NCBI RefSeq assembly: GCF_900100655.1
Contig: NZ_FNCE01000001.1
Span: 124,001-188,000, forward strand
Length of the DNA stretch: 64,000 nucleotides
Direction: 5' to 3'
DNA from: Limimonas halophila
GTDB lineage: Bacteria; Pseudomonadota; Alphaproteobacteria; Kiloniellales; Rhodovibrionaceae
The notes below the pieces were generated by a model. That model was not told the origin of the DNA. It did no database searches and was given only the letters and a program-made list of their open reading frames with translations. Shown here in pieces: positions 1-64,000 of the stretch (position 1 is its first letter; the number at the start of each line of letters is the position of its first letter). Made by a program: the position numbers and the translations under genes.

Positions 1-1409
1 TGTCGCGCGCCGTCGAGCGCGGCACCAAGGGCGTGGAGTTCCTGCTGACCTTCGTGCTCTTCAACGCCGTGCCCACGGTGATCGAGGTGGCGCTGGTCAG
101 CGGCATCCTGTGGTGGATGTTCGACTGGCGCTTCGCCGCCGTGACGCTGGTGACGATCGCGGCCTTCGTCGCGCTCACCTTCCGCCTGACGGAGTGGCGC
201 ATCCGCTTCCGCCGCGCCATGAACACCGCCGACGGCGATGCCCACAGCCTCGCGGTGGACAGCCTGCTGAACATGGAAACGGTGAAGGCGTTCACGAACG
301 AGGACCGCGAGGCCCGGCGCTACGACCGGGGCATGGCCGCCTACGCCGACGCGGCGACGCGCAGCCGCATGTCGCTGTCCGCGCTCAACGCCGCGCAGAG
401 CGGGGTCCTGGCGGTCGGCATCACGGCGATCATGACGCTGGCCGCCGTCGGCGTGGCGCGGGGCACGATGACGGTGGGCGACTTCGTGATGGTGAACGCC
501 TACCTCATTCAGCTCGCCGTGCCGCTGAACATGCTCGGCACGGTCTACCGCGAGATCAAGCAGTCGCTGGTGGACATGGAGGAGCTGTTCGACCTCCTCG
601 ACACCCCGCTGGAGGTCGTGGACGCGCCGGACGCCGCGCCGCTGCGCGTGACCGACGGGCGCGTGAGCTTCGACCGCGTCTCCTTCGCCTACGACGAGCG
701 GCGGCCGGTCCTGCGGGACGTGAGCCTGTCCGTTCCGCCGGGCGGGCGCGTGGCCGTGGTGGGCACGACGGGCGCGGGCAAGTCCACGCTGTCGCGCCTG
801 CTGCTGCGCTTCTACGACGTGGACGCGGGCGCGGTGACGGTGGACGGCCAGGACGTCCGCGCGGTGACGCAGGAATCGCTGCGCGCGGCGATCGGGCTGG
901 TGCCGCAGGACACCGTGCTCTTCAACGCCAGCATCTACGACAACATCGCCTACGGCCGCCCCGACGCGCCGCCCGAGGCGGTCTACGCAGCCGCGCGCAC
1001 GGCCCGCATCGACGCCTTCGCGCGCGGGCTGCCCGACGGCTACGACACCCTGGTGGGCGAGCGCGGGCTCAAGCTCTCGGGCGGGGAGAAGCAGCGCGTC
1101 GCCATCGCGCGCGCCGTGCTCAAGGACCCGCCCATCATGGTGTTCGACGAGGCGACCTCGGCGCTCGACACCCAGACGGAGCAGGCCATCCAGGCCGACC
1201 TCGCCGCGGCGGCGCGCGGGCGCACGACGCTGATGATCGCGCACCGCCTGTCCACGGTGGCGGACGCCGACGAGATCGTCGTGCTGGAAGCGGGGCAGGT
1301 GGCGGAGCGCGGGACGCACGCGCAGCTCCTGGCGCGCGGCGGCATCTACGCCCGCATGTGGCACCGCCAGCAGACGGCGGCCGAGGAGGCGGTTACGGCG
1401 GCACAGTGA
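1..1409 (+). CDS. ABC transporter, fused permease/ATPase of the Atm1/HMT1 type (5' end outside window)
   Basis: An exporter half-transporter that normally works as a homodimer in the inner membrane. The reading frame is open from the first bases ([10 protein letters not shown] before the first possible internal GTG at 33), so the true start lies upstream. Transmembrane helices fill about the first 180 visible residues. The ATPase half follows, with Walker [10 protein letters not shown], signature [14 protein letters not shown], Walker [13 protein letters not shown] and switch His in MIAHRLSTV. The [13 protein letters not shown] stretch and whole layout match the Atm1/HMT1 group linked to heavy metals or glutathione-sulfur compounds. 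The substrate is inferred from family only. Confidence 0.88.
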
Positions 1410-1433
1410 GTGGGCGCATGCGGGCGCCCCAAA

Positions 1434-1550
1434 CCCTCTCCTTCAGGAGAGAGGGCGACCGCGGACCTCGGCGTGCCGCCACAAAACCCTCTCCCACTGG
1501 GAGAGGGTCGCCAAGCTGCCCCGGCAGCTTGGCGGGGTGAGGCAGTGCCG
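1434..1550. repeat. Palindromic intergenic repeat module, copy 1
   Basis: Three palindromes lie in a row: an imperfect one at 1434-1455 (CCCTCTC/GAGAGAGGG), one at 1487-1507 (CCCTCTCCCA around the centre), and a perfect pair of 11-bp arms, GCCAAGCTGCC and GGCAGCTTGGC, at 1510-1533. The module ends in GGGGTGAGGC. The same order recurs at 1695-1840. No coding gene was recognised between the ABC gene and 1859. Confidence 0.85.
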
Positions 1551-1694
1551 GGTCGGAGTGCGGTATCGTGTGGTGAGCGTTGCGTGGTGTGGGCGGCAGC
1601 ACGACTGCCGTCGGCGGAACCGATGCCGGCGCGGTGATACATGATCCGCGCGCTGCGTCGATGTCTGTCGTGGTCGCACCGCCACTGCCTCACC

Positions 1695-1840
1695 CCGGCG
1701 GGCCTGACGGCCCGCCACCCCTCTCCTGAAGGAGAGGGGTCGACCGCAGGCATCGGCGTGCCGACACAAAACCCTCTCCCACCGGGAGAGGGTCGCCAAG
1801 CTGCCCCGGCAGCTTGGCGGGGTGAGGCTGTGACAGGTCG
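1695..1840. repeat. Palindromic intergenic repeat module, copy 2
   Basis: A near copy of the 1434-1550 module. It has a perfect palindrome at 1717-1740 (ACCCCTCTCC / GGAGAGGGGT around TGAA), a second at 1771-1793, and the same 11-bp arms GCCAAGCTGCC / GGCAGCTTGGC at 1795-1818. A further GC palindrome (GGCGGGCC/GGCCCGCC) stands at about 1697-1716. It ends 19 bp before the 3' end of the DUF559 gene. Confidence 0.85.
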
Positions 1841-1858
1841 GGATGCGACGGAGGGCAA

Positions 1859-2200
1859 TCAGGATATCGCCGGAAGGTGGCGTGCGATTACTGCAAGCAC
1901 GCCATCCAGATTCTTCAGCACATCGGTGTTCCAAAAGCGAAGAACGGTGTAGCCGTGGCCGTTCAAGCACCGGGTGCGACGGTCGTCGCGGGCGGTGTCT
2001 TCCGCGTGTTGGCCGCCATCCACTTCCACGATGATGCCCGCTTCACGGCAACAGAAATCCGCGACGTAGGGCCCTATGGGCTCTTGGCGCCGAAACTTGG
2101 CGCAGTTGAGGCGGCGATTGCGCAGGTGGCGCCAAAGCACGTGTTCGGCGTCGGTGCCCTGCCGGCGCAGAGTGCGCGCCCGGCGTGTACGGTGCGCCAT
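1859..2200 (-). CDS. DUF559 domain protein (Vsr-like small endonuclease fold)
   Basis: A 113-residue protein made almost entirely of one DUF559 domain: LRRQGTDAEHVLWRHLRNRR, then FRRQEPIGPYVADF, then the acidic core VEVDGGQHAEDTARDDRR and the ending GYTVLRFWNTDVLKN. This domain is related to very-short-patch-repair endonucleases, and the E/D/QH residues are the presumed metal site. Activity and biological role are unknown. ATG at 2200 is chosen because it begins at the domain; an upstream TTG at 2236 would add 12 residues. The gene sits alone inside an array of palindromic repeats, with modules on both sides. It appears intact. Confidence 0.8.
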   Translation of the reverse strand: MAHRTRRARTLRRQGTDAEHVLWRHLRNRRLNCAKFRRQEPIGPYVADFCCREAGIIVEVDGGQHAEDTARDDRRTRCLNGHGYTVLRFWNTDVLKNLDGVLAVIARHLPAIS

Positions 2201-2267
2201 GTGGGCAGGTGGAGCAGATTTCGGTTGTGACGGCAAGGCGGCACGGCTCGTCGCGCTGGCGCCGCCA

Positions 2268-2322
2268 CCGCCTCACCCCGGCGGCCCCGCGGCTCACTGC
2301 CCCTCTCCTGAAGGAGAGGGGC
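2268..2322. repeat. Palindromic intergenic repeat, partial copy 3
   Basis: Contains CCTCACCCCGGCGG followed by a perfect palindrome at 2299-2322 (GCCCCTCTCC / GGAGAGGGGC around TGAA). This is the same palindrome type as 1717-1740. It lies just upstream of the DUF559 start and downstream of the entericidin gene. Confidence 0.8.
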
Positions 2323-2344
2323 GCTCGTGGATATGAACCGGCGT

Positions 2345-2482
2345 TTACTGGTTCTCCTCGGCCTCTTCCTCCAGCGCGTTGCCGGCGGATTCCAGATCCT
2401 CGCCGAAGCCCTCGGCGGTGTTGCAGGCGGTGGCGCCGGCGGCCAGGCCCAGCGCCAGCACAGCGGCCAGCACGCGTCGCAT
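2345..2482 (-). CDS. Entericidin A/B family small lipoprotein
   Basis: A 45-residue precursor with a short basic start (MRRV), a hydrophobic stretch and a lipobox-like ATAC with the cysteine at position 20. The mature tail NTAEGFGEDLESAGNALEEE is typical of entericidins, small membrane lipoproteins first known from toxin/antidote work in enterobacteria and common in alphaproteobacteria. The start is fixed by a GGGAGG ribosome site 8-9 bases upstream. It is monocistronic. Function here is not known. Confidence 0.82.
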   Translation of the reverse strand: MRRVLAAVLALGLAAGATACNTAEGFGEDLESAGNALEEEAEENQ

Positions 2483-2685
2483 CGCGGTTCCCTCCCGGTC
2501 ATCATGACGAACACACCCGTCGGCACCTTCAGGTGCCGCCTTGACGCCAAATAACCTGGAATGCGTGACCGGCCAAGGGGCGTGCCTGTGATCCCCGCAT
2601 GTCAGCGGGGGCGCATCGGCGGGTGGATCGACGCCGCCGCACCGGCGTCGTAGGCTTGGCGCACGCATCGGGACACGAGGGGCGC

Positions 2686-3126
2686 ATGACGCCGCGGATC
2701 ACCCACATCGCGCTGCACGTTGCCGATCTGGAGGCCTGCGCGGCCTTCTACCGCGAGGTCTGCGGCCTGCGCGAGGTGCACGCGCGCGACAGCCAGGACC
2801 TGCCCGGGCGCGTCGTCTGGCTGGCCGCGCCGGGGCAGGAGCGCAGCTTCGTCATCGTCCTGCTGCCGGGCGGGCCGGGGCATCACGGCGGCGAGCGCGA
2901 TTTCTCCCACATCGGCTTCGCCGTGGAGACGCGCGATGCGGTCGATGCCATGGCCGAGGAAGGCCGCCGCCGCGGCTGCCTGGCGCTGGCGCCCAAGCAG
3001 GACGAATACCCGGCGGGCTACTTCTGTGTCCTCCTCGACCCCGACGGCACGGCCGTCGAGTTCTCGCACGGCCAGCCGCTCGGCCCGGGGGCCGAGGCGG
3101 CCGACCGACAGGTGCTAGGCGAATGA
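2686..3126 (+). CDS. VOC superfamily (glyoxalase/bleomycin-resistance fold) protein
   Basis: A 146-residue single VOC domain: THIALHVADLEACAAFY opens the first beta-alpha-beta half, FSHIGFAV the second, and DPDGTAVEFSH ends it with the usual metal-binding glutamate. VOC enzymes include glyoxalase I and methylmalonyl-CoA epimerase. The stop overlaps the start of meaB by 4 bases, so the two are probably co-translated and a link to the methylmalonyl-CoA pathway is possible. The sequence is not close enough to known epimerases for me to name it so. ATG 2686 is chosen because homology begins there. Confidence 0.75.
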   Translation: MTPRITHIALHVADLEACAAFYREVCGLREVHARDSQDLPGRVVWLAAPGQERSFVIVLLPGGPGHHGGERDFSHIGFAVETRDAVDAMAEEGRRRGCLALAPKQDEYPAGYFCVLLDPDGTAVEFSHGQPLGPGAEAADRQVLGE

Positions 3127-4103
3127 CGACGGATGTGGACCAGCTCGCCGCGCGCATCCGGGGCGGCGACCGCCGCGCGTTGGCGCGCGCCATCACGCTC
3201 GTGGAATCCACGCGCGCCGACCACCGCGCCACGGCGACGGAGCTGCTCGACCGCGTGGTGGACGCGACGGGGACGGCCGTGCGGCTCGGCATCTCGGGCG
3301 TGCCGGGGGTGGGCAAGTCCACCTTCATCGAGGCGTTCGGCCTGAACCTCACGCGCCGGGGCAAGCGCGTGGCCGTGCTGGCGGTCGACCCGACCTCCGC
3401 GCGCACGGGCGGCGCCATCCTGGGCGACAAGACCCGCATGCAGGAACTGGCGCGCACGCCCGAGGCCTTCATCCGGCCCTCGCCGACGGGCGGGACGCTC
3501 GGCGGCGTGGCGCGGCGCACGCGCGAGGCCATGCTGCTGTGCGAGGCGGCGGGCTTCGACGTCGTGATCGTGGAGACGGTCGGCGTGGGGCAGGCGGAGA
3601 TCACCGTCTCCGAGATGGTCGACCTCTTCCTGCTGCTGCTCCTGCCGGGCGCGGGCGACGACCTCCAGGGCATCAAGAAGGGCATCTCCGAGATCGCCGA
3701 CGTCCTCGTGGTCAACAAGGCGGACAGCGGGCAGGAATCCGCCGCCGAGGCCGCGGCGGCCGCCTACACGGACGCGCTGCGCATCGTCGGCGCCGATCCC
3801 ACGGTGCTCACCTGCTCGGCGCTGGAGGGGCGCGGCATCGACGCCGTCTGGGCGGCCGTGCGGGATCGCCGCGCCGAGATGCAGGCGAGCGGGACGCTGG
3901 ACCGCCGCCGCTCGGAGCAGGCCGACCGCTGGATGTGGGCGGCGGTGGAGGACACGCTGCTGCACGACTTCCGCACCGACCCGGCCGTGGCCGAGCGCCT
4001 GCCCGCCGTGGAGGCCGCCGTGCGCGAGGGCCGCATGGCCCCCGGCGCCGCCGCCCGCGAGCTGCTGGCCGCCTTTCGCAACCCCGCTCGCAAGAGCGCG
4101 TGA
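3123..4103 (+). CDS. meaB: Methylmalonyl-CoA mutase-associated GTPase MeaB (ArgK family)
   Basis: A 326-residue G3E-family GTPase that gates cobalamin loading and protects methylmalonyl-CoA mutase. P-loop GVPGVGKST at about residues 59-67, DPTSARTGGAILGDKTRM switch region, a conserved VETVGVGQ and the guanine-specificity motif NKAD are all visible. Length matches the family. It overlaps the VOC gene by 4 bases (ATGA). No mutase subunit gene lies in the window. Confidence 0.93.
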   Translation: MTTDVDQLAARIRGGDRRALARAITLVESTRADHRATATELLDRVVDATGTAVRLGISGVPGVGKSTFIEAFGLNLTRRGKRVAVLAVDPTSARTGGAILGDKTRMQELARTPEAFIRPSPTGGTLGGVARRTREAMLLCEAAGFDVVIVETVGVGQAEITVSEMVDLFLLLLLPGAGDDLQGIKKGISEIADVLVVNKADSGQESAAEAAAAAYTDALRIVGADPTVLTCSALEGRGIDAVWAAVRDRRAEMQASGTLDRRRSEQADRWMWAAVEDTLLHDFRTDPAVAERLPAVEAAVREGRMAPGAAARELLAAFRNPARKSA

Positions 4104-4134
4104 GTGCGCGCTCGCCGACGCCCAAGCTTGACGC

Positions 4135-4168
4135 GCCCGTGCCGCTGGGCGACACGGGCGGGCGTTTT
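4135..4168 (+). terminator. Rho-independent terminator after meaB
   Basis: Stem GCCCGTG (4135-4141) pairs with CACGGGC (4153-4159) and is followed by GGCG and four T. It separates meaB from the glycosyltransferase at 4195. Confidence 0.6.
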
Positions 4169-4194
4169 CCAGGCAAAACCGCCACGAGGCAACC

Positions 4195-5079
4195 GTGAGC
4201 CGCATCCCGCTGCCCGACGTAACCGTCGGCATCAAGGCTTTCATGCGCCAGGAATCCCTGCGCAACACCCTGGAGTCCCTGACGCCCTTCGATGTCCACG
4301 CGGTCGTGGTCGCCGACGACAGCGGCATCGATAGCGACCGGCGGGCGCTCTACGACGAGATGGCGGAAAAGCTGCCGCTCACCGTGATCGAGCCGCCGCG
4401 GGACACGGGTGTGTCGGTGGGGCGCAACCGCATCTTCGACGCCTGCGACAGCGCCTACCTGCTGCTGCTGGACGACGACCACGTGGTGCCGGAGAACATC
4501 GGCGAGCTGCGCGAAATCCTGGAAGCGCACCCGGAACTGGGCGGCGTGTCGGGTATCTGGTCGGAGTGGGGCACCTATCGCTCGGGGGCGTGCAACCTCT
4601 ACCGGCTCGGCCCCTATCTCTACCGCGACGTCGGCCCCGAGCCGGAGACGGCTGCGACGCCCCGCGGCGGCACGCTCCACTACTACGATTCCATCCCGCT
4701 CTCGACGCTCTTCCGCGCCGAGGCGCTCAAGGACGTGCGCTGGGACGAGAGCTTCAAGATCGGCAAGGCGCACCTGGACTTCTTCCTCCAGCACAAGGTG
4801 CTGGGCAAGTGGCGCTTCGCCATCACGCCCTCGGTCGTGATCGGTCACTATCCCGCAACGGGGACGACCGTGCCCAAGGACCGCCGGCCCGACACCGGCT
4901 ACATCCGCATGCGCCGGGGCTCGGACCGGCTGCGGCGCTCGCAGGACCACCTGAACCGGAAGTGGGGTGTGCGCGGCGCCTTCACGGGCTGCACCCACAT
5001 CAGCACGGACAACCGCGGTTGGAAGCTGTTCAAGCATTACGCGCTGCGGCCCATCGTGCGCCTGAAGCCCGGTCTGTGA
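4195..5079 (+). CDS. Family 2 glycosyltransferase (paralogue 1)
   Basis: A 294-residue GT-A fold enzyme expected to move a sugar from a nucleotide donor in the cytosol. It opens with VTVGIKAFMRQESLRNTLESL, has VVVADDSGIDSDR, then the metal-binding DDDH at about residues 93-96 in YLLLLDDDHVVPENI. No transmembrane segment is evident. Start is GTG 4195 with GAGG upstream. The next gene at 5143 is a clear paralogue sharing FLQHK.LG.WRFA and VADDSGI, so this is a tandem duplication. Donor and acceptor cannot be told; the neighbouring flippase and sulfotransferases suggest a surface glycan. Confidence 0.82.
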   Translation: MSRIPLPDVTVGIKAFMRQESLRNTLESLTPFDVHAVVVADDSGIDSDRRALYDEMAEKLPLTVIEPPRDTGVSVGRNRIFDACDSAYLLLLDDDHVVPENIGELREILEAHPELGGVSGIWSEWGTYRSGACNLYRLGPYLYRDVGPEPETAATPRGGTLHYYDSIPLSTLFRAEALKDVRWDESFKIGKAHLDFFLQHKVLGKWRFAITPSVVIGHYPATGTTVPKDRRPDTGYIRMRRGSDRLRRSQDHLNRKWGVRGAFTGCTHISTDNRGWKLFKHYALRPIVRLKPGL

Positions 5080-5142
5080 CGGGGAAGGCGGCACGACGCG
5101 CCGAAGGGGGAGCGCGGACATGCCGGGCGAGAGGATGACGCG

Positions 5143-6066
5143 ATGACCGAGCCGGCACCGATGCGCGACGTCACGGCCGGCGTGAAGGCCTTCCTGCGCC
5201 AGGCCGAGCTGCGGGACACGCTCACCGCGCTGACCGGGCACGGCTTGCACGAGGTGATCGTCGCCGACGACAGCGGCATCGGGCCGGAGCGCGAGGCGCT
5301 CTATGCCGAGCTGCGGGAAGTTCTGCCGCTGCGCGTGATCGAACTACCCTACGACAGCGGCGCCTCCGCCGGGCGCAACGCGGTCGCGCGGGCCTGCATC
5401 ACGCCCTACCTGCTGATGCTGGACGACGACCTGATCGTCCCCGACAACCTCGCGGCCATGCGCCGGGCAGTGGACGCCAGCCGCGAGCTGGGCGGGGTGT
5501 CGTGCATCTGGCGCGAGCACGGGCGGCTGTCGTCCTGCGCCGCCAACCTCTACCGCGTGGGCCGGCGGCTGTATAAGGACATTGGCCGCGGTCCGGCGTG
5601 TGTGCCGCGCCCGGACGGGAAGCGCCTGCCCGTCTACGACATCGTGGAGCAGAGCGTCCTGTTCCGCACGGAGACCTTCGACGACGTGCTGTGGGACGAG
5701 CACTTCACCATCATGCGCGAGCATGTGGACTTCTTTTTGCAGCACAAGGCGCTCGGGCGCTGGCGTTTCGCCGTGGTGCCCGAAGTGGTGATGCGCCACG
5801 AGAAAACGCCCAAGACCGCCGGCAGCGACTACGCCGCGCTGCGCTACGGCCGCGAGCGCAAGCGGGCCGCCGACGACCACTTCCGCGCCAAGTGGGACCT
5901 CCACGGCGTCGTGGAGGGGCGCTGGCAGCACGCCCACGAGCGCCCCGTGAAGCGGGCGCTCAACCACGCGGCGCTGCTGGCGCACCTGCGCCTGGGGCGC
6001 ACGCAGCCGATCGGGATGCCGGCCGGCAGCCTGGACGGGGCTCAGGTGGATGCGGTGGGCGGATAG
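5143..6066 (+). CDS. Family 2 glycosyltransferase (paralogue 2)
   Basis: A 307-residue GT-A enzyme paralogous to the product of 4195-5079. Shared landmarks are VTAGVKAFLRQAELRDTL, VIVADDSGIGPER, the DXD site LMLDDDLIVPDN, and EHVDFFLQHKALGRWRFA. The 3' end overlaps by 25 bases the 3' end of the sulfotransferase gene on the other strand, a convergent arrangement. The divergence between the two copies suggests separate acceptor specificities. This is inferred, not shown. Confidence 0.82.
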   Translation: MTEPAPMRDVTAGVKAFLRQAELRDTLTALTGHGLHEVIVADDSGIGPEREALYAELREVLPLRVIELPYDSGASAGRNAVARACITPYLLMLDDDLIVPDNLAAMRRAVDASRELGGVSCIWREHGRLSSCAANLYRVGRRLYKDIGRGPACVPRPDGKRLPVYDIVEQSVLFRTETFDDVLWDEHFTIMREHVDFFLQHKALGRWRFAVVPEVVMRHEKTPKTAGSDYAALRYGRERKRAADDHFRAKWDLHGVVEGRWQHAHERPVKRALNHAALLAHLRLGRTQPIGMPAGSLDGAQVDAVGG

Positions 6067-6863
6067 CCGAGCAGCGCCGGCAGGTCCTCGTGCCGCGCGG
6101 CAAAGGCGTCGGCGACCTTCGGCGTGAAGGTCCGGTGCCACTGGCTCGGCGCGGGGTTGCGGACGTGCGGCGAGCGCCGGCCCGCCGGGGAGCCGCGGTA
6201 GCGCGCGGCGGCCCGGCCGATGGCCTGAACGCCCGGCCCGAAGCCGTGATGGGCCAGCACGCGCGCCATGGCGCGGCCGTAGTCGCGCACGATTTCCTCG
6301 TAGTGGAGCGTCAGCAGGTTGGGCCAGCCGCACCGGGCCCAGGCGCGCATCGCGTCGAAGTGGTGCCGGCGGAAGGCGAGTTCGGCCAGCAGCCCGTCTT
6401 CGACCGACAGCGTTTGCAGGTAGCCGCTGAACGACAGCCCGGCCGGCATCTCCGGCGGGATGGTGCCGTTGACCACGGCGAAATCACCGGGCGCCGGATC
6501 GACGATGCGGGTCCAGGCCTCGGCGCCGCGCAGGTGGTAGAAGTAGCCCGACACCACGAGATCGCGCGGGTCGCGCACGAACTGCGTCACCGGGCCGGTG
6601 TAATCGAGTGAGTCCAATGGCGGGTGGTTGTTCAACGAGGCGATGGTGTAGGCGCCGTGCTCGCGGAGAAACCGCTCCGCCTCGCTGTTGAAGTGCTTGT
6701 GGCGGACGCGGCCTAGGGTCGCCTTGCGCACCAGCCGCATCGTGGCGTCGAAGAAGACGGTCAGGTTCTTGTGGTAGGAGACATGGATAGCTTGGTTGGG
6801 AAGCCTGCGGCCCGGGATGCCGCGGCCGGCGGGGTCCGGTGCGCCCGTGTCCCGCCGCGTCAT
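6042..6863 (-). CDS. Sulfotransferase-like protein
   Basis: A 273-residue protein. IHVSYHKNLTVFFDATMR occupies the place of the 5'-phosphosulfate loop, and FVRDPRDLVVSGYFYHLRG is a strong 3'-phosphate-binding motif of PAPS-dependent sulfotransferases. A later NLLTLHYEEIVRDY also fits the fold. The first loop is atypical (HKNLT instead of the usual RSGTT), so activity should be checked. ATG 6863 lies 5 bases after the stop of the next sulfotransferase gene upstream, suggesting one minus-strand operon from 8837 down. It probably modifies a glycan or lipid made by this island. Confidence 0.7.
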   Translation of the reverse strand: MTRRDTGAPDPAGRGIPGRRLPNQAIHVSYHKNLTVFFDATMRLVRKATLGRVRHKHFNSEAERFLREHGAYTIASLNNHPPLDSLDYTGPVTQFVRDPRDLVVSGYFYHLRGAEAWTRIVDPAPGDFAVVNGTIPPEMPAGLSFSGYLQTLSVEDGLLAELAFRRHHFDAMRAWARCGWPNLLTLHYEEIVRDYGRAMARVLAHHGFGPGVQAIGRAAARYRGSPAGRRSPHVRNPAPSQWHRTFTPKVADAFAARHEDLPALLGYPPTAST

Positions 6864-6868
6864 CGCGC

Positions 6869-7837
6869 TCACACCGCCGGCTCGTAGCCGAAGCGCGCCA
6901 GCCCGGCGCCGATGTAGGGCGCGATGGCGGCGCGGTCCGCCCTGGACAGCGCGCGGCGCCCGCGGCCGATGGAGGTCGGGGTCACCGGGTTGGCGACGTT
7001 GGCGTGATGGGCCTGACGGCGCACGTCGGTCATCCCCGGCAGGTCCACCGTGACCTCCAGCATGCGCTCGCTCAGCGGCAGCTCCGCGAAGGGGCAGATG
7101 CGCTGGAGCTCGGTTTCCGGGGCGGTGACCAGGTTTTCGTAGTGCAGCGTCAGCACCTGCTCGGGGTGCCGGGCGGCGAAGAGCTCGCCCGCGCGGGTGA
7201 AACGCGCCCACTGCGTGGACGCCTGATGCAGGCTGGGCCGCAGGCCGTCCTTCACCATGGAATGCGTCACATCCACGCCGTCGCGCACGATGTGCAGGAA
7301 GCGCGCGTCGGGGAACAACGCGCGGATCTCGTCCATCGCCAGCACGTTCAGCGGCGTCTTGTCGCCCCACCGCGCGGGCGCGCCGGTGCGGGCGGCATGC
7401 TCGCGGTAGATGGCGGCGACGATGCGGGCGAGGCTGTGCTCGTCCGCCGGCAGCTCGGTGAGCGCGACGGCCAGCGGGCGCAGCGGCATCTCCCAGTCCG
7501 CGAAGAGGCTGCGGTACTCGATGGCGGAACATACGGCATTCACCGTGGGAGTCCATTTGCGGCGCGGACGGCGCGCGGCGTCCCAGACGATCCCCTTGAG
7601 CGCATGGTTTTCCGGCGGGATGTGAATGGCGCCGCCCGCTTGCAGCAGGCGGCGGAGCAAGGTCGTGCCCGAGCGCGGTGCGCCCACGATGAACACGGGC
7701 TTCTCGCCCGCGCCGCGGTTGAGAGGCACGCGGCGCGGCAGTCCGGCCGCCAGCGCCTGCTGCACGCTGTCCAGCAGCGGCAGGGTCGTGCCCGGCGCCG
7801 GCACCGGCCGGAGCGTGCGTTTGGTCAGGTAGTGCAT
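6869..7837 (-). CDS. Sulfotransferase family protein
   Basis: A 322-residue protein with a canonical PAPS 5'-phosphosulfate loop, VFIVGAPRSGTTLLRRLL, at about residues 45-62, a 3'-phosphate site in FLHIVRDGVDVTHSM, and the common LTLHYENLVTAP segment. It should transfer sulfate from PAPS to a hydroxyl of a glycan or small molecule in the cytosol. ATG 7837 is preferred because the sequence ahead of it is low-complexity. ATG 7888, which begins 1 base after the previous stop, is an alternative and would give translational coupling. It is the middle gene of a three-gene minus operon. Confidence 0.78.
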   Translation of the reverse strand: MHYLTKRTLRPVPAPGTTLPLLDSVQQALAAGLPRRVPLNRGAGEKPVFIVGAPRSGTTLLRRLLQAGGAIHIPPENHALKGIVWDAARRPRRKWTPTVNAVCSAIEYRSLFADWEMPLRPLAVALTELPADEHSLARIVAAIYREHAARTGAPARWGDKTPLNVLAMDEIRALFPDARFLHIVRDGVDVTHSMVKDGLRPSLHQASTQWARFTRAGELFAARHPEQVLTLHYENLVTAPETELQRICPFAELPLSERMLEVTVDLPGMTDVRRQAHHANVANPVTPTSIGRGRRALSRADRAAIAPYIGAGLARFGYEPAV

Positions 7838-7889
7838 CGCGCGATTCGCCCGCGGTGGAGCGGCCTGACCGCCGGGCCCGGCTGGCATG

Positions 7890-8837
7890 TCACGCCGCTG
7901 TGGCCGATCTCGGCTCGCCGGTGTCGTCGGCGTCGAGGTAGCCGTCAAGCTCGAAAGCCTCGAAGACCGTGCGCAGGCAGGCGTCGCTCGGGGACGCACC
8001 ATCGGGGGTGACGTTGCGGTCGAACAGCCGCACTCGCTGGCTGGCCGAAACCTGGAGCCAGAGCGGGTTCCGGGGCGCCGCCCGGCGCGTGGGCGTGCCC
8101 TGGAGCAGGCTCATCGCCTTGAACCAGACATCGTCCTCGCTGGGACACAGCCGCATCATCAAGCCGTGATCGTGGACCCGCGGATGCAGGGCGTGGGGCG
8201 GGTAGAGGACCCCGCTCACCCCCGTCGCCATGACCGCGAAGCCAGGATGCGTGTCGGTGCCCGGCGCCTTCATGAGGTGCTTGTAGGGCACCAGGTGGCC
8301 GTTCTCGTCGCGCCGCAGCGTCAGCCCACGGTGGCAGACGATGGCGTCGGGCGTTTCCGCGTGGGCGGCGAGCAGGCCCGACAGCCAGGTGCTGGGATGC
8401 AGGCAGTCGTCGTCCGCGGTGACGAGGATGCGGTCGGGGTGGGCGGCGTAGGTAGGGATCAGCTTGTTGCCGGATTTGTAGTCGGGGGCGACGAAGCGCA
8501 CCTGGAGTCCGCGCCGGCGCAGGCGCTGGATGGTTTGTGGCAGGTCGGCCTCGCTCAACTCTTCGGCGGCGAGGTTGAGCTGGATCGCGCCGGGCTGCAC
8601 GTCCTGGTCGAACAGCGTCTCCAGCGCCAGGAAGGAGCGCCCCAGCCGGGCCTGGTGCGTGGTCATGCTGACGATCACCTCGCCGCCGGCCTGGAGCGCG
8701 GGGCCCGTCCCGAGCCGGTTGCGCAGGCGCAGGCGGGCTTCCCAGGCCAGCGCGCGTCCCCGCCACCACGACCGGCGCAGCCGCCGCCAGAGCCGGACGG
8801 GAAAGGGCCGGCGGGTCCGGTGGGTGGCTGGTTTCAT
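7890..8837 (-). CDS. Glycosyltransferase-like protein (GT-A fold)
   Basis: A 315-residue protein with an N-terminal arginine-rich stretch, then GGEVIVSMTTHQARLG, a likely DXD site in ILVTADDDCLHPSTW at about residues 137-151, and SEDDVWFKAMSL later. These match nucleotide-sugar transferases found in polysaccharide clusters, though I cannot name the donor. It is first in the minus-strand operon with the two sulfotransferase genes and divergent from the flippase gene at 8981; the 143-bp gap should hold both promoters. Confidence 0.68.
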   Translation of the reverse strand: MKPATHRTRRPFPVRLWRRLRRSWWRGRALAWEARLRLRNRLGTGPALQAGGEVIVSMTTHQARLGRSFLALETLFDQDVQPGAIQLNLAAEELSEADLPQTIQRLRRRGLQVRFVAPDYKSGNKLIPTYAAHPDRILVTADDDCLHPSTWLSGLLAAHAETPDAIVCHRGLTLRRDENGHLVPYKHLMKAPGTDTHPGFAVMATGVSGVLYPPHALHPRVHDHGLMMRLCPSEDDVWFKAMSLLQGTPTRRAAPRNPLWLQVSASQRVRLFDRNVTPDGASPSDACLRTVFEAFELDGYLDADDTGEPRSATAA

Positions 8838-8980
8838 GCGCGCTACGACTCCCGGTTTTTGAGTCTAAACCATTGTGCGGGCAGCTACGGGTCGGGCGCA
8901 ATGCGCGCCGGCGCGTGGCTGGCGTGGGCCGGGCCCGTGGCGTAAACCGGACAGGCCACGGAGGAAAGCACCGCACGCGC

Positions 8981-10318
8981 ATGGGCGGGACGAACGGCGC
9001 GTCCGACGGCCGGTCGGCGGCCGGGCGGGCGCTTCGCAACGCCGGCAAGCTGACGCTCGGGCGCACGGGGCAGGGCGTGATGGGATTCGCGGCGATCGCC
9101 CTTGCCGCCCGGGCGCTCGGGACAGACGGGCTCGGCCAGCTCGCCGTCTTGCAGAGCGTGATCGCCGCCGTGGCCGGGCTCATCCGCTTCGACACCACGG
9201 CCACAGTCGTCCGCTACGCAGGCGGGATCGACGGCACGGGCGAGCCCGCGCGATTGGGGCGGCTGTTGCGCTTCGCCGCCGGGTTGGATGGGCTGGCCGC
9301 ACTTGCCGCGTCCCTCGTGGCGGTGGCGGCGGTCGCGCTGGCCGGGCCGCTCGTCGGGGTGCCCCCCGATCTCGGGCCGGTGGCGCTCGTGTACGCGGCG
9401 GGCGCCGGGGTGCTCGTGCTGCGCGGCACGCCGCAGGGGGTATTGCAGACGTTCGACCGCTTCGGCCTCGCGGCCTGGGCGAGCGTGCTGACGCCGACGG
9501 TGCGCGTGGTGGGGGCGGCCGCCCTGTGGGCGGCGGACTTCGGCCTCCCGGCGTTCCTGTGGCTGTGGCTGGGCAGCCAGGTCGCCAGCCGGGGGGTGCT
9601 CATCGCGCTTGCGCTGCGGGTCGCGCACGCGGCCGGCGTCTTGCGCCGCGAGCCGGGGGATGCACGCGGAACCCGCGACCGCGAGCACGGCATCTGGGCC
9701 TTCGCCTGGGGGCTCAACGCGACGCGCGCCTTCGCGCTGGTGACGCAGCACGGCACCATCCTGCTCGCCGGCGCGCTGCTCGGTCCCGCCGGCGCCGGGC
9801 TGGTGCGCGTGGCCCGCGCCGTCGGCGAGGTCGTGCGCAAGCCGGTCCAATCCGCGCTTTCGCCCGCCGTGCTGCGGGAGCTGGCGCAGCAGATGGCGGC
9901 GGGCCTGTCGGCGGAGCAGCGAACCACCGTCCGCCGCACGGCCGCCACGGGGGCGGTCATCGCCGCGGCGGCCTTCGCGGTGGTGCTCGTCGCCGGCAAG
10001 CCGGTGATCGAGGCCGCGTTCGGCGCCGATTACACGGCGGCCTACCCCGCCGCGGTGCTGCTGGCGCTGGCCAACGTCGGCTCGATCGCGCTGGCGCCGG
10101 TGCGGCAGTTGATCGTGGCCTCGGGCCGCATGGTCTACGTTGTGGGTATCCCGGCCGTGGGAACGACGGTTCAGATAACGGTGCTTACGATGACGTTCCT
10201 GGAATGGGGCGTCATCGGCGTCGGGATCGCCGGGCTCGCCCGCGTGGCCGTGGGGGCGGTGCTCCTGCTCACCGGCGCGCGGCGGATCGCGCGGGACCAG
10301 GCCGTCCCGGCCGGGTGA
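8981..10318 (+). CDS. Polysaccharide flippase (Wzx/MOP superfamily)
   Basis: A 445-residue integral membrane protein with about 12 hydrophobic segments. It opens with LGRTGQGVMGFAAIALAARALGTDGLGQLAVLQSV, the usual first helix of MOP-family lipid-linked oligosaccharide flippases. It probably moves lipid-linked sugar units across the inner membrane. Start ATG 8981 is preferred over longer readings because the region before it is not protein-like and GGAGGA stands upstream. It overlaps or abuts the methyltransferase gene. Together with the glycosyltransferases this defines a glycan assembly island. Confidence 0.78.
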   Translation: MGGTNGASDGRSAAGRALRNAGKLTLGRTGQGVMGFAAIALAARALGTDGLGQLAVLQSVIAAVAGLIRFDTTATVVRYAGGIDGTGEPARLGRLLRFAAGLDGLAALAASLVAVAAVALAGPLVGVPPDLGPVALVYAAGAGVLVLRGTPQGVLQTFDRFGLAAWASVLTPTVRVVGAAALWAADFGLPAFLWLWLGSQVASRGVLIALALRVAHAAGVLRREPGDARGTRDREHGIWAFAWGLNATRAFALVTQHGTILLAGALLGPAGAGLVRVARAVGEVVRKPVQSALSPAVLRELAQQMAAGLSAEQRTTVRRTAATGAVIAAAAFAVVLVAGKPVIEAAFGADYTAAYPAAVLLALANVGSIALAPVRQLIVASGRMVYVVGIPAVGTTVQITVLTMTFLEWGVIGVGIAGLARVAVGAVLLLTGARRIARDQAVPAG

Positions 10319-10344
10319 GCCCCGGGGACAGCGGCCGGCGGGGC

Positions 10345-11130
10345 ATGGTGATGAGCTGGACGGCATGGCTCGAGCGCGGGCGCGCGGGATCTCGGCGCGG
10401 GATCGGCCCCGGCCGCGGGGATGGCGCCCTGCCGCCCCGCGACCTGCGCACCAGTACGGACGTGCGCGACGTGGGCCGGCCCGGCCCCGACACGCGCGAG
10501 TTGTTCGCGCGGGCGCTGGGCCTGCCGGGCGCCTTCAACCTGGACGACTGCGGCCACTTTCAGCTCGTCCTCACGCTCCAGCGCTTGTCGGGGCTGACCG
10601 GCGATCTGCTGGAAATCGGCACGCACGGCGGGCGCAGCGCGGCCATCATGGCGGCCTGCCTCGGCCCCGGCGAGACGCTGGTGTGCTGCGATCCCTTCGA
10701 CCTTCCGGACGCCCAGGGCAATGCCAGCAAGCGCACGCCCGACCGGGTGCTGGCGAACATCCGCGCGGCCGTGCCGGACCTGCCGAACGCGGCGGTGCGC
10801 TTTCACCGCTGCTTCAGCGAGGATCTGGCGCTGGCGCCCGGCGACCGTTTTCGCTTCGCTCACGTCGACGGCGACCACAGCGAGGCGCGCACGCACGCGG
10901 ATCTCGTGCTGTGCCGGGAGCATCTGCTTCCCGGCGGCGTGGTGGTGCTGGACGACCACGGCCACCCGGCCTATCCGGGGGTGGAGGCGGCGGCGCGCCG
11001 TTTTCTCGACACGCATCCCGACATGCGCGTGTTGGCGGAGCTGAACCGCCACGGCGCCGCCGGGCGCAAGCTCTATCTGTACCGGGCCATGGCCGTGGGC
11101 GGGCTTGACGCTGCGCCGTCCGATGGCTAG
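10345..11130 (+). CDS. Class I SAM-dependent methyltransferase
   Basis: A 261-residue protein with the SAM-binding glycine loop LLEIGTHGGRSAAIM, acidic loop end LVCCDPFD, and the FAHVDGDHSEARTHADL...LPGGVVVLDDH stretch of the Methyltransf_24 group, which often modifies sugars in polysaccharide loci. ATG 10345 has GGCGGGG upstream; a GTG at 10315 overlapping the flippase stop is possible. It probably shares a transcript with the flippase gene and completes the island. Methyl acceptor unknown. Confidence 0.72.
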   Translation: MVMSWTAWLERGRAGSRRGIGPGRGDGALPPRDLRTSTDVRDVGRPGPDTRELFARALGLPGAFNLDDCGHFQLVLTLQRLSGLTGDLLEIGTHGGRSAAIMAACLGPGETLVCCDPFDLPDAQGNASKRTPDRVLANIRAAVPDLPNAAVRFHRCFSEDLALAPGDRFRFAHVDGDHSEARTHADLVLCREHLLPGGVVVLDDHGHPAYPGVEAAARRFLDTHPDMRVLAELNRHGAAGRKLYLYRAMAVGGLDAAPSDG

Positions 11131-11222
11131 AACCGCGCTCCACCGCCGGCCGCGCCGGCCGGTGACGGCGTGGATGCGTCATCCACCACCCGATCATCCC
11201 ATCAACCAGGCGGACGAACGGC

Positions 11223-11543
11223 ATGGCACGGCGCTGCGATTTCACCCGGAAGGGCGTTCAGGCGGGCAACAACGTCTCGCACGCGAACAACAAGACGCGG
11301 CGGCGCTTCCTGCCCAACATCCACGACACCTCGCTCTACAGCGATGCGCTGGATGAGATGGTGCAGGTGCGCATCAGCACGCACGGCCTGCGCACGGTGG
11401 AGCACAACGGCGGCCTCGACGCCTTCCTCACGGGCACGCCCGACCGCAAGCTCGGGCCGGACGCGATCAAGGTGAAGCGCCGCGTCGAGAAGGCGAAGAA
11501 GAAGCGCGAGGCGCGCGAGTCGGCGGAACAGCCGGCCGCCTGA
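11223..11543 (+). CDS. rpmB: 50S ribosomal protein L28
   Basis: A 106-residue protein with the bL28 hallmark start [32 protein letters not shown] and the segment [23 protein letters not shown]. The basic C-terminal tail is longer than in E. coli, as usual in alphaproteobacteria. It is a single-gene unit with a strong terminator 30 bases downstream. Confidence 0.96.
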
Positions 11544-11573
11544 CGCCCGCGACCGCGGCACGGAACGCACAAG

Positions 11574-11604
11574 CCCGCGCCGGCTCAGGCTGGCGCGGGT
11601 TTTT
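11574..11604 (+). terminator. Rho-independent terminator of rpmB
   Basis: Stem CCCGCGCC (11574-11581) pairs with GGCGCGGG (11592-11599), followed by five T. Confidence 0.88.
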
Positions 11605-11615
11605 GTGTTGCTTGC

Positions 11616-12614
11616 TCAGCGCCGGCTTCGCGCGGCCGTTTCGACCGGCAGCCGGAAAGCCAGCAGGACGGTCTGCTGGAACGGCAGGAAGTTGTCGTCG
11701 CTGAGCAGGTAGAGTCGGCTTCCGCCGCCGGTGGCGGGCACGCTCGCCACGCCTTCCATGTTGTCCACCGGCAGGGGCGGCTTCAGCGTCGCCAGGATCG
11801 ACCCGTCCAGCACCTCGCCGCGCTCGATCTTGGTGGCGGGAATCCGGCGCAAGCGCGCGCGGAAGCCGAGCAGCCCTTTCACCTTCCGCTCCAGCACCAG
11901 CGCGTCACCGCCGGGCAGGCCCGTGGCGCCCGTGGGGCTGAAGCCGTCGCGCGTGCGGTAGGTGAGCGCGCGCCAGCCGCCGTCCGGCGCGCGCACCCAC
12001 GCCGGAAGACCCGATTCCGTTCTTCCGCCTTCCGCGATCAGCAACAGGCGGCCGTCGCTCAGCTTCGTGACCGCCTCCAGCCCCTTGTTCGGGGCGGCGT
12101 CGGCCACGGCGTCCGGGATGGGCACCGGGCGTGCTGCCGCATCGGGGCCGCCATAGCTGCGGATGCGGTGCCGGCCCTCGAAGGCGACGAGCAGCCCGCC
12201 GCCGGCCGCGCGGGCGAGCGATTCGGCGTCGCCGTCGGTCTTGTTCAGAATCGCGTTGCTGCGGCTGTCGCGCAGCCGCCCCATGCGGGCCGCCGAAACG
12301 CCCTGCGGCGCGCCCCGTGCGTCCAGGTCCACCGCCGCACGCAGCCAGGCGCCGGCGTCGCTCACCGCGGTCAGCCGCCGCCCGCCGTCGCGCAGCAAGA
12401 GGCCCGACAGCCCGCCGAAATTGGGCTCCGGCGCGTCCAGCACCACGCCGCCCAGATAGGTCAGCGGCCCGACGCGTGTGCCGGGCGCGGCGCCGTCCAC
12501 GGGCGCCAGCGGCGTCGCCGTCAGCGTGAGCGGGCGCGCGGCGGCCGGACCGCCGACCGCGATCAGCGCGGCGAGCGCCAGCACAGCCAGCAGCCGGATG
12601 TGGGGAACGAGCAC
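11616..12614 (-). CDS. Secreted esterase-like/phytase-like beta-propeller protein
   Basis: A 332-residue exported protein. The start is GTG 12614, fixed by GGAGGAG about 8 bases upstream, followed by a signal peptide (RLLAVLALAALIAVGGPAAA) with cleavage near residue 28. The rest, including FGGLSGLLL, LTAVSDAGAWLRA, GGGLLVAFEGRHRI, VDNMEGVASVP and LYLLSDDNF, matches the family annotated as esterase-like activity of phytase. The substrate is not known. It lies alone on the minus strand, divergent from the MFS gene. Confidence 0.75.
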   Translation of the reverse strand: MLVPHIRLLAVLALAALIAVGGPAAARPLTLTATPLAPVDGAAPGTRVGPLTYLGGVVLDAPEPNFGGLSGLLLRDGGRRLTAVSDAGAWLRAAVDLDARGAPQGVSAARMGRLRDSRSNAILNKTDGDAESLARAAGGGLLVAFEGRHRIRSYGGPDAAARPVPIPDAVADAAPNKGLEAVTKLSDGRLLLIAEGGRTESGLPAWVRAPDGGWRALTYRTRDGFSPTGATGLPGGDALVLERKVKGLLGFRARLRRIPATKIERGEVLDGSILATLKPPLPVDNMEGVASVPATGGGSRLYLLSDDNFLPFQQTVLLAFRLPVETAARSRR

Positions 12615-12743
12615 GCGGGCGTCTCCTCCGAAAGCGGGGGTGAGCGTGCGGGCGCGGGGCGCGGCTGGCAAGGCGGGGCCCGCGGATCGACGGCCGGGGT
12701 GGGCGCGGTTACCGTGCGCCGCGAAAGACAGAGGATCTTTCCG

Positions 12744-13949
12744 ATGCAGTTGGCGCGTCCGGCCGCGTTGCTGGCGCTCGTCGCCGGCATGCTGGTGCTC
12801 GGCCTCAACATGGGCCTGCGGCAGAGCTTCGGGCTCTTTCTGGAGCCCATGACCTCGGCGTACGGCCTCAGCCACGCGGCGTTTTCCCTCGCGATCGCGG
12901 GGCAGAACCTGCTGTGGGGTGCGCTGCAGCCGTTGTGCGGGGCGCTCGCGGACCGCTTCGGCACCGCGCGCATGCTGGCCGTCGGCGGGGCGACCTACAC
13001 CGCCGGGCTGGTCGTGATGGCGCTGGTGCCGGGGCTGACGGGCCTGCACCTGGGCGCCGGCCTGCTCGTGGGCATCGCCGTGGCGGCGACGGGGATTCCG
13101 CTGGTGCTCTCGGCGGTGGCGCGCGTGGCCCCGGCGGACAAGCGCAGCCTCTGGCTCGGGTTCGCCGCGACGGGCGGCTCCATCGGGCAGTTCGTGCTGC
13201 TGCCGGGCGCGCAGGCGCTCATCGACGGGCTGGGCTGGCAGCACGCGCTGCTGGCACTGGCGGCGCTGAGCGTCCTGGGCGTGCTCGTGGCCCCGGCCCT
13301 GCGCGGGCGCGCGGACACCGGCTTCGACGGCGAGGACGCGGGCACGCTCGCCAGCGCGTGTTCCCTGGCGGCGCGGCATCGGGGCTATCTGCTGCTGACC
13401 GCCGGGTTCTTCGTCTGCGGCTTCCACGTCGCGTTCGTCGCCACGCACCTGCCGGCCTCTGTGAGCGCCGCGGGCATGCCGGCGGCCGTGGGCGCGACGG
13501 CGATGAGCCTCATCGGGCTGTTCAACATCGGCGGCAGCTTCGCCGCCGGATGGGCGGGGCAGCGCTGGCGCAAGACGAACGTGCTGACGGGCATCTACCT
13601 GGGCCGCGCGGCGGCGATCGCGGCCTTCATGGCGGCCCCGGCCGAGCCCTGGGCGGTCTACGCCTTCGCCAGCGTGTTCGGCGTGCTCTGGCTGGGCACG
13701 GTGCCGCTGACGGGCGGCGTCGTGGGGCAGATCGTTGGCGCGCGCTACATGGCGACGCTGTTCGGCGTGGTCATGTTCAGCCATCAGATCGGCGCCTTCT
13801 GCGGCGCGTGGCTCGGCGGGTTGAGTTTCGATCTCACGGGATCGTACACGGCCGTGTGGGCCGTCGCGGCCGGCCTCGGCGTGCTGGCGGCGGCGCTGCA
13901 CTGGCCCATCACGGACACGCCCGCGCGCGAGACGGCACGGACGGCATGA
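12744..13949 (+). CDS. Major facilitator superfamily transporter
   Basis: A 401-residue inner membrane carrier with 12 predicted helices, opening with LLALVAGMLVLGLNMGLRQSFGLFLEPM and carrying an MFS-like loop ADRFGTARM after helix 2. Resembles the OFA/monocarboxylate-type MFS proteins (the GLRQSFG motif). The substrate cannot be read. ATG 12744 has GAGGA upstream. It overlaps the start of rarD by 4 bases (ATGA), so the two are co-translated. Confidence 0.82.
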   Translation: MQLARPAALLALVAGMLVLGLNMGLRQSFGLFLEPMTSAYGLSHAAFSLAIAGQNLLWGALQPLCGALADRFGTARMLAVGGATYTAGLVVMALVPGLTGLHLGAGLLVGIAVAATGIPLVLSAVARVAPADKRSLWLGFAATGGSIGQFVLLPGAQALIDGLGWQHALLALAALSVLGVLVAPALRGRADTGFDGEDAGTLASACSLAARHRGYLLLTAGFFVCGFHVAFVATHLPASVSAAGMPAAVGATAMSLIGLFNIGGSFAAGWAGQRWRKTNVLTGIYLGRAAAIAAFMAAPAEPWAVYAFASVFGVLWLGTVPLTGGVVGQIVGARYMATLFGVVMFSHQIGAFCGAWLGGLSFDLTGSYTAVWAVAAGLGVLAAALHWPITDTPARETARTA

Positions 13950-14851
13950 CCAGAGACGATCAGCGGCTTCAGGGCGGGGCGCTCACGCTCTCCGCCTTCA
14001 TCGCGTGGGGGCTGCTGCCCCTCTACTTCAAGGCGGTGAGCACGGTGCCGGCGCTGCAGCTTCTGGCGCACCGGGCGCTGTGGGCGGCGGTGCTGTTGCT
14101 GGTGATCGTGAGCGTCCTGGGGCGCTGGCGCGCCATCCGCGACACGCTCGCCACCCGGCGGACGCGCTGGATGCTGGTCGCCAGCACGCTGCTGATCGCG
14201 ACCAACTGGCTGACCTTCATTTACGCCACGCAGGTCGGCCGCGTGATCGAGATCTCGCTGGGCTACTACATCAACCCGCTGGTCAACATTCTGCTGGGCG
14301 TGCTGGTGCTTCGCGAGCGCCTGAACGCCTTTCAGGGGGCGGCCGTGGCCCTGGCGGTGGCGGGCGTGACCAACCTGGCCGTGCAGACGGCGGGGCTGCC
14401 GTGGCCGTCGCTGGTGGTGGCCGGCTCGTTCGGGCTTTACGGCCTGATCCGCAAGACGACGCAGCTGGCCTCGCTGGACGGGCTGTTCCTGGAAACGGGC
14501 CTGATGGCGCCGATCGCGGCCGCGTATCTGGCCTACACCGAGGTCCAGGGGACGGGCGCGCTTTTCAACGGCGATGCGATGCTGGACGTTCTGCTGCTGA
14601 TGGCGGGCGTGGTGACGGCGGTGCCGCTGCTGCTGTTCGCGAGTGGGGCGCGGCGGATCACCTACACCGCCGTCGGCTTCTTCCAGTACCTTGCACCGAC
14701 GGGACACTTTCTGCTGGCGGTCTTCGTCTTCGGCGAGCCCTTCCAGCCAGAGGTCCAGGGCGTGACCTTCGCCTGCATCTGGACCGCGCTGGCCATCTTT
14801 TCCGCCGACACCCTGCGGCGCTACCGCCAAGTGCCGGCGGCGGCGCGATAG
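13946..14851 (+). CDS. rarD: EamA family transporter RarD
   Basis: A 301-residue drug/metabolite-superfamily protein with ten helices. The start FIAWGLLPLYFKAVSTVPALQLLAHRALW, the middle TNWLTFIYATQVGRVIEISLGYYINPL and FFQYLAPTGHFLLAVFVFGEPF are characteristic of RarD. Its transported compound is not established in the family. It overlaps the MFS gene by 4 bases. Confidence 0.9.
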   Translation: MTRDDQRLQGGALTLSAFIAWGLLPLYFKAVSTVPALQLLAHRALWAAVLLLVIVSVLGRWRAIRDTLATRRTRWMLVASTLLIATNWLTFIYATQVGRVIEISLGYYINPLVNILLGVLVLRERLNAFQGAAVALAVAGVTNLAVQTAGLPWPSLVVAGSFGLYGLIRKTTQLASLDGLFLETGLMAPIAAAYLAYTEVQGTGALFNGDAMLDVLLLMAGVVTAVPLLLFASGARRITYTAVGFFQYLAPTGHFLLAVFVFGEPFQPEVQGVTFACIWTALAIFSADTLRRYRQVPAAAR

Positions 14852-14919
14852 AGCATGATGAGGTGGGACCGCTCAAAGGGGGGGAGACCGATGCGCCGGG
14901 GGCGCGCAAACGCCCCGAA

Positions 14920-15178
14920 GGTTGGGGCCTGGAGCCGAATATGCCTCCATTTGTGGCCCGCTGACGGGATCAAACCGCCGACAGGTTGGGCCTGGAGTCT
15001 GACGCGCCCCGATTTATGGCACCCGGACGGGCGAAACGGCAGCCGGCTTGGGGCCTGGCGTTCGAAACGCCCCCATTTATGGCCAACTGACGGGTGAAAC
15101 GGTAGCCAGTTTGGGGCCTGGAGCCTGAACCGCCCCCCATTTATGGCAAACTGAAGGGATCAAACTGCCAACAGTTTG
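14920..15178. repeat. 64-bp tandem repeat, four copies, abutting tRNA-Leu
   Basis: Copies run 14920-14983, 14984-15045, 15046-15108 and 15109-15173 (64, 62, 63, 65 bp), with a 5-base partial copy touching the tRNA 3' end. Each contains GGGCCTGG, a CCATTTATGG-like hairpin (CCAT/ATGG) and GAAAC or CAAAC near the end. Copies are diverged, so the array is old or under selection. No T-rich terminator is seen. No protein gene was recognised from 14852 to the tRNA. Confidence 0.88.
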
Positions 15179-15263
15179 TGGTGCGGGCGGTGGGACTCGA
15201 ACCCACACGGCCGAAGCCAAGCGGTTTTAAGCCGCTCGCGTCTACCGATTCCGCCACGCCCGC
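15179..15263 (-). tRNA. tRNA-Leu (anticodon TAA)
   Basis: An 85-nt gene with encoded CCA. The acceptor arms GCGGGCG and CGCCCGC pair, anticodon stem AGCGG/CCGCT holds loop CTTAAAA (anticodon TAA), a long variable arm marks a class II tRNA, and the T arm is GTGGG-TTCGAGT-CCCAC. It reads UUA codons, rare in this GC-rich genome. Confidence 0.97.
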
Positions 15264-15276
15264 CTTGTGGTTGAGC

Positions 15277-15282
15277 GTATAG
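15277..15282 (-). promoter_or_regulatory. Possible -10 box of tRNA-Leu
   Basis: On the minus strand CTATAC stands about 14 bases before the tRNA 5' end, at a suitable place for a -10 element. The matching -35 region is weak (TCGAAA). Confidence 0.35.
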
Positions 15283-15690
15283 CAGTTTGGTGCAGCGATT
15301 TCGAGCGGTGCACGTGGAACGTGTTGGCGCACACCGGGCAAAAACGGCGTAACCAGCCCGATTCGCGGCGATTGTGAGAGGGCAAGGGGCGAGCAGGTCA
15401 CTCGGCATACACCGCCCCAAGTTGCATCTTCAGCGTGCACATCTGATTGTTGATGTCGCTTCAAAAGCGGCAGGTCCGGATGGACGATCTGCGCGTCGGC
15501 GTGCGCGCTGAACTTTTGATTGTTGTTCTTTCCAGGCCAAGGACACCATGTGGGTCCAATAATTTTCTCTTTCAAAAATTGCGTCCCGGTCTGCGACCAT
15601 TTAGGGAATTCTTAATCCGCGGCCCGGTGGTATGGAAAAAACGCCAACACGCTTGGTTTTTGGCTTCACGGATCGATGGGAGCGCGCACG
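15283..15690. other. Intergenic region without recognised gene
   Basis: About 400 bp between the divergent tRNA-Leu and the solute-binding protein gene. Its right half (about 15510-15660) is more AT-rich than the surroundings and probably holds the promoter of the SBP-chemoreceptor pair. I see no convincing coding sequence or stable RNA here. Confidence 0.5.
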
Positions 15691-16437
15691 ATGCGGACAC
15701 GAACCGGCTTGATGGTGGCGCTGACGCTTGCCCTCAGCGCGAGCGCGGCGCAGGCCGAGACATGGACCGTGACCTCGCTGGGGTGGCAGCCGTTTTCCGG
15801 CGCGGACCTGAAGAAGCAGGGCGCCGGGATTCATGCGCTGCGCACGGCGCTCGACACCGTGGGCGTGGATCTGAAGGTCAAGTTCATGCCGTGGAAGCGC
15901 GCCAAGGGGGTGGCGCGCAACAATCCCAACGTCGTGGGCTACTATCCCTCCTGGCCGTCGGAGGTCGTGGACGGCTTCTTCGCCTCTCAGACGGTTTTCA
16001 AGTCGCCGGTCGGGTTCGCGGAGACGGAATCGCGCCCGATCGACTGGCAGAAGCCGAGCGATCTGGCCGACCACCGGGTCGGCACCGTGGGCGCCTACAT
16101 CTACCCCGAGTCCTTCCAGAAGCTCGTGGACAGCGGGGACATCAGCACGGTCGAAGCACGGGACGACGCGACGGCGCTGCGCATGTTGAAGGACGACCGC
16201 GTGGATACCGTCGCGATCGACAAGTACGTGATGCGCTATCACCTCAACACCAATCCCGCTCTCAAGGGATTCGGCGATCAGGTGTCGTTCGACGACAAGG
16301 CCCTGGTGAACTACGACCTCGTCCTGGCCTTCGCGGACAACGCCGAAAATCGCGAGCGCGCGAAGACGTTGAAGAAAGCGCTGGGCAATGTCGACACCCA
16401 GCAAATCATCGCCGATTACCTGCAAGGCTTGAAATAG
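15691..16437 (+). CDS. Periplasmic solute-binding protein (SBP_bac_3-like)
   Basis: A 248-residue protein with a signal peptide (MRTRTGLMVALTLALSASAAQA, then ETWTV) and the two-lobed fold of family 3 amino-acid-type binding proteins: WQPFSGADLKKQGAG, VKFMPWKRAKGVA, FAETESRPIDWQKPSDLADHRVGTVGAY. ATG 15691 is preferred over ATG 15676 because GGGAG lies 8 bases ahead of it. No ABC permease or ATPase lies beside it. Instead a chemoreceptor gene follows after 24 bases, so its role may be ligand sensing rather than uptake (inference). Confidence 0.78.
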   Translation: MRTRTGLMVALTLALSASAAQAETWTVTSLGWQPFSGADLKKQGAGIHALRTALDTVGVDLKVKFMPWKRAKGVARNNPNVVGYYPSWPSEVVDGFFASQTVFKSPVGFAETESRPIDWQKPSDLADHRVGTVGAYIYPESFQKLVDSGDISTVEARDDATALRMLKDDRVDTVAIDKYVMRYHLNTNPALKGFGDQVSFDDKALVNYDLVLAFADNAENRERAKTLKKALGNVDTQQIIADYLQGLK

Positions 16438-16461
16438 CGCACCGGTCGAAGGCGCCCCATC

Positions 16462-18057
16462 ATGAGTGAAGAGTCGACTGCACCGGGCGCGCGTGGACGG
16501 GCCAAGCGAGCCCGCTTGGCGCCGCGCGTGATCGCGATGCTGGCCGGCATCACGGCAGCGGTCTTCGCCGTCGCCGTCGGGCTGGGGGTCTGGCATCTGA
16601 AAAACCTGCAGACGAGCGCGCTGACCAAGCGGGCGGACCTCGTGAGCCAGCTGCAACGCGGCGCCGTGGCCAACCCGCTGTGGCAGTACAATTTCGAGGC
16701 CGTGCAGGGCGTGCTCGAATCGCTGAAGAGCGACCCCGATCTCCAGCATGCCGTCGTGCGCAAGAAGGGCGGCAAGGTCGTCGCCGAGGTGGGGAAGCCG
16801 GCGCCCGAGGGCGTCGGCACCACCACGGTCAGCCAGCCGATCGTGCGCCAGCAGGGCGAGGAGACGAAAACGATCGGCGAGCTGCAGCTCTCGCTGTCGC
16901 ACGCGCGCGTGAACGCCCGCATCGAGACCACCGTGATGTGGGCGCTGGGCGGGTTGGCGGTCCTGCTGGCGCTGCAGATTGCCGGCAGCTATCTCGTCCT
17001 GCGCTACTTCACGCGGCCGGTGGAGACCATGACGCGGGCCATGGGGCGCCTCGCCGAGGGCGAGCTGGAGTTGGAGGTCCCCGCCCGCGACCGGCGCGAC
17101 GAGATCGGCCGCATGGCGGACGCCGTCCAGGTGTTCAAGGAGAACGCGGCCGACAAGCAACGCCTGGAGCGCGAGCAGGAAGAGCAGCGCCAGCAGGCCG
17201 AGGCGGAAAAGCGCCGGGCGCTCAACGAGCTTGCCGACACCTTCGAGAGCAGTGTCGCCGAAATCGCGCGGCGCGTGGCCGACGGCAGCCAGACGGTGCA
17301 CCAGACCGCCTCCGAGATGTCCGAGCGCGTTCAGCGCGCCGCGAGCGACGCCGGCGAGGTGGCTTCCTCGGCCGAGCAGGCGTCGATGAACACGCAAACG
17401 GCGGCGTCGTCCGCCGATGAGCTGAGCACCTCGATCAGCGAGGTGACGCGGCAGATCACGGAGTCCTCCGTCATGGCCGACGAGGCCGTGTCCGAGGCCC
17501 AACGCGCCGACGGCACGGTGCGCAGCCTGAATGACGCGGCGCAGAAGATCGGCGACGCCGTCAGCCTTATCCGCGACATTGCCGAGAAGACGAACCTGCT
17601 GGCGCTCAATGCCACGATCGAGGCCGCGCGCGCCGGCGAGGCCGGCAAGGGCTTCGCGGTCGTGGCCGACGAGGTGAAGTCGCTGGCCAACCAGACGGCC
17701 AAGGCCACCGAGCAGATCGCCGAGAACGTCGAGGGCATTCAGGGCGCCACCGGAGAGGCCGTTAACGCCATCGAGCGCATCGGCTCACGCGTGCGTTCCA
17801 TCAACGAAACCGTGACCCAGGTGGCGTCATCGGCCGAGCAGCAGAACACCGCGACCAGCGAAATCGCGCGCACGCTGGCCAGCGCCTCGGACGGGGTGCA
17901 GACGGTAAACAGCCGCATCGAGGAGGTGCGCGACGGCACCGGCACGACGGGCGAGATGGCCGAGACCGTCCGCACCTCGGCGGAGAGCTTGTCCGGCGAG
18001 GTCGACACGCTGCGCCACGAGGTCGACGGCTTCCTCGCCAAGGTGCGGGCGGCGTAG
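16462..18057 (+). CDS. Methyl-accepting chemotaxis protein
   Basis: A 531-residue transducer. It has a cytosolic basic start, TM1 at about residues 22-45, a periplasmic sensor of roughly 110 residues, TM2 at about 154-178, a HAMP domain, a coiled coil rich in Glu/Gln, and the signalling hairpin around [20 protein letters not shown]. The protein ends KVRAA, so the C-terminal pentapeptide used to recruit CheR/CheB is absent. It lies 24 bases behind a periplasmic binding protein gene, a likely source of its ligand signal. No other che genes are in the window. Confidence 0.9.
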
Positions 18058-18081
18058 GGCGCCCCGAACGACGGGGCCACC

Positions 18082-18111
18082 AAAAAGGCCCCGGCCGCAA
18101 GGGCCGGGGCC
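18082..18111 (-). terminator. Rho-independent terminator of ftsH
   Basis: Read on the minus strand, GGCCCCGGCC and GGCCGGGGCC form a 10-bp stem with a 5-base loop, followed by five T. It lies just after the ftsH stop and before the convergent chemoreceptor gene. Confidence 0.88.
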
Positions 18112-18137
18112 GACGACTTCGCGGTGTGCCGAGCGCG

Positions 18138-20060
18138 TCAGCTCGGTTGTGGCTCCGGTTCGGGGCCGCTGCCGTGCGGCTTGCCGGCGGTGGGGACGGA
18201 GCTGGCCGGCTTGGGCGCGGGCTGGTTCGGTTCGGCGCCCGGTCCGCCGCCGGGATCCTCGCCCTTGAGGATCTTCTGCACGTCCTCCGACGACAGCGTC
18301 TCGTACTCCAGGAGCGCCTTGGTCAGCTTGTGCAGATCGTCGATATGCTCCATGAGCACGGTGCGCGCGCGGCTCTCGGCGGTGTCGATGAAGCGGCGCA
18401 CCTCCTCGTCGATCAGGCGCGCGGTGTGCTCGCTGATCTGGCTTTCCTTGGTGAGCTGATCGCCCAGGAAGACCTCCTGGTCGTCGCCGGCGTAGCGCAG
18501 CGGGCCCAGGCGCTCGCTCATGCCCCACTCGGTGACCATGCGCTCGGCGAGTTGGGTGGCCTTGTTGATGTCGTCGCCGGCGCCGGTGGTCACGTCCTCG
18601 TGGCCGTAAATCAGCTCTTCGGCGAGGCGGCCGCCGAACATCATCGCCAGGCGCGCCTCGATCTCCATCTTCATGTAGCCGTAGCGGTCCTTCTCAGGCA
18701 GCGCCATCGTCACGCCCATGGCCTGCCCGCGCGGCACGATCGTGATCTTGTGCAGCGGGTCGTTGCCCGGGACGAAGAGCGAAATGATGGCGTGGCCGGC
18801 CTCGTGGTAGGCGGTACGCTCCTTCTCCTCCTCGGAGAGGACGAGCGAGCGCTTCTCCGCGCCCATGAGGACCTTGTCCTTGGCCATCTCCAGATCACGC
18901 ATCGTCACCATGCGCTTGGTGGCGCGCGCGGCGATCAGGCACGCTTCGTTGACGAGGTTCGCCAGATCCGCGCCGGAGAAGCCCGGCGTCCCCCGCGCCA
19001 GGGTGCGCAGGTCCACGTCGGGCGCCATGGGCACGTTCTTGGCGTGCACCTTCAGGATCTTCTCGCGCCCGGCCACGTCGGGGTTGGGCACAACCACCTG
19101 GCGGTCGAAGCGGCCTGGGCGCATCAGCGCCGGGTCCAGCACGTCGGGGCGGTTGGTGGCGGAGACGAGGATCACGCCCTCGTTCTTCTCGAAGCCGTCC
19201 ATCTCCGCCAGCAGCTGGTTGAGCGTCTGCTCGCGCTCGTCGTTGCCGCCGCCGAGGCCCGCGCCGCGCTTGCGCCCCAGGGCGTCCAGCTCGTCGATGA
19301 AGACGATGCAGGGCGCGTTCTTCTTCGCCTGCTGGAACATGTCGCGGACGCGGCTGGCGCCCACGCCGACGAACATCTCGATGAAGTTGGAGCCGGAGAT
19401 GGTGAAGAAGGGCACGTTGGCTTCGCCGGCGATGGCGCGGGCGAGCAGCGTCTTGCCCGTGCCCGGCGGGCCGACCAGCAGCATGCCCTTGGGGATCTCG
19501 CCGCCCAGGCGCTGGAACTTCTGCGGATCGCGCAGGTAGTCGACGATCTCCTCCAGCTCCTGCTTGGCCTCGTCGATGCCGGCGACGTCGTCGAACTTCG
19601 CCTTGCGGCTGTCCTCGGTTAGCATCTTCGCCTGAGACTTGCCGAACTGCATGGCGCCGCCGGCGCCGCCCTGCCGCGCGCGGTTCATGAAGTAGATCAC
19701 GACCGCGATCAGCAGCAGCATCGGGAACCAGGAGATGAGGATGTTCCAGAAGCCGAAGCCGCCGTCGTCGGCCGGCTTCACCTGGATGTGCACGCCGTTC
19801 TCGCGCAGCGTGGACACCGCGTCGGCGCTGTCGGGCGCGAAGGTCTGGAACTGCGAGCCGTTGCTCAGGCGGCCGGTGATCTCGCCGCCCGACATCGTCA
19901 CCTCGGTGACGGAGCCGTTCTCCACCTTCTCCAGGAAGGTTGTGTAGGCGATCTCATTGCTCTTCTGGGATTCGCCCACACCCTGATTGATGGAGATGAA
20001 GGTGACGACGATGACACCCAGCAGGATCCACGGCAGGAATTTGCGCAAACGCTCGGACAT
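18138..20060 (-). CDS. ftsH: ATP-dependent zinc metalloprotease FtsH
   Basis: A 640-residue membrane-bound AAA+ protease that degrades misfolded membrane proteins and regulators such as sigma-32. TM1 lies at about residues 9-25, a periplasmic domain follows, TM2 is at about 105-125. Walker A GPPGTGKT is at 197-204, Walker [11 protein letters not shown] near 252-261, the arginine-finger region MRPGRFDR near 313-320, and the zinc site HEAGH at 419-423. The C-terminal tail is Pro/Gly rich. The window also carries rpoH, a known FtsH substrate in E. coli. tilS, a common upstream neighbour, is not adjacent here. Confidence 0.97.
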
Positions 20061-20248
20061 CGCTCTCGCGCCACTCGGCTGACATCTGGGCCGCCCAGGG
20101 GGATTCCGGGGCGGCTATCCTGACAGGCCAAGTGGTCGCGTGCACCCGCAGATCAAGGAGGTCACGCAAAGACCACCGGGCGCGGGCGCCGTCGGCGCCG
20201 GCCCGGTGACGCGGCGGCGGGCGCCGGCCGCTCCGGCGCGCACCGGGG

Positions 20249-20374
20249 TTAGAACCGGCACTTGCCGCCGGTAAAGAAGATCTGGCCCTTCTGCTTGGGT
20301 GGGGTCTGCTTGCGGTGCCCGCGCGCGGACAGGCGATGGGCCTTGGTGCGGTTGGCATGACGACGACGCTTCAT
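20249..20374 (-). CDS. Small basic protein, 41 residues, unknown function
   Basis: Not recognised. The frame starts ATG at 20374 behind a very strong ribosome site (GGGAGGTG, 5 bases spacing) and encodes a highly basic peptide: MKRRRHANRTKAHRLSARG at the start and a C-terminal GQIFFTGGKCRF. Its Arg/Lys/His richness recalls small ribosomal or nucleic-acid-binding proteins, but it matches none I know. It lies about 190 bases upstream of ftsH on the same strand. The strong ribosome site and low-repeat sequence argue for a real gene. Confidence 0.6.
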   Translation of the reverse strand: MKRRRHANRTKAHRLSARGHRKQTPPKQKGQIFFTGGKCRF

Positions 20375-20574
20375 GGCGCACCTCCCTCGTCCGGTTGGTT
20401 GCCGTGCCGTTCGCCGGTCATGGGTCGTCCGTCACGGGTCGCCGGTCATCGGATCGTGAACGCCCGATGCCCCGTTTCCCGGGCACGCGACGGCTCGCAT
20501 GCTCCGGATGTGGGTTGCAGCGCCGGGGCGTGCAAGCCACACCGGAGGATTGTGAGCACGGGAGGGGGAGCCGG

Positions 20575-21099
20575 ATGGCCCAGCGCGAGCGCGGTGACGC
20601 CCGCCCGCTGATCCAGCGGATCATCGTCAGCGTTCTCTTTGCGCTCGTCGCGCTGCTCGCGGTTATCGGGTGGGTGCACACCCCCACGAAGCCGGAGGTG
20701 TTCCAGCTCACCCACGTCGCCTGCCAGTTCCTGGAGCCGGAACGGGGCATCGACCACGGTTTCGAGCGGCGCAGCCCGGCCGATTGCCGCCGGGTCAACG
20801 CGCGCACGAGCCGCGAGCGGCTGCGCTCGTCGCGCGTCTTCAAGCTGGAGGCGGGGCGCTACACCATCCGCGTGACCAACAAGGACGTGGCCGCGAACCT
20901 GGGCTTCTGGCTGCGCAACGAGGGCTACGACTTCGCCAACCCCTTCGACGTGATGCACCGCACCTCGATCTGGACGGACGGCGCGACCGAGGGGGACACC
21001 GTCGCGGTGACGCGCAAGCTGGAGCCCGGCACCTACGTCTATTCCGGTCCCAAGAACCCCACGCCCAAGTACCGCCTTGTGGTGGAGAAAGCGGAGTGA
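20575..21099 (+). CDS. Membrane-anchored protein of unknown function
   Basis: A 174-residue protein with one N-terminal transmembrane segment (IIVSVLFALVALLAVIGWV, about residues 15-33) and a periplasmic domain of about 140 residues. The domain contains SSRVFKLEAGRYTIRVTNKDV and a final LEPGTYVYSGPKNPTPKYRLVVE, a beta-rich pattern like cupredoxin-type or pre-peptidase folds, but without a copper ligand set I can recognise. ATG 20575 has GGGAGGGGG upstream. It is convergent with the MFS gene at 21110. Confidence 0.62.
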   Translation: MAQRERGDARPLIQRIIVSVLFALVALLAVIGWVHTPTKPEVFQLTHVACQFLEPERGIDHGFERRSPADCRRVNARTSRERLRSSRVFKLEAGRYTIRVTNKDVAANLGFWLRNEGYDFANPFDVMHRTSIWTDGATEGDTVAVTRKLEPGTYVYSGPKNPTPKYRLVVEKAE

Positions 21100-21109
21100 G
21101 CCGGTGGGC

Positions 21110-22300
21110 TCACTCCTCGCAATAGGCGGCGCTCCACGGCTTGGGCGCCGAGGCCTCGACCAGCCACAGGGAAAGCAGCGCGATGCCCAGGCCGACGGCG
21201 GCGAAGGCGCCGAACGCGGCGCCGTAGCTGTGCGCCGAGATCAGCCAGCCGCCCACCGGCGAGCCCGCGATCTGGCCGCAGGCGATGGCCAGGAAGGGGA
21301 TGACCGGCCCCTGGGCGGGCCGCTGCGCCAGGATCTGCGTGCCGCCGACCAGGTAGAGGCCCGTCAGGGTCATGTAGGCGCCACCGAAGGCCGCCGCCGA
21401 GACGAGGCCCAGCACCACGTTGCTGGGGTCGGCGGCCAGCAGCGTCAGCGAGGCCGCGAGCACCGCCAGTGCGAACGCGTGGCTGATGGCGTGGCCGTGG
21501 CGCTGAACCAGATCTCCGGCCGCGCCGCCGGCCAGCCCGCCGACGCCCACGGCGAGCCACATCCACGCGGTGCCGGCCGAGGAGAGGCCACCCGCCTGGA
21601 CAGCGAAGTCGGGCGCGAACACCCAGTAGAGCGCGCTGACGAAGCCCATCGCCGCGGCCAGGATGCTCATGCGCGTGATGTCCAGCCACTGCCGGCGACT
21701 GACGCGCGGTTGCGAAATGGCGGCCCGGTCGGTCGGACGCGGCGCACGGCCGGGCAGCTTCGCCGCCGCCGCGAGCAGGGCGAGCAGCGCCAGACCGGCG
21801 GCGGCCAGGTAGACCGGGCGCCACGCGTCCGCCCACCACAGCACGGCCGGGCCGGCCGCCGCGACGCCAAGGCTGGTGCCCGCGTTGATGGCGGCGTTGA
21901 CGCGCCCCTGCAGCGCCGGCCGAACGGTCATGTTCACCGCGCTTGCCATGACGGGCGTGGACAGCCCCGTGCTGATGCCGCAGGTCAGCACGCCGAACGC
22001 CAGAACCCACGGGCCGGGGGCGTTGGCGATGGCCGCCAGACCCGCCAGTGCGAATCCCGCCGCCACGGTGGCCGCCCAGCGCACACCCAGTGTCCGCGCC
22101 ACCGTCGGCGCGGCGAGGATCGCCAGAACGAAGCTGACGAAGGGAAGTGCGCCAATGACCCCCGCGAGCGTCGATGTCATGGCGATGTCCGCCCGGATCG
22201 ACGGAAGAATGAGGCCGAACATGAAACGCGCGAGGCCGTAGGTCACGGCGATCAGGCCGCCACCGAGCGTGGCGATGGCCAGGGGCGTCGGGTGTTTCAT
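21110..22300 (-). CDS. Major facilitator superfamily transporter
   Basis: A 396-residue inner membrane carrier with 12 predicted helices, opening LAIATLGGGLIAVTYGLARFMFGLILPSI. It resembles YbfB/sugar-efflux-like MFS proteins. Its ATG overlaps the TetR stop by 4 bases, so regulator and transporter form one operon, the usual arrangement for a self-regulated efflux pump. The compound carried is unknown. Confidence 0.8.
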   Translation of the reverse strand: MKHPTPLAIATLGGGLIAVTYGLARFMFGLILPSIRADIAMTSTLAGVIGALPFVSFVLAILAAPTVARTLGVRWAATVAAGFALAGLAAIANAPGPWVLAFGVLTCGISTGLSTPVMASAVNMTVRPALQGRVNAAINAGTSLGVAAAGPAVLWWADAWRPVYLAAAGLALLALLAAAAKLPGRAPRPTDRAAISQPRVSRRQWLDITRMSILAAAMGFVSALYWVFAPDFAVQAGGLSSAGTAWMWLAVGVGGLAGGAAGDLVQRHGHAISHAFALAVLAASLTLLAADPSNVVLGLVSAAAFGGAYMTLTGLYLVGGTQILAQRPAQGPVIPFLAIACGQIAGSPVGGWLISAHSYGAAFGAFAAVGLGIALLSLWLVEASAPKPWSAAYCEE

Positions 22301-22860
22301 GCCTCCGCGCCTCCGGCGGCGGTGAGCAGGGCGTCGACGGCGGTGGCGGCTTCGCGCGCGGCCGGTTCCGCGCCGAGCACCGGAACGGCAGCGTTGCAGC
22401 CTTCCAAAACCAGGAAGATTCGTTCCCCGAGACCGTCTGGGGCCAGGCCGTCGGCGCGCAGCGCGTCCGCGATGCGCCCGCGCAGCTCGTTCTTGGCGGC
22501 GAGCGCTTCGGCGTAGATGGCGGGGCTGTGCTCGGCGAACTCGCCCATGGCCTTGACCAGGATGCAGCCCCGGTAGCCGCAGGTCCGCAGCCATTCGCCG
22601 TGCGCCGCCACGAGGGCCCGGGTCGTTTGACCGGGCTGGCTGGCCGCAACCGCCTCGTCGACCTGCCGGAGGAACCGGTCCTGGCGCTCGCGCAGCACCG
22701 CGGCCACGAGCGCGTCCTTGGAGGCGAAGTTGTTGTACAGCGTCATGCGCACCACGCCCGCCTCGGCGACGATCCGGTCGATGCCGGTGGCGTGGAAACC
22801 CTCCTCGTAGAACAGCCGTTCCGCCGTCTGCACGAGCGTTTCGCGTTTCGTGGACGCCAT
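22297..22860 (-). CDS. TetR/AcrR family transcriptional regulator
   Basis: A 187-residue repressor-type protein. The N-terminal helix-turn-helix covers LVQTAERLFYEEGFHATGIDRIVAEAGVVRMTLYNNFASKDAL; the rest is the ligand-binding all-helical domain with CGYRGCILVKAMGEF. A perfect 12-bp palindrome stands 22 bases upstream of its start. It should control itself and the MFS gene that overlaps its stop. Confidence 0.87.
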   Translation of the reverse strand: MASTKRETLVQTAERLFYEEGFHATGIDRIVAEAGVVRMTLYNNFASKDALVAAVLRERQDRFLRQVDEAVAASQPGQTTRALVAAHGEWLRTCGYRGCILVKAMGEFAEHSPAIYAEALAAKNELRGRIADALRADGLAPDGLGERIFLVLEGCNAAVPVLGAEPAAREAATAVDALLTAAGGAEA

Positions 22861-22881
22861 TCGCCCCGCTCCCGAATTATC

Positions 22882-22893
22882 TAGACCGGTCTA
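22882..22893. promoter_or_regulatory. Probable TetR operator
   Basis: Perfect palindrome TAGACCGGTCTA directly upstream of the TetR gene at 22860, within an AT-rich promoter-like stretch. Position and symmetry fit an autoregulatory operator. Confidence 0.68.
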
Positions 22894-23021
22894 TCTATTT
22901 CAGACGGGCGGGCAGGGCGTCAAGCGGCCGTGTGCACGCGTTCGGCGGTGGCGAGGAAATCAGGGACGACGGCGCCCAGTGCGATCGAGGGCACATCCGA
23001 CCGGCGCGCCGAGGCGGCAGC

Positions 23022-23567
23022 TTACGGCGCTCGCGTCAGCTCGCGCAGGCGCCGGATCACGGCCTCGCGCTCGTCGTCGGAGACCACCCGGATGCCGAAG
23101 AGGTCGTTCATCCACAGCCCGTCCGCGGCGAGGCGGACGATGGCCGCCGTCGCCGGGTCGATGCCGTCGTTGTGCTGCGCGTGCTGCCAGTCGCCCTGGC
23201 GCGCATACACGGGTTCCAGCAGCGCGGTGTTCGAGGCGCCGGCAGCGAGCATCGCCGTTGCTAAGCGGTCCATGGGGTCGTCGCCCGCCCGGTCGACGGT
23301 GGAGGCGTCCAGGTAGGCACGGGTCCAGCGCCCCGGCGCGTCGTCGGCCTGCATGGCCTCGGTCATGCGGCCCTCGATCAGCTCGACGAACTCGCCCACC
23401 ATGCCGGTGAGCAGCTCGTCCTTCGAGGCGAAGTGATAGAGCAGGCCGCCCTTGCTGACACCGGCCTCCCGGGCCACGGCTTCCAGCGTCAGCCCGCGGA
23501 CGCCCTCCTGCAGCACCACGCGCCCGGCGGCGTGGAGCACGCGCTTTCTGGTGTTTCCCTCGGCCAT
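23022..23567 (-). CDS. TetR/AcrR family transcriptional regulator
   Basis: A 181-residue regulator. The helix-turn-helix spans VLHAAGRVVLQEGVRGLTLEAVAREAGVSKGGLLYHFASKDELL; the C-terminal part resembles the TetR_C group with a long helical ligand domain. ATG 23567 begins at the domain; a perfect 9-bp inverted repeat 11 bases upstream is a likely operator. No co-directional target follows within 100 bases, so its regulon is likely elsewhere or limited to itself. Confidence 0.85.
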   Translation of the reverse strand: MAEGNTRKRVLHAAGRVVLQEGVRGLTLEAVAREAGVSKGGLLYHFASKDELLTGMVGEFVELIEGRMTEAMQADDAPGRWTRAYLDASTVDRAGDDPMDRLATAMLAAGASNTALLEPVYARQGDWQHAQHNDGIDPATAAIVRLAADGLWMNDLFGIRVVSDDEREAVIRRLRELTRAP

Positions 23568-23578
23568 GGCGCAGATAG

Positions 23579-23598
23579 TATACCGTCCAGACGGTATA
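23579..23598. promoter_or_regulatory. Probable TetR operator
   Basis: TATACCGTCCAGACGGTATA, a perfect 9-bp inverted repeat around CA, lies just upstream of the TetR gene at 23567 and contains TATA-like promoter sequence. The form is typical of TetR-family autoregulation. Confidence 0.78.
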
Positions 23599-23640
23599 GT
23601 CAACGCGGGGTGCGGACAGCGCGTGGGGCACACCGACTGG

Positions 23641-23852
23641 AGGGGCGAGAGGCAGCAGACGGGCGGGCTGGGTGCGCGAAAAAAGGCGTGGCGGCTGCCA
23701 AGGTCCCGGCGGGGGTCACACCGACCGGAGCCGGTATGAGGGGCGAGAGGCAGCGAGCGGGCGGGCTGGGTGCGCGAAAAAAGGCGTGGCGGCTGCCAAG
23801 GTCCCGGCGGGGGTCACACCGACCGGAGCCGGTATGAGGGGCGAGAGGCAGC
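23641..23852. repeat. 98-bp tandem direct repeat
   Basis: Two nearly identical 98-bp units (23641-23738 and 23739-23836) and a partial third begin with AGGGGCGAGAGGCAGC. A degraded partial precedes them at about 23622. Each unit holds GCGCGAAAAAAGGCGTGG and ends CCGGAGCCGGTATG. The two units differ at only a few positions near GCAGC, so the duplication is recent. The rest of the 23568-24018 gap, including the hairpin CCCGGGC/GCCCGGG near 23864-23881, contains no recognised gene. Confidence 0.88.
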
Positions 23853-24018
23853 CGCCACGCGACCCGGGCCGAAGCCCGGGGGCTCCGAATGGGCGGGGGT
23901 CGGGAGCCGACACTTGAGACTGTACCCCCATCCCTGGGCCGTTTGTGTGACGCATCTGCGAGAAGAATTGGACACGCCCGGATCGCGCGATCGGAGGGCG
24001 TACGCCCTGCGGGGAAGG

Positions 24019-25086
24019 TCAGCCCGCCCGCTGGCGCCGGTCCAGTACGTGCCGGGCGAGGCGGTAGGCACCGGGTGCGACGCCGATCACCAGCACGATG
24101 CGCACGATGTGGTGCGTGGCGACGAAGCTGGCCTGGGTGCCGAGCGCCAGCGCGATCAGGCTCATCTCCGCCAGGCCGCCGGGCGCATAGGCCAGAATGA
24201 GCACCGGAAGCTCCACCCGGGTGATCGCAGCGGCGAGCGCGGCGAAGCCGAGCGTCGCGGCCAGCAGGACGACGGTGCCACCCGCCGCGTAGCCCATGAT
24301 GCGCGCGATCGTGGCCGGCGGCGTGCCGGCGAAGCGGGCGCCGACGGCGCTGCCCACGACGATCTGGGCGGTCGCCACCAGTTCCGCCGGCGGCCCGACT
24401 TCGGTCACACCGGCCAGATGGACGGCGGCGGAGAGCGCCATGGGCCCGAGGATGGGCGCGGCGGGCAGGCGCAGCGCGCGGGCGCCGGCCCAGCCGAACA
24501 GCCCGCAGCCGAGCAGGACGGCGATGTTGCGCGCGCCCAGGCTGAGCAGGTCCGGGCCGGGCAGGCCGCGGCCGCCGGTGTCGAAGCCCATGAGCGTCTG
24601 GAAGGCCACTGGCAGCACCAGCACAACCACGAGGACCCGCGCGGCGTGGGTGAGCGAGATGGTGCGCACGTCGCCGCCCAAGGCCTCGCCCATGAACACC
24701 ATCTCGGAAAGCCCGCCGGGCATGGCGGCGAAGTAGCTGGTCGTCCGGTCGAAGCCGGCGACCCGGCGGAAGTAGGCCATGCCGAGCAGCCCGGCTGTGA
24801 GCGTGTAGACCACCAGCACGGCGATGCTCAGGCCCCATTCGTCGGCCTGGGAAAACGCATCCGGCGTGAAGCCGCTGCCCAGCAGCACGCCGAGCACGGC
24901 GATGTAGAGCGAGCGCAGCGGCGTCCACGCGGCGACGGGGATGCCGGCGGTCGCCGCCAGCGTCGTGGCCACCATGCTGCCGAGCAGCCAGGGCAGGGGC
25001 ACGGATGCCAGGGAAGCCAGCCAGCCGCCCAGGCTGCCGATCGCCAGGGCCAGCGCCAGCCGGGGCAGGACCATCAGTCCTGACAT
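24019..25086 (-). CDS. AbrB family membrane protein (ammonia monooxygenase-related)
   Basis: A 355-residue protein of about ten helices built from two AbrB duplication halves: LASLASVPLPWLLGSMVATTL in the first and RLPAAPILGPMALSAAVHL in the second, each with the PWLLG/PILGP signature, and the recurring GGLSEM/GGLAEM motif. The family is often mislabelled ammonia monooxygenase or transcriptional regulator, but it is a membrane protein, probably a transporter or regulator of one. Substrate unknown. Flanked by repeats on both sides. Confidence 0.8.
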   Translation of the reverse strand: MSGLMVLPRLALALAIGSLGGWLASLASVPLPWLLGSMVATTLAATAGIPVAAWTPLRSLYIAVLGVLLGSGFTPDAFSQADEWGLSIAVLVVYTLTAGLLGMAYFRRVAGFDRTTSYFAAMPGGLSEMVFMGEALGGDVRTISLTHAARVLVVVLVLPVAFQTLMGFDTGGRGLPGPDLLSLGARNIAVLLGCGLFGWAGARALRLPAAPILGPMALSAAVHLAGVTEVGPPAELVATAQIVVGSAVGARFAGTPPATIARIMGYAAGGTVVLLAATLGFAALAAAITRVELPVLILAYAPGGLAEMSLIALALGTQASFVATHHIVRIVLVIGVAPGAYRLARHVLDRRQRAG

Positions 25087-25128
25087 ACAGTACAGTCATT
25101 AAAGCGATGAGGCCCAACCCCCTCTATG

Positions 25129-25189
25129 ATCTCCCCCTTCCCCTGGAAGGGGAAGGGGGAGATGGGTTTGGGGCGAGAGCCCGAAACCC
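25129..25189. repeat. Palindromic intergenic repeat, second family
   Basis: A long palindrome at 25129-25163 has arms CTCCCCCTTCCCCT and AGGGGAAGGGGGAG. A second hairpin follows at 25164-25189 (GGGTTT / AAACCC). Flanking AACCCCCTCT and AGAGGGGGATGGGGT pair with each other. It differs in sequence from the repeats at 1.4-2.3 kb but has a similar multi-hairpin build. Confidence 0.8.
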
Positions 25190-25253
25190 AGAGGGGGATG
25201 GGGTAGCGCCGCTGTCTCTGAAAATTTGACCGGTTCGCCATTGTGACACCGAT

Positions 25254-26423
25254 CTAGCTCGCGCGCAGGTGCTCGATCAGGCGGTCGAGGAAGCGCTCGC
25301 AGCGGGCGAGCTGGTCGTGGCTGACGAACTCGTCCGGCTTGTGCGCCTGCGCGATCGAGCCGGGCCCGCAGACGACCGCCGGCATGCCCTCGCGCGCGAA
25401 CAGCCCCGCCTCGGTGCCGAAGGCGACCGTGCCGCTGGCGTTGGCACCGGCGAACTGCTTGGCCAGCCGCACGACGGCGGCGTCCGGGTCGGTGTCCAGG
25501 CCGGGGAAGGCCGCGCTCTCTTCGTAGGTGAAGCCGGCTTCGGGATGGACAGCCTGCATCGCCGGCTCGATGTGCTCGCGGACGTGCTGCTTGATGCCCG
25601 CCAGCACGTCCGTCGCGTCCTCGCCGGGGATGTTGCGGATCTCGAAGTCCAGCGAGCACTCGGATGGGACGATGTTGAGTGCTGTGCCGCCCTGGATCAC
25701 CCCGGCGTGGACCGTGCTGTACGGGATGTCGAAACTGGGGTCGAACGGGCCGTTGGCGCGCTTGTGCTCGGCCAGATCGGCGAGGTGGGCGGCCAGGCGC
25801 GAGCAGGCGAAGACGGCGTTGACGCCCTCCGGCGCCAGGGCGGAATGGCACGACAGGCCGTGGGCGGTCGCGCGCACCGACAGCTTGCCCTTGTGGGCGT
25901 TGACCACCTGCATCTCCGTGGGCTCGCCCACGATCACGGCGCTGGGGCGCACGGGCCAGCTCCGCATGTCGTCCAGCAGGCGGCGCGCGCCCAGGCACCC
26001 CACCTCCTCGTCGTAGGAGAAGACGAGGTGCACCGGCGTCTCCCGCGCGGCCTCACGCAGCGCCTCGGCGCGGGCGAGGCAGCACGCCAGGAAGCCCTTC
26101 ATGTCGCAGGTGCCGCGGGCGTAGACGCGCGCGCCGTCGTCGTGGAGCGCGAAGGGGTCGGTGGACCAGGGCTGGCCGTCCACGGGCACGACGTCGGTGT
26201 GGCCGGACAGCGCGATGCCCGGCCGGTCGGTGGGGCCGAGCGTGGCGAAGAGGTTGGCCTTGCGCCCGCTGTCGTCGTGCACGCGCGTGGTGTGCGCGCC
26301 CAGGTCGTTCAGGTGCGCTTCCACCTCCGCGATCAGCTCCAGGTTGGCGTTGCGGCTGGTGGTGTCGTGCGCCACGAGGCGCCGGAGCATATCCAGCGTG
26401 GCGCGGCTGGGCGCGTCGGCCAC
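25254..26423 (-). CDS. argE: Acetylornithine deacetylase
   Basis: A 389-residue cytosolic M20-family metallohydrolase that releases acetate from N-acetylornithine in arginine synthesis. Metal and catalytic motifs are clear: LSGHTDVVPVDG, then YARGTCDMKGFLA, then FSYDEEVGCLGARRL and IVGEPTEMQVVNAHKG. Length fits ArgE. The start is GTG 26423 with GAGGGTGA upstream. Some M20 relatives (DapE) are similar, but the ARGTCDMKGF and GEPTEM forms favour ArgE. Confidence 0.87.
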   Translation of the reverse strand: MADAPSRATLDMLRRLVAHDTTSRNANLELIAEVEAHLNDLGAHTTRVHDDSGRKANLFATLGPTDRPGIALSGHTDVVPVDGQPWSTDPFALHDDGARVYARGTCDMKGFLACCLARAEALREAARETPVHLVFSYDEEVGCLGARRLLDDMRSWPVRPSAVIVGEPTEMQVVNAHKGKLSVRATAHGLSCHSALAPEGVNAVFACSRLAAHLADLAEHKRANGPFDPSFDIPYSTVHAGVIQGGTALNIVPSECSLDFEIRNIPGEDATDVLAGIKQHVREHIEPAMQAVHPEAGFTYEESAAFPGLDTDPDAAVVRLAKQFAGANASGTVAFGTEAGLFAREGMPAVVCGPGSIAQAHKPDEFVSHDQLARCERFLDRLIEHLRAS

Positions 26424-26540
26424 GGCGTCACCCTCGGTCGATGGTTGCTTGCGCGGATGTATCTAGCCGCTCGACCGGGTTCTTGACCAGAGGGGCTCGG
26501 CTGCTGGCACACGCCCGCGATCTGCGCTAGACCCGCGCCC

Positions 26541-27608
26541 ATGGCCCAGCGAATCTACCTCGACCCCGTGGCCGTAACCGGCCCGCAGGCGGCGCAGGAC
26601 TCCGCGCTGCCACTGGCCGGCGGCCCGCTCTGCTTCAACGCCTGCCAGATCGCCCGGCGCAATCCGGCGCAGCCCTCGCGCGTGCGCCGCGAGACCCTGC
26701 CGATCACGGACCTCGTCCGCGTCGAGGGGGCGCGCGCCTGGCTGGACGCGCTGACGCCGCCGCGCCCCGCTTTCGCCGGCATCACCTTGGTGCGCCCGGC
26801 GATCATGGGCGTGGTTAACGTCACGCCGGACAGCTTCTCCGACGGCGGCCAGCGCCTCGCCGCGGACACGGCCGTGCGCGACGGCAAGGCCATGTGGGAC
26901 GCGGGCGCGGCGATCCTGGACGTCGGCGGCGAATCCACGCGCCCGGGCGCGGAGCCGGTGTCGGTGGACGAGGAGCTGCGCCGCGCGCTGCCGGTCGTGC
27001 AGCGCCTCGCCGAGGCGGGGTGCCGCGTTTCCATCGACACCCGCAACGCCCGCACGATGCGCGAGGCCGTCGCGGCCGGCGCCAGCATCGTCAACGACGT
27101 CACGGGTCTCACCCACGACCCCGACGCGCTCGCCGCCGTGGCGGAGCTGGGCGTGCCCGTCGTGCTTCAGCACATCCAGGGCGACCCGCAGACGATGCAG
27201 CAGGGGCCGAGCTACGACGACGCGGCGCTCGACGTCTTCGACGGCCTGCGGGCGCGTGTCGAGGCGTGCGAGGCGGCCGGCATCCCGCGCGAGCGCATCG
27301 CGATCGATCCGGGCATCGGCTTCGGCAAGACGGTGCAGCACAACCTGGAGATCATGGACCGCCTGGGGCTGTTTCAGGGGTTGGGCTGCCCGGTCCTGCT
27401 CGGCGCCAGCCGCAAGTCCACGATCGCCAAGGTCTCGCGCGGCGAACCCGCCGACCAGCGGCTTGCCGGCTCGCTGGCGATGGCGCTGGCGGGCGTGCAG
27501 CGCGGGGCGCAGATGCTGCGCGTGCACGACGTGGGCGAAACCGCGCAGGCGCTCGCCGTCTGGCGCGCCGTCGCACTCACCCAGGCCCCGCCGGATGCAC
27601 CCGCCTGA
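26541..27608 (+). CDS. folP: Dihydropteroate synthase
   Basis: A 355-residue TIM-barrel enzyme joining dihydropterin pyrophosphate to p-aminobenzoate in folate synthesis. The hallmark MGVVNVTPDSFSDGG is near residues 89-103, followed by ILDVGGESTRPGA, VSIDTRNARTMREAV, IVNDVTGL and DPGIGFGKTVQHN. An N-terminal extension of about 80 residues, seen also in other alphaproteobacteria, precedes the barrel. It is the first gene of a folP-glmM-thiD run. Confidence 0.95.
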   Translation: MAQRIYLDPVAVTGPQAAQDSALPLAGGPLCFNACQIARRNPAQPSRVRRETLPITDLVRVEGARAWLDALTPPRPAFAGITLVRPAIMGVVNVTPDSFSDGGQRLAADTAVRDGKAMWDAGAAILDVGGESTRPGAEPVSVDEELRRALPVVQRLAEAGCRVSIDTRNARTMREAVAAGASIVNDVTGLTHDPDALAAVAELGVPVVLQHIQGDPQTMQQGPSYDDAALDVFDGLRARVEACEAAGIPRERIAIDPGIGFGKTVQHNLEIMDRLGLFQGLGCPVLLGASRKSTIAKVSRGEPADQRLAGSLAMALAGVQRGAQMLRVHDVGETAQALAVWRAVALTQAPPDAPA

Positions 27609-27671
27609 CGGCGTGCTACCATGTTCGAACCGAATCAGACCCCAACGGACGCGCACGAGGACGGCCCGCGC

Positions 27672-29035
27672 ATGACACGGCGGCTTTTCGGCACCGACGG
27701 CATCCGGGGAACCGCCAACCAGGACCCCGTCACCGCGGACACCGCCCTGCGCCTTGCCATGGCGGCGGGCAGCACCGTACAGCGCGGCGACCACCGCCCG
27801 CTGGTGGTCATCGGCAAGGACACGCGGCTGTCCGGCTACATGCTGGAGCAGGCCATGACGGCGGGCTTCATCGCCGCCGGGATGGACGTGGTGCTGCTCG
27901 GCCCCATCCCGACGCCGGCGGTGGCGATGCTGACGCACTCCCTGCGCGCGGACATGGGGGTGGTCATCTCGGCCTCGCACAATCCCTACGACGACAACGG
28001 CATCAAGCTCTTCGGCCCGGACGGCTACAAGCTCTCCGACGCGGCGGAGGACGCCATCGAGGCGGCGCTGGACGCGGGCACGGAGCAGCTTCGCGTGGCA
28101 CCGGACAAGCTCGGCCGCGCGCGCCGGCTGGACGACGCCACCGGCCGCTACATCGAGTTCGTGAAGGGGACCTTCCCGCGCCACCTGCGCCTGGACGGGC
28201 TGACGGTCGTGGTCGACAGCGCCCACGGCGCCGCCTACCGCGCCGCGCCGCGCGTGCTCTACGAGTTGGGCGCGGAGGTGATCGAGCTCGGCACCGCGCC
28301 GGACGGCTTCAACATCAACGACGGCGCGGGCGCCATGGCCCCGGCGGCGATGCAGGCGGCGGTGCGCGAGCACGGCGCCCACCTTGGGCTGGCGCTGGAC
28401 GGCGACGCCGACCGCCTCGTGGTGGCGGACGAGCAGGGCCAGCTGGTGGACGGCGACCAGCTCATGGCCCTGATCGCGGGCGCCCTGAAGGAGCAGGGAC
28501 GGCTGCGCGGGGATCGGCTCGTGGCCACCACGATGTCCAATCTGGGCCTGGAACGGCATCTGGCGAAGCTGGGCCTGACGCTCGAGCGCACGCCCGTCGG
28601 CGACCGCTACGTCGTCGAGCGCATGCGCGCGACGGGCGCCAACCTGGGCGGCGAGCAGTCCGGGCACATCATCCTCACCGACCACACGACCACGGGCGAC
28701 GGCCTGATCGCTGCGCTCCAGGTGCTCGGTGTGCTGGTCGAGGCGAAGCGCCCCGCCAGCGAGGTGCTCAGCGTCTTCGACCCCGTGCCGCAGGTTCGGG
28801 CGGACGTGCGCGTACGCGACCGCGGCGTGCTCGACACGCCGACGGTGCGCGAGGCCGTCGCGGCGACCGAACGCGCCCTGGCCGACAGCGGACGGCTGGT
28901 GATCCGCCCATCGGGCACGGAACCGCTGGTGCGCATCATGGCCGAGGGCGACCAGCCGGCGGCACTGGAGCGCGTGGTGAACGAGCTGGCCGAAACCGTG
29001 CGCACGGCGGACCCGGACGAGCGGGAGGCGGCGTC

Positions 29036-29039
<4 letters not shown>
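27672..29039 (+). CDS. glmM: Phosphoglucosamine mutase
   Basis: A 455-residue enzyme that converts glucosamine-6-phosphate to glucosamine-1-phosphate for UDP-GlcNAc, peptidoglycan and [16 protein letters not shown] at the start, the phosphoserine loop [16 protein letters not shown] with Ser at about 102, the metal loop DGDADR, and the C-terminal phosphate site [12 protein letters not shown] are all present. ATG 27672 begins at the conserved N terminus. Downstream of folP as is common in bacteria; overlaps thiD by 4 bases. Confidence 0.96.
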
Positions 29040-29857
<818 letters not shown>

Positions 29858-29863
29858 GGCGCC

Positions 29864-30664
29864 ATGAAGCTGCCGTACTACGTGGTCGACGCCTTCGCCG
29901 ACGGCGTCTTCACCGGCAACCCGGCCGGCGTTTGCCCGCTGACCACCTGGCCGGACGACGCCACGCTCCAGGCCATCGCGGCCGAGAACAACCTTTCCGA
30001 AACCGCCTTCTTCGCGCCGTCGCGCGGCGAGGCGGCCTACGATCTGCGCTGGTTCACGCCCACGGTCGAGGTCGATCTGTGCGGCCACGCCACCCTGGCG
30101 AGCGCCTATGTGCTGGCGGAAATCTGCGGCGTCGCGACGTCGCCGCTGCGCTTCGCCTCGCGCAGCGGGGTGCTCGGTGTGACGCGCGCGGGGGACACCC
30201 ACTGGCTGGACTTCCCGGCGCGGCCGCCGCAGCCAGTGGACGACGTCCAACCCTTCGCCGATGCCCTGGGCGCGATGCCCGAGCGCGTGCTGCGGTACGG
30301 CCGCGACGGCAAGGCCCTGGCGGTGTTCGGCACCCAGGCGGAGGTCGCGGCCCTCGACCCCGATCACGGCCGGGTCGCCGCGCTGCCCAGCTTCGGCGTC
30401 ATCGCCACCGCCCCGGGGGAGGCGCACGACTTCGTGTCGCGCTATTTCGCCGCCCACGCGGGCATTCCCGAAGACCCGGTCACGGGCTCCGCCCACGCTG
30501 TGCTGACGCCCTACTGGGCGCGGCGGCTGGGCCGCGACAGCTTCACGGCGCGCCAGATCTCCGCGCGCGGGGGCGAACTGGCCTGCACGCTCGACGGCGA
30601 GCGCGTGCACATCGGCGGGCGGTGCAGCCTCTATCTGGAAGGGCGCATCGACGTGCCCGGGTGA
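29864..30664 (+). CDS. PhzF family isomerase/epimerase-like protein
   Basis: A 266-residue protein of the PhzF fold. It begins YYVVDAFADGVFTGNPAGVCPL, has the catalytic-glutamate segment AENNLSETAFF, RWFTPTVEVDLCGHATLASAY, and EDPVTGSAHAVLTPYW. Family members isomerise small carboxylic acids; only some make phenazines, and no other phz genes are here. It begins 6 bases after thiD, so it probably shares that transcript. Confidence 0.85.
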   Translation: MKLPYYVVDAFADGVFTGNPAGVCPLTTWPDDATLQAIAAENNLSETAFFAPSRGEAAYDLRWFTPTVEVDLCGHATLASAYVLAEICGVATSPLRFASRSGVLGVTRAGDTHWLDFPARPPQPVDDVQPFADALGAMPERVLRYGRDGKALAVFGTQAEVAALDPDHGRVAALPSFGVIATAPGEAHDFVSRYFAAHAGIPEDPVTGSAHAVLTPYWARRLGRDSFTARQISARGGELACTLDGERVHIGGRCSLYLEGRIDVPG

Positions 30665-30694
30665 ACCGGAAACCAGCGCGCAAGAGGAGGTGGG

Positions 30695-31147
30695 ATGTCG
30701 GACGCGCTTTACTTCGAGGACTTCACCATCGGCCGCCGCTTCACCACGCACGGCATGACGCTCACCGAAGCGGACATCATCCAGTTCGCCCAGCTCTACG
30801 ACCCGCAGCCCTTCCACATGGACAAGGTGGCGGCCGCGGACTCGGCCTATGGCACCCTGATCGCCAGCGGGCTGCACACCTTTTGCGTCGCCATCCGCAT
30901 GGCGGTGCAGGAAAACATCTTCACCGCCGCGTCGATGGGCTCGCCCGGCGTCGATCAGATGCGCTGGCACCAGCCCGTCCAGCCGGGCGACACCCTGACC
31001 ACCGAGATCGAGGTCATGGACGCCGCCCCCTCGACCTCCAAGCCCGACCGCGGCCGCGCCCGCATGGGCTACACCGTGCGCAACCAGCACGGCGACAGCG
31101 TCATGACCTTCACCGCCTGGCAGATCCTCAAACGGAAGCCGGATTAA
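30695..31147 (+). CDS. MaoC family dehydratase
   Basis: A 150-residue hot-dog fold protein, likely an enoyl-CoA hydratase type. The MaoC hydratase pattern is present: FTIGRRFTTHGMTLTEADIIQFAQLYDPQPFHMD carries the catalytic Asp/His, followed by LIASGLHTFC. The substrate is not determined. It follows PhzF after 30 bases with GAGGTGGG as ribosome site, and its stop overlaps the convergent phosphate-carrier gene by 4 bases. Confidence 0.82.
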   Translation: MSDALYFEDFTIGRRFTTHGMTLTEADIIQFAQLYDPQPFHMDKVAAADSAYGTLIASGLHTFCVAIRMAVQENIFTAASMGSPGVDQMRWHQPVQPGDTLTTEIEVMDAAPSTSKPDRGRARMGYTVRNQHGDSVMTFTAWQILKRKPD

Positions 31148-32172
31148 ATCAGCCCCGCGGCGTGGGCGAGGGCGAAGACGGCGTAGGCCGGCGCGAACGC
31201 GATCACCGGCGAGCCGGTCCAGGTCAGGATGATGCGCGCGGTCGTGGCGCGGGAGAAGCGGACCTGGCCGTTGTTGTTCCCCGGGTTGCCGCCGTCGGCC
31301 TTCTGCTCGGCCTGCTCGGCGAGTTGGCGGCCCCAGCCCATGCCGATGACGCAGGTGATGGCGGTGACGGCGAGGCTGACGGGGATGCCGGCATAGCTGA
31401 GCACCGTGATGATCGTGGCGGCGATGACCATGGCGATCAGCGCGCCTTCCGTGGACAGGTCGGTGATGCCGGTGCCCACGGTGCGCATCGTGTAGGGGCC
31501 GAAGATGAAGCCGCCCACGCCCATCGCCAGCGCGCCCATGAGGATGCCGGAGGTCATGTCCAGCTCGCCCGCACCCACCAGCGGGGCCACGGCGTTGGCG
31601 ACGTTCGAGGCGCCGGCGGAAAAGCCCATGTAGCAGGCGATCACCACGACCGCGATGCGGGCGATGGGCTTGCGCGATTCGGAGTTGAGTTGCAGCGCGC
31701 TGGTCAGGCGCTGGTAGTAATAGCGCCCGATGAGCGCCGAGATCGCCAGCGCGATCAACGGCGAAACCAACCACCACGTGATGACGATCGCCAGCGTCTT
31801 CCAGTTCAGCACGCCGAGCGCGGCGCCCAGGCCCGCGACGGCGCCCACCGCCGTCTCGCTGGTGCTGACGGAGACGCCGCGCAGGTTGCCGAAGAGGATG
31901 CCGGCGCTGGTGAACAGCAGCACGCCGATGGCCGCGGGCAGCGACATGTGCTCGGCGCTGACGAACTTGTGCCCCAGGGTGTCGACCACGTTGGGGCCGA
32001 CGATCAGGCCGCCGGCGAGCACCGCGCCCGTCATCAGGATGCCGGCCATGCGGTAGCCGACGATGCCGCTGCCGACGGCCGGTCCGAAGGACGCGCCGAT
32101 GGAGGAGCCGCCGTTGTTCACGCCCGTGAACAGCGCGACGGCGATCCCCACGATGATCAGTGAGCCATCCAT
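31144..32172 (-). CDS. Inorganic phosphate transporter, PiT family
   Basis: A 342-residue membrane protein with about ten helices and the inverted repeat of PHO4/PiT carriers: ALFTGVNNGGSSIGASFGPAVGSG in the first half and GFSAGASNVANAVAPLVGAGEL in the second. It should be a cation-coupled, low-affinity phosphate importer. ATG 32172 starts at the conserved segment. No phoU-like gene is adjacent and no clear Pho box was seen upstream. Confidence 0.82.
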   Translation of the reverse strand: MDGSLIIVGIAVALFTGVNNGGSSIGASFGPAVGSGIVGYRMAGILMTGAVLAGGLIVGPNVVDTLGHKFVSAEHMSLPAAIGVLLFTSAGILFGNLRGVSVSTSETAVGAVAGLGAALGVLNWKTLAIVITWWLVSPLIALAISALIGRYYYQRLTSALQLNSESRKPIARIAVVVIACYMGFSAGASNVANAVAPLVGAGELDMTSGILMGALAMGVGGFIFGPYTMRTVGTGITDLSTEGALIAMVIAATIITVLSYAGIPVSLAVTAITCVIGMGWGRQLAEQAEQKADGGNPGNNNGQVRFSRATTARIILTWTGSPVIAFAPAYAVFALAHAAGLI

Positions 32173-32489
32173 CGAATCGGTGCCTCCGGCCCCCGGTCGG
32201 ATCGGACGTGCCGCGCTCCGGCGCGTGCCGGCACACACCGGCCCGGTTCGCGTGGTCACGGCACACCGACGCGCCTTGTAGGGATGCTCATGGGGCGTGT
32301 CGAGAGAACCGGCACGCGCGATACGAAAGACGCAAACTCGAAAAATGCCACGCGCATGGGCGCGTTTCCAGGGCGGCTCGGCGTACGAATTGAGACGGGC
32401 TGAGCGTCGCTGATGAAACCCGGCCGGCGTGTGCGATTGACCGGCCCAGGCCGGCGCGATCAGCCTTTTCGCCGTGTCAGGAGGCGCTC
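32173..32489. other. Divergent intergenic region, phosphate carrier/serC
   Basis: A gap of 317 bp that should hold the two divergent promoters. A short perfect hairpin, CCGGCCCAGGCCGG at 32441-32454, lies in the serC leader. I recognise no gene and no known riboswitch here. Confidence 0.45.
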
Positions 32490-33662
32490 GTGCCGTACCC
32501 CGATCCGCCCGCCCGCAAGCCCGCCGATCCGCGCTTCTGCACCGGTCCCGCGCGCAAGCGCCCCGGCTGGTCGGCCGACGCGCTTACGGGCGCGCTGCTC
32601 GGCCGCTCGCACCGCAGCGCGGACGCGCAGGAGCGGCTGAACGCCGTCATCGCGCGCTCGCGCGGCGTGCTGGGCATTCCGGACAGCCATCGCGTCGCCA
32701 TCCTGCCGGCCTCGGACACGGGCGCGTTCGAGGCCGCGCTGTGGAGCCTGCTCGGCGCGCGCGGCGTGGACGTGCTGGCGTGGGACGGCTTCGGCCGCAC
32801 CTGGCTGCGCGACGTGGTGGACCAGCTCGACCTCGACGGGGTGCGCGTGCTGGAGGCCCCGGACGGCGCGCTGCCCGACCTGACGGCGGTCGACGCCGGC
32901 CGCGACGTCGTCTTCCCGTGGGTGGGCACGACCACGGGCGTCATGGTGCCGGACGCACGCTGGATCGCCCCCGACCGCGCCGGGCTGACGATCTGCGACG
33001 CCACCTCGGCCGCCTTCGCCGTGGAGCTGCCGTGGGACCGACTGGATGTCGCCACCTGGTCCTGGCAGAAGGTCCTGGGCGGCGAGGCCCAGCACGGCAT
33101 GATCGCGCTCTCGCCCCGCGCCGTCGCGCGGCTGGCGACGCACACGCCGCCGTGGCCCGTGCCCAAGGTCTTCCGTCTGGCCGAGCAGGGGCGGGTGAAG
33201 GACGCCCTGTTCGCGGGGGCGACGCTCAACACCCCCTCGATGCTGTGCGTCGAGGATGCGCTCGATGCCCTCGCCTGGGCGGAGTCCCTCGGCGGGCTGC
33301 CGGCGCTGCGGGCGCGGGCCGAAGCCAACCGCGCCGTGGTCGCCGAGTGGGTGGCGGCGCGCGCCTGGCTGGATTTCCTCGCCGCCGACCCGGCCACGCA
33401 GGCGCCCACGAGCCTGTGCCTGCGCCCCGTCGACCCCTGGATTCGCCGCCACGGCGAGCCCGAGCAGCGCCGACTGATCCAGCGCATGGCCGACCTGATC
33501 GCCGGGCACGGAGCGGGCTACGACCTCATGGGCCACCGCGACGCCCCGCCGACGCTGCGCATATGGGGCGGTGCGACCGTCGATCCGGACGACGTTGCGG
33601 CCCTGCTGCCGTGGCTGGATTGGGCCTTCGAATATCTGAAGGCGGAACACGGCGTCGAATAG
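32490..33662 (+). CDS. serC: Phosphoserine transaminase (alphaproteobacterial type)
   Basis: A 390-residue fold-type I PLP enzyme converting phosphohydroxypyruvate to phosphoserine in serine and pyridoxine synthesis. It starts PDPPARKPADPRFCTGPARKRPGW, a segment typical of the alphaproteobacterial SerC branch. The PLP lysine is K194 in WSWQKVLGGEAQHG, with CDATSAAFA ahead of it. Start GTG 32490 follows AGGAGG. serA, its usual partner, is not next to it here. Confidence 0.9.
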   Translation: MPYPDPPARKPADPRFCTGPARKRPGWSADALTGALLGRSHRSADAQERLNAVIARSRGVLGIPDSHRVAILPASDTGAFEAALWSLLGARGVDVLAWDGFGRTWLRDVVDQLDLDGVRVLEAPDGALPDLTAVDAGRDVVFPWVGTTTGVMVPDARWIAPDRAGLTICDATSAAFAVELPWDRLDVATWSWQKVLGGEAQHGMIALSPRAVARLATHTPPWPVPKVFRLAEQGRVKDALFAGATLNTPSMLCVEDALDALAWAESLGGLPALRARAEANRAVVAEWVAARAWLDFLAADPATQAPTSLCLRPVDPWIRRHGEPEQRRLIQRMADLIAGHGAGYDLMGHRDAPPTLRIWGGATVDPDDVAALLPWLDWAFEYLKAEHGVE

Positions 33663-33770
33663 GGCATTGTTGAAGCGAAACCGCGCACGTCTTAAGTGGC
33701 AGCGCGAGCGAACGCGCATCCGCGTCGGGGTGCCGGCGATTTCGACAGCCATTGGATGGAGGCGGACACC

Positions 33771-35267
33771 GTGGCGGACACCGCGCGCGTGGTCGACGAC
33801 ATGATCGTGGTGCGGCCGGGGCCGGAAGAGGCCATCAAATCCGGCCGCACGCGCCGTTTCTGGCAGCACACGCTGCGCGACAACATCGCCGATGCGCTCG
33901 CCCGCAACGGCATCGAGCACGAGCTGAGCGTCAGCTTCGGGCGTGTCTTCATCACCACCCCCCGGCGCGACGACGCCATGGCGGTGCTGCCGCGCGTCTT
34001 CGGCATTTCCAGCTTTTCCCCGGTAGCCGCGGTGGCGCCCACGGAGCTGGACGCGATCACGCAGATCGGCCGCGAAGCCTGTGCCGACACGGTGCGCGGC
34101 AAGCGCTACGCCGTTCGCTGCAAGCGCCAGGGCGGCCAGCCCTTCAAGTCCCCGGACGTCGAGCGCAAGCTGGGGGCGGCGCTCAACGACCTGGGCACGG
34201 TCCACCTGGACAACCCGGACGTCACGGTTTTCGTCGAGGCGCTCGGCCGGCGCGCGGTGATCACCTGCGAACGGCACGAAGGCGTCGGCGGCATGCCCGC
34301 CGGCATCCAGGGGCGCGCGGTGGCGCTGCTGTCGGGCGGGTTCGACTCCGTCGTGGCGGCGTGGCGCATCATGCGCCGGGGCGCGCACGTCGACTTCGTC
34401 TTCTGCAACCTGGGCGGCGGCGCGTACGAGCGGCTGGTGCTCCAGATCGCGGCGGTGCTGACGCACGCCTGGGCGCACGGCCTGCGCCCGCAGTTCCACG
34501 TCGTCGATTTTTCCGACGTGACCGCGGACATGAAGGCGAAGGTGAAGACCAGCCGCTGGCAGGTCGTGCTCAAGCGGCTGATGTACCGCGCCGCCTGCCG
34601 CGTGGCCGCGGACACGGGCGCCGACGCCATCGTCACCGGGGAGGCGATCGGGCAGGTGTCCTCGCAGACGCTGGCGAACCTCTCCGCCATCGACCCCGTC
34701 GCCGACCGCCCCGTGTTGCGCCCGCTGTGCGGCTTCGACAAGGACGAGATCATGGCCGAGGCGCGGCGCATCGGCACCGCGCCGCTGTCCGAGCGCATCC
34801 GCGAGTACTGCGCCCTCTCCACCGGGCGGCCGGTGGTGCGCTGCCGTCCGGCGACGCTGGACAAGCACGAGGAAGCGCTGGACGGCGCCTTGCTCGACCG
34901 GGCGGTCAGCGAGCGCTCCGTGCGCGACGTGATGAGCGTCACGGCGGACGACCTGCGCCAGCCCTTCCTGTTCACCGGCGAGATCCCCGCCGGCGCGCGC
35001 GTGATCGACTGCCAGCCGGGGCACATGTACCGGCGCTGGCACGCGCCGGGCGCCGAGCACTGGGACGCCGACAGCCTCGCGCGCACCTTCCGCGAGCTGC
35101 CCAAGGACCGGACCTACGTGCTCTACTGCACCTTCGGAACGCAGACGCCCGTGCTGGCGGAGCTGATGCAGCAGGCCGGCTACGAGGCCTACGCCTTCCA
35201 GGGCGGGTTGAGCCGGGTGCAGGCCTACGCCGAGGCGCACATGGCCGACGCCCCCGCCGCGGAGTAA
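33771..35267 (+). CDS. thiI: tRNA 4-thiouridine synthase ThiI with C-terminal rhodanese domain
   Basis: A 498-residue enzyme that adds sulfur to tRNA U8 and can feed thiazole synthesis. In order: a ferredoxin-like domain, a THUMP domain, the PP-loop LLSGGFDSVVAAW near residue 187, and a rhodanese domain whose YVLYCTFGTQ holds the persulfide cysteine C453. Start GTG 33771 has GGAGG 7 bases upstream; GTG 33696 and ATG 33756 are alternatives with weaker sites. thiD lies 4 kb upstream, but there is no operon link. Confidence 0.9.
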   Translation: MADTARVVDDMIVVRPGPEEAIKSGRTRRFWQHTLRDNIADALARNGIEHELSVSFGRVFITTPRRDDAMAVLPRVFGISSFSPVAAVAPTELDAITQIGREACADTVRGKRYAVRCKRQGGQPFKSPDVERKLGAALNDLGTVHLDNPDVTVFVEALGRRAVITCERHEGVGGMPAGIQGRAVALLSGGFDSVVAAWRIMRRGAHVDFVFCNLGGGAYERLVLQIAAVLTHAWAHGLRPQFHVVDFSDVTADMKAKVKTSRWQVVLKRLMYRAACRVAADTGADAIVTGEAIGQVSSQTLANLSAIDPVADRPVLRPLCGFDKDEIMAEARRIGTAPLSERIREYCALSTGRPVVRCRPATLDKHEEALDGALLDRAVSERSVRDVMSVTADDLRQPFLFTGEIPAGARVIDCQPGHMYRRWHAPGAEHWDADSLARTFRELPKDRTYVLYCTFGTQTPVLAELMQQAGYEAYAFQGGLSRVQAYAEAHMADAPAAE

Positions 35268-35460
35268 GCCGGCTCCGATTCCCGTATCGCACTGTTGCAG
35301 GCGGCGGCGCTGGTGCTCTACACCCCGCCGCTTGGTGCGTGCGCGGCGCAGACGGCTCCGACGCCGGCTGCGTGACCGCCGCCCCGCGGCTTGACCGCGC
35401 GCGTGCGCGCCGGGATGGTTCCCGCACACCCATCGTTCACGCCAGCTGACCGGCTTTCGC

Positions 35461-36630
35461 ATGACCCGAACGCCCGCCAACGCGCTGCTGCCCAATGGGC
35501 TGCAGGACGTGCTGCCGCCCGACGCCGACCACGAGGCGGCGGCCGTGGAGCGGCTGATGAGCTGCTTCGCCGGCCACGGCTACGAGCGCGTCAAGCCGCC
35601 CATGCTGGAGTTCGAGGATGCCCTGCTCGCCGGGGCGGGCGCCGCGCTGGGCGCGCAGACCTTCCGCCTCATGGACCCCGTGAGCCAGAAGATGCTGGGG
35701 CTGCGCGCCGACGTCACGCCGCAGGTCGCCCGCGTCGCCGCCTCGCGCCTGGGGCACGCGCCGCGCCCGCTGCGGCTGTGCTACGCCGGGCAGGTGCTGC
35801 GCACCGCCGGCTCGCAGCTCCGCCCGGAGCGCCAGTTCGCCCAGGTGGGCGCGGAGCTGATCGGCACCGACGCCGAGGCCGCCGACGCCGAGGCCGTCAC
35901 GATGGCGGTCGAGGCGTTGCAGGAGGTGGGCGTGCCCCGCCTGTCGGTCGACCTCAACCTGCCGCCGCTGGTGGGGGCGCTGGCCGCGCACCTGGGGGTG
36001 GACGCTGACACGACCGACCGCCTGCGCCAGGCCCTGGACCGCAAGGACGCGGCGTCGGTGGACACGCTCGCGGGCGAGCACGCCGAGCTGTTTCGCGGCC
36101 TGCTGCGCGCGGTCGGCCCGGCGGAAACGGCGCTGCCGCGCCTGCAGGCCCTGGATCTGCCGGATGCGATCCGGCCCGAGGCGGAGCGGCTGGCGCGCGT
36201 GGTCGAGCGCGTGCGCGCGGCGCTGCCGGAGCTGACGCTGACGGTCGATCCGGTCGAGCACCGCGGCTTCGAGTATCAGACGGGCGTGTCCTTCACGCTC
36301 TACGCGCGCGGGGTGCGCGCCGAGGTCGGGCGCGGCGGGCGCTACACCGCCGACGCCAACGTGGGCGCCACCGAGGCGGCCACGGGATTCACCGTATTCA
36401 TGGACACCGTCATGCGCGCCCTGCCGGCGGCGCCGCGCGCCGAGCGGCTGTACGTGCCCGCGGGCACCGATCCCTCGATCGCGCGCGGGTTGCGGGCCGA
36501 CGGCTGGGTGACCGTGGCGGGGCTGGAACCGGAGCCCGACGCCGAGGCCGAGGCGGCCCGGCTGGGGTGCGGGCACATCTACCGGGACGGCCGGGTGGCG
36601 GCCGTCCGAACCGGGTCGGGGAGCGGCTAG
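35461..36630 (+). CDS. hisZ: ATP phosphoribosyltransferase regulatory subunit
   Basis: A 389-residue catalytically inactive HisRS paralogue that partners the short HisG in histidine synthesis. LLPNGLQDVLPPDADHEAAAVERLM, LGLRADVTPQVARVAA, and FEYQTGVSFTLYARG match the class II synthetase fold, while the length and lack of an anticodon-binding domain mark HisZ. The stop TAG is directly followed by the purA ATG, a gene order common in alphaproteobacteria. Confidence 0.93.
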   Translation: MTRTPANALLPNGLQDVLPPDADHEAAAVERLMSCFAGHGYERVKPPMLEFEDALLAGAGAALGAQTFRLMDPVSQKMLGLRADVTPQVARVAASRLGHAPRPLRLCYAGQVLRTAGSQLRPERQFAQVGAELIGTDAEAADAEAVTMAVEALQEVGVPRLSVDLNLPPLVGALAAHLGVDADTTDRLRQALDRKDAASVDTLAGEHAELFRGLLRAVGPAETALPRLQALDLPDAIRPEAERLARVVERVRAALPELTLTVDPVEHRGFEYQTGVSFTLYARGVRAEVGRGGRYTADANVGATEAATGFTVFMDTVMRALPAAPRAERLYVPAGTDPSIARGLRADGWVTVAGLEPEPDAEAEAARLGCGHIYRDGRVAAVRTGSGSG

Positions 36631-37926
36631 ATGGCGAACGTCGCGGTCGTGGGCGCCCAGTGGGGCGACGAAGGCAAGGGCAAGGTCGTCGACTGGCTGT
36701 CCCAGCGCGCCGACGTCGTGGTGCGCTTTCAGGGCGGCCACAACGCCGGCCACACGCTCGTGGTCGACGGCACGACCTACAAGCTGTCGCTGCTGCCGGC
36801 GGGTGTGGTGCGCTCCGGCAAGCTGGCGGTGATCGGCAACGGCGTGGTCGTCGATCCCTGGGCGCTGGCCGAGGAGATCGAGCGCGTGCGCGGGCAGGGG
36901 CTGGAACTGACGCCGGATCGCCTGCGCATCGCCGACAACGCCTGCCTCATCCTGCCGCTGCACAGCCGCGTCGACCGCGCGCGCGAGGCCGCCGCCGGCC
37001 GCGGCGGGCGCATCGGCACCACCGGGCGCGGCATCGGCCCCGCCTACGAGGACAAGGTGGGCCGCCGCGCCGTTCGCGTCTGCGATCTGGCCGACGAGGA
37101 CCTGCTGCGCGAGCGCGTGGACGCGCTGCTCCAGCACCACAACGCCCTGTTGCGCGGCCTGGGCGACGAGCCGGTGGACGCCGAAGAGATCGTCCAGCAA
37201 CTCCTCGCGGTGGCACCGCGCATCCTGCCCTTTGCGGACCGCGCCTGGAAGGTGCTCGACGGGGCGCGCGGCGAGGGGGCCGACATCCTTTTCGAGGGCG
37301 CCCAGGGCGCCATGCTGGACGTCGACCACGGCACCTATCCCTTCGTCACCAGCTCCAACACCCTCGCGGGGCAGGCGCTGGCCGGCGCCGGCTTCGGCGG
37401 GCGCATGCACTGCACGCTGGGCCTCGCCAAGGCCTACACCACACGCGTGGGCAGCGGCCCCTTCCCCACGGAGCTGGACGACGAGACCGGCCATCACCTG
37501 GGCGAGCGCGGCAACGAGTTCGGGACGGTCACCGGGCGCGCGCGGCGCTGCGGCTGGTTCGACGCCGCCCTCGTGCGCCAGGCCGTGAGCGTCGGCGGGA
37601 TCAACGGCATCGCGCTGACCAAGCTGGACGTGCTGGACGGGCTGGAGACGGTGAAGATCGGCGTCGGCTACCGCGTCGACGGCGAACACCTGGACCATCT
37701 GCCCGCCTCGCCGCGCCTCCAGGCGCGCGCGGAGCCGGTGTACGAGGAGATGCCGGGGTGGTCGCAGTCCACCCACGGCGCGCGCACCTGGGACGAGTTG
37801 CCGGAAAACGCTGTCGCCTACGTGCGCCGCATCGAGGCCCTGACCGGCGCGCCGGTGACGATGATCTCCACCAGCCCCGAGCGGGCCGACACCATCCTGG
37901 TTGCGGACCCCTTCGGCGCGGCGTGA
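36631..37926 (+). CDS. purA: Adenylosuccinate synthetase
   Basis: A 431-residue GTP-dependent enzyme making adenylosuccinate from IMP and aspartate, the first committed step to AMP. Complete motifs: [18 protein letters not shown] at the start, [46 protein letters not shown], and TKLDVLDGL. It begins right after the hisZ stop. Confidence 0.97.
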
Positions 37927-38029
37927 CACGGCCGCCGTCGCGCTCGACCCCGGGCGTTAACGCGATGTTTGCTCGTGTGCGCTTGGCTGGCGTCCTGTCC
38001 GGACGAGGTTTACGGCAAGTGGGCCCGGC

Positions 38030-40060
38030 ATGAGCGACGCCAGCCAGGGGCAGGGTGACGCGCCGAAGCGCGGCGGCGGGCGCCGACAGGTGCAGCTCGG
38101 CCGCCACGTGCGCATCGACACCAGCCAGAAGCTCCCGGGGCTCAGCACGCAAACGGCGGACGCCTACGCGGCCACCGACAGCCGCGAGCCGGGCAGCACC
38201 TTCTACGCCCTCGTCTTCGACGAATCCCACCCGCCGCGCGAAGAGATCATCCCGCCGCTCTCGCGCATCGAGGGACAGCCCGTCGTCACCCCCGTGGACT
38301 GGGGTGTCGTGCCCTGGGACGGGCAGGGCAACCAGCGCTTCGCCGTCGTTCAGGACCAGCCCACCGGCGACCTGCTGGCGGCCGGCAGCGACGCCCGGAT
38401 GCCGGCCCTGCGGGAGGACCAGCTCGTCGAGCGGCTGGTCAAACCCATGACCCGCGTGCTGCGTGAGGTCTTCGACCGGGGCGTGACCCACCGGGCCATC
38501 TGCGCGCAGAACGTCTACACCGGCGATCCCGCCACCCAGGAGATGATGCTGGGCGATTGCATCGCCCACCCGGCCGGGACGGTGCAGCCGCCGGTCTACG
38601 AGACCATCCAGGGCGCGCAGGCCAACGTGATCGGCCGCGGCCCGGGCGATCCGCGCGACGACCTCTACGCCCTCGGCGTTCTCATGGCGATGCTGCTGCG
38701 CGGCGGCAATCCCATGGCGGATTGGTCGGCCGACGCCATCGTCATGCAGAAGATGACCGTCGGCACGTATTCCGCGCTGATGGGGCGCACGCGCGCGTCG
38801 CTGAAGCTGATGGAGCCGCTGCGCGGCCTGCTGACCGACGACGAGGAGGACCGCTGGGACATCGACGACCTGGAGATGTGGCTCTCCGGGCGGCAGCTCA
38901 GCCCCAAGCAGGCGGCGCTTCCCAACAAGGCGCGGCGCGGCTTCCGCTTCAACGGGCAGCAGTACTGGAGCGCGCCCGCGCTCGCCCACGCCCTGGCGCA
39001 GGACTGGCGCAACGCCATCGCCGTCATGGGCTCGGGGGAGATCCAGGAATGGGCGGAGCGCAGCCTGGGCGACGAGAAGCACGCCAGCCGCATCCAGCAG
39101 GTCATGGCCAAGAGCGGCGGGCAGAGCGACGACCGCGCGCTGGCCCAGCTGCTTATCGCGCTGGACCCGCGCGCGCCCATCCGCTTCCGCAGCATGGCGG
39201 TGCGCGTGGAGGCCATCCCGGAAGCCCTGGCGCTGGCGTACAACCGCGAGGGCGACCGCGAGCTGCTGACCGAGATCATCCTGGCCAAGCTGCCCCAGCG
39301 CTGGATGGAGCAGCAGACCGACCGCTCGCTGAACACCGCGCGGCTGATGTCGGCCTCGGAGCGGCTCAACAGCTTCCTGGGCTCGTCCGAGCCCGGCTAC
39401 GGGATCGAGCGCTGCATCTACGAGTTCAACGTTGGTTACCCGTGTCTCTCACCCCTGGTGGTCGGGCAGTACGTCAACCACATCGAGCGCCTCCTGCCCG
39501 CGCTGGAAAAGCGCGCGGAGGCGGGCGCGCCCGACACCGAGCCGGTCGACCGCCACATCGCCGCGTTCTGTATTTCCTGGACGGATTCCCAGACGATCGA
39601 GCGCATCGCCACCAGCATCGCCGCGCGCCAGTCGGAGCTGATCCGCAAGCGCGCGTTGCTGCATCTGCTGGCGCGCCTGCAGAAGAAGTACGGACCCAAG
39701 AAGCTGCCCGCGCTGACCACCTGGGCGGGTCGCTTCGCCAGCGACATCGTCGCCGGGTACCACAACCGCAAAACCCGGGAAAAGGCGGATCAACGCGTTC
39801 AGCGCGCGGTCGACAACGCCTCGCTGATCGAACTGGTGAACGCCGCCGACGACGGCGAGCTGCGCAAACGCGACGCCGCTGGGTTCCAGGCGGCCGAGCA
39901 GGAGTACCAGCAGATCAAGCAGGAGATCGCCTGGCTGGAGGACGGCGGCCTGACCTCGGACGGCAACGTGGCCCGGGCGACGCGCAACGTGGCCACCGCA
40001 ATCTCGGCGCTGATCTCCGGCCTGGGGCTGGTGATGATGACGGTGCTGTTCGTAACATGA
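38030..40060 (+). CDS. Membrane-anchored pseudokinase (Ser/Thr kinase-like), unknown function
   Basis: A 676-residue protein. The first ~280 residues follow a eukaryotic-type kinase layout, but key residues are lost: the catalytic loop reads HRAICAQNVY at 154-163 (Asp of HRD replaced by Ala, Asn kept), and the metal loop is MLGDCIAH at 173-180 instead of DFG. No clear phosphate-binding glycine loop or beta-3 lysine is seen. The 300-residue middle is helical without a domain I recognise, and a transmembrane segment ends the chain (ISALISGLGLVMMTVLFV). The gene for a small membrane protein follows after 22 bases. It is probably a scaffold or regulatory membrane protein (inference). Confidence 0.72.
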   Translation: MSDASQGQGDAPKRGGGRRQVQLGRHVRIDTSQKLPGLSTQTADAYAATDSREPGSTFYALVFDESHPPREEIIPPLSRIEGQPVVTPVDWGVVPWDGQGNQRFAVVQDQPTGDLLAAGSDARMPALREDQLVERLVKPMTRVLREVFDRGVTHRAICAQNVYTGDPATQEMMLGDCIAHPAGTVQPPVYETIQGAQANVIGRGPGDPRDDLYALGVLMAMLLRGGNPMADWSADAIVMQKMTVGTYSALMGRTRASLKLMEPLRGLLTDDEEDRWDIDDLEMWLSGRQLSPKQAALPNKARRGFRFNGQQYWSAPALAHALAQDWRNAIAVMGSGEIQEWAERSLGDEKHASRIQQVMAKSGGQSDDRALAQLLIALDPRAPIRFRSMAVRVEAIPEALALAYNREGDRELLTEIILAKLPQRWMEQQTDRSLNTARLMSASERLNSFLGSSEPGYGIERCIYEFNVGYPCLSPLVVGQYVNHIERLLPALEKRAEAGAPDTEPVDRHIAAFCISWTDSQTIERIATSIAARQSELIRKRALLHLLARLQKKYGPKKLPALTTWAGRFASDIVAGYHNRKTREKADQRVQRAVDNASLIELVNAADDGELRKRDAAGFQAAEQEYQQIKQEIAWLEDGGLTSDGNVARATRNVATAISALISGLGLVMMTVLFVT

Positions 40061-40082
40061 CCGATCGCGGAAGCGGACGCGG

Positions 40083-40610
40083 ATGAGCCAGGATACGGAT
40101 CAGAGCCCGGCGGGCGCGGATCAGAAGAGCCGTTCGATCTGGCAGTGGATGGCCCTGGCGGCCTTCATCGTGCCCATGGCCGTCTTCCTGCTGCCCACGA
40201 CCGTGGTGGCCGGCTTTCTGTTGCTGCCCACGATCGTGGCGCTGATGACGGACAAGACGCCGGGGCACTCGGTGACGGTTACCGTGGGGCTGCTCAACGG
40301 CGTGGGCACGCTGCCCGCCGTCATCCACCTGTGGTCCCTGGGGCACCACTTCAGCCAGGCCCTGATGACCGTTGCCCAGCCGATTTACTGGCTGATCGCT
40401 TACACGGGTGCGGCGGTGGGCTGGGGCATCTTCCTGGGGCTGCCGCCGCTGCTGCGGCGCTACTACCAGGTAGCCACGGACACGCGCATCAAGCAGCTGC
40501 AAAAGCGCCAGGAGGAATTGCGCGACCTCTGGGGCGACGAGGTCGCGGGCGAGGAACACGAGGCGGACACGACGGACGATTCCGCGCCCAACGCCTTCTC
40601 CACCCGATAG
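40083..40610 (+). CDS. Multi-pass membrane protein, unknown function
   Basis: A 175-residue protein with about four hydrophobic segments: WQWMALAAFIVPMAVFLLP, VAGFLLLPTIVALMT, VTVGLLNGVGTLPAVIHLW and IYWLIAYTGAAVGWGIFLGLPP. A charged, partly coiled C-terminal tail follows (KQLQKRQEELRDLWGDE). It follows the pseudokinase gene by 22 bases and should be co-expressed and perhaps form a complex with it. Not recognised as a named family. Confidence 0.65.
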   Translation: MSQDTDQSPAGADQKSRSIWQWMALAAFIVPMAVFLLPTTVVAGFLLLPTIVALMTDKTPGHSVTVTVGLLNGVGTLPAVIHLWSLGHHFSQALMTVAQPIYWLIAYTGAAVGWGIFLGLPPLLRRYYQVATDTRIKQLQKRQEELRDLWGDEVAGEEHEADTTDDSAPNAFSTR

Positions 40611-40616
40611 GCCAAC

Positions 40617-40646
40617 AAAAAAGCCGGCCCGCTGAACGGACCGGCT
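40617..40646 (-). terminator. Rho-independent terminator of rpoH
   Basis: On the minus strand AGCCGGTCCG and CGGGCCGGCT form a 10-bp stem with one G-T pair and a 5-base loop, followed by six T. It lies about 55 bases after the rpoH stop, between convergent genes. Confidence 0.85.
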
Positions 40647-40701
40647 GGGTTCGGGTGCGCCTGCGGCGCTTCATTCGCGGAGCTGCGCTGATGGCCGGGT
40701 G

Positions 40702-41580
40702 TTACGCCGCCACGCTCTCGCGCGCGGCATTCCGCATCGCCTTCTGGAGCTTTTCGAACGCCCGCACCTCGATCTGGCGGACGCGCTCGCGGGAGATGCC
40801 GTACTCCTGGCTCAGATCCTCCAGGGTCGTCGGCTCCTCCTTGAGGCGCCGCTCCTCCAGGATGTGGCGCTCGCGGGCATTCAGGGACTCCATCGCGTCG
40901 CGCAGCAGCTCGCGCCGCTTGGTCAGCTCCTCGGTCTCGCCCAGGCGGCTTTCCTGGTTCTCGCCCTCGTCGACGAGCCAGTCCTGCCACTCGCCGTCGC
41001 CGTCCACGCGCAACGGGGCGTTCAGCGAGTGATCGTGGCTGCCCAGACGGCGGTTCATGTTGATGACGTCGTTCTCGGGGACGTTGAGCGTCTCCGAGAT
41101 CTCGCTGACCTGCTCGGGGTCCAGATCGCCCTCGTCGATGGCCTGCATCTGGCCCTTGAGCTTGCGCAGGTTGAAGAAGAGCTTCTTCTGCGCCGCCGTC
41201 GTGCCCATCTTAACCATGGACCAGGAGTGCAGGATATACTCCTGGATCGCCGCACGGATCCACCACATGGCGTAGGTCGCCAGGCGGAAGCCGCGATCCG
41301 GGTCGAACCGCTTCACGGCCTGCATCATGCCGACGTTGCCTTCCGAGATCAGCTCGGACAGCGGCAGGCCGTAACCGCGGTAGCCCATGGCGATCTTCGC
41401 GACCAGCCGCAGGTGACTGGTCACGAGCTGATGCGCGGCGTCCACGTCATTGTGCTCGCGCCAGCGCTTCGCCAGCATGTACTCCTGGTCCGCTTCCAGC
41501 ATCGGGAACTTGCGGATCTCCTGGAGGTACTGGGTCAGGTTGCCCTCGCTGGGAACCGTGGGAAGCTGCGGCTGTGCCAT
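40702..41580 (-). CDS. rpoH: RNA polymerase sigma-32 (heat-shock) factor
   Basis: A 292-residue group 3 sigma factor for heat-shock promoters. Region 2 has GNVGMMQAVKRFDPDRGFRLATYAMWWIRAAIQEYIL. The RpoH box is present as QKKLFFNLRKLK. Region 4 ends with LSQEYGISRERVRQIEVRAFEKLQ. Alphaproteobacteria often carry several RpoH paralogues; only one is seen here. FtsH, which degrades sigma-32 in E. coli, is encoded at 18138. The upstream 260 bp hold no recognised gene. Confidence 0.95.
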   Translation of the reverse strand: MAQPQLPTVPSEGNLTQYLQEIRKFPMLEADQEYMLAKRWREHNDVDAAHQLVTSHLRLVAKIAMGYRGYGLPLSELISEGNVGMMQAVKRFDPDRGFRLATYAMWWIRAAIQEYILHSWSMVKMGTTAAQKKLFFNLRKLKGQMQAIDEGDLDPEQVSEISETLNVPENDVINMNRRLGSHDHSLNAPLRVDGDGEWQDWLVDEGENQESRLGETEELTKRRELLRDAMESLNARERHILEERRLKEEPTTLEDLSQEYGISRERVRQIEVRAFEKLQKAMRNAARESVAA

Positions 41581-41843
41581 GTCTCAACCCCTTCAGGACG
41601 ATCGCTCGCATCCGCGTGCGGTCACCGCGTCTCGCGGGCGCGGCGTGCCCGGCGGCCGGCGTCCAGATCCGGCACCGGCCCGTGTGCCGCGCTTCGAGGC
41701 GATGGCGTCGTGCGAGGCGGCGGACGCAGCATGGCGCCGCGAGCTTGCGCCCGCGTCGCGTCCACGCGTTCCGCCATGTTCGGAATCTTAGGCCGAATCC
41801 CCTGCCGACCGCAAGCCATATATGACCGTTCTTGTCATGATTT

Positions 41844-42836
41844 TCAACCCCCCGAGAATGCGTCGATAACACCCTGAATGTCCTGGGGAATCGGGCTCGT
41901 GAAGCGCAGCCGCTCGCCCGTGACCGGGTGCGTGAACCCCAGCGTGGCGGCGTGCAGCGCCTGCCGCCCCAGGCCCGCGACGACGTGCCGCGCCGGCTCG
42001 GCCAGTTCGTCCGGGATGCGCCGCCGGCCGTAGGTCGGATCGGCCACGAGCGGATGGCCCGCGTGCGCCAAGTGCACGCGGATCTGGTGCGTGCGGCCGG
42101 TCTTCAGCCGGCACTCGACCAGCGAGGCCGTGCGCGCGCCCAGCACGCGCGTGACGCGGTAGTGCGTCTCCGCCGCGCGGCCGCCGCGCTGGCGCACGGC
42201 CATGCGCTTGCGGTCGACGGGATGGCGGCCGATGGCGCTCGTGCAGGCGCCTTCGGTGGGGGCGGGCACGCCCCAGACCACGGCCGTGTAGCTGCGCTCG
42301 ATCGAGCGCGCGGCGAACTGCTCCACGAGCGCGGCGTGGGCGGTTTCCGTCTTGGCCGCCACCATGAGCCCGCTGGTGTCCTTGTCGAGCCGGTGGACGA
42401 TGCCCGGGCGCTGCTCGCCCCCGATGCCGGTCAGCTCGTCGCCGCAATGGGCGATCAGCGCGTTGACCAGCGTGCCGTCCGGCGCGCCCGGGGCGGGGTG
42501 GACCACCATCCCGGCCGGCTTGATCACGACGATGAGATGGGGGTCTTCGTGAACGACATCCAGGGCGATCGCCTGGGCTTCCGGTTTGGCCGGCGCGGCC
42601 GGCGGCACCGTCAGCGTCAGCTCGGCGCCCGCCTTGACCCGGTGCGCCGGGTCGGCCACCGTCCGCCCGTCCACGGCAAGGTGGCCCGCCTCGACCAGCC
42701 CCTTGATGCGGCTGCGCGACAGCCCGTCGGCGCCGCGGGCGAGCACGCGGTCCGCGCGCGCGTTCGCGTCGCTGGCGTCAACGGTCAGCCGGACCGTGCG
42801 CGTGGCTGTTTCCGCCGCCTCGGCCATGATCCCCAT
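41844..42836 (-). CDS. RluA family pseudouridine synthase (RluD-like)
   Basis: A 330-residue enzyme that isomerises uridines in 23S rRNA helix 69. An S4 RNA-binding domain (RADRVLARGADGLSRSRIKGLVEAGHLAVDG) precedes the catalytic domain with VVIKPAGMVVHPAPG, the active-site aspartate in GIVHRLDKDTSGLMV, and LKTGRTHQIRVHLAHAGHPLVADPTYG. It is convergent with nothing and divergent, by only 20 bases, from the small membrane gene at 42857. ATG 42827 is an alternative start. Confidence 0.9.
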   Translation of the reverse strand: MGIMAEAAETATRTVRLTVDASDANARADRVLARGADGLSRSRIKGLVEAGHLAVDGRTVADPAHRVKAGAELTLTVPPAAPAKPEAQAIALDVVHEDPHLIVVIKPAGMVVHPAPGAPDGTLVNALIAHCGDELTGIGGEQRPGIVHRLDKDTSGLMVAAKTETAHAALVEQFAARSIERSYTAVVWGVPAPTEGACTSAIGRHPVDRKRMAVRQRGGRAAETHYRVTRVLGARTASLVECRLKTGRTHQIRVHLAHAGHPLVADPTYGRRRIPDELAEPARHVVAGLGRQALHAATLGFTHPVTGERLRFTSPIPQDIQGVIDAFSGG

Positions 42837-42856
42837 GTGCGTGTGAAGGGTCCAAG

Positions 42857-43165
42857 ATGAAAGCCCTCAAAGCCCTCGTGATCGGCATGGCGGTGCTGAT
42901 CGTGCTCGGCCTCGGCGTGGTGGTCGCCAAGATCATCGCCGACAGCTCCGACGCCACCGGCCCGCGCGCGGACCTCGGCACCCTCCATCTGGGGCTGGAC
43001 GATGCCTGCCGCATCGCCGGGGTGACCGGCACGGACGATCGCCTCGTCGTGCGGCTCGACGGTCCGGCGGACGCCGGGTGCGGCGAGGTTCTGCTGGTCG
43101 ACCCCGGGGCCGGGAAGGTCGTGGGGCGCATCGCGCCGGGGCAAGCGCCGAAGGGAAGCTCGTGA
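42857..43165 (+). CDS. Small single-pass membrane protein, unknown function
   Basis: A 102-residue protein with one N-terminal transmembrane segment (LVIGMAVLIVLGLGVVVAKII) and a short periplasmic tail. The tail, TLHLGLDDACRIAGVTGTDDRLVVRLDG, looks like a small beta domain. Comparable genes lie beside RluA synthases in other alphaproteobacteria (the DUF6476 type), a link I recall but cannot test. It overlaps the next gene by 4 bases (GTGA) and its promoter must overlap that of the divergent pseudouridine synthase. Confidence 0.6.
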   Translation: MKALKALVIGMAVLIVLGLGVVVAKIIADSSDATGPRADLGTLHLGLDDACRIAGVTGTDDRLVVRLDGPADAGCGEVLLVDPGAGKVVGRIAPGQAPKGSS

Positions 43166-44214
43166 GCCTGCGCAGCGACAACGCCGGGCCGGTCGCGCCG
43201 GCCATCATGGCCGCCATGGCGGCGGCGAACCAGGAGGCGGCCGCGCCCTACGGCGACGACCCGTACACAAAAAGCGCGTGCGCGCGCGTGCGCGACCTGT
43301 TCGAGACGCCCGAAGCCGCGGTGGTGCCGGTGGCGACGGGCACGGCGGCGAACGCGCTCGGGCTGGCGGCGATGGCGCCGCCATGGGGCGTCATCCTCGC
43401 CCACGCCGACGCCCACATCGACACCGACGAATGCGGCGCCGTCCCCTTCTACACCCACGGCGCCCGCATCCACCGCATTCCCGGCGACGAGGGCAAGCTG
43501 ACGCCGGAGGCCGTGCGCGCGGTGCTGGCTGAGCTGAGCCCGCCGGAGGTCCACCACATGCCGCCGGCGGCCCTGAGCCTCACCAACCTGACGGAAGCGG
43601 GGACCCGCTACACGCCGGAGGAGGTGCGCGCGCTGGCCGCCGTGGCGCGCGAGCACGGGCTGCCGGTGCACATGGACGGCGCGCGCTTCGCCAATGCGGT
43701 GGCGGCCTGCGGCTGCACGCCCGCCGAGCTGAGCTGGCGCGCCGGGGTGGATATGCTCACCTTCGGCGCGACCAAGAACGGCGCCATGGCCGCCGAGGCC
43801 CTGGTGGTGTTCGAGCCCGCGCTCGCGGCAACGCTGGGCTATCGGCGCAAGCGCGGTGGCCACCTGTGGTCGAAGGGGTGGTATCTGGGCGCGCAGCTCG
43901 ACGCCTACCTCGACGACGAGCTGTGGCTGGCGAACGCGCGCAACGCCAACGCCATGGCCGCGCGCCTCGCCGACGGGCTGGGGCGGCTGGCCGGGGTGCG
44001 GCTGGTCCACCCGGTCGAGGGCAACATCGTCTTCGCCGCGATTTCCGAGCGCGCCGCCGATTGCTTGGCCGAGCAGGGCTGGGTGTTCAACGAATCGCGC
44101 CACGACGAGGCCGCCGTGATTCGCTTGGTGGCGGGATTCACGACCACGCCGGCCGAGGTGGACGCTGCCATCACGGCCGTCAGCGAGGCCGTTGCCGGGA
44201 CCACGAAGGGGTGA
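43162..44214 (+). CDS. Threonine aldolase-like PLP enzyme (low-specificity)
   Basis: A 350-residue fold-type I PLP enzyme that should cleave L-threonine or related beta-hydroxy amino acids to glycine and an aldehyde. LRSDNAGPVAPAIMAAM opens it, VVPVATGTAANALGLAA is the cofactor-binding glycine loop, VHMDGARFANAV carries the aspartate, and K205 in FGATKNGAMAAEA is the PLP lysine. The start GTG 43162 overlaps the preceding gene stop by 4 bases. Confidence 0.85.
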   Translation: MSLRSDNAGPVAPAIMAAMAAANQEAAAPYGDDPYTKSACARVRDLFETPEAAVVPVATGTAANALGLAAMAPPWGVILAHADAHIDTDECGAVPFYTHGARIHRIPGDEGKLTPEAVRAVLAELSPPEVHHMPPAALSLTNLTEAGTRYTPEEVRALAAVAREHGLPVHMDGARFANAVAACGCTPAELSWRAGVDMLTFGATKNGAMAAEALVVFEPALAATLGYRRKRGGHLWSKGWYLGAQLDAYLDDELWLANARNANAMAARLADGLGRLAGVRLVHPVEGNIVFAAISERAADCLAEQGWVFNESRHDEAAVIRLVAGFTTTPAEVDAAITAVSEAVAGTTKG

Positions 44215-44339
44215 TCGCGGCTGTTCCGGCCGGCATGGGCGGGGCTCGCGCAGGCAGATGCCGGATCGGCGAAAATCACCTCTTGATCCCCGCCACGCAC
44301 ACGGTTATATCCGCGCCTGCATTGGGCCGCAAAGCCGGT

Positions 44340-44415
44340 GTCCCCTTCGTCTAGCGGCCTAGGACGCTGCCCTCTCACGGCAGTAACAGGGGTTCGAATC
44401 CCCTAGGGGACACCA
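44340..44415 (+). tRNA. tRNA-Glu (anticodon CTC)
   Basis: A 76-nt gene with encoded CCA. Acceptor arms GTCCCCT and AGGGGAC pair; the anticodon stem CTGCC/GGCAG holds loop CTCTCAC (anticodon CTC); the T arm is CAGGG(G)TTCGAATCCCCT. It is followed by a 600-bp gap that holds a broken gene. Confidence 0.96.
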
Positions 44416-44526
44416 CCTTTCTCCGCTTGCCCGGCTACTCTCAGCATCTTTCGGAAGCGTTTCATCCGGTTCGCGAACACCGTCGAGTGTAACGTGTCGG
44501 CTGCCGCGGGCGGCGATCTCGATTGG

Positions 44527-44792
44527 TCACCGCTCGAAGCGGGCAGCGAACTGGATTGTGAGGGACGGTCCGTATCCCTGGTCCGGCTGAGAGACGATCC
44601 GGTCGCCCTGGGGGTCGTAGAGGGACCACAGGACATGGCAGCAGGTCGGCATTTGATGGCCGGCCTGGCTCGGATACCGCCGAGCGTCCGGTGCAATTCT
44701 CCGGCGTTGATTTCAGCGTGTGGCCGCTGCTGGCGCTGCGCGCGGCGGATTTGTGCGCGGATTTCGGTGCGGAACGCGTCTGCGGTCGGCAT
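44527..44792 (-). pseudogene. Frameshifted small protein gene beside tRNA-Glu
   Basis: From ATG 44792 the frame encodes MPTADAFRTEIRAQIRRAQ...HAEINAGELHRTLGG, then drifts into nonsense. One base further the frame gives PSQAGHQMPTCCHVLW, SLYDPQGDRIVSQP and QGYGPSLTIQFAARFER, ending at a TGA at 44527. A single missing base near 44675-44679 would restore an 89-codon gene. The pattern (GELHR...GG, HxMPxCC, GDRIV, GxSLTI) is one I associate, from memory, with small proteins near restriction or HNH endonuclease genes; this is unverified. The rest of 44416-45021 has no recognised gene. Confidence 0.55.
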
Positions 44793-45021
44793 CGCGATCG
44801 TCCGGCTGCGCGGTGACACGGCGAAGGCTGGCCGGAGAGGGCGCGGATTGCCATTCCATGGGCGTGGTATGCGCGCGGGGCTTTCCGGGCGAGATGGGCC
44901 GCAGCGCACGGGCCGCGCGAATACTCGCTTCACTGGTGTGAAATCGATCCGGCGTTTGCATTTTCGTGGGCCATCGGGCTAAAACCATCACTCGAAACTG
45001 TATTTTCGAGGAGGATCGGCC

Positions 45022-45627
45022 ATGACGGTGAAGCGCCAGCTCGAGCAGGCCGCCCAGGAGCGCGAGACCTGGGTCTTGCGCCGGCAGAAGGGCAAGCCGA
45101 ACAACCGGCGGCTGTGGGTTTGCGCCTGCATGGACGAGCGCTTGCCGATCGACGAAGCCCTCGGCATTCGCGGTGACCGCGGCGACGCGCACGTGTTCCG
45201 CAACGCGGGCGGCATCATGACCGACGACGCCATCCGCTCGGCCATGTTGAGCTGCCGCTTTTTCGGTACCGAGGAAATCGTGATCGTGAACCACACCGAA
45301 TGCGGCATGATGGCGGCGCACACCGACAGTGTCGTGCAGGGCCTCGCCGATCAGGGCGTCGATCCCGCCACGGTTCAGCTCGATCCGGAGGTGCCGGAAC
45401 TGCAGCTCGATCCCAGCGCGTTCGGGAAGTGGATTCGCATGTTCGACGACCGTTCGGTCGACGAGATTTGTCAGGCCCAGGTCGACTACGTGCGCAACCA
45501 TCCGCTGATCCCGGAGTCGGTGACGGTCAGCGGCTGGATCTGGGAGGTCGAGACCAACAGCCTGCGCAAGCCGCACGAGCGGCTGGCCGAGCGCGTCAAC
45601 ACCCGCGACGAGATGGGCGGCGCCTGA
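45022..45627 (+). CDS. Beta-carbonic anhydrase-like protein (subclade uncertain)
   Basis: A 201-residue protein with the beta-carbonic anhydrase zinc site: C36-x-D38-x-R40 (CMDER) and H91-x-x-C94 (HTECG). The fold also serves carbonyl sulfide and carbon disulfide hydrolases, so the substrate is not fixed. An internal segment (VQLDPEVPELQLDPSAF) is longer than in the second anhydrase at 53540. The gene has the strong ribosome site GAGGAG and is 143 bases upstream of an FNT channel gene, a pairing that hints at bicarbonate or formate use (inference). Confidence 0.8.
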   Translation: MTVKRQLEQAAQERETWVLRRQKGKPNNRRLWVCACMDERLPIDEALGIRGDRGDAHVFRNAGGIMTDDAIRSAMLSCRFFGTEEIVIVNHTECGMMAAHTDSVVQGLADQGVDPATVQLDPEVPELQLDPSAFGKWIRMFDDRSVDEICQAQVDYVRNHPLIPESVTVSGWIWEVETNSLRKPHERLAERVNTRDEMGGA

Positions 45628-45770
45628 CGGCGCCGCGCATGCCCCGCGCCGTCGTCCTGAAAGGGTGCGGGGCAGCCCGCGATTCCGCCGCCATCCCACA
45701 CCAAACCTTCTCATCCCCGCCCGGATGACCGCAGAATTCGACCGCAGGTGATGGCTCGGGCGGGGGTGCC

Positions 45771-46640
45771 ATGACGACGAACCGCAATCATACGCCCAAG
45801 GACCAGCCGCCGCCGTCGGTCGGGGTCGATGCGCTGCTCCCCGAGCAGATGGCGGAGAAGGCGGAGGACGTCGGCGCGAAGAAGACCCGCCTGCGCCTCC
45901 ACAAGTTGCTGGCGCTGTCGGTGCTGGCGGGGGCCTTCGTCGCCATCGGCGTGCTCTTCGCCCTCAACGTGTCCGAGGGCGGGGCGGCCGGCCCCCTCGT
46001 GCCGGGGCTGGCGTTTTCCACCGCCGTGATCCTGGTCGCCGTCGGCGGCGCGGAGTTGTTCACCAGCAACAACCTCATGGTCATGGCGTTGGTCAGCGGG
46101 CACATCCGTCTGCGCGAGCTGCTGCACGCCTGGGGCGTCGTCTACGTCGGCAACATCGTGGGCGCGGTGGCGACCGTCGTGATGGCGGTGCTGGCGGGGC
46201 AGGCGGCGCGCCTGGATGGCGGCCTGGTCGAAGAGGCTGCGGCGGTCTCCGCGCGCATGGCCGACACGGGCGCGATCGAGGCCTTCTTCCGCGGCGTGCT
46301 GGGGAACGTGCTGGTGTGCATGGCCGTGTGGCTGAGCTACAGCGCGCGCACCACCACCGACCGCATCCTGTCCGTCATCCCGCCCGTCACGGCCTACTAT
46401 GTGATGGGCCTGGAGCACGCCGTCGCGGTGATGGTGTATATGCCGCTGGCGGCGGTCTCCCTCATCCTGCATCCCTCCGCCGCCACCAAGCTTGCCTGGC
46501 CCGACGGCTTGCCACCGTTGACGGCCTTGGGCGATTTCGTCGCCCACCTGGTGCCCGTGACGATCGGCAACGTCTTCGGCGGCGGTGTGCTCGTGGGCGC
46601 GGTCTACTGGTTCATCTTCCTGGAAGGCCGCCGGGAGTGA
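45771..46640 (+). CDS. Formate/nitrite transporter (FNT) family protein
   Basis: A 289-residue membrane channel. Six helices are visible with the FNT motifs TSNNLMVMALVSG in the P1 region, VVYVGNIVGAV, FFRGVLGNVLVCMAVWLS, and the central histidine in MGLEHAVAVMVYMPL. In classical FocA/NirC the motif is EHxxANM; here the Asn is Val (HAVAVM), which may alter selectivity. The channel could carry formate, nitrite, bisulfide or bicarbonate-like anions. It follows a carbonic anhydrase-like gene. Confidence 0.82.
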   Translation: MTTNRNHTPKDQPPPSVGVDALLPEQMAEKAEDVGAKKTRLRLHKLLALSVLAGAFVAIGVLFALNVSEGGAAGPLVPGLAFSTAVILVAVGGAELFTSNNLMVMALVSGHIRLRELLHAWGVVYVGNIVGAVATVVMAVLAGQAARLDGGLVEEAAAVSARMADTGAIEAFFRGVLGNVLVCMAVWLSYSARTTTDRILSVIPPVTAYYVMGLEHAVAVMVYMPLAAVSLILHPSAATKLAWPDGLPPLTALGDFVAHLVPVTIGNVFGGGVLVGAVYWFIFLEGRRE

Positions 46641-46647
46641 GCCGCGA

Positions 46648-47223
46648 TCAGATGTCGCGTTCGCCCAGGCGGTCGCGGAGCTGTTCGGCGCGGGCGCGGG
46701 TGCCCGGCTGTTGCGGATGGATCGCCAGCGATTTCTCCATGGCGTCCAGCGCTTTGCGCGGGTTGCCCAGCTTCATGTGGCACAGCCCGCGCCCCGACAG
46801 CGCGCCGAAGTGGCGCGGCGCCAGCGCCAGCACGCGCTCGATGTCGGCCAGCGACTTTTCGTAGTTGCCGAGCATGAAGTGGATCGTGGCGCGTTTGTTC
46901 CACGCCTCGGCGTAGTCGGGGTCGAGGCGCACCGCCTGATCGAACGCGGCCAGGGCGGCGGCGAGCTGGCGGCTTTCCATGGCGCGCTGGCCGCGGGCCA
47001 TGATCTCGCGCACCTGCGGGTCCTCGTGCTCGTACCAGATCGACCAGATCTTCTCGGCGATGCGCTGGCCCTCGGCGTAGCTTTCCGCGTCGTCCAGCTC
47101 GGCGAACAAGGAATCCAGGCGCGGGTCCGTCTGATCCGCGTGCGCCGGGGCGGCCACGTGACCGCCGGCCAGCACGGCCGCCAGCGCGATCGGCCCGAGT
47201 GAGTTTCGACACCTCATGCCCAC
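46648..47223 (-). CDS. Periplasmic TPR-repeat protein
   Basis: A 191-residue protein with a signal peptide (GPIALAAVLAGGHVAAPAHA, cleavage near residue 29) and two or three tetratricopeptide repeats: AALAAFDQAVRLDPDYAEAWNKRA, YEKSLADIERVLALAPRHFGALSGRG and PRKALDAMEKSLAIHPQQP. It probably mediates protein contacts in the periplasm. The partner is unknown. It lies convergent to the FNT channel with 7 bases between them. Confidence 0.78.
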   Translation of the reverse strand: MGMRCRNSLGPIALAAVLAGGHVAAPAHADQTDPRLDSLFAELDDAESYAEGQRIAEKIWSIWYEHEDPQVREIMARGQRAMESRQLAAALAAFDQAVRLDPDYAEAWNKRATIHFMLGNYEKSLADIERVLALAPRHFGALSGRGLCHMKLGNPRKALDAMEKSLAIHPQQPGTRARAEQLRDRLGERDI

Positions 47224-47371
47224 ACCCTACACCCCTGCGCCGCCGCGGGCCATCCGGGCGTGCGCGCCGGGCATGGCGTGCATGCGGGCCGATGGCTTGT
47301 GTCCGCGGCGCGCGTGACCACGATGGGAGCCCGTTGTTCGCCGGCCCACGCAGTCACGGAGGCAGCCCGAG

Positions 47372-48283
47372 GTGACGCAATCCGCCGCGATCCCCGGCCA
47401 CGGCCGCGCCGGGCCGACGGTTTTCATCGCCGCGCTGGTGGTCCCCGCGCTGTGGGGCATCTACTGGGTGCCGCTGCGCGCGCTGGAGGCCGTGGCCGCG
47501 GCCGGGCCGTGGGCCACCTTCGTTGCGGTGGCCGTGGGGGCGTTGGCGATGGCGCCCTTCGCCTGGGTGGGGCGGCGGCGCATCCGCGCCTCCAACCCCT
47601 GGGCGCTGGTCAGCATCGGAATCGGCGGCGTTTCCTTCATCCTCTATTCCAACGGGCTGCTCTACGGCCACGTCGCGGTCGTGATCCTGCTGTTCTACCT
47701 GACCCCGGTGTGGAGCGTGATCATCGCCCGGCTTTGGCTGGGCTGGCCCGCGTCCTGGTGGCGCTACGCCGCGATCGGCCTGGGGCTGGGCGGCATCGCG
47801 CTGGTGCTGCGCGGCAGCCACGGCGGGCTGCCGCTGCCGACCACCCTGGGCGACTGGTTCGGGCTCGCCTCGGGCATCATGTGGTCGATCTCCTCGACCG
47901 GGCTGCGCACGCAGGTGGCGACCAACGGCGTGGAGACGAACTTCATCTTCTGCCTGGGCGGCGCCGTCGCGGCGCTGGTGCTGGCGCTCGGCCTGGGCGG
48001 TTCGCCGCCGCCGCTTCCCGACGATGCGGCCCTGGAAGCACTGGCGTGGATCGCCGCGCTCGGCGTCGGCTGGTGGGGCGTCTCGCTGGCGGTGTTCATG
48101 TGGGTGGCGCGGCTGATGGAGCCGACGCGCCTGGGCATCCTGATGATGACGGAAGCCATCGTGGGCACGCTCTCCGCCGCCATCTTCACGGCCGAGCCCT
48201 TCGGCTGGATCATGGCCGTGGGGGCGGCGCTGGTGGTGCTGGCCGCCTATCTGGAAACGCGCCACGAAGCGCCGGCGGCATAA
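47372..48283 (+). CDS. EamA family (drug/metabolite superfamily) transporter
   Basis: A 303-residue protein of ten helices with two EamA halves: FIAALVVPALWGIYWVPLRALE and VVILLFYLTPVWSVIIARLWLG in the first, GIMWSISSTGLRTQV and MEPTRLGILMMTEAIVGTLSAAIF in the second. The substrate is unknown. Start GTG 47372 follows GGAGG. A CPBP-type gene follows in the same direction after 73 bases. Confidence 0.8.
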   Translation: MTQSAAIPGHGRAGPTVFIAALVVPALWGIYWVPLRALEAVAAAGPWATFVAVAVGALAMAPFAWVGRRRIRASNPWALVSIGIGGVSFILYSNGLLYGHVAVVILLFYLTPVWSVIIARLWLGWPASWWRYAAIGLGLGGIALVLRGSHGGLPLPTTLGDWFGLASGIMWSISSTGLRTQVATNGVETNFIFCLGGAVAALVLALGLGGSPPPLPDDAALEALAWIAALGVGWWGVSLAVFMWVARLMEPTRLGILMMTEAIVGTLSAAIFTAEPFGWIMAVGAALVVLAAYLETRHEAPAA

Positions 48284-48356
48284 CGGGCGGGCAGGTGGAC
48301 GCCGGGCGGGCACCTTCCCATCTCCGGGTCGGGTTCAGGCAGCGGAGCAGGCAGGC

Positions 48357-49025
48357 ATGAGCGCCCCGTCATCCCAGCCGCGGCTCGACGAGGTGCCCGC
48401 CACGCGCCGCGCGGTGGAGTTCGCGGCGCTCTACGTCGCCATTCCGGTCGTCCACGTGGTCTATTTCGACGCGCTCGGCACCTTCCTGCCGCTGGCCGCG
48501 ATGGTCCTGTGCGGGGCGGTGCTGCTGGCGGTCACGCCCGGCTTCCGCTGGCGCGAGTTGGTGGATCCGCGCGGGCTGCGTGCCTGGCTGCCCTACGCGG
48601 GGGGCTTCATCGCCGTGGCGGCGGCGGTGATCCTGGGCTTCACGCTGGTGCTGGTGCCGGGACAGCTCTTCCACTTGCCGCTGCACGAAACGCGGCTGTG
48701 GGCGGCGATCATGCTGATCTACCCGCTCGCCTCGGTGCTGACGCAGGAACTGATCTTCCGCCCGCTCTTCTTCCGGCGCTACGCGCCGCTCTTCGGCTCG
48801 GACGCCGCGGCGATCGTCGCCAACGCAGCCGTCTACGCCCTGGTGCACGCCTTCTACCAGAACTGGGTGGCGATCGTGCTCACCTTCGGCGCCGGGCTGA
48901 TCTTCGGCTGGACCTACCGGCGTAGCGGGTCCTTCCCGCTGGTGGTGCTGATGCACGCCGTGGCGGGACAGCTCGTTTTCACCATCGGTCTTGGGGTGTA
49001 CTTCTATCACGGGGCCATCGGATGA
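48357..49025 (+). CDS. CPBP family intramembrane metalloprotease-like protein
   Basis: A 222-residue membrane protein with six or seven helices. The CPBP/Abi motif 1 is Q130-E131-xxx-R135 (TQELIFRPLFFRR), motif 2 includes H164 in YALVHAF, motif 3 has HAVAGQ. The usual first Glu is Gln, as in a common proteobacterial subgroup, so protease activity is uncertain. It lies between an EamA carrier and dnaG; no link to either is evident. Confidence 0.75.
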   Translation: MSAPSSQPRLDEVPATRRAVEFAALYVAIPVVHVVYFDALGTFLPLAAMVLCGAVLLAVTPGFRWRELVDPRGLRAWLPYAGGFIAVAAAVILGFTLVLVPGQLFHLPLHETRLWAAIMLIYPLASVLTQELIFRPLFFRRYAPLFGSDAAAIVANAAVYALVHAFYQNWVAIVLTFGAGLIFGWTYRRSGSFPLVVLMHAVAGQLVFTIGLGVYFYHGAIG

Positions 49026-49080
49026 GGCAGGCTCGCGCTGTCGTCGTTTCCCGTAGCCGCGCACAGGTGGACGCCCGCGC

Positions 49081-50832
49081 ATGACCTTTCCCGCCGAGTT
49101 CCTCGACCGGCTCCGCCAGCGTGCCCCGTTGCCCGAGGTGGTGGGCCGCCACGTGCGCCTGCAGCGCCGGGGCAAGGAATACGAGGGGCTGTGCCCCTTC
49201 CACCGCGAGAAGACGCCCTCGTTCACGGTGAACCCGGACAAGGGCTTCTTCCACTGCTTCGGCTGCGGCGCGCACGGCGACGTCGTCGGCTTCGTCATGC
49301 GCACCGAGGGGCTGAGCTTCCCCGAGGCCGTGGAAAAGCTGGCCGGGGAGGCGGGTCTGGACGTGCCGCGCGCCGGCCCGGAGGAGCGCCAGCGCCAGCA
49401 GCGCCGCGCCACGCTCGCCGAGGTGGTGGAGGCCGCCTGCGCTTGGTTCGAGGAACAGCTCGCCGGGCGCGCGGGCGCCGAGGCGCGCGCCTACCTGGAC
49501 ACGCGCGGCGTCGACCGCGCCACGCGCGAGGCCTTCCGGCTGGGCGTGGCGCCCAACCAGCCCCAGGCCCTGCGCACGGCCATGAACGCGCGCGGTTACG
49601 ACGACGAGCAACTGCTTGCCGCCGGACTCGTCAAACACGACGAGGAACGCGGCGAGCCGCGCGACACCTTCATCAACCGGCTGATCTTCCCCATCGGCGA
49701 CCGGCGCGGGCGCATCATCGCCTTCGGCGGGCGCACGCTCGGCAACGCCAAGGCCAAGTACCTGAACTCGCCCGACACCGAGCTCTTCCACAAGGGCGAG
49801 GTGCTCTACAACCTCGGCCGCGCGCGCCGGGCCGCCCACGACACCGGCGAGCTGATCGTGGCCGAGGGCTACATGGACGTCATCGCGCTCGCCCGCGCGG
49901 GATTCCAGGCCGCGGTGGCGCCGCTCGGCACGGCCGTCACGGCGCACCAGGTGCAGCAGCTCTGGCGCCTCACGGACGAGCCCGTGGTGTGCCTGGACGG
50001 CGACGAGGCCGGCCGGCGCGCCGGCTACCGCCTGGCCGAACGGGCGCTGCCCGTGCTGCGGCCGGGTTTCTCGCTGCGCTTCGCGGAGTTGCCGGCGGGC
50101 GAGGATCCGGACGACGTGGTGCGCAACCACGGCGCCCAGGCGTTCCGCCGCATCCTGGACGCGGCCCGGCCCATGTCGGACATGCTGTGGCTTCAGGCCA
50201 CCGAGGGGCGGCGCTTCGACACGCCCGAGCGCCGCGCCGGGCTGCGCCGCGAGCTGCACCGCCAGATCGGGGAGATCCAGGACGAGGGCGTGCAGCAGGC
50301 CTACCGCGACGAGATGGAGCGCCGCTTCCGCGAGCAGTTCGGCAACGGTCCGCCGCGTGGCGGCCGTCGCGGCGGTGGCGGCCGGCGCGGCGGCGGACGG
50401 CCGGGCCGGCCGGACGACGCGATGCAGGGCGGCGGCGAGGGCGCGCGGCGCTCGCCCGTTGCTGTGTGGCGTGGAGGCATCCGCGCTTTGATGTTATGCC
50501 TAATAAAAAACCCTGATATTCTAGAGGATTTTGTAGAAGACTTCTCTAGGATAGAGTTTGGGGCATCCGATCTCGACCTTTTGCGCGAAAACTTAGTTGA
50601 TATTATTAGTGATGGAAGCGAAAATTCAACAGAAACGATTTGGAGCGAATTGTATAATCGGATGGGTGAGGAGCGTATTGAAGAAATATTCTACCGAGAC
50701 GAGTATATCGTATCACCGCTTGCAAAAATGAGGGGTGATGATGTTTCGACGCGACAAAAAATGAAAGAGGTGCTGATGGAGCTGGAGGTTGATCGGCCCC
50801 GCCCAGTCCTCAAGCTCAGGGGGAATATGTGA
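49081..50832 (+). CDS. dnaG: DNA primase, with an AT-rich mosaic 3' part
   Basis: A 583-residue primase. The zinc finger (C38, H41, C59, C62 in CPFHREKTPSF...FHCFGCGAHGD), the primase core, the Toprim motifs VAEGYMDV near 262 and CLDGDEAGRRA near 310 are intact. A Gly/Arg-rich linker (residues ~424-445) precedes the C-terminal helicase-contacting part. That part, from about 50486 to 50790, is AT-rich, with codons such as ATA, TTA, CTA and AGG unlike the rest of the gene, yet it stays in frame and looks like a DnaG tail (ALMLCLIKNPDILEDFVEDF...). The protein is a little shorter than most alphaproteobacterial primases. It lies upstream of rpoD. Confidence 0.93.
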   Translation: MTFPAEFLDRLRQRAPLPEVVGRHVRLQRRGKEYEGLCPFHREKTPSFTVNPDKGFFHCFGCGAHGDVVGFVMRTEGLSFPEAVEKLAGEAGLDVPRAGPEERQRQQRRATLAEVVEAACAWFEEQLAGRAGAEARAYLDTRGVDRATREAFRLGVAPNQPQALRTAMNARGYDDEQLLAAGLVKHDEERGEPRDTFINRLIFPIGDRRGRIIAFGGRTLGNAKAKYLNSPDTELFHKGEVLYNLGRARRAAHDTGELIVAEGYMDVIALARAGFQAAVAPLGTAVTAHQVQQLWRLTDEPVVCLDGDEAGRRAGYRLAERALPVLRPGFSLRFAELPAGEDPDDVVRNHGAQAFRRILDAARPMSDMLWLQATEGRRFDTPERRAGLRRELHRQIGEIQDEGVQQAYRDEMERRFREQFGNGPPRGGRRGGGGRRGGGRPGRPDDAMQGGGEGARRSPVAVWRGGIRALMLCLIKNPDILEDFVEDFSRIEFGASDLDLLRENLVDIISDGSENSTETIWSELYNRMGEERIEEIFYRDEYIVSPLAKMRGDDVSTRQKMKEVLMELEVDRPRPVLKLRGNM

Positions 50833-50863
50833 CGCTGGGGTGATAGGGCGGCGGCGGCCGGGC

Positions 50864-50869
50864 TTGACA
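50864..50869 (+). promoter_or_regulatory. Possible -35 element upstream of rpoD
   Basis: TTGACA lies in the 299-bp gap between dnaG and rpoD, about 260 bases before the rpoD start. No good -10 partner at 16-18 bases was found, so this is only a candidate. The gap holds no recognised gene. Confidence 0.3.
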
Positions 50870-51131
50870 CGCTGCGCGTCTGTCGCCACTTGCGCTACAG
50901 GCGTGGTATCCGCGGGATGCCCGCCACCGGCACGTTTGCGCTCGAAACGACGAGAGGGCGATCGATCGCGTGGGGCGCCTCGAAACGCGTCCAAGGCTGG
51001 CGCCGACCCTATTGGGGCGCGGCGGTCGGTGGTGAAACCGTGATCGCGGCTGAACGCCGGAGGGGCGGTGCTCCGGCGCGTGTGGTGTTTTGCCGTGATC
51101 CCGAACGTGGGCTTTGAGGGCAGAGGGTTCG

Positions 51132-53369
<2,238 letters not shown>

Positions 53370-53395
53370 CGCATCTCGACAGGCGCATGTGGAAA

Positions 53396-53423
53396 CGGCC
53401 GGCGGCGAACCGCCGGCCGTTTT
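53396..53423 (+). terminator. Rho-independent terminator of rpoD
   Basis: Stem CGGCCGGCGG (53396-53405) pairs with CCGCCGGCCG (53410-53419) around loop CGAA, then four T. Confidence 0.9.
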
Positions 53424-53539
53424 CGTTCGGATATGCGGTGAGGGCACGCGGCGAAGCCGGGCTTTGACGGCGGGCCACGCCGGGGCGACCGTGTGCCCGA
53501 CGCGATTCGGCAATCCGACCGCAAGAAGGGGAGGCCAGG

Positions 53540-54040
53540 ATGTCGGCGATCGACGACGCGCTCGCCAACAACGCCACCTACGCGCAGCGCTTCGACCAGG
53601 GCGGGCTGACCGCGCCGCCGCGCAAGCAACTCGCGGTGCTGACCTGCATGGACGCGCGGCTGACCGTGTCCGAGATGCTCGGGCTGGAAACGGGCGACGC
53701 CCACGTCATCCGCAACGCGGGCGCGGTCGCGACCGAGGACGCCCTGCGCTCGCTGCTGATCTCGCACCACAAGCTGGGTGTGCGGGAGATCATGGTCATC
53801 GGCCACACCGACTGCGGCATGACCACCTTTGACGACGGTGCGTTCCGTGCCGATCTGGAAAAGCAAACCGGCTGCGTCCCCGTGGCGCCGGCGGCCTTTC
53901 ACGCCTTCCCGGATGTGGAGACCAGCGTTCGGCGCCAGGTCAAGGCGATCGTCCAGCATCCCTGGGTGCCGGACGCGTTGCGCGTCGCCGGTTTCGTCTA
54001 CGACGTGCACGACGGCCGGGTGCGCGCCGTCGACGGCTGA
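53540..54040 (+). CDS. Beta-carbonic anhydrase, compact type
   Basis: A 166-residue protein with zinc ligands C36-x-D38-x-R40 (CMDAR) and H89-x-x-C92 (HTDCG), plus GDAHVIRNAGA. The length and the HTDCGMTTF form suit the compact clade D beta-carbonic anhydrases (like Rv1284). It hydrates CO2 in the cytosol. It is distinct from the longer enzyme at 45022. The ribosome site GGGGAGG precedes ATG 53540. A GC-rich hairpin after the stop (54049-54078) may terminate the transcript. Confidence 0.87.
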   Translation: MSAIDDALANNATYAQRFDQGGLTAPPRKQLAVLTCMDARLTVSEMLGLETGDAHVIRNAGAVATEDALRSLLISHHKLGVREIMVIGHTDCGMTTFDDGAFRADLEKQTGCVPVAPAAFHAFPDVETSVRRQVKAIVQHPWVPDALRVAGFVYDVHDGRVRAVDG

Positions 54041-54298
54041 CCGGGCGGACCGCCGGGTATGTGCGGCGGCCCGGCGGTCTCGCTCTGTTCATGTTTTTCG
54101 CCGAAACAACTTTTCGCGTGTAAAGTCCGAGTCAGCGGTTTGTTCGCGTTTTTGTCGCCTTGGGCGAGGCCCACCTGGCGGTTTTTTGCCCAGCGCTCGT
54201 GACAGCGGCGAGACCACCTCGCTCGGCGTGCTTGCCGGCGCGCGCGGGCGCGCCATGGTCCCGATCAGCGGCCATCGAGCTGGATCGGGAGGCCGACC

Positions 54299-54517
54299 AT
54301 GATGCGGATGGGACTTGGCGCCCTGGCGCTGCTGGCACTGGCCGGATGCGGCGAGGTGACGATGCATTCCGAGGTCGGCGGGTTTAAAAACGCCGTCATG
54401 ACCTGCGACAGCTTCGAGAGCGTCGAGGTCGCGCAGCGCTATCAGGACATCCATCACCGCACGCGAACCGGCCTGGACCCGGACCGGGACGGCATCGTGT
54501 GCGAGGACATGCGGTAG
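54299..54517 (+). CDS. Small excalibur-like calcium-binding lipoprotein
   Basis: A 72-residue precursor with a signal peptide and lipobox (LALAGC, cysteine at about 17). The tail carries DPDRDGIVCEDMR, the DxDxDGxxCE loop of excalibur calcium-binding modules, with an earlier cysteine likely forming a disulfide. ATG 54299 has GGGAGG 6 bases upstream. Its function is unknown. It lies convergent to the surface-antigen gene. Confidence 0.7.
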   Translation: MMRMGLGALALLALAGCGEVTMHSEVGGFKNAVMTCDSFESVEVAQRYQDIHHRTRTGLDPDRDGIVCEDMR

Positions 54518-54533
54518 CGGACAGGGCCGGCGG

Positions 54534-55025
54534 TCAGCCCCGGTTGACGATCTTCCAGGAGCCGTCGGGCTGGCGGCAGGCGGTGCCGTAGGCCTGCTTG
54601 GTTTCGCCGCCGATGACCACCGTCTGCTGGAACTCGCGGCAGTACTGCCCGTCGTCGCGCTGGTAGGTTTCCGTGGGCGTGACCGAGCCGCGCTCCTCGG
54701 CGTCGGGATTGTCCCAGCTCGACGTTTGGCCGGTCTCGTTGTTTTGGAGCGTGTCCTGCGTCGTCCGCGCCATGCGCTGCTGGCTGCGGCGCGACAGCTC
54801 GCTGCCGATCTCCCGGCCGATGAGGGCGCCGATCGCCGAGCCGGCGCCAACCGCGACGGAACTGCCGTTCCCGATTTCCGAGCCCACGACGCCGCCCACC
54901 ACGGCACCGGCAACCGAGCCGACGACCTCGCCGCCGCTGGGCCCGCGACCGCCCTCGCGCGCGCAGCTGGCAAGCGCCAGCACGGCAATCATGGTGAACA
55001 CGGCGGCCCGAACTGTTCGCGCCAT
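54534..55025 (-). CDS. Glycine-zipper outer-membrane lipoprotein (17-kDa surface antigen type)
   Basis: A 163-residue precursor with a lipoprotein signal (VLALASC, cysteine at 21) and a glycine-zipper stretch GSVAGAVVGGVVGSEIGNGSSVAVGAGSAIGALIGREIG. The C-terminal domain, with YCREFQQTVVIGGETKQAYGTACRQPDGSWKIV, is the RT0821/Lpp0805 surface-protein domain with paired cysteines. Such proteins sit at the outer membrane and are often highly expressed. ATG 55025 begins right at the signal. Confidence 0.82.
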   Translation of the reverse strand: MARTVRAAVFTMIAVLALASCAREGGRGPSGGEVVGSVAGAVVGGVVGSEIGNGSSVAVGAGSAIGALIGREIGSELSRRSQQRMARTTQDTLQNNETGQTSSWDNPDAEERGSVTPTETYQRDDGQYCREFQQTVVIGGETKQAYGTACRQPDGSWKIVNRG

Positions 55026-55185
55026 GATCCGCTCGCTCCCATCCGGTGGCGGGGCGTGCACACGCCCTTGTCCGTTGGGGGAAGGGTAGGGACCGCGCTC
55101 GACGGGGGCAAGCTGGCACCGTGCGGTAGCGCGTCGCGTCGGCTGAAAGGTGCTCCGCGGGCCGACGTGGCAGGTCCCCGGACAC

Positions 55186-55214
55186 AAAAACGCCGCTCCC
55201 AGAACGGGGCGGCG
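55186..55214 (-). terminator. Rho-independent terminator, minus strand
   Basis: On the minus strand CGCCGC and GCGGCG, with an inner CCC/GGG, form a stem followed by five T (55190 down to 55186). No minus gene ends close by; mucR, ending at 55442, is the nearest. It could end a long mucR 3' UTR or a separate small RNA. Confidence 0.7.
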
Positions 55215-55441
55215 GTCGGTGCGGCTGGCTCGAGCCGCGTGCCTCAGCGAAACCGCATGCAGAGTGGCCCGGCGTCGGATGCCCCGGGAACCCGGCTGGA
55301 GAAGGCCTCACACAACCGGGGCCTCAAAGGACTTACACCGAGAGGCCGGGCCACTGCCGGCATCCGGATGCACGCCGAGAGGTAAGCGACCGGGCCCCCG
55401 TGTTCAAGGAGGGGCCGGCGCTTTTCCCGACTCAAACGGCG
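55215..55441 (-). other. Structured intergenic region downstream of mucR, possible RNA
   Basis: No protein gene seen. A hairpin GCGGCT/AGCCGC stands at 55221-55238. A perfect 11-bp long-range stem pairs AGTGGCCCGGC (55263-55273) with GCCGGGCCACT (55345-55355), enclosing about 70 bases with further GC helices. The minus terminator at 55186 would give a defined 3' end. It could be a mucR 3' UTR or an independent small RNA. No known RNA family was recognised. Confidence 0.35.
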
Positions 55442-55879
55442 TTACGCCGCCTGAGAGTCGGCGCTCTCGCCGTCCTCGGCGCGGCGGCCGAGCCCGATGG
55501 AGCGCGCGATCTCGGAGCGGCGCTTGGAGGTGTTGGGCGCGACCATGGGATAGTCGGGGCGCAGGCCGAACATCTCGCGGTACTGCTGCGGCGTCAGGTT
55601 GTGCGCCTTGGCCAGATGCCGCTTGAGCGCCTTCTGCTTGCGGCCGCACATCAGGCAGACCAGATGGTCGCGGCCGATGGACTTGCGCGGGTTCGCGGCC
55701 GGCTGCACCTCGGTCGTGCTCTCGCCGGTGTCGCCGGTCTGCAGGTTTTTCAGGTCCTGCGACACAGCCTGGATCACCTGGGACACCTGGTCCGGCTCCA
55801 CACTGTTGTTGGCGACGTAGGCGGACACGATCCGCGTGGTCATCTCGGCAATCGACTGATTATCGTTGGTTTCGGCCAT
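55442..55879 (-). CDS. MucR/Ros family zinc-finger transcriptional regulator
   Basis: A 145-residue regulator with the prokaryotic C2H2 zinc site C75-x2-C78-x9-H88-x4-H93 (CLMCGRKQKALKRHLAKAH), followed by LTPQQYREMFGLRPDYPMVAPNTSKRRSEIARSIGLGR, which is diagnostic for MucR. The N-terminal half probably oligomerises. These proteins silence AT-rich targets and control surface polysaccharides and motility in rhizobia and Brucella, so a link to the glycan island at 4-11 kb is conceivable. ATG 55879 follows AGGAG. Confidence 0.93.
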   Translation of the reverse strand: MAETNDNQSIAEMTTRIVSAYVANNSVEPDQVSQVIQAVSQDLKNLQTGDTGESTTEVQPAANPRKSIGRDHLVCLMCGRKQKALKRHLAKAHNLTPQQYREMFGLRPDYPMVAPNTSKRRSEIARSIGLGRRAEDGESADSQAA

Positions 55880-56270
55880 TGCGAGCTTCTCCTGGCGTGC
55901 TGAACGTAATTTCATCGAACACGTAATCCTTTTTGCGACTTGTGTAAAGCATCCTGTCAAGCAGGCATTGCCCGGACACGCAGTCGGATCTCTGTGGTCC
56001 GCTGCAATCCGTCCACAAGAGATGACGGGTGCGTGATCGCTCCCAACACTGCCCCTGGCGTGCCCTCCTTATCCTGCACTAGGCTGCGTTTGCCCGTGGC
56101 GGCCGCAGCACAGGAGAAACGTTTCGCGCCCCGAACCACCCGCACCTCGCGGCGCCTCGCCGGACGGCAGCGCACAGCGCGTCGCGCGCCGGGACCGCCG
56201 GACCCACGATGACATGCCGCCGGCTCCGGGCGGCTGACTGGCTCACAAGCATGATAAGGAGAATTCGGTC
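55880..56270. other. Divergent intergenic region mucR / nicotinate phosphoribosyltransferase
   Basis: 391 bp with the mucR promoter expected at about 55900-55960; TTGACA occurs on the minus strand at 55955-55960, but a matching -10 is unclear. The AT-rich 55900-55950 stretch could serve as a MucR self-binding site. No gene recognised in the remainder. Confidence 0.4.
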
Positions 56271-57647
56271 GTGATCGCGTCGCGGCACACCTCGTCTCTG
56301 GCGAACGGGCTCCTGCTCACAGATCTCTACCAGCTCAACATGGTCCAGGCGTATCTCGATGCCGGGATGACCGACCGTGCCGTGTTCGAGTTCTTCGTGC
56401 GCGACCTGCCGGGGCCGCGGAACTTCATGCTGGCCGCCGGGCTGGAGCAGGCGCTCGCCCAGCTCGAGCGCGTCCGTCTCAACGAGGACGAGCTGGCGTG
56501 GCTGCGCGACAGCGGCCGCTTCAACAGCACTTTCATGGACTACATGGCGGACCTTCGTTTCGACGGCGAGGTGCACGCCATGCCGGAGGGCACGGCCGTG
56601 TTCCCGAACGAGCCGGTGTTGCGGGTGAGCGCGCCGCTTCCCGTGGCGCAGCTGCTGGAGACGCGCCTGATCAACCTGCTGCACACCAGCATGGTCGTCG
56701 CCAGCAAGGCGGCGCGCATGACGCTCGCCGCGCCGGGCAAGAACCTGGTCGATTTCGGCCTGCGCCGCGCCCACGGGGCGGAAGCCGGGCTGCTGGGCGC
56801 GCGCGCCAGCTACATCGCGGGCTTCAACGGCACGGCGACGGTGCCGGCCCAGCCGTTGTGGGGCATTCCCATCACGGGGACGATGGCCCACTCCTTCATC
56901 GAGGCGCACACCGACGAAGAGCAGGCCTTCCTCGACTTCGCACGCTCGCGGCCGAACGAGACCGTCTTCCTGATCGACACCTACGACACCGAGGCCGCGG
57001 CGAAGAAGGTGGTGCGCATCGCGCCGACGCTGGCGGCGGAAGGCATCAAGGTGCACGGCGTGCGCATCGACAGCGGCGACCTGAACGCGTTGTCGCACAG
57101 TGTGCGCCGCATTCTCGACGACGGCGGGCTGTCGGACGTGCCCATCATCGCCAGCGGCGGCCTGGACGAATGGCGCCTGCGCGACTGCGTGGACGACGAG
57201 GTGCCCATCGACGGCTTCGGCATCGGCACCGCGCTCACCACGTCCGAGGATGCGCCGGCGCTCAACTGCGCCTACAAGCTTCAGGAGTACCAGGGCCATC
57301 TGAAGCGCAAGCTTTCCGAGGGCAAGGAAACCTGGCCGGGCCGCAAGCAGGTCTGGCGCGACTACGACGCCAGCGGCGTCATGCAGGCCGACATCCTGGG
57401 CTTCGAGGACGAGGACATGCCGGGCACGCCGTTGCTGCAGCCGGTGATGCGCGACGGCGCCGTGCTGGAGGGAACCACGGACCTGGAAGCCGCGCGCGAG
57501 CGGGCGGCGCGGGAGCTGGCGGCCCTGCCGCCGCGCCTTCAGGAGCTGGAGCCGGCCGATCCGTATCCCGTGCGCGTGTCCGAGCGTCTGCAGGCCGAGG
57601 CCGAGCGCCTCGCGCATGCGTTGCGGGGCGACGACGGTGCTTCGTGA
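56271..57647 (+). CDS. pncB: Nicotinate phosphoribosyltransferase
   Basis: A 458-residue enzyme that makes nicotinate mononucleotide in NAD salvage. SLANGLLLTDLYQLNMVQAYLDAGM at the start, FVRDLPGPRNFMLAAGLEQAL, FGLRRAHGAEAGLLGARASYIAGFNGTATV and GVRIDSGDL match the NAPRTase family. The form with TDLYQLNM resembles the longer, non-E. coli branch. Start GTG 56271 follows AAGGAGA. Confidence 0.92.
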   Translation: MIASRHTSSLANGLLLTDLYQLNMVQAYLDAGMTDRAVFEFFVRDLPGPRNFMLAAGLEQALAQLERVRLNEDELAWLRDSGRFNSTFMDYMADLRFDGEVHAMPEGTAVFPNEPVLRVSAPLPVAQLLETRLINLLHTSMVVASKAARMTLAAPGKNLVDFGLRRAHGAEAGLLGARASYIAGFNGTATVPAQPLWGIPITGTMAHSFIEAHTDEEQAFLDFARSRPNETVFLIDTYDTEAAAKKVVRIAPTLAAEGIKVHGVRIDSGDLNALSHSVRRILDDGGLSDVPIIASGGLDEWRLRDCVDDEVPIDGFGIGTALTTSEDAPALNCAYKLQEYQGHLKRKLSEGKETWPGRKQVWRDYDASGVMQADILGFEDEDMPGTPLLQPVMRDGAVLEGTTDLEAARERAARELAALPPRLQELEPADPYPVRVSERLQAEAERLAHALRGDDGAS

Positions 57648-57715
57648 ACGGCCGGCGTGGCGCAAGCCGTGCTGGACGTTTACCATGTGCACACGCGCAA
57701 GCCGGCGGGAGGCGC

Positions 57716-58285
57716 ATGCGGGCGGGAGTGACACGGGCGCTGGCAGCATGCCTGCTGGCCGCAGCGGCCACGGGCTGCGAGCAGGTGGCGAGCGTGCTGA
57801 AACCTGTTGGCGGGGAGTCCGGTGGAAGGCCCGCGGACTCGGAAGCGGCCCAGGCCGGTGACGATCCGACGCGCCGCCCGGAGGTGGCGCGTGTGCCGCC
57901 CGCCGAGACAGCCGCGGTTCCGGCGGAGCCCGACCGCGCCGACTCCGGGCCGCCCGTGCCGCGCGAACGCCCCGTGGTGTCGCCCATCGAGTTCGCGCGC
58001 CTGAAGGGGCTGACCCCGGCGGACGCGCGCGCCCTGTTGGGGGAGCCGGACGGCCGCGGCGAAACACCCCCGGCGACGGTATGGACATACCGCCAGGGCC
58101 CTTGCCGCTTGAAACTCTTTTTTTACTATGATCTCACGAAGAAAACGCAACGCACCCTGACGGTCGAGCTGAACCCGGGGAGCGATGCCGCCGGCGCCCG
58201 CGCGGCGTGTCTTCTGGAGCTGGCCCGCCGCGGCACCGGGGATCCCAGCGGCCCGCACGGCGGCGGCTCGGCCACCGCGTCCTGA
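57716..58285 (+). CDS. Lipoprotein of unknown function
   Basis: A 189-residue precursor with signal peptide and a lipobox-like AATGC (cysteine at 21). A Pro/Ala-rich disordered stretch (about residues 30-90) leads to a compact domain with LKGLTPADARALLGEPDGRGETPPATVWTY and CRLKLFFYYD...RTLTVEL, a pattern like the SmpA/OmlA-type fold seen in some outer-membrane lipoproteins. It precedes the two-component genes by 50 bases and could share their transcript. ATG 57716 follows GGGAGG. Confidence 0.65.
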   Translation: MRAGVTRALAACLLAAAATGCEQVASVLKPVGGESGGRPADSEAAQAGDDPTRRPEVARVPPAETAAVPAEPDRADSGPPVPRERPVVSPIEFARLKGLTPADARALLGEPDGRGETPPATVWTYRQGPCRLKLFFYYDLTKKTQRTLTVELNPGSDAAGARAACLLELARRGTGDPSGPHGGGSATAS

Positions 58286-58335
58286 CGCGCCCGGGCCATA
58301 CGGCGAAGCCGGCTGCGAACGCACGACAGGATCGG

Positions 58336-59094
58336 ATGGTGACGGACACGAGCGGCAAAAACATCGTCGTCGTCGATGACGACCCGCTGTTCCGCGAATC
58401 GCTGGGCGACAACCTGCGCGATGACGGCTACGTCGTGGCCGACTTCGAGGGCGGGGAGCCCGCGCTGGACTACTTGAACCGCGGCGAGCCCGCGGACCTG
58501 GTCGTGCTGGACTGGCGCATGCCGGGCATGACGGGGCTCCAAGTCCTGCGCGAGTTGCGGTCGCGCGATCTGGATATGCCCGTCATCTTCCTGACCGTGC
58601 TGGGCGATCAGGTCTACGAGGAAGCCGCCCTGAACCACGGTGCGGTGGATTTCGTCGAGAAGTCGCGCAGCCTCGCCATCATCAAGCGCCGCATCGCGCT
58701 CTCGCTCAGCCGTGAGCCGCTGGACGGGCAGGAGAGCCAAGCGGCGGAAAGCGGCGGCGAGAACACCGTCTCTCACGGCAACCTCACGATCGACCGCGAC
58801 ATCGCGCGCGCCTACTGGAAGGGCGTCGAGGTGCCGCTGACCCTCAACGAGGTGCGCATCGTCGACATCCTGGCCGGGCGCGCGGGCAAGGACGTGCGCT
58901 ACCGCGAGCTGTACGACCAGGTGCACGGCGCCGGCTTCGTTGCCGGCTCCGGCGAGGAAGGCCACCGCGGCAACGTCCGCACGCTGATCAAGCGCATCCG
59001 CACCAAGTTCCGCAACGTCGACCCCGCCTTCGACGCCATCGAGAACTACCCCGGTTTCGGCTACCGGTGGCGCGATGACGGCGCCGGCGCATAA
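58336..59094 (+). CDS. Response regulator, OmpR family, ChvI-like
   Basis: A 252-residue regulator. The receiver domain has acidic pocket D14-D16, phospho-acceptor D59 in LVVLDWRMPGM, T87 and K109. The C-terminal winged helix contains VRYRELYDQVHGAGFVAGSGEEGHRGNVRTLIKRIR and FDAIENYPGFGYRW, which is very close to ChvI of the rhizobial ChvG-ChvI system that controls envelope and exopolysaccharide genes. It overlaps the sensor kinase gene by 20 bases. Confidence 0.9.
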   Translation: MVTDTSGKNIVVVDDDPLFRESLGDNLRDDGYVVADFEGGEPALDYLNRGEPADLVVLDWRMPGMTGLQVLRELRSRDLDMPVIFLTVLGDQVYEEAALNHGAVDFVEKSRSLAIIKRRIALSLSREPLDGQESQAAESGGENTVSHGNLTIDRDIARAYWKGVEVPLTLNEVRIVDILAGRAGKDVRYRELYDQVHGAGFVAGSGEEGHRGNVRTLIKRIRTKFRNVDPAFDAIENYPGFGYRWRDDGAGA

Positions 59095-60664
59095 AGGGCT
59101 GCCCGCCCGAACGGGGGAGGCGTCGCCTCGCCAACAGACCCGACCGGGCCGCTCGGGCCGCCGGAGCTGGCTGGGCACGGTGCTGCATTCCGTGGCGGCC
59201 AAACTGGGCGTCGTGGTGGCGGTGTTCGTCGCCGTTCCGCTCCTGCTTTACCAGCAGTTCCACGCCGCCGACCAGGAGCGCCGCCAGCTCCTGCTCGAAA
59301 GCCTGGAGAACCAGGGGCGCATCGTCGGGGAATCGCTGCGGCCCAGCCTGCAGGACTACGACGGCGAAACCCTCCAGGGCATCGCCGACCGCCTGCAGCG
59401 CATGGCGGGCACGCACGGCCTCAAGATCAAGCTGCTGCTGCGCCCCGACGACAACGGCTCGGGCGACGGCTTCTACTACATCGCCTCGGCCCCGCGCGTC
59501 TCCACGGGCTACCTGAAGAAGGAACGCGCCGAGCTGGCGGACACCGGCGTCCTTCGCGACGTTCAGTCGACGTGCGGCGGCAACCGGCCGCTGGACGTGG
59601 CCTACACCAACCCCGCCGGCAAGTCGGAAGTGCTGACCTCGATCACGCCGGTGCGCACGGAAGCCGGGTGCTGGGCCGTCATCACCTCCTATGGCGCCGG
59701 CGCGCCCGTGGCCGAGGCGCTGGAGCAACCCTACTGGCAAACGCCCGAGGTGCGCATCGCCCTGGCGATCTACGTGGTGATGGCGGTGCTGGTGCTGGCG
59801 CTGATGACGGGGGTTTACCGCAGCCTGCGCCGTTTCGTGCACGCGGCCCGGCGCATTCGGCGCGGCGGGCTGGCCGAGGGCGGCCCGCGCTTCCAGGCCA
59901 TCAACCGCGTGCCCGAGTTGGACGGCGTTGCAGCCGAGTTCGATCGGATGGTGACGACCCTCAACAACGCCGCCCACGCCATGCGCCGGGCGGCCGAGGA
60001 CAACACCCACGCCTTCAAGACGCCCATCGCCACGATCGCCCAGGCCGTGGAGCCGCTGAAGCGGAGCGTGGGCGACGATCAGCCGCGCGCCCGCCGCGCC
60101 GTGGACCTGATCGAGCGGTCAGTGACGCGTCTGGACACCCTGGTCGCGGCCTCGCGCAAGCTGGATGAAGCCACCGCCGAGCTGATGGAGGCGCCGCGCG
60201 AGCGCATCGACCTGGCCGCGCTGGTGACGCGGCTGACGGACGCCTACGCGGAGACGGCCGCCGACCACGGCATGCATGTCGAGCGCGAGCTGCAGCACGG
60301 CATCCACGTGGCGGGCTCCGCCGACATGCTGGAAAGCGTGCTGGAGAACCTGCTGGACAACGGGATGGACTTTTCGCCGCGGGGCGGCACCCTACACGTC
60401 CGGCTCACCGGGGAGCGGCGCACCGCGGAAATCAGCGTTGCCGACGAGGGGCCGGGCGTGGACGCCGACCGGCGGGAACAGATCTTCGACCGCTACGTCT
60501 CGACACGCGTGGACGCCGATGCCGAGGCGGCGGGCGACCACCACTTCGGCATCGGGCTGTGGCTGGTGCGCCGCAACGTCGAAGCGCTGGGCGGCAGCGT
60601 GCACGCCGAAGCCAACGATCCCCACGGTCTGAAGATCCGCATCCGCATTCCGCGCGTGGGCTGA
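59075..60664 (+). CDS. Sensor histidine kinase partner of the ChvI-like regulator
   Basis: A 529-residue membrane kinase. TM1 is at about residues 43-61, a periplasmic domain of about 170 residues has two cysteines (STCGG and EAGCW) that may bond, TM2 is at about 228-248, a HAMP-like region follows. The phospho-acceptor His312 lies in THAFKTPIATIAQA, unlike the usual HELKNPL of ChvG. The ATPase half has ENLLDNGMDFSP (N box), VADEGPGV (G1) and GIGLWLVRRN (G2). Translational overlap with the regulator supports pairing. Confidence 0.87.
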   Translation: MTAPAHKGLPARTGEASPRQQTRPGRSGRRSWLGTVLHSVAAKLGVVVAVFVAVPLLLYQQFHAADQERRQLLLESLENQGRIVGESLRPSLQDYDGETLQGIADRLQRMAGTHGLKIKLLLRPDDNGSGDGFYYIASAPRVSTGYLKKERAELADTGVLRDVQSTCGGNRPLDVAYTNPAGKSEVLTSITPVRTEAGCWAVITSYGAGAPVAEALEQPYWQTPEVRIALAIYVVMAVLVLALMTGVYRSLRRFVHAARRIRRGGLAEGGPRFQAINRVPELDGVAAEFDRMVTTLNNAAHAMRRAAEDNTHAFKTPIATIAQAVEPLKRSVGDDQPRARRAVDLIERSVTRLDTLVAASRKLDEATAELMEAPRERIDLAALVTRLTDAYAETAADHGMHVERELQHGIHVAGSADMLESVLENLLDNGMDFSPRGGTLHVRLTGERRTAEISVADEGPGVDADRREQIFDRYVSTRVDADAEAAGDHHFGIGLWLVRRNVEALGGSVHAEANDPHGLKIRIRIPRVG

Positions 60665-60808
60665 GCGGGCTTCCGCCTGCGCCGCCCCGCTGCAAAGGGG
60701 GAGGTAGACCGCAATGGGGACGGCCGACCGCGCGGGCACGCGGTACGGTCCGAGCATGCGCACGCGTTTCGCCGCCGGCGCGGTGTGTCCCGCGCCGACA
60801 TCCCGCCG

Positions 60809-61990
60809 ATGACGGCACCGCGTCGTGCGATCGGGTTGGCGCTTGCGCTGGTGCTCGCGGGGGCGCTGTCCGGGTGCGCGCCGGGGCGCGCGGTCGAGGC
60901 CGGGCAAGTCCTCTATGGGCTGGCATCGGGGCCGCCGGACCCGGATCGCGTGGAGCGGCGGGTGAAGACGCCGACGGTGGACGGCCGGCAGCGGACGATG
61001 GATGTCTACCGGCCGGCCGAGCGGCAGGCGCGCGCCGCCCTGGTGCTGGTGCCCGGCGTGGCGCCGGAGGGGCGCCGGGATCCGCGCCTCGTCGCCTTCG
61101 CCGAGCGCCTGGCCCTGGCGCGGTTTGCCGTCGTCGTGCCGGAAATCGCCAAGCTGCGGGCGTTGCGGGTCTCCGCGGCCGACAGCGAGCCGATCGCGGA
61201 TGCGCTGAGGTATGCGGCGACGGCCGAGCATGCGTCGGGCAAGGCGGGCCTGGTTGCGATTTCCTACGGCGTCGCACCCGCCGTTATCGCGGCGCTGAAG
61301 CCGGGCACGCGGGACCGTGTGGCCTTCCTGGTGTCGATCGGCGGCTACCTCGATGCCGAGGCCGTGATCACCTTCTTCACGACCGGCCGCTACCGAAAAC
61401 CGGGCGATGCCGCTTGGCGCGACGGAACCCCACACCCATACGGCAAGTGGGTTTTCGTGCGATCGAACGCCGCGCGGCTGGACGACCCGGCGGACCGGGA
61501 GCTGCTGACCCGAATGGCCGAGCGCAAGCTGGCCGACCCCAAGGCGCCCATCGACGATCTCGTCGCCGACCTCGGGCCGGCGGGCCGGTCCGTGTACAGG
61601 CTGCTCACCAACCGCGACCCGGCGCGCGTGCCGCGGCTGATCGCCGCGCTGCCAGCGCCGATCCGCCGCGAGATCGCGGCGCTCGACCTGTCGCGGCGCG
61701 AGCTGTCGGCCCTGGATGCGCCGGTCTATCTCGTGCACGGGCGCGACGACCGCATCATTCCCCACACCGAGAGCATCGCCCTCAAGGCTGCGCTGCCGGC
61801 GAACCGGGCGGAGTTGTATCTGGTGGACGACCTCGCGCACGTCGATCTGGGCTCGCCGGGCCCGGACGACGGGCTGGCCCTGGTTTCCCTTATCTATAAC
61901 GTGCTGGGCGAGCGCGACCGGCTCGCGTCGCGGGACCGGGAAGATACCGGGCGGGACACCGCGAAAACGCCCGCCGTGGAGGGGCGGTAG
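60809..61990 (+). CDS. Alpha/beta hydrolase lipoprotein
   Basis: A 393-residue precursor starting with a lipoprotein signal (IGLALALVLAGALSGC, cysteine about 22). The hydrolase fold shows VLVPGVAPEGRRDPR, the nucleophile elbow AISYG (first Gly of GxSxG is Ala), VYLVHGRDDRIIPH with the acid Asp, and LAHVDLG with the catalytic His. It is therefore a plausible periplasmic or membrane-attached esterase. Start ATG 60809; GTG 60785 is an alternative, both with weak ribosome sites. The substrate is unknown. Confidence 0.7.
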   Translation: MTAPRRAIGLALALVLAGALSGCAPGRAVEAGQVLYGLASGPPDPDRVERRVKTPTVDGRQRTMDVYRPAERQARAALVLVPGVAPEGRRDPRLVAFAERLALARFAVVVPEIAKLRALRVSAADSEPIADALRYAATAEHASGKAGLVAISYGVAPAVIAALKPGTRDRVAFLVSIGGYLDAEAVITFFTTGRYRKPGDAAWRDGTPHPYGKWVFVRSNAARLDDPADRELLTRMAERKLADPKAPIDDLVADLGPAGRSVYRLLTNRDPARVPRLIAALPAPIRREIAALDLSRRELSALDAPVYLVHGRDDRIIPHTESIALKAALPANRAELYLVDDLAHVDLGSPGPDDGLALVSLIYNVLGERDRLASRDREDTGRDTAKTPAVEGR

Positions 61991-62128
61991 CCCCTTCCGT
62001 GCATTTGCGAGGGATGTGGGTGGCGGCCTCCGGGGCGGGTTGCAGGTGCCGCTGTTCGGGACGATGTCTCCCGATAGAAGAAAACGGGCAACCGCGTCGA
62101 ACCTGAACCGAAACGGGGAGGGAGCGCC

Positions 62129-62707
62129 ATGGCCGAGACCGATGCGCTTCAGATCCCGCTCGACGTGGCTTTTCAGGGGATGGAGGCGACGCCGCACATC
62201 GACCATCAGGTGCGGCGGCAGGTGAAGAAGCTGGAGCGGTTCCGCCAGCACATCACCAACGTCCGCGCCGTCGTGGAGGCGCAGCACAAGAGCGCGCACA
62301 AGGCGCAACTTCACATCAAGCTGGAAATCAGCGTCCCCGGCAAGCTGATCGTGGCCGAGCGCGAGGGCCGGCCGCACGACGCCGTCGAGCGCGCCGACGT
62401 CTACGGCGTCATTCGCGAGGCCGTCGACGTCGCCATCCGCCAGCTCGACGCCTACATCAGCAAGCATTTCCACCCGGAGAAGCCGCAGGCGAGCGAGCGC
62501 AAGCGCGCGACGATCACCTATCTGGACCGCGAGCGCCGCGTCGGGCAGCTGGAAACCGACGCGGGCGAAACCTACGACTTCGACGCCGAGGCGTTGCCCG
62601 AAGGGGCGTTCGACTCCCTTCACGAGGGCTCGGCCGTGACCTTCGAGGCCGTGCGCGTCAGCGTCACCGAGGCCACGCGCGTCCATCCGGTCGGCGAGGG
62701 CGCGTGA
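62129..62707 (+). CDS. HPF/RaiA-type ribosome-associated protein with cold-shock-like tail
   Basis: A 192-residue protein. The first about 110 residues match the S30AE/HPF fold (IPLDVAFQGMEATPHIDHQVRRQVKKLERF, REGRPHDAVERADVYGVIREAVDVAIRQLDAYI). The last about 70 residues (ATITYLDRERRVGQLETDAGETYDF...GSAVTFEAVRVS) look like a cold-shock-type OB fold, seen in a subgroup of these factors. It probably binds ribosomes under stress, with a different RNA contact from classic HPF. It ends 10 bases before the convergent helix-hairpin-helix gene. Confidence 0.75.
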   Translation: MAETDALQIPLDVAFQGMEATPHIDHQVRRQVKKLERFRQHITNVRAVVEAQHKSAHKAQLHIKLEISVPGKLIVAEREGRPHDAVERADVYGVIREAVDVAIRQLDAYISKHFHPEKPQASERKRATITYLDRERRVGQLETDAGETYDFDAEALPEGAFDSLHEGSAVTFEAVRVSVTEATRVHPVGEGA

Positions 62708-62716
62708 CGGTGCGCG

Positions 62717-63061
62717 TCAGGACCCTTCGCCGCCGGCAAGCCCCTGTTTGAGCGTGATCGCGGCGCGGCGGCCTACGCCCTCGATGGCGGCCAGATCGTC
62801 CTCGTCGGCCGCGCGCACGGCGTCGACCGTGGTGTAGCCGCCGTCGTGGAGGTGCTGGACGGTTTTCGGCCCGATGCCGTTGATCTCCAGCAGCGGCGCC
62901 AGAGCTTGCGGTACGCCACGCTCGTCCGCGCCGCGTTCGGTCGGCGCTTCGCCGCCGGGCGCGGCTTCACCCGGCGCCTCCGGGCCGCCGGCCAGGGATT
63001 TGGCTTTCTCGACCGCCCGGCACGGGCAGAGCTGTTTCACCAACCATGCGAACATCGCCAC
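62717..63061 (-). CDS. Helix-hairpin-helix domain protein
   Basis: A 114-residue protein with a disordered Gly/Pro/Glu stretch (residues ~20-50) and a C-terminal helix-hairpin-helix domain: [52 protein letters not shown]. Two HhH units (INGIGPK and IEGVGRR) suggest sequence-independent DNA binding or a structural protein role. The N terminus [19 protein letters not shown] is short and hydrophobic with a CPC pair. ATG 63055 is an alternative start. Function unknown. Confidence 0.65.
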
Positions 63062-63117
63062 CTCCCCATGCTCCTCGTGCGGCGGTGGCGCGGTTCGCCG
63101 CGATCACACCGCCCGCA

Positions 63118-63149
63118 CACAAACGGCCCGGCCGCGGAACGGCCGGGCC
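63118..63149 (-). terminator. Rho-independent terminator of clpX
   Basis: On the minus strand CGGCCCGGCCG pairs with CGGCCGGGCCG over an 11-bp stem with a short loop, followed by TTTGTGTG. The T run is short, so efficiency may be moderate. It follows the clpX stop by about 40 bases. Confidence 0.7.
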
Positions 63150-63188
63150 GTGTGCAGAACCACCGCCACGGCGGTGACCCCCTGGGGA

Positions 63189-64000
63189 TCACCCGCCCTG
63201 GCTGGCGGTCTTTTGCTGGTAGGCGTAGACGGGCTCGGCCCCGTCGTCCACGACCTCGCGCGTGATCGTGATCTGCTCGATCTCTTCGGTGCCGGGCAGC
63301 TGGTACATCGGGTCCAGCAGGATGTTCTCCATGATGGAGCGCAACCCGCGCGCCCCGGCCCCGCGGGCGATCGCCTTCTCGGCGATGGCCTCCAGCGCGC
63401 CGTCGGTGAACTCCAGCTCCACGTTCTCCATCTCGAACAGACGCTGGTATTGCTTGACGAGCGCGTTCTTGGGCCGGGTGAGAATGTCGACCAGCGCGTC
63501 CTTGTCCAGGTCGTGCAGCGTCGCGATGACCGGAACACGGCCGACAAACTCGGGGATCAGCCCGAACTTGAGCAGATCCTCGGGCTCCAGCTCCTGGAGG
63601 ATGTCCCCGGTCTGGCGCTCCTCGGGGGCGCGCACGTCGGCGCCGAAGCCGATGGAGGAGGATTTGCCGCGATCGGCGACGATCTTCTCCAGCCCGGCGA
63701 ACGCACCGCCGCAGACGAAGAGGATGTTCGTCGTGTCGACGTGCAGGTACTCCTGCTGCGGGTGCTTGCGCCCGCCCTGCGGCGGCACCGAGGCCACGGT
63801 GCCCTCCATGATCTTCAGCAGGGCCTGCTGGACACCCTCGCCGGACACGTCGCGCGTCGTCGACGGGTTGTCCGACTTGCGGGTGATCTTGTCGATCTCG
63901 TCGACGTAGATGATTCCCTTCTGCGCCCGCTCGACGTTGTAGTCCGCCGCCTGCAGGAGCTTCTGGATGATCGACTCGACATCGTCGCCGACGTAGCCGG
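63189..64000 (-). CDS. clpX: ClpX ATP-dependent protease ATP-binding subunit (5' part outside window)
   Basis: The 3' part of clpX, reading in from 64000: [28 protein letters not shown], Walker [14 protein letters not shown], then [65 protein letters not shown], and the C-terminal small domain with [25 protein letters not shown]. These are diagnostic of ClpX, the AAA+ unfoldase that feeds ClpP. Walker A and the N-terminal zinc domain must lie beyond the window edge. Confidence 0.96.

Follow-up and report, generated by a model that had tools for sequence, protein, structure and literature searches.

BoxC repeats, also called potential-intrastrand-triplex (PIT) repeats, have been known in E. 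coli since the 1990s, and DUF559 is a widespread protein family of unknown function. The published boxC/PIT/TMECO repeat is a hairpin, CCCTCTCCC-loop-GGGAGAGGG, with a GGGTGAGGG tail; it occurs singly or in inverted pairs, and is listed for E. coli as CCCTCTCCCTGTGGGAGAGGGCCGGGGTGAGGGC (PMC4666352, Table 1). An intrastrand triplex was reported in vitro for TMECO of E. coli, and boxC loci are unstable, with small deletions between the hairpins (PMC4666352). A 2005 study treated DUF559 (YcjD in E. coli) as a relative of Vsr and a predicted nuclease of the PD-(D/E)XK type (PMC1189080). Vsr and related folds are repair nickases. In the literature that we could search, which was limited to open-licence papers and left out most preprints, we found no enzyme for boxC/PIT and nothing that ties DUF559, ycjD, COG2852 or PF04480 to repeats. 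In the same literature, we found no biochemical evidence of any DUF559 protein cutting or binding these repeats.

Here we describe a DUF559 gene of Limimonas halophila that lies among such repeats. The window, by which we mean the whole stretch of DNA that was analysed, is 64,000 nt (G000:C1:124001-188000) of the 3.04-Mb genome. The gene and its repeats (Table 1) sit between an ABC transporter (33-1409) and a VOC-family gene that is followed by MeaB (2599-4103). A 45-residue entericidin-like lipoprotein (PF08085, E = 1e-6; 2345-2482 on the minus strand) directly adjoins the third repeat. Further along, at 4195-6066, neighbouring reading frames of 294 and 307 residues are similar to each other (DDSGI and LLLDDD-type motifs) and look like paralogous glycosyltransferases.

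Table 1. Features of the DUF559 site (positions are those of the window).
Feature	Position	Strand	Details
Hairpin CCCTCTCCTTCAGGAGAGAGGG	1434-1455		No recognisable tail; likely the remnant of a further element
'B' end of the neighbouring gene-less element	1486-1542	+	Hairpin 1486-1508, accessory hairpin 1509-1534, tail GGGGTGAGG 1534-1542
Filler of the gene-less element	1543-1687		145 bp; similar on either side to the inner ends of the DUF559 unit (z = 3.0 and 4.5)
'A' end of the gene-less element	1688-1740	-	Tail CCTCACCCC 1688-1696, accessory hairpin about 1697-1716, hairpin 1717-1740
Linker between the tandem elements (A hairpin, linker, B hairpin)	1741-1770		Repeated upstream within the 136-nt duplication
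'B' end facing the gene	1771-1827	+	Y/R hairpin 1771-1793 (ACCCTCTCCCACCGGGAGAGGGT), accessory hairpin 1794-1819, mirror tail GGGGTGAGG 1819-1827
DUF559 (PF04480) nuclease gene	1859-2236	-	125 aa from TTG 2236 or 113 aa from ATG 2200; PD-(D/E)XK / Vsr-like fold
'A' end, opposite side of the gene	2271-2322	-	Tail CCTCACCCC 2271-2279, degenerate accessory stem, hairpin 2299-2322; tail toward the gene

The first-pass annotation of this site had described two near-identical multi-hairpin modules and a third, partial copy around an intact DUF559 gene, and all of these are where it placed them. Positions 1427-1562 share 88% identity with 1712-1847 across 136 nt, only part of the third copy is present (2250-2322), and the reading frame matches the Pfam profile PF04480 (E = 4e-41), not PF03852 (Vsr). 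The 11-bp arms that the annotation stressed (GCCAAGCTGCC/GGCAGCTTGGC) are also present, embedded in perfect 12-bp arms (1509-1520/1523-1534 and 1794-1805/1808-1819), but they form only a small accessory hairpin. The core of the repeat is instead the hairpin CCCTCTCCC/GGGAGAGGG with the tail GGGGTGAGG, and the core unit runs from the hairpin ACCCTCTCCCACCGGGAGAGGGT through a second hairpin, CGCCAAGCTGCCCCGGCAGCTTGGCG, which holds the 11-bp arms, to GGGGTGAGG. With the tails considered, the site reads as two tandem elements with inward tails: a gene-less one (1486-1740) and one that holds the gene (1771-2322). The pattern CCCTCTCCN0-12GGAGAGGG occurs four times in the 64-kb window, each time at the DUF559 site, and never in 100 dinucleotide shuffles. 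Folding of the DNA gave z scores of -5.1 to -5.9 for three repeat units and -2.5 for the third partial copy. An Rfam search of positions 1300-2500 gave no match.

Judged by its sequence, the repeat of the window is the boxC/PIT repeat of E. coli. It has the three parts that mark this family: a pyrimidine (Y) arm, a complementary purine (R) arm, and a further run of purines, the third tract, which repeats the purine arm in mirror image. Compared to the published repeat of E. coli, we find in addition a nuclease partner, many variants of the arm that obey the mirror rule, and an accessory hairpin between arm and tail. None of this identity, nor the mirror tail, nor the membership of E. coli ycjD (see below), was in the first-pass annotation.

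The mirror rule holds across unrelated arms. The arms vary widely (GGGAGAGGG, GGGGGAGGG, GGGGAGAAGG, GGGGGAAGG, AAAGAGGGG, and GGGGGAGA), and the tail mirrors the arm, often with T for A, as in GGATGAGGGG for GGGGAGAAGG or GGGGAGATTT for AAAGAGGGG. If the tail served to form an alternative hairpin, it would be a second copy of the arm, whereas an R*R.Y triplex needs a mirror. Among 68 strongly asymmetric locus-arm pairs, the mirror was the better fit in 56, the copy in just 2, and the two were equal in 6, so we reject the copy reading; a second comparison pointed the same way. Perfect tail fits in the same pairs numbered 53 for the mirror and 5 for the copy, and the mean match of the tail was 0.97 for the mirror, 0.83 for the copy, and 0.81 for shuffled arms. 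Arm and tail are mostly separated by 3-5 nt. Longer spacers often form a hairpin of their own (61% of those of 12-40 nt, versus 12% if shuffled). The intrastrand triplex itself is supported here by the mirror covariation alone, and it is not excluded that a protein reads the mirror symmetry without any triplex. Of the arms that obey the mirror rule, the most divergent belongs to a DUF559 locus, L038 of genome G068, where there are about eight repeats, all A-rich (AAAGAGGGG arm, GGGGAGATTT tail).

The repeats are physically linked to DUF559 genes in many other genomes. We scored 58 DUF559 loci from the samples of the order and the phylum, another 80 loci that were found independently (by a peptide pattern in named genomes), and a joint set of 136 loci for a relaxed test. 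The strict test asked for a perfect pyrimidine/purine hairpin with arms of at least 8 nt, while the relaxed test allowed one mismatch. Strict hairpins lie within 250 bp of the gene at 54/58 loci, with a density of 4.54 per kb near the gene versus 0.13 per kb beyond 500 bp. In the second sample, they lie within 300 bp at 70/80 loci, and the density falls from 7.45 per kb in the first 100 bp to 0.03-0.10 per kb past 300 bp. Nearly all of the loci that fail the strict test (13/14) have a hairpin with a single mismatch. The relaxed test finds a hairpin within 300 bp at 135 of the 136 loci, and on both sides at 103. As controls, we used Vsr and Y1_Tnp genes: the strict test gave 0/30 for both, and the relaxed test gave 1/30 for Vsr and 8/30 for Y1_Tnp. 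Hairpins at the ends of REP and IS200 elements near Y1_Tnp genes are a known pattern. Other hairpins do show up at 20/30 of the Y1_Tnp genes, so the proximity test recovers this pattern. Because the DUF559 gene is almost always flanked by the repeat, the two look like a previously unrecognised mobile pair.

L. halophila itself has 11 CCCTCTCC palindromes, 17 CCTCCCC palindromes, and three DUF559 genes. An exact search for CCCTCTCC had given the result that only one of the three genes has repeats, which we rejected when a general Y/R search found a different arm at the other two; each gene has at least one palindrome within 300 bp. The first-pass annotation had stated that DUF559 genes in other proteobacteria often sit within comparable palindromic arrays. 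Both of the comparisons that it proposed, within the genome and across genomes, bear this out: over the 136 loci, hairpins are enriched about 30- to 80-fold near DUF559, and the strict controls are near zero.

The tails usually point toward the gene (100 versus 33, with 133 scored), but this is not universal, since 33/133 are opposed and the tails point outward in Deinococcus. For instance, Deinococcus psychrotolerans has a unit within its paa operon, in the paaD-paaZ interval, that has 55-nt terminal inverted repeats with outward tails. The range of the repeat extends to Deinococcota and Nitrospirota. DUF559 loci of cyanobacteria show related hairpins of the Y/R type, as do those on Deinococcus plasmids.

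The flanked proteins look like intact nucleases. The structure model of the DUF559 protein from the window has a mean pLDDT of 81.5. Searching with this model, Foldseek ranks the gonococcal DUF559 protein (3hrl) first and the homing endonuclease I-Bth0305I (3r3p) second, with Vsr (1cw0) lower. D60, E71, D73, H77, and N103 are invariant in 22 DUF559 proteins, so the flanked copies look catalytically intact, insofar as conserved residues can tell. Both the fold and the conserved acidic/His core fit the Vsr/EDxHD branch of the PD-(D/E)XK nucleases. Endonuclease activity is inferred; we found no assay of it in the literature. Although DUF559 shares its fold with Vsr and with I-Bth0305I, which is a Vsr-like homing endonuclease of the EDxHD type, the DUF559 gene lies outside introns and is flanked by its own repeats, and Vsr genes lack such repeats. 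The L. halophila genome has no match to PF03852.

The gene and both of its repeats have been duplicated as one unit within genomes. Two genomes, G014 and G029, each contain two copies of the unit at different sites, with 90% identity over 523 bp and 84% identity over 469 bp, respectively. In both cases, the similarity begins and ends at or just outside the outer hairpins, and the flanks are unrelated. This meets one classical criterion for insertion sequences and transposons, namely a discrete unit at unrelated sites. Given identities of 84-90%, the copying is not recent. There are also gene-less derivatives. In L. halophila, the sequence immediately inside the tails of gene-less pairs (L004 and L007) and of single-sided copies is similar to that of the DUF559 unit (z = 2.6-4.8 on the left and 1.8-5.0 on the right). 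Gene-less pairs of about 100-250 bp with the inner ends of the gene-bearing unit are reminiscent of MITEs and IS elements, as are the terminal inverted repeats of the Deinococcus unit. Unlike those elements, the DUF559 unit has no transposase of a known class, and we saw no target duplication. In a genome from another family (G003), the order of ABC transporter, VOC, and MeaB is kept, and the site has neither DUF559 nor hairpins.

In E. coli MG1655, one of the 23 copies of boxC adjoins ycjD, which is annotated as a DUF559 protein. This copy (NC_000913.3 1351203-1351239) is just past the 3' end of the gene, and ycjD has boxC on the 3' side only. A degenerate half of the boxC repeat (2398-2421 of locus L037) holds the last codons and the stop codon of ycjD, so the repeat encodes the C-terminus of the protein (SPSP). 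The ycjD locus is present in 3333/5426 genomes. E. coli lineages without ycjD carry eefRABCD at the same place (PMC12817139); at the fabI-sapF site (L127 and L037), we saw either ycjD with boxC or this efflux operon.

The boxC pairs of E. coli vary between strains. Whole pairs are missing from some strains at hrpB-mrcB, fepB-entC, and lldD-trmL, and one repeat of the alx-sstT pair is missing from some. Three of the E. coli pairs have one spacer sequence in common, so types A and B of the literature seem to be opposite ends of a single element. At the four empty sites, no target-site duplication or fixed target is apparent, and the flanks differ by a few bases. These small changes leave it undecided, at some of the sites, whether there was an insertion or a deletion. 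In E. coli 07_3337 (L214) and NCTC122 (L221), a boxC pair has lost the DNA that separated its hairpins, which is consistent with deletion between paired hairpins. The alx-sstT allele of ATCC 8739 (L216) is about 217 bp longer than that of K-12 and has no boxC; it contains a different, unidentified insert.

The closest parallel in architecture is the REP/RAYT system (REPtrons and BIMEs), in which a nuclease gene is also bracketed by inverted palindromic repeats and there are many dispersed, intergenic gene-less pairs. This parallel had been drawn in the first-pass annotation, whose guess was largely right: the repeats bracket the gene, gene-less pairs are scattered, the boundaries are discrete, and strains differ by presence and absence. 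But the enzyme of RAYT is a Y1 HUH transposase and DUF559 is of the PD-(D/E)XK type. Nor do the repeats correspond. REP sequences have a GTAG/CGTC tetranucleotide at the foot of the hairpin, while the conserved foot of the L. halophila copies is CCTCACCCC/GGGGTGAGG, which is the mirror tail. Also, the L. halophila genome has no match to Y1_Tnp (PF01797). By both enzyme and repeat tag, the DUF559 system is not RAYT, but by analogy it appears to work like RAYT.

We therefore propose, with a probability of roughly 0.6, that the site consists of a two-component mobile element and its gene-less derivative: a REP/RAYT-like system with an unrelated nuclease of the Vsr/homing-endonuclease fold and with ends that could form triplexes. 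The autonomous unit would be a single-domain DUF559 nuclease (Vsr/I-Bth0305I fold) between two inverted repeats of the boxC/PIT type, and one strand of each repeat could fold up, either as a hairpin or as an R*R.Y intrastrand triplex. The repeats may serve as the recognition ends of the DUF559 protein, and they might fold on single strands at replication forks or be extruded from supercoiled DNA. The nuclease would then nick or cut beside the folded repeat, and repair would copy the unit, or a gene-less pair in trans, into a new site without target duplication. The physical linkage, the co-occurrence of gene and repeat, the mirror rule, the boundaries at the outer repeats, the duplicates, the gene-less derivatives, and the strain differences in E. 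coli are observed. That DUF559 cuts the folded repeat, and so copies the unit or the gene-less pairs, is inferred from the architecture, the fold, and the parallel with REP/RAYT. Points against the proposal are the lack of biochemical evidence, of an apparent target duplication, of recent copying, and of a uniform tail direction, the exceptions to the co-occurrence (see below), and the presence of boxC on only one side of ycjD.

Alternatively, DUF559 might be a resident, structure-specific repair nuclease that resolves obstructive hairpin or triplex repeats. The repeats would build up only in its presence, the copies beside the gene would be regulatory or tolerated, and another agent would move the repeats. 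The repair nickases among Vsr and related folds fit this, and so do the instability of boxC loci and the small deletions between hairpins (PMC4666352), as well as the losses that we saw in strains 07_3337 and NCTC122. In addition, the DUF559 protein VsrA of Caulobacter is a cause of DNA damage when a methyltransferase is mutated (PMC12907096). But a repair nuclease leaves unexplained why the gene and both repeats are duplicated together between unrelated flanks, why gene-less pairs have the inner ends of the unit, and why repeats bracket the gene on both sides with their tails mostly toward it. We consider this explanation unlikely.

The distribution of gene and repeat bears on a second alternative, in which DUF559 is a free-standing homing endonuclease that targets pre-existing boxC-type repeats, its gene having landed between such repeats or within them. 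The repeats themselves would spread unaided or through another enzyme. Among structures whose role is known, the nearest, I-Bth0305I (3r3p), is a homing endonuclease, and there are far more repeats than genes. But the repeats are largely limited to genomes that have the gene, which a mere target would not need. In the order (58 genomes), 23/24 of the genomes with full-length DUF559 and 7/34 of the others have the CCCTCTCC palindrome (p = 5e-9). Across 299 genomes of Pseudomonadota, it is found in 74/86 with DUF559 versus 43/213 without (odds ratio 24, p = 9e-27), at least five copies are found in 56/86 versus 13/213, and DUF559-bearing genomes hold 3351 of the 3819 copies. Stratified by family, DUF559 still predicts the repeat (odds ratio 19, p = 1e-9). 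Vsr (p = 0.36) and Y1_Tnp (p = 0.83) have no association with the CCCTCTCC repeat in these 299 genomes after stratification; together with the proximity controls, this led us to reject both as its partner. The correspondence has exceptions. The CCCTCTCC form is missing from 12 of the 86 genomes with DUF559, although arms of other types do occur, and some repeat-rich genomes (152, 82, and 64 copies) have no DUF559, which is compatible with loss of the gene. The class of the arm also tracks the DUF559 tree, with 31 changes versus 50 ± 2 if shuffled. This is as expected of cognate pairs, though physical linkage alone predicts the same. Both this tracking and the G003 site, which lacks the repeats as well as the gene, speak against a homing endonuclease, and we doubt that this explanation is correct.

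It is very improbable that the repeats are ordinary transcription terminators or mRNA 3'-end structures behind small genes, with no partnership, as in the reading of 100 CCCTCTCCC palindromes of Enterobacter sp. 638 as putative terminators (PMC2869309), because they lie on the 5' as well as the 3' side, have mirror tails, predict gene presence across genomes, and are absent in the strict test from Vsr and Y1 genes of the same genome sample.

If the site is a mobile element and its derivative, then it may belong to a new and widespread class of mobile elements in which DUF559 recognises and mobilises triplex-forming ends, boxC/PIT repeats are the non-autonomous offspring, and YcjD and boxC of E. 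coli are members. We view the case for such a class as evenly balanced. Its novelty would rest on the unrelated class of enzyme and on the triplex-capable ends; it would be weaker if recognition of the triplex proves irrelevant, and our check of the literature covered open-licence papers only. A mobile system that reads its ends as a DNA triplex would be, to our knowledge, without precedent. The link between boxC/PIT and DUF559 offers the boxC repeat, long an orphan, a partner, and it gives both of them a testable role. It predicts a class of mobile elements that runs alongside REP/RAYT and relies on an enzyme unrelated to RAYT. From comparison across bacteria, the mirror covariation is also evidence of selection for a DNA triplex or, at the least, for the mirror symmetry that it requires.
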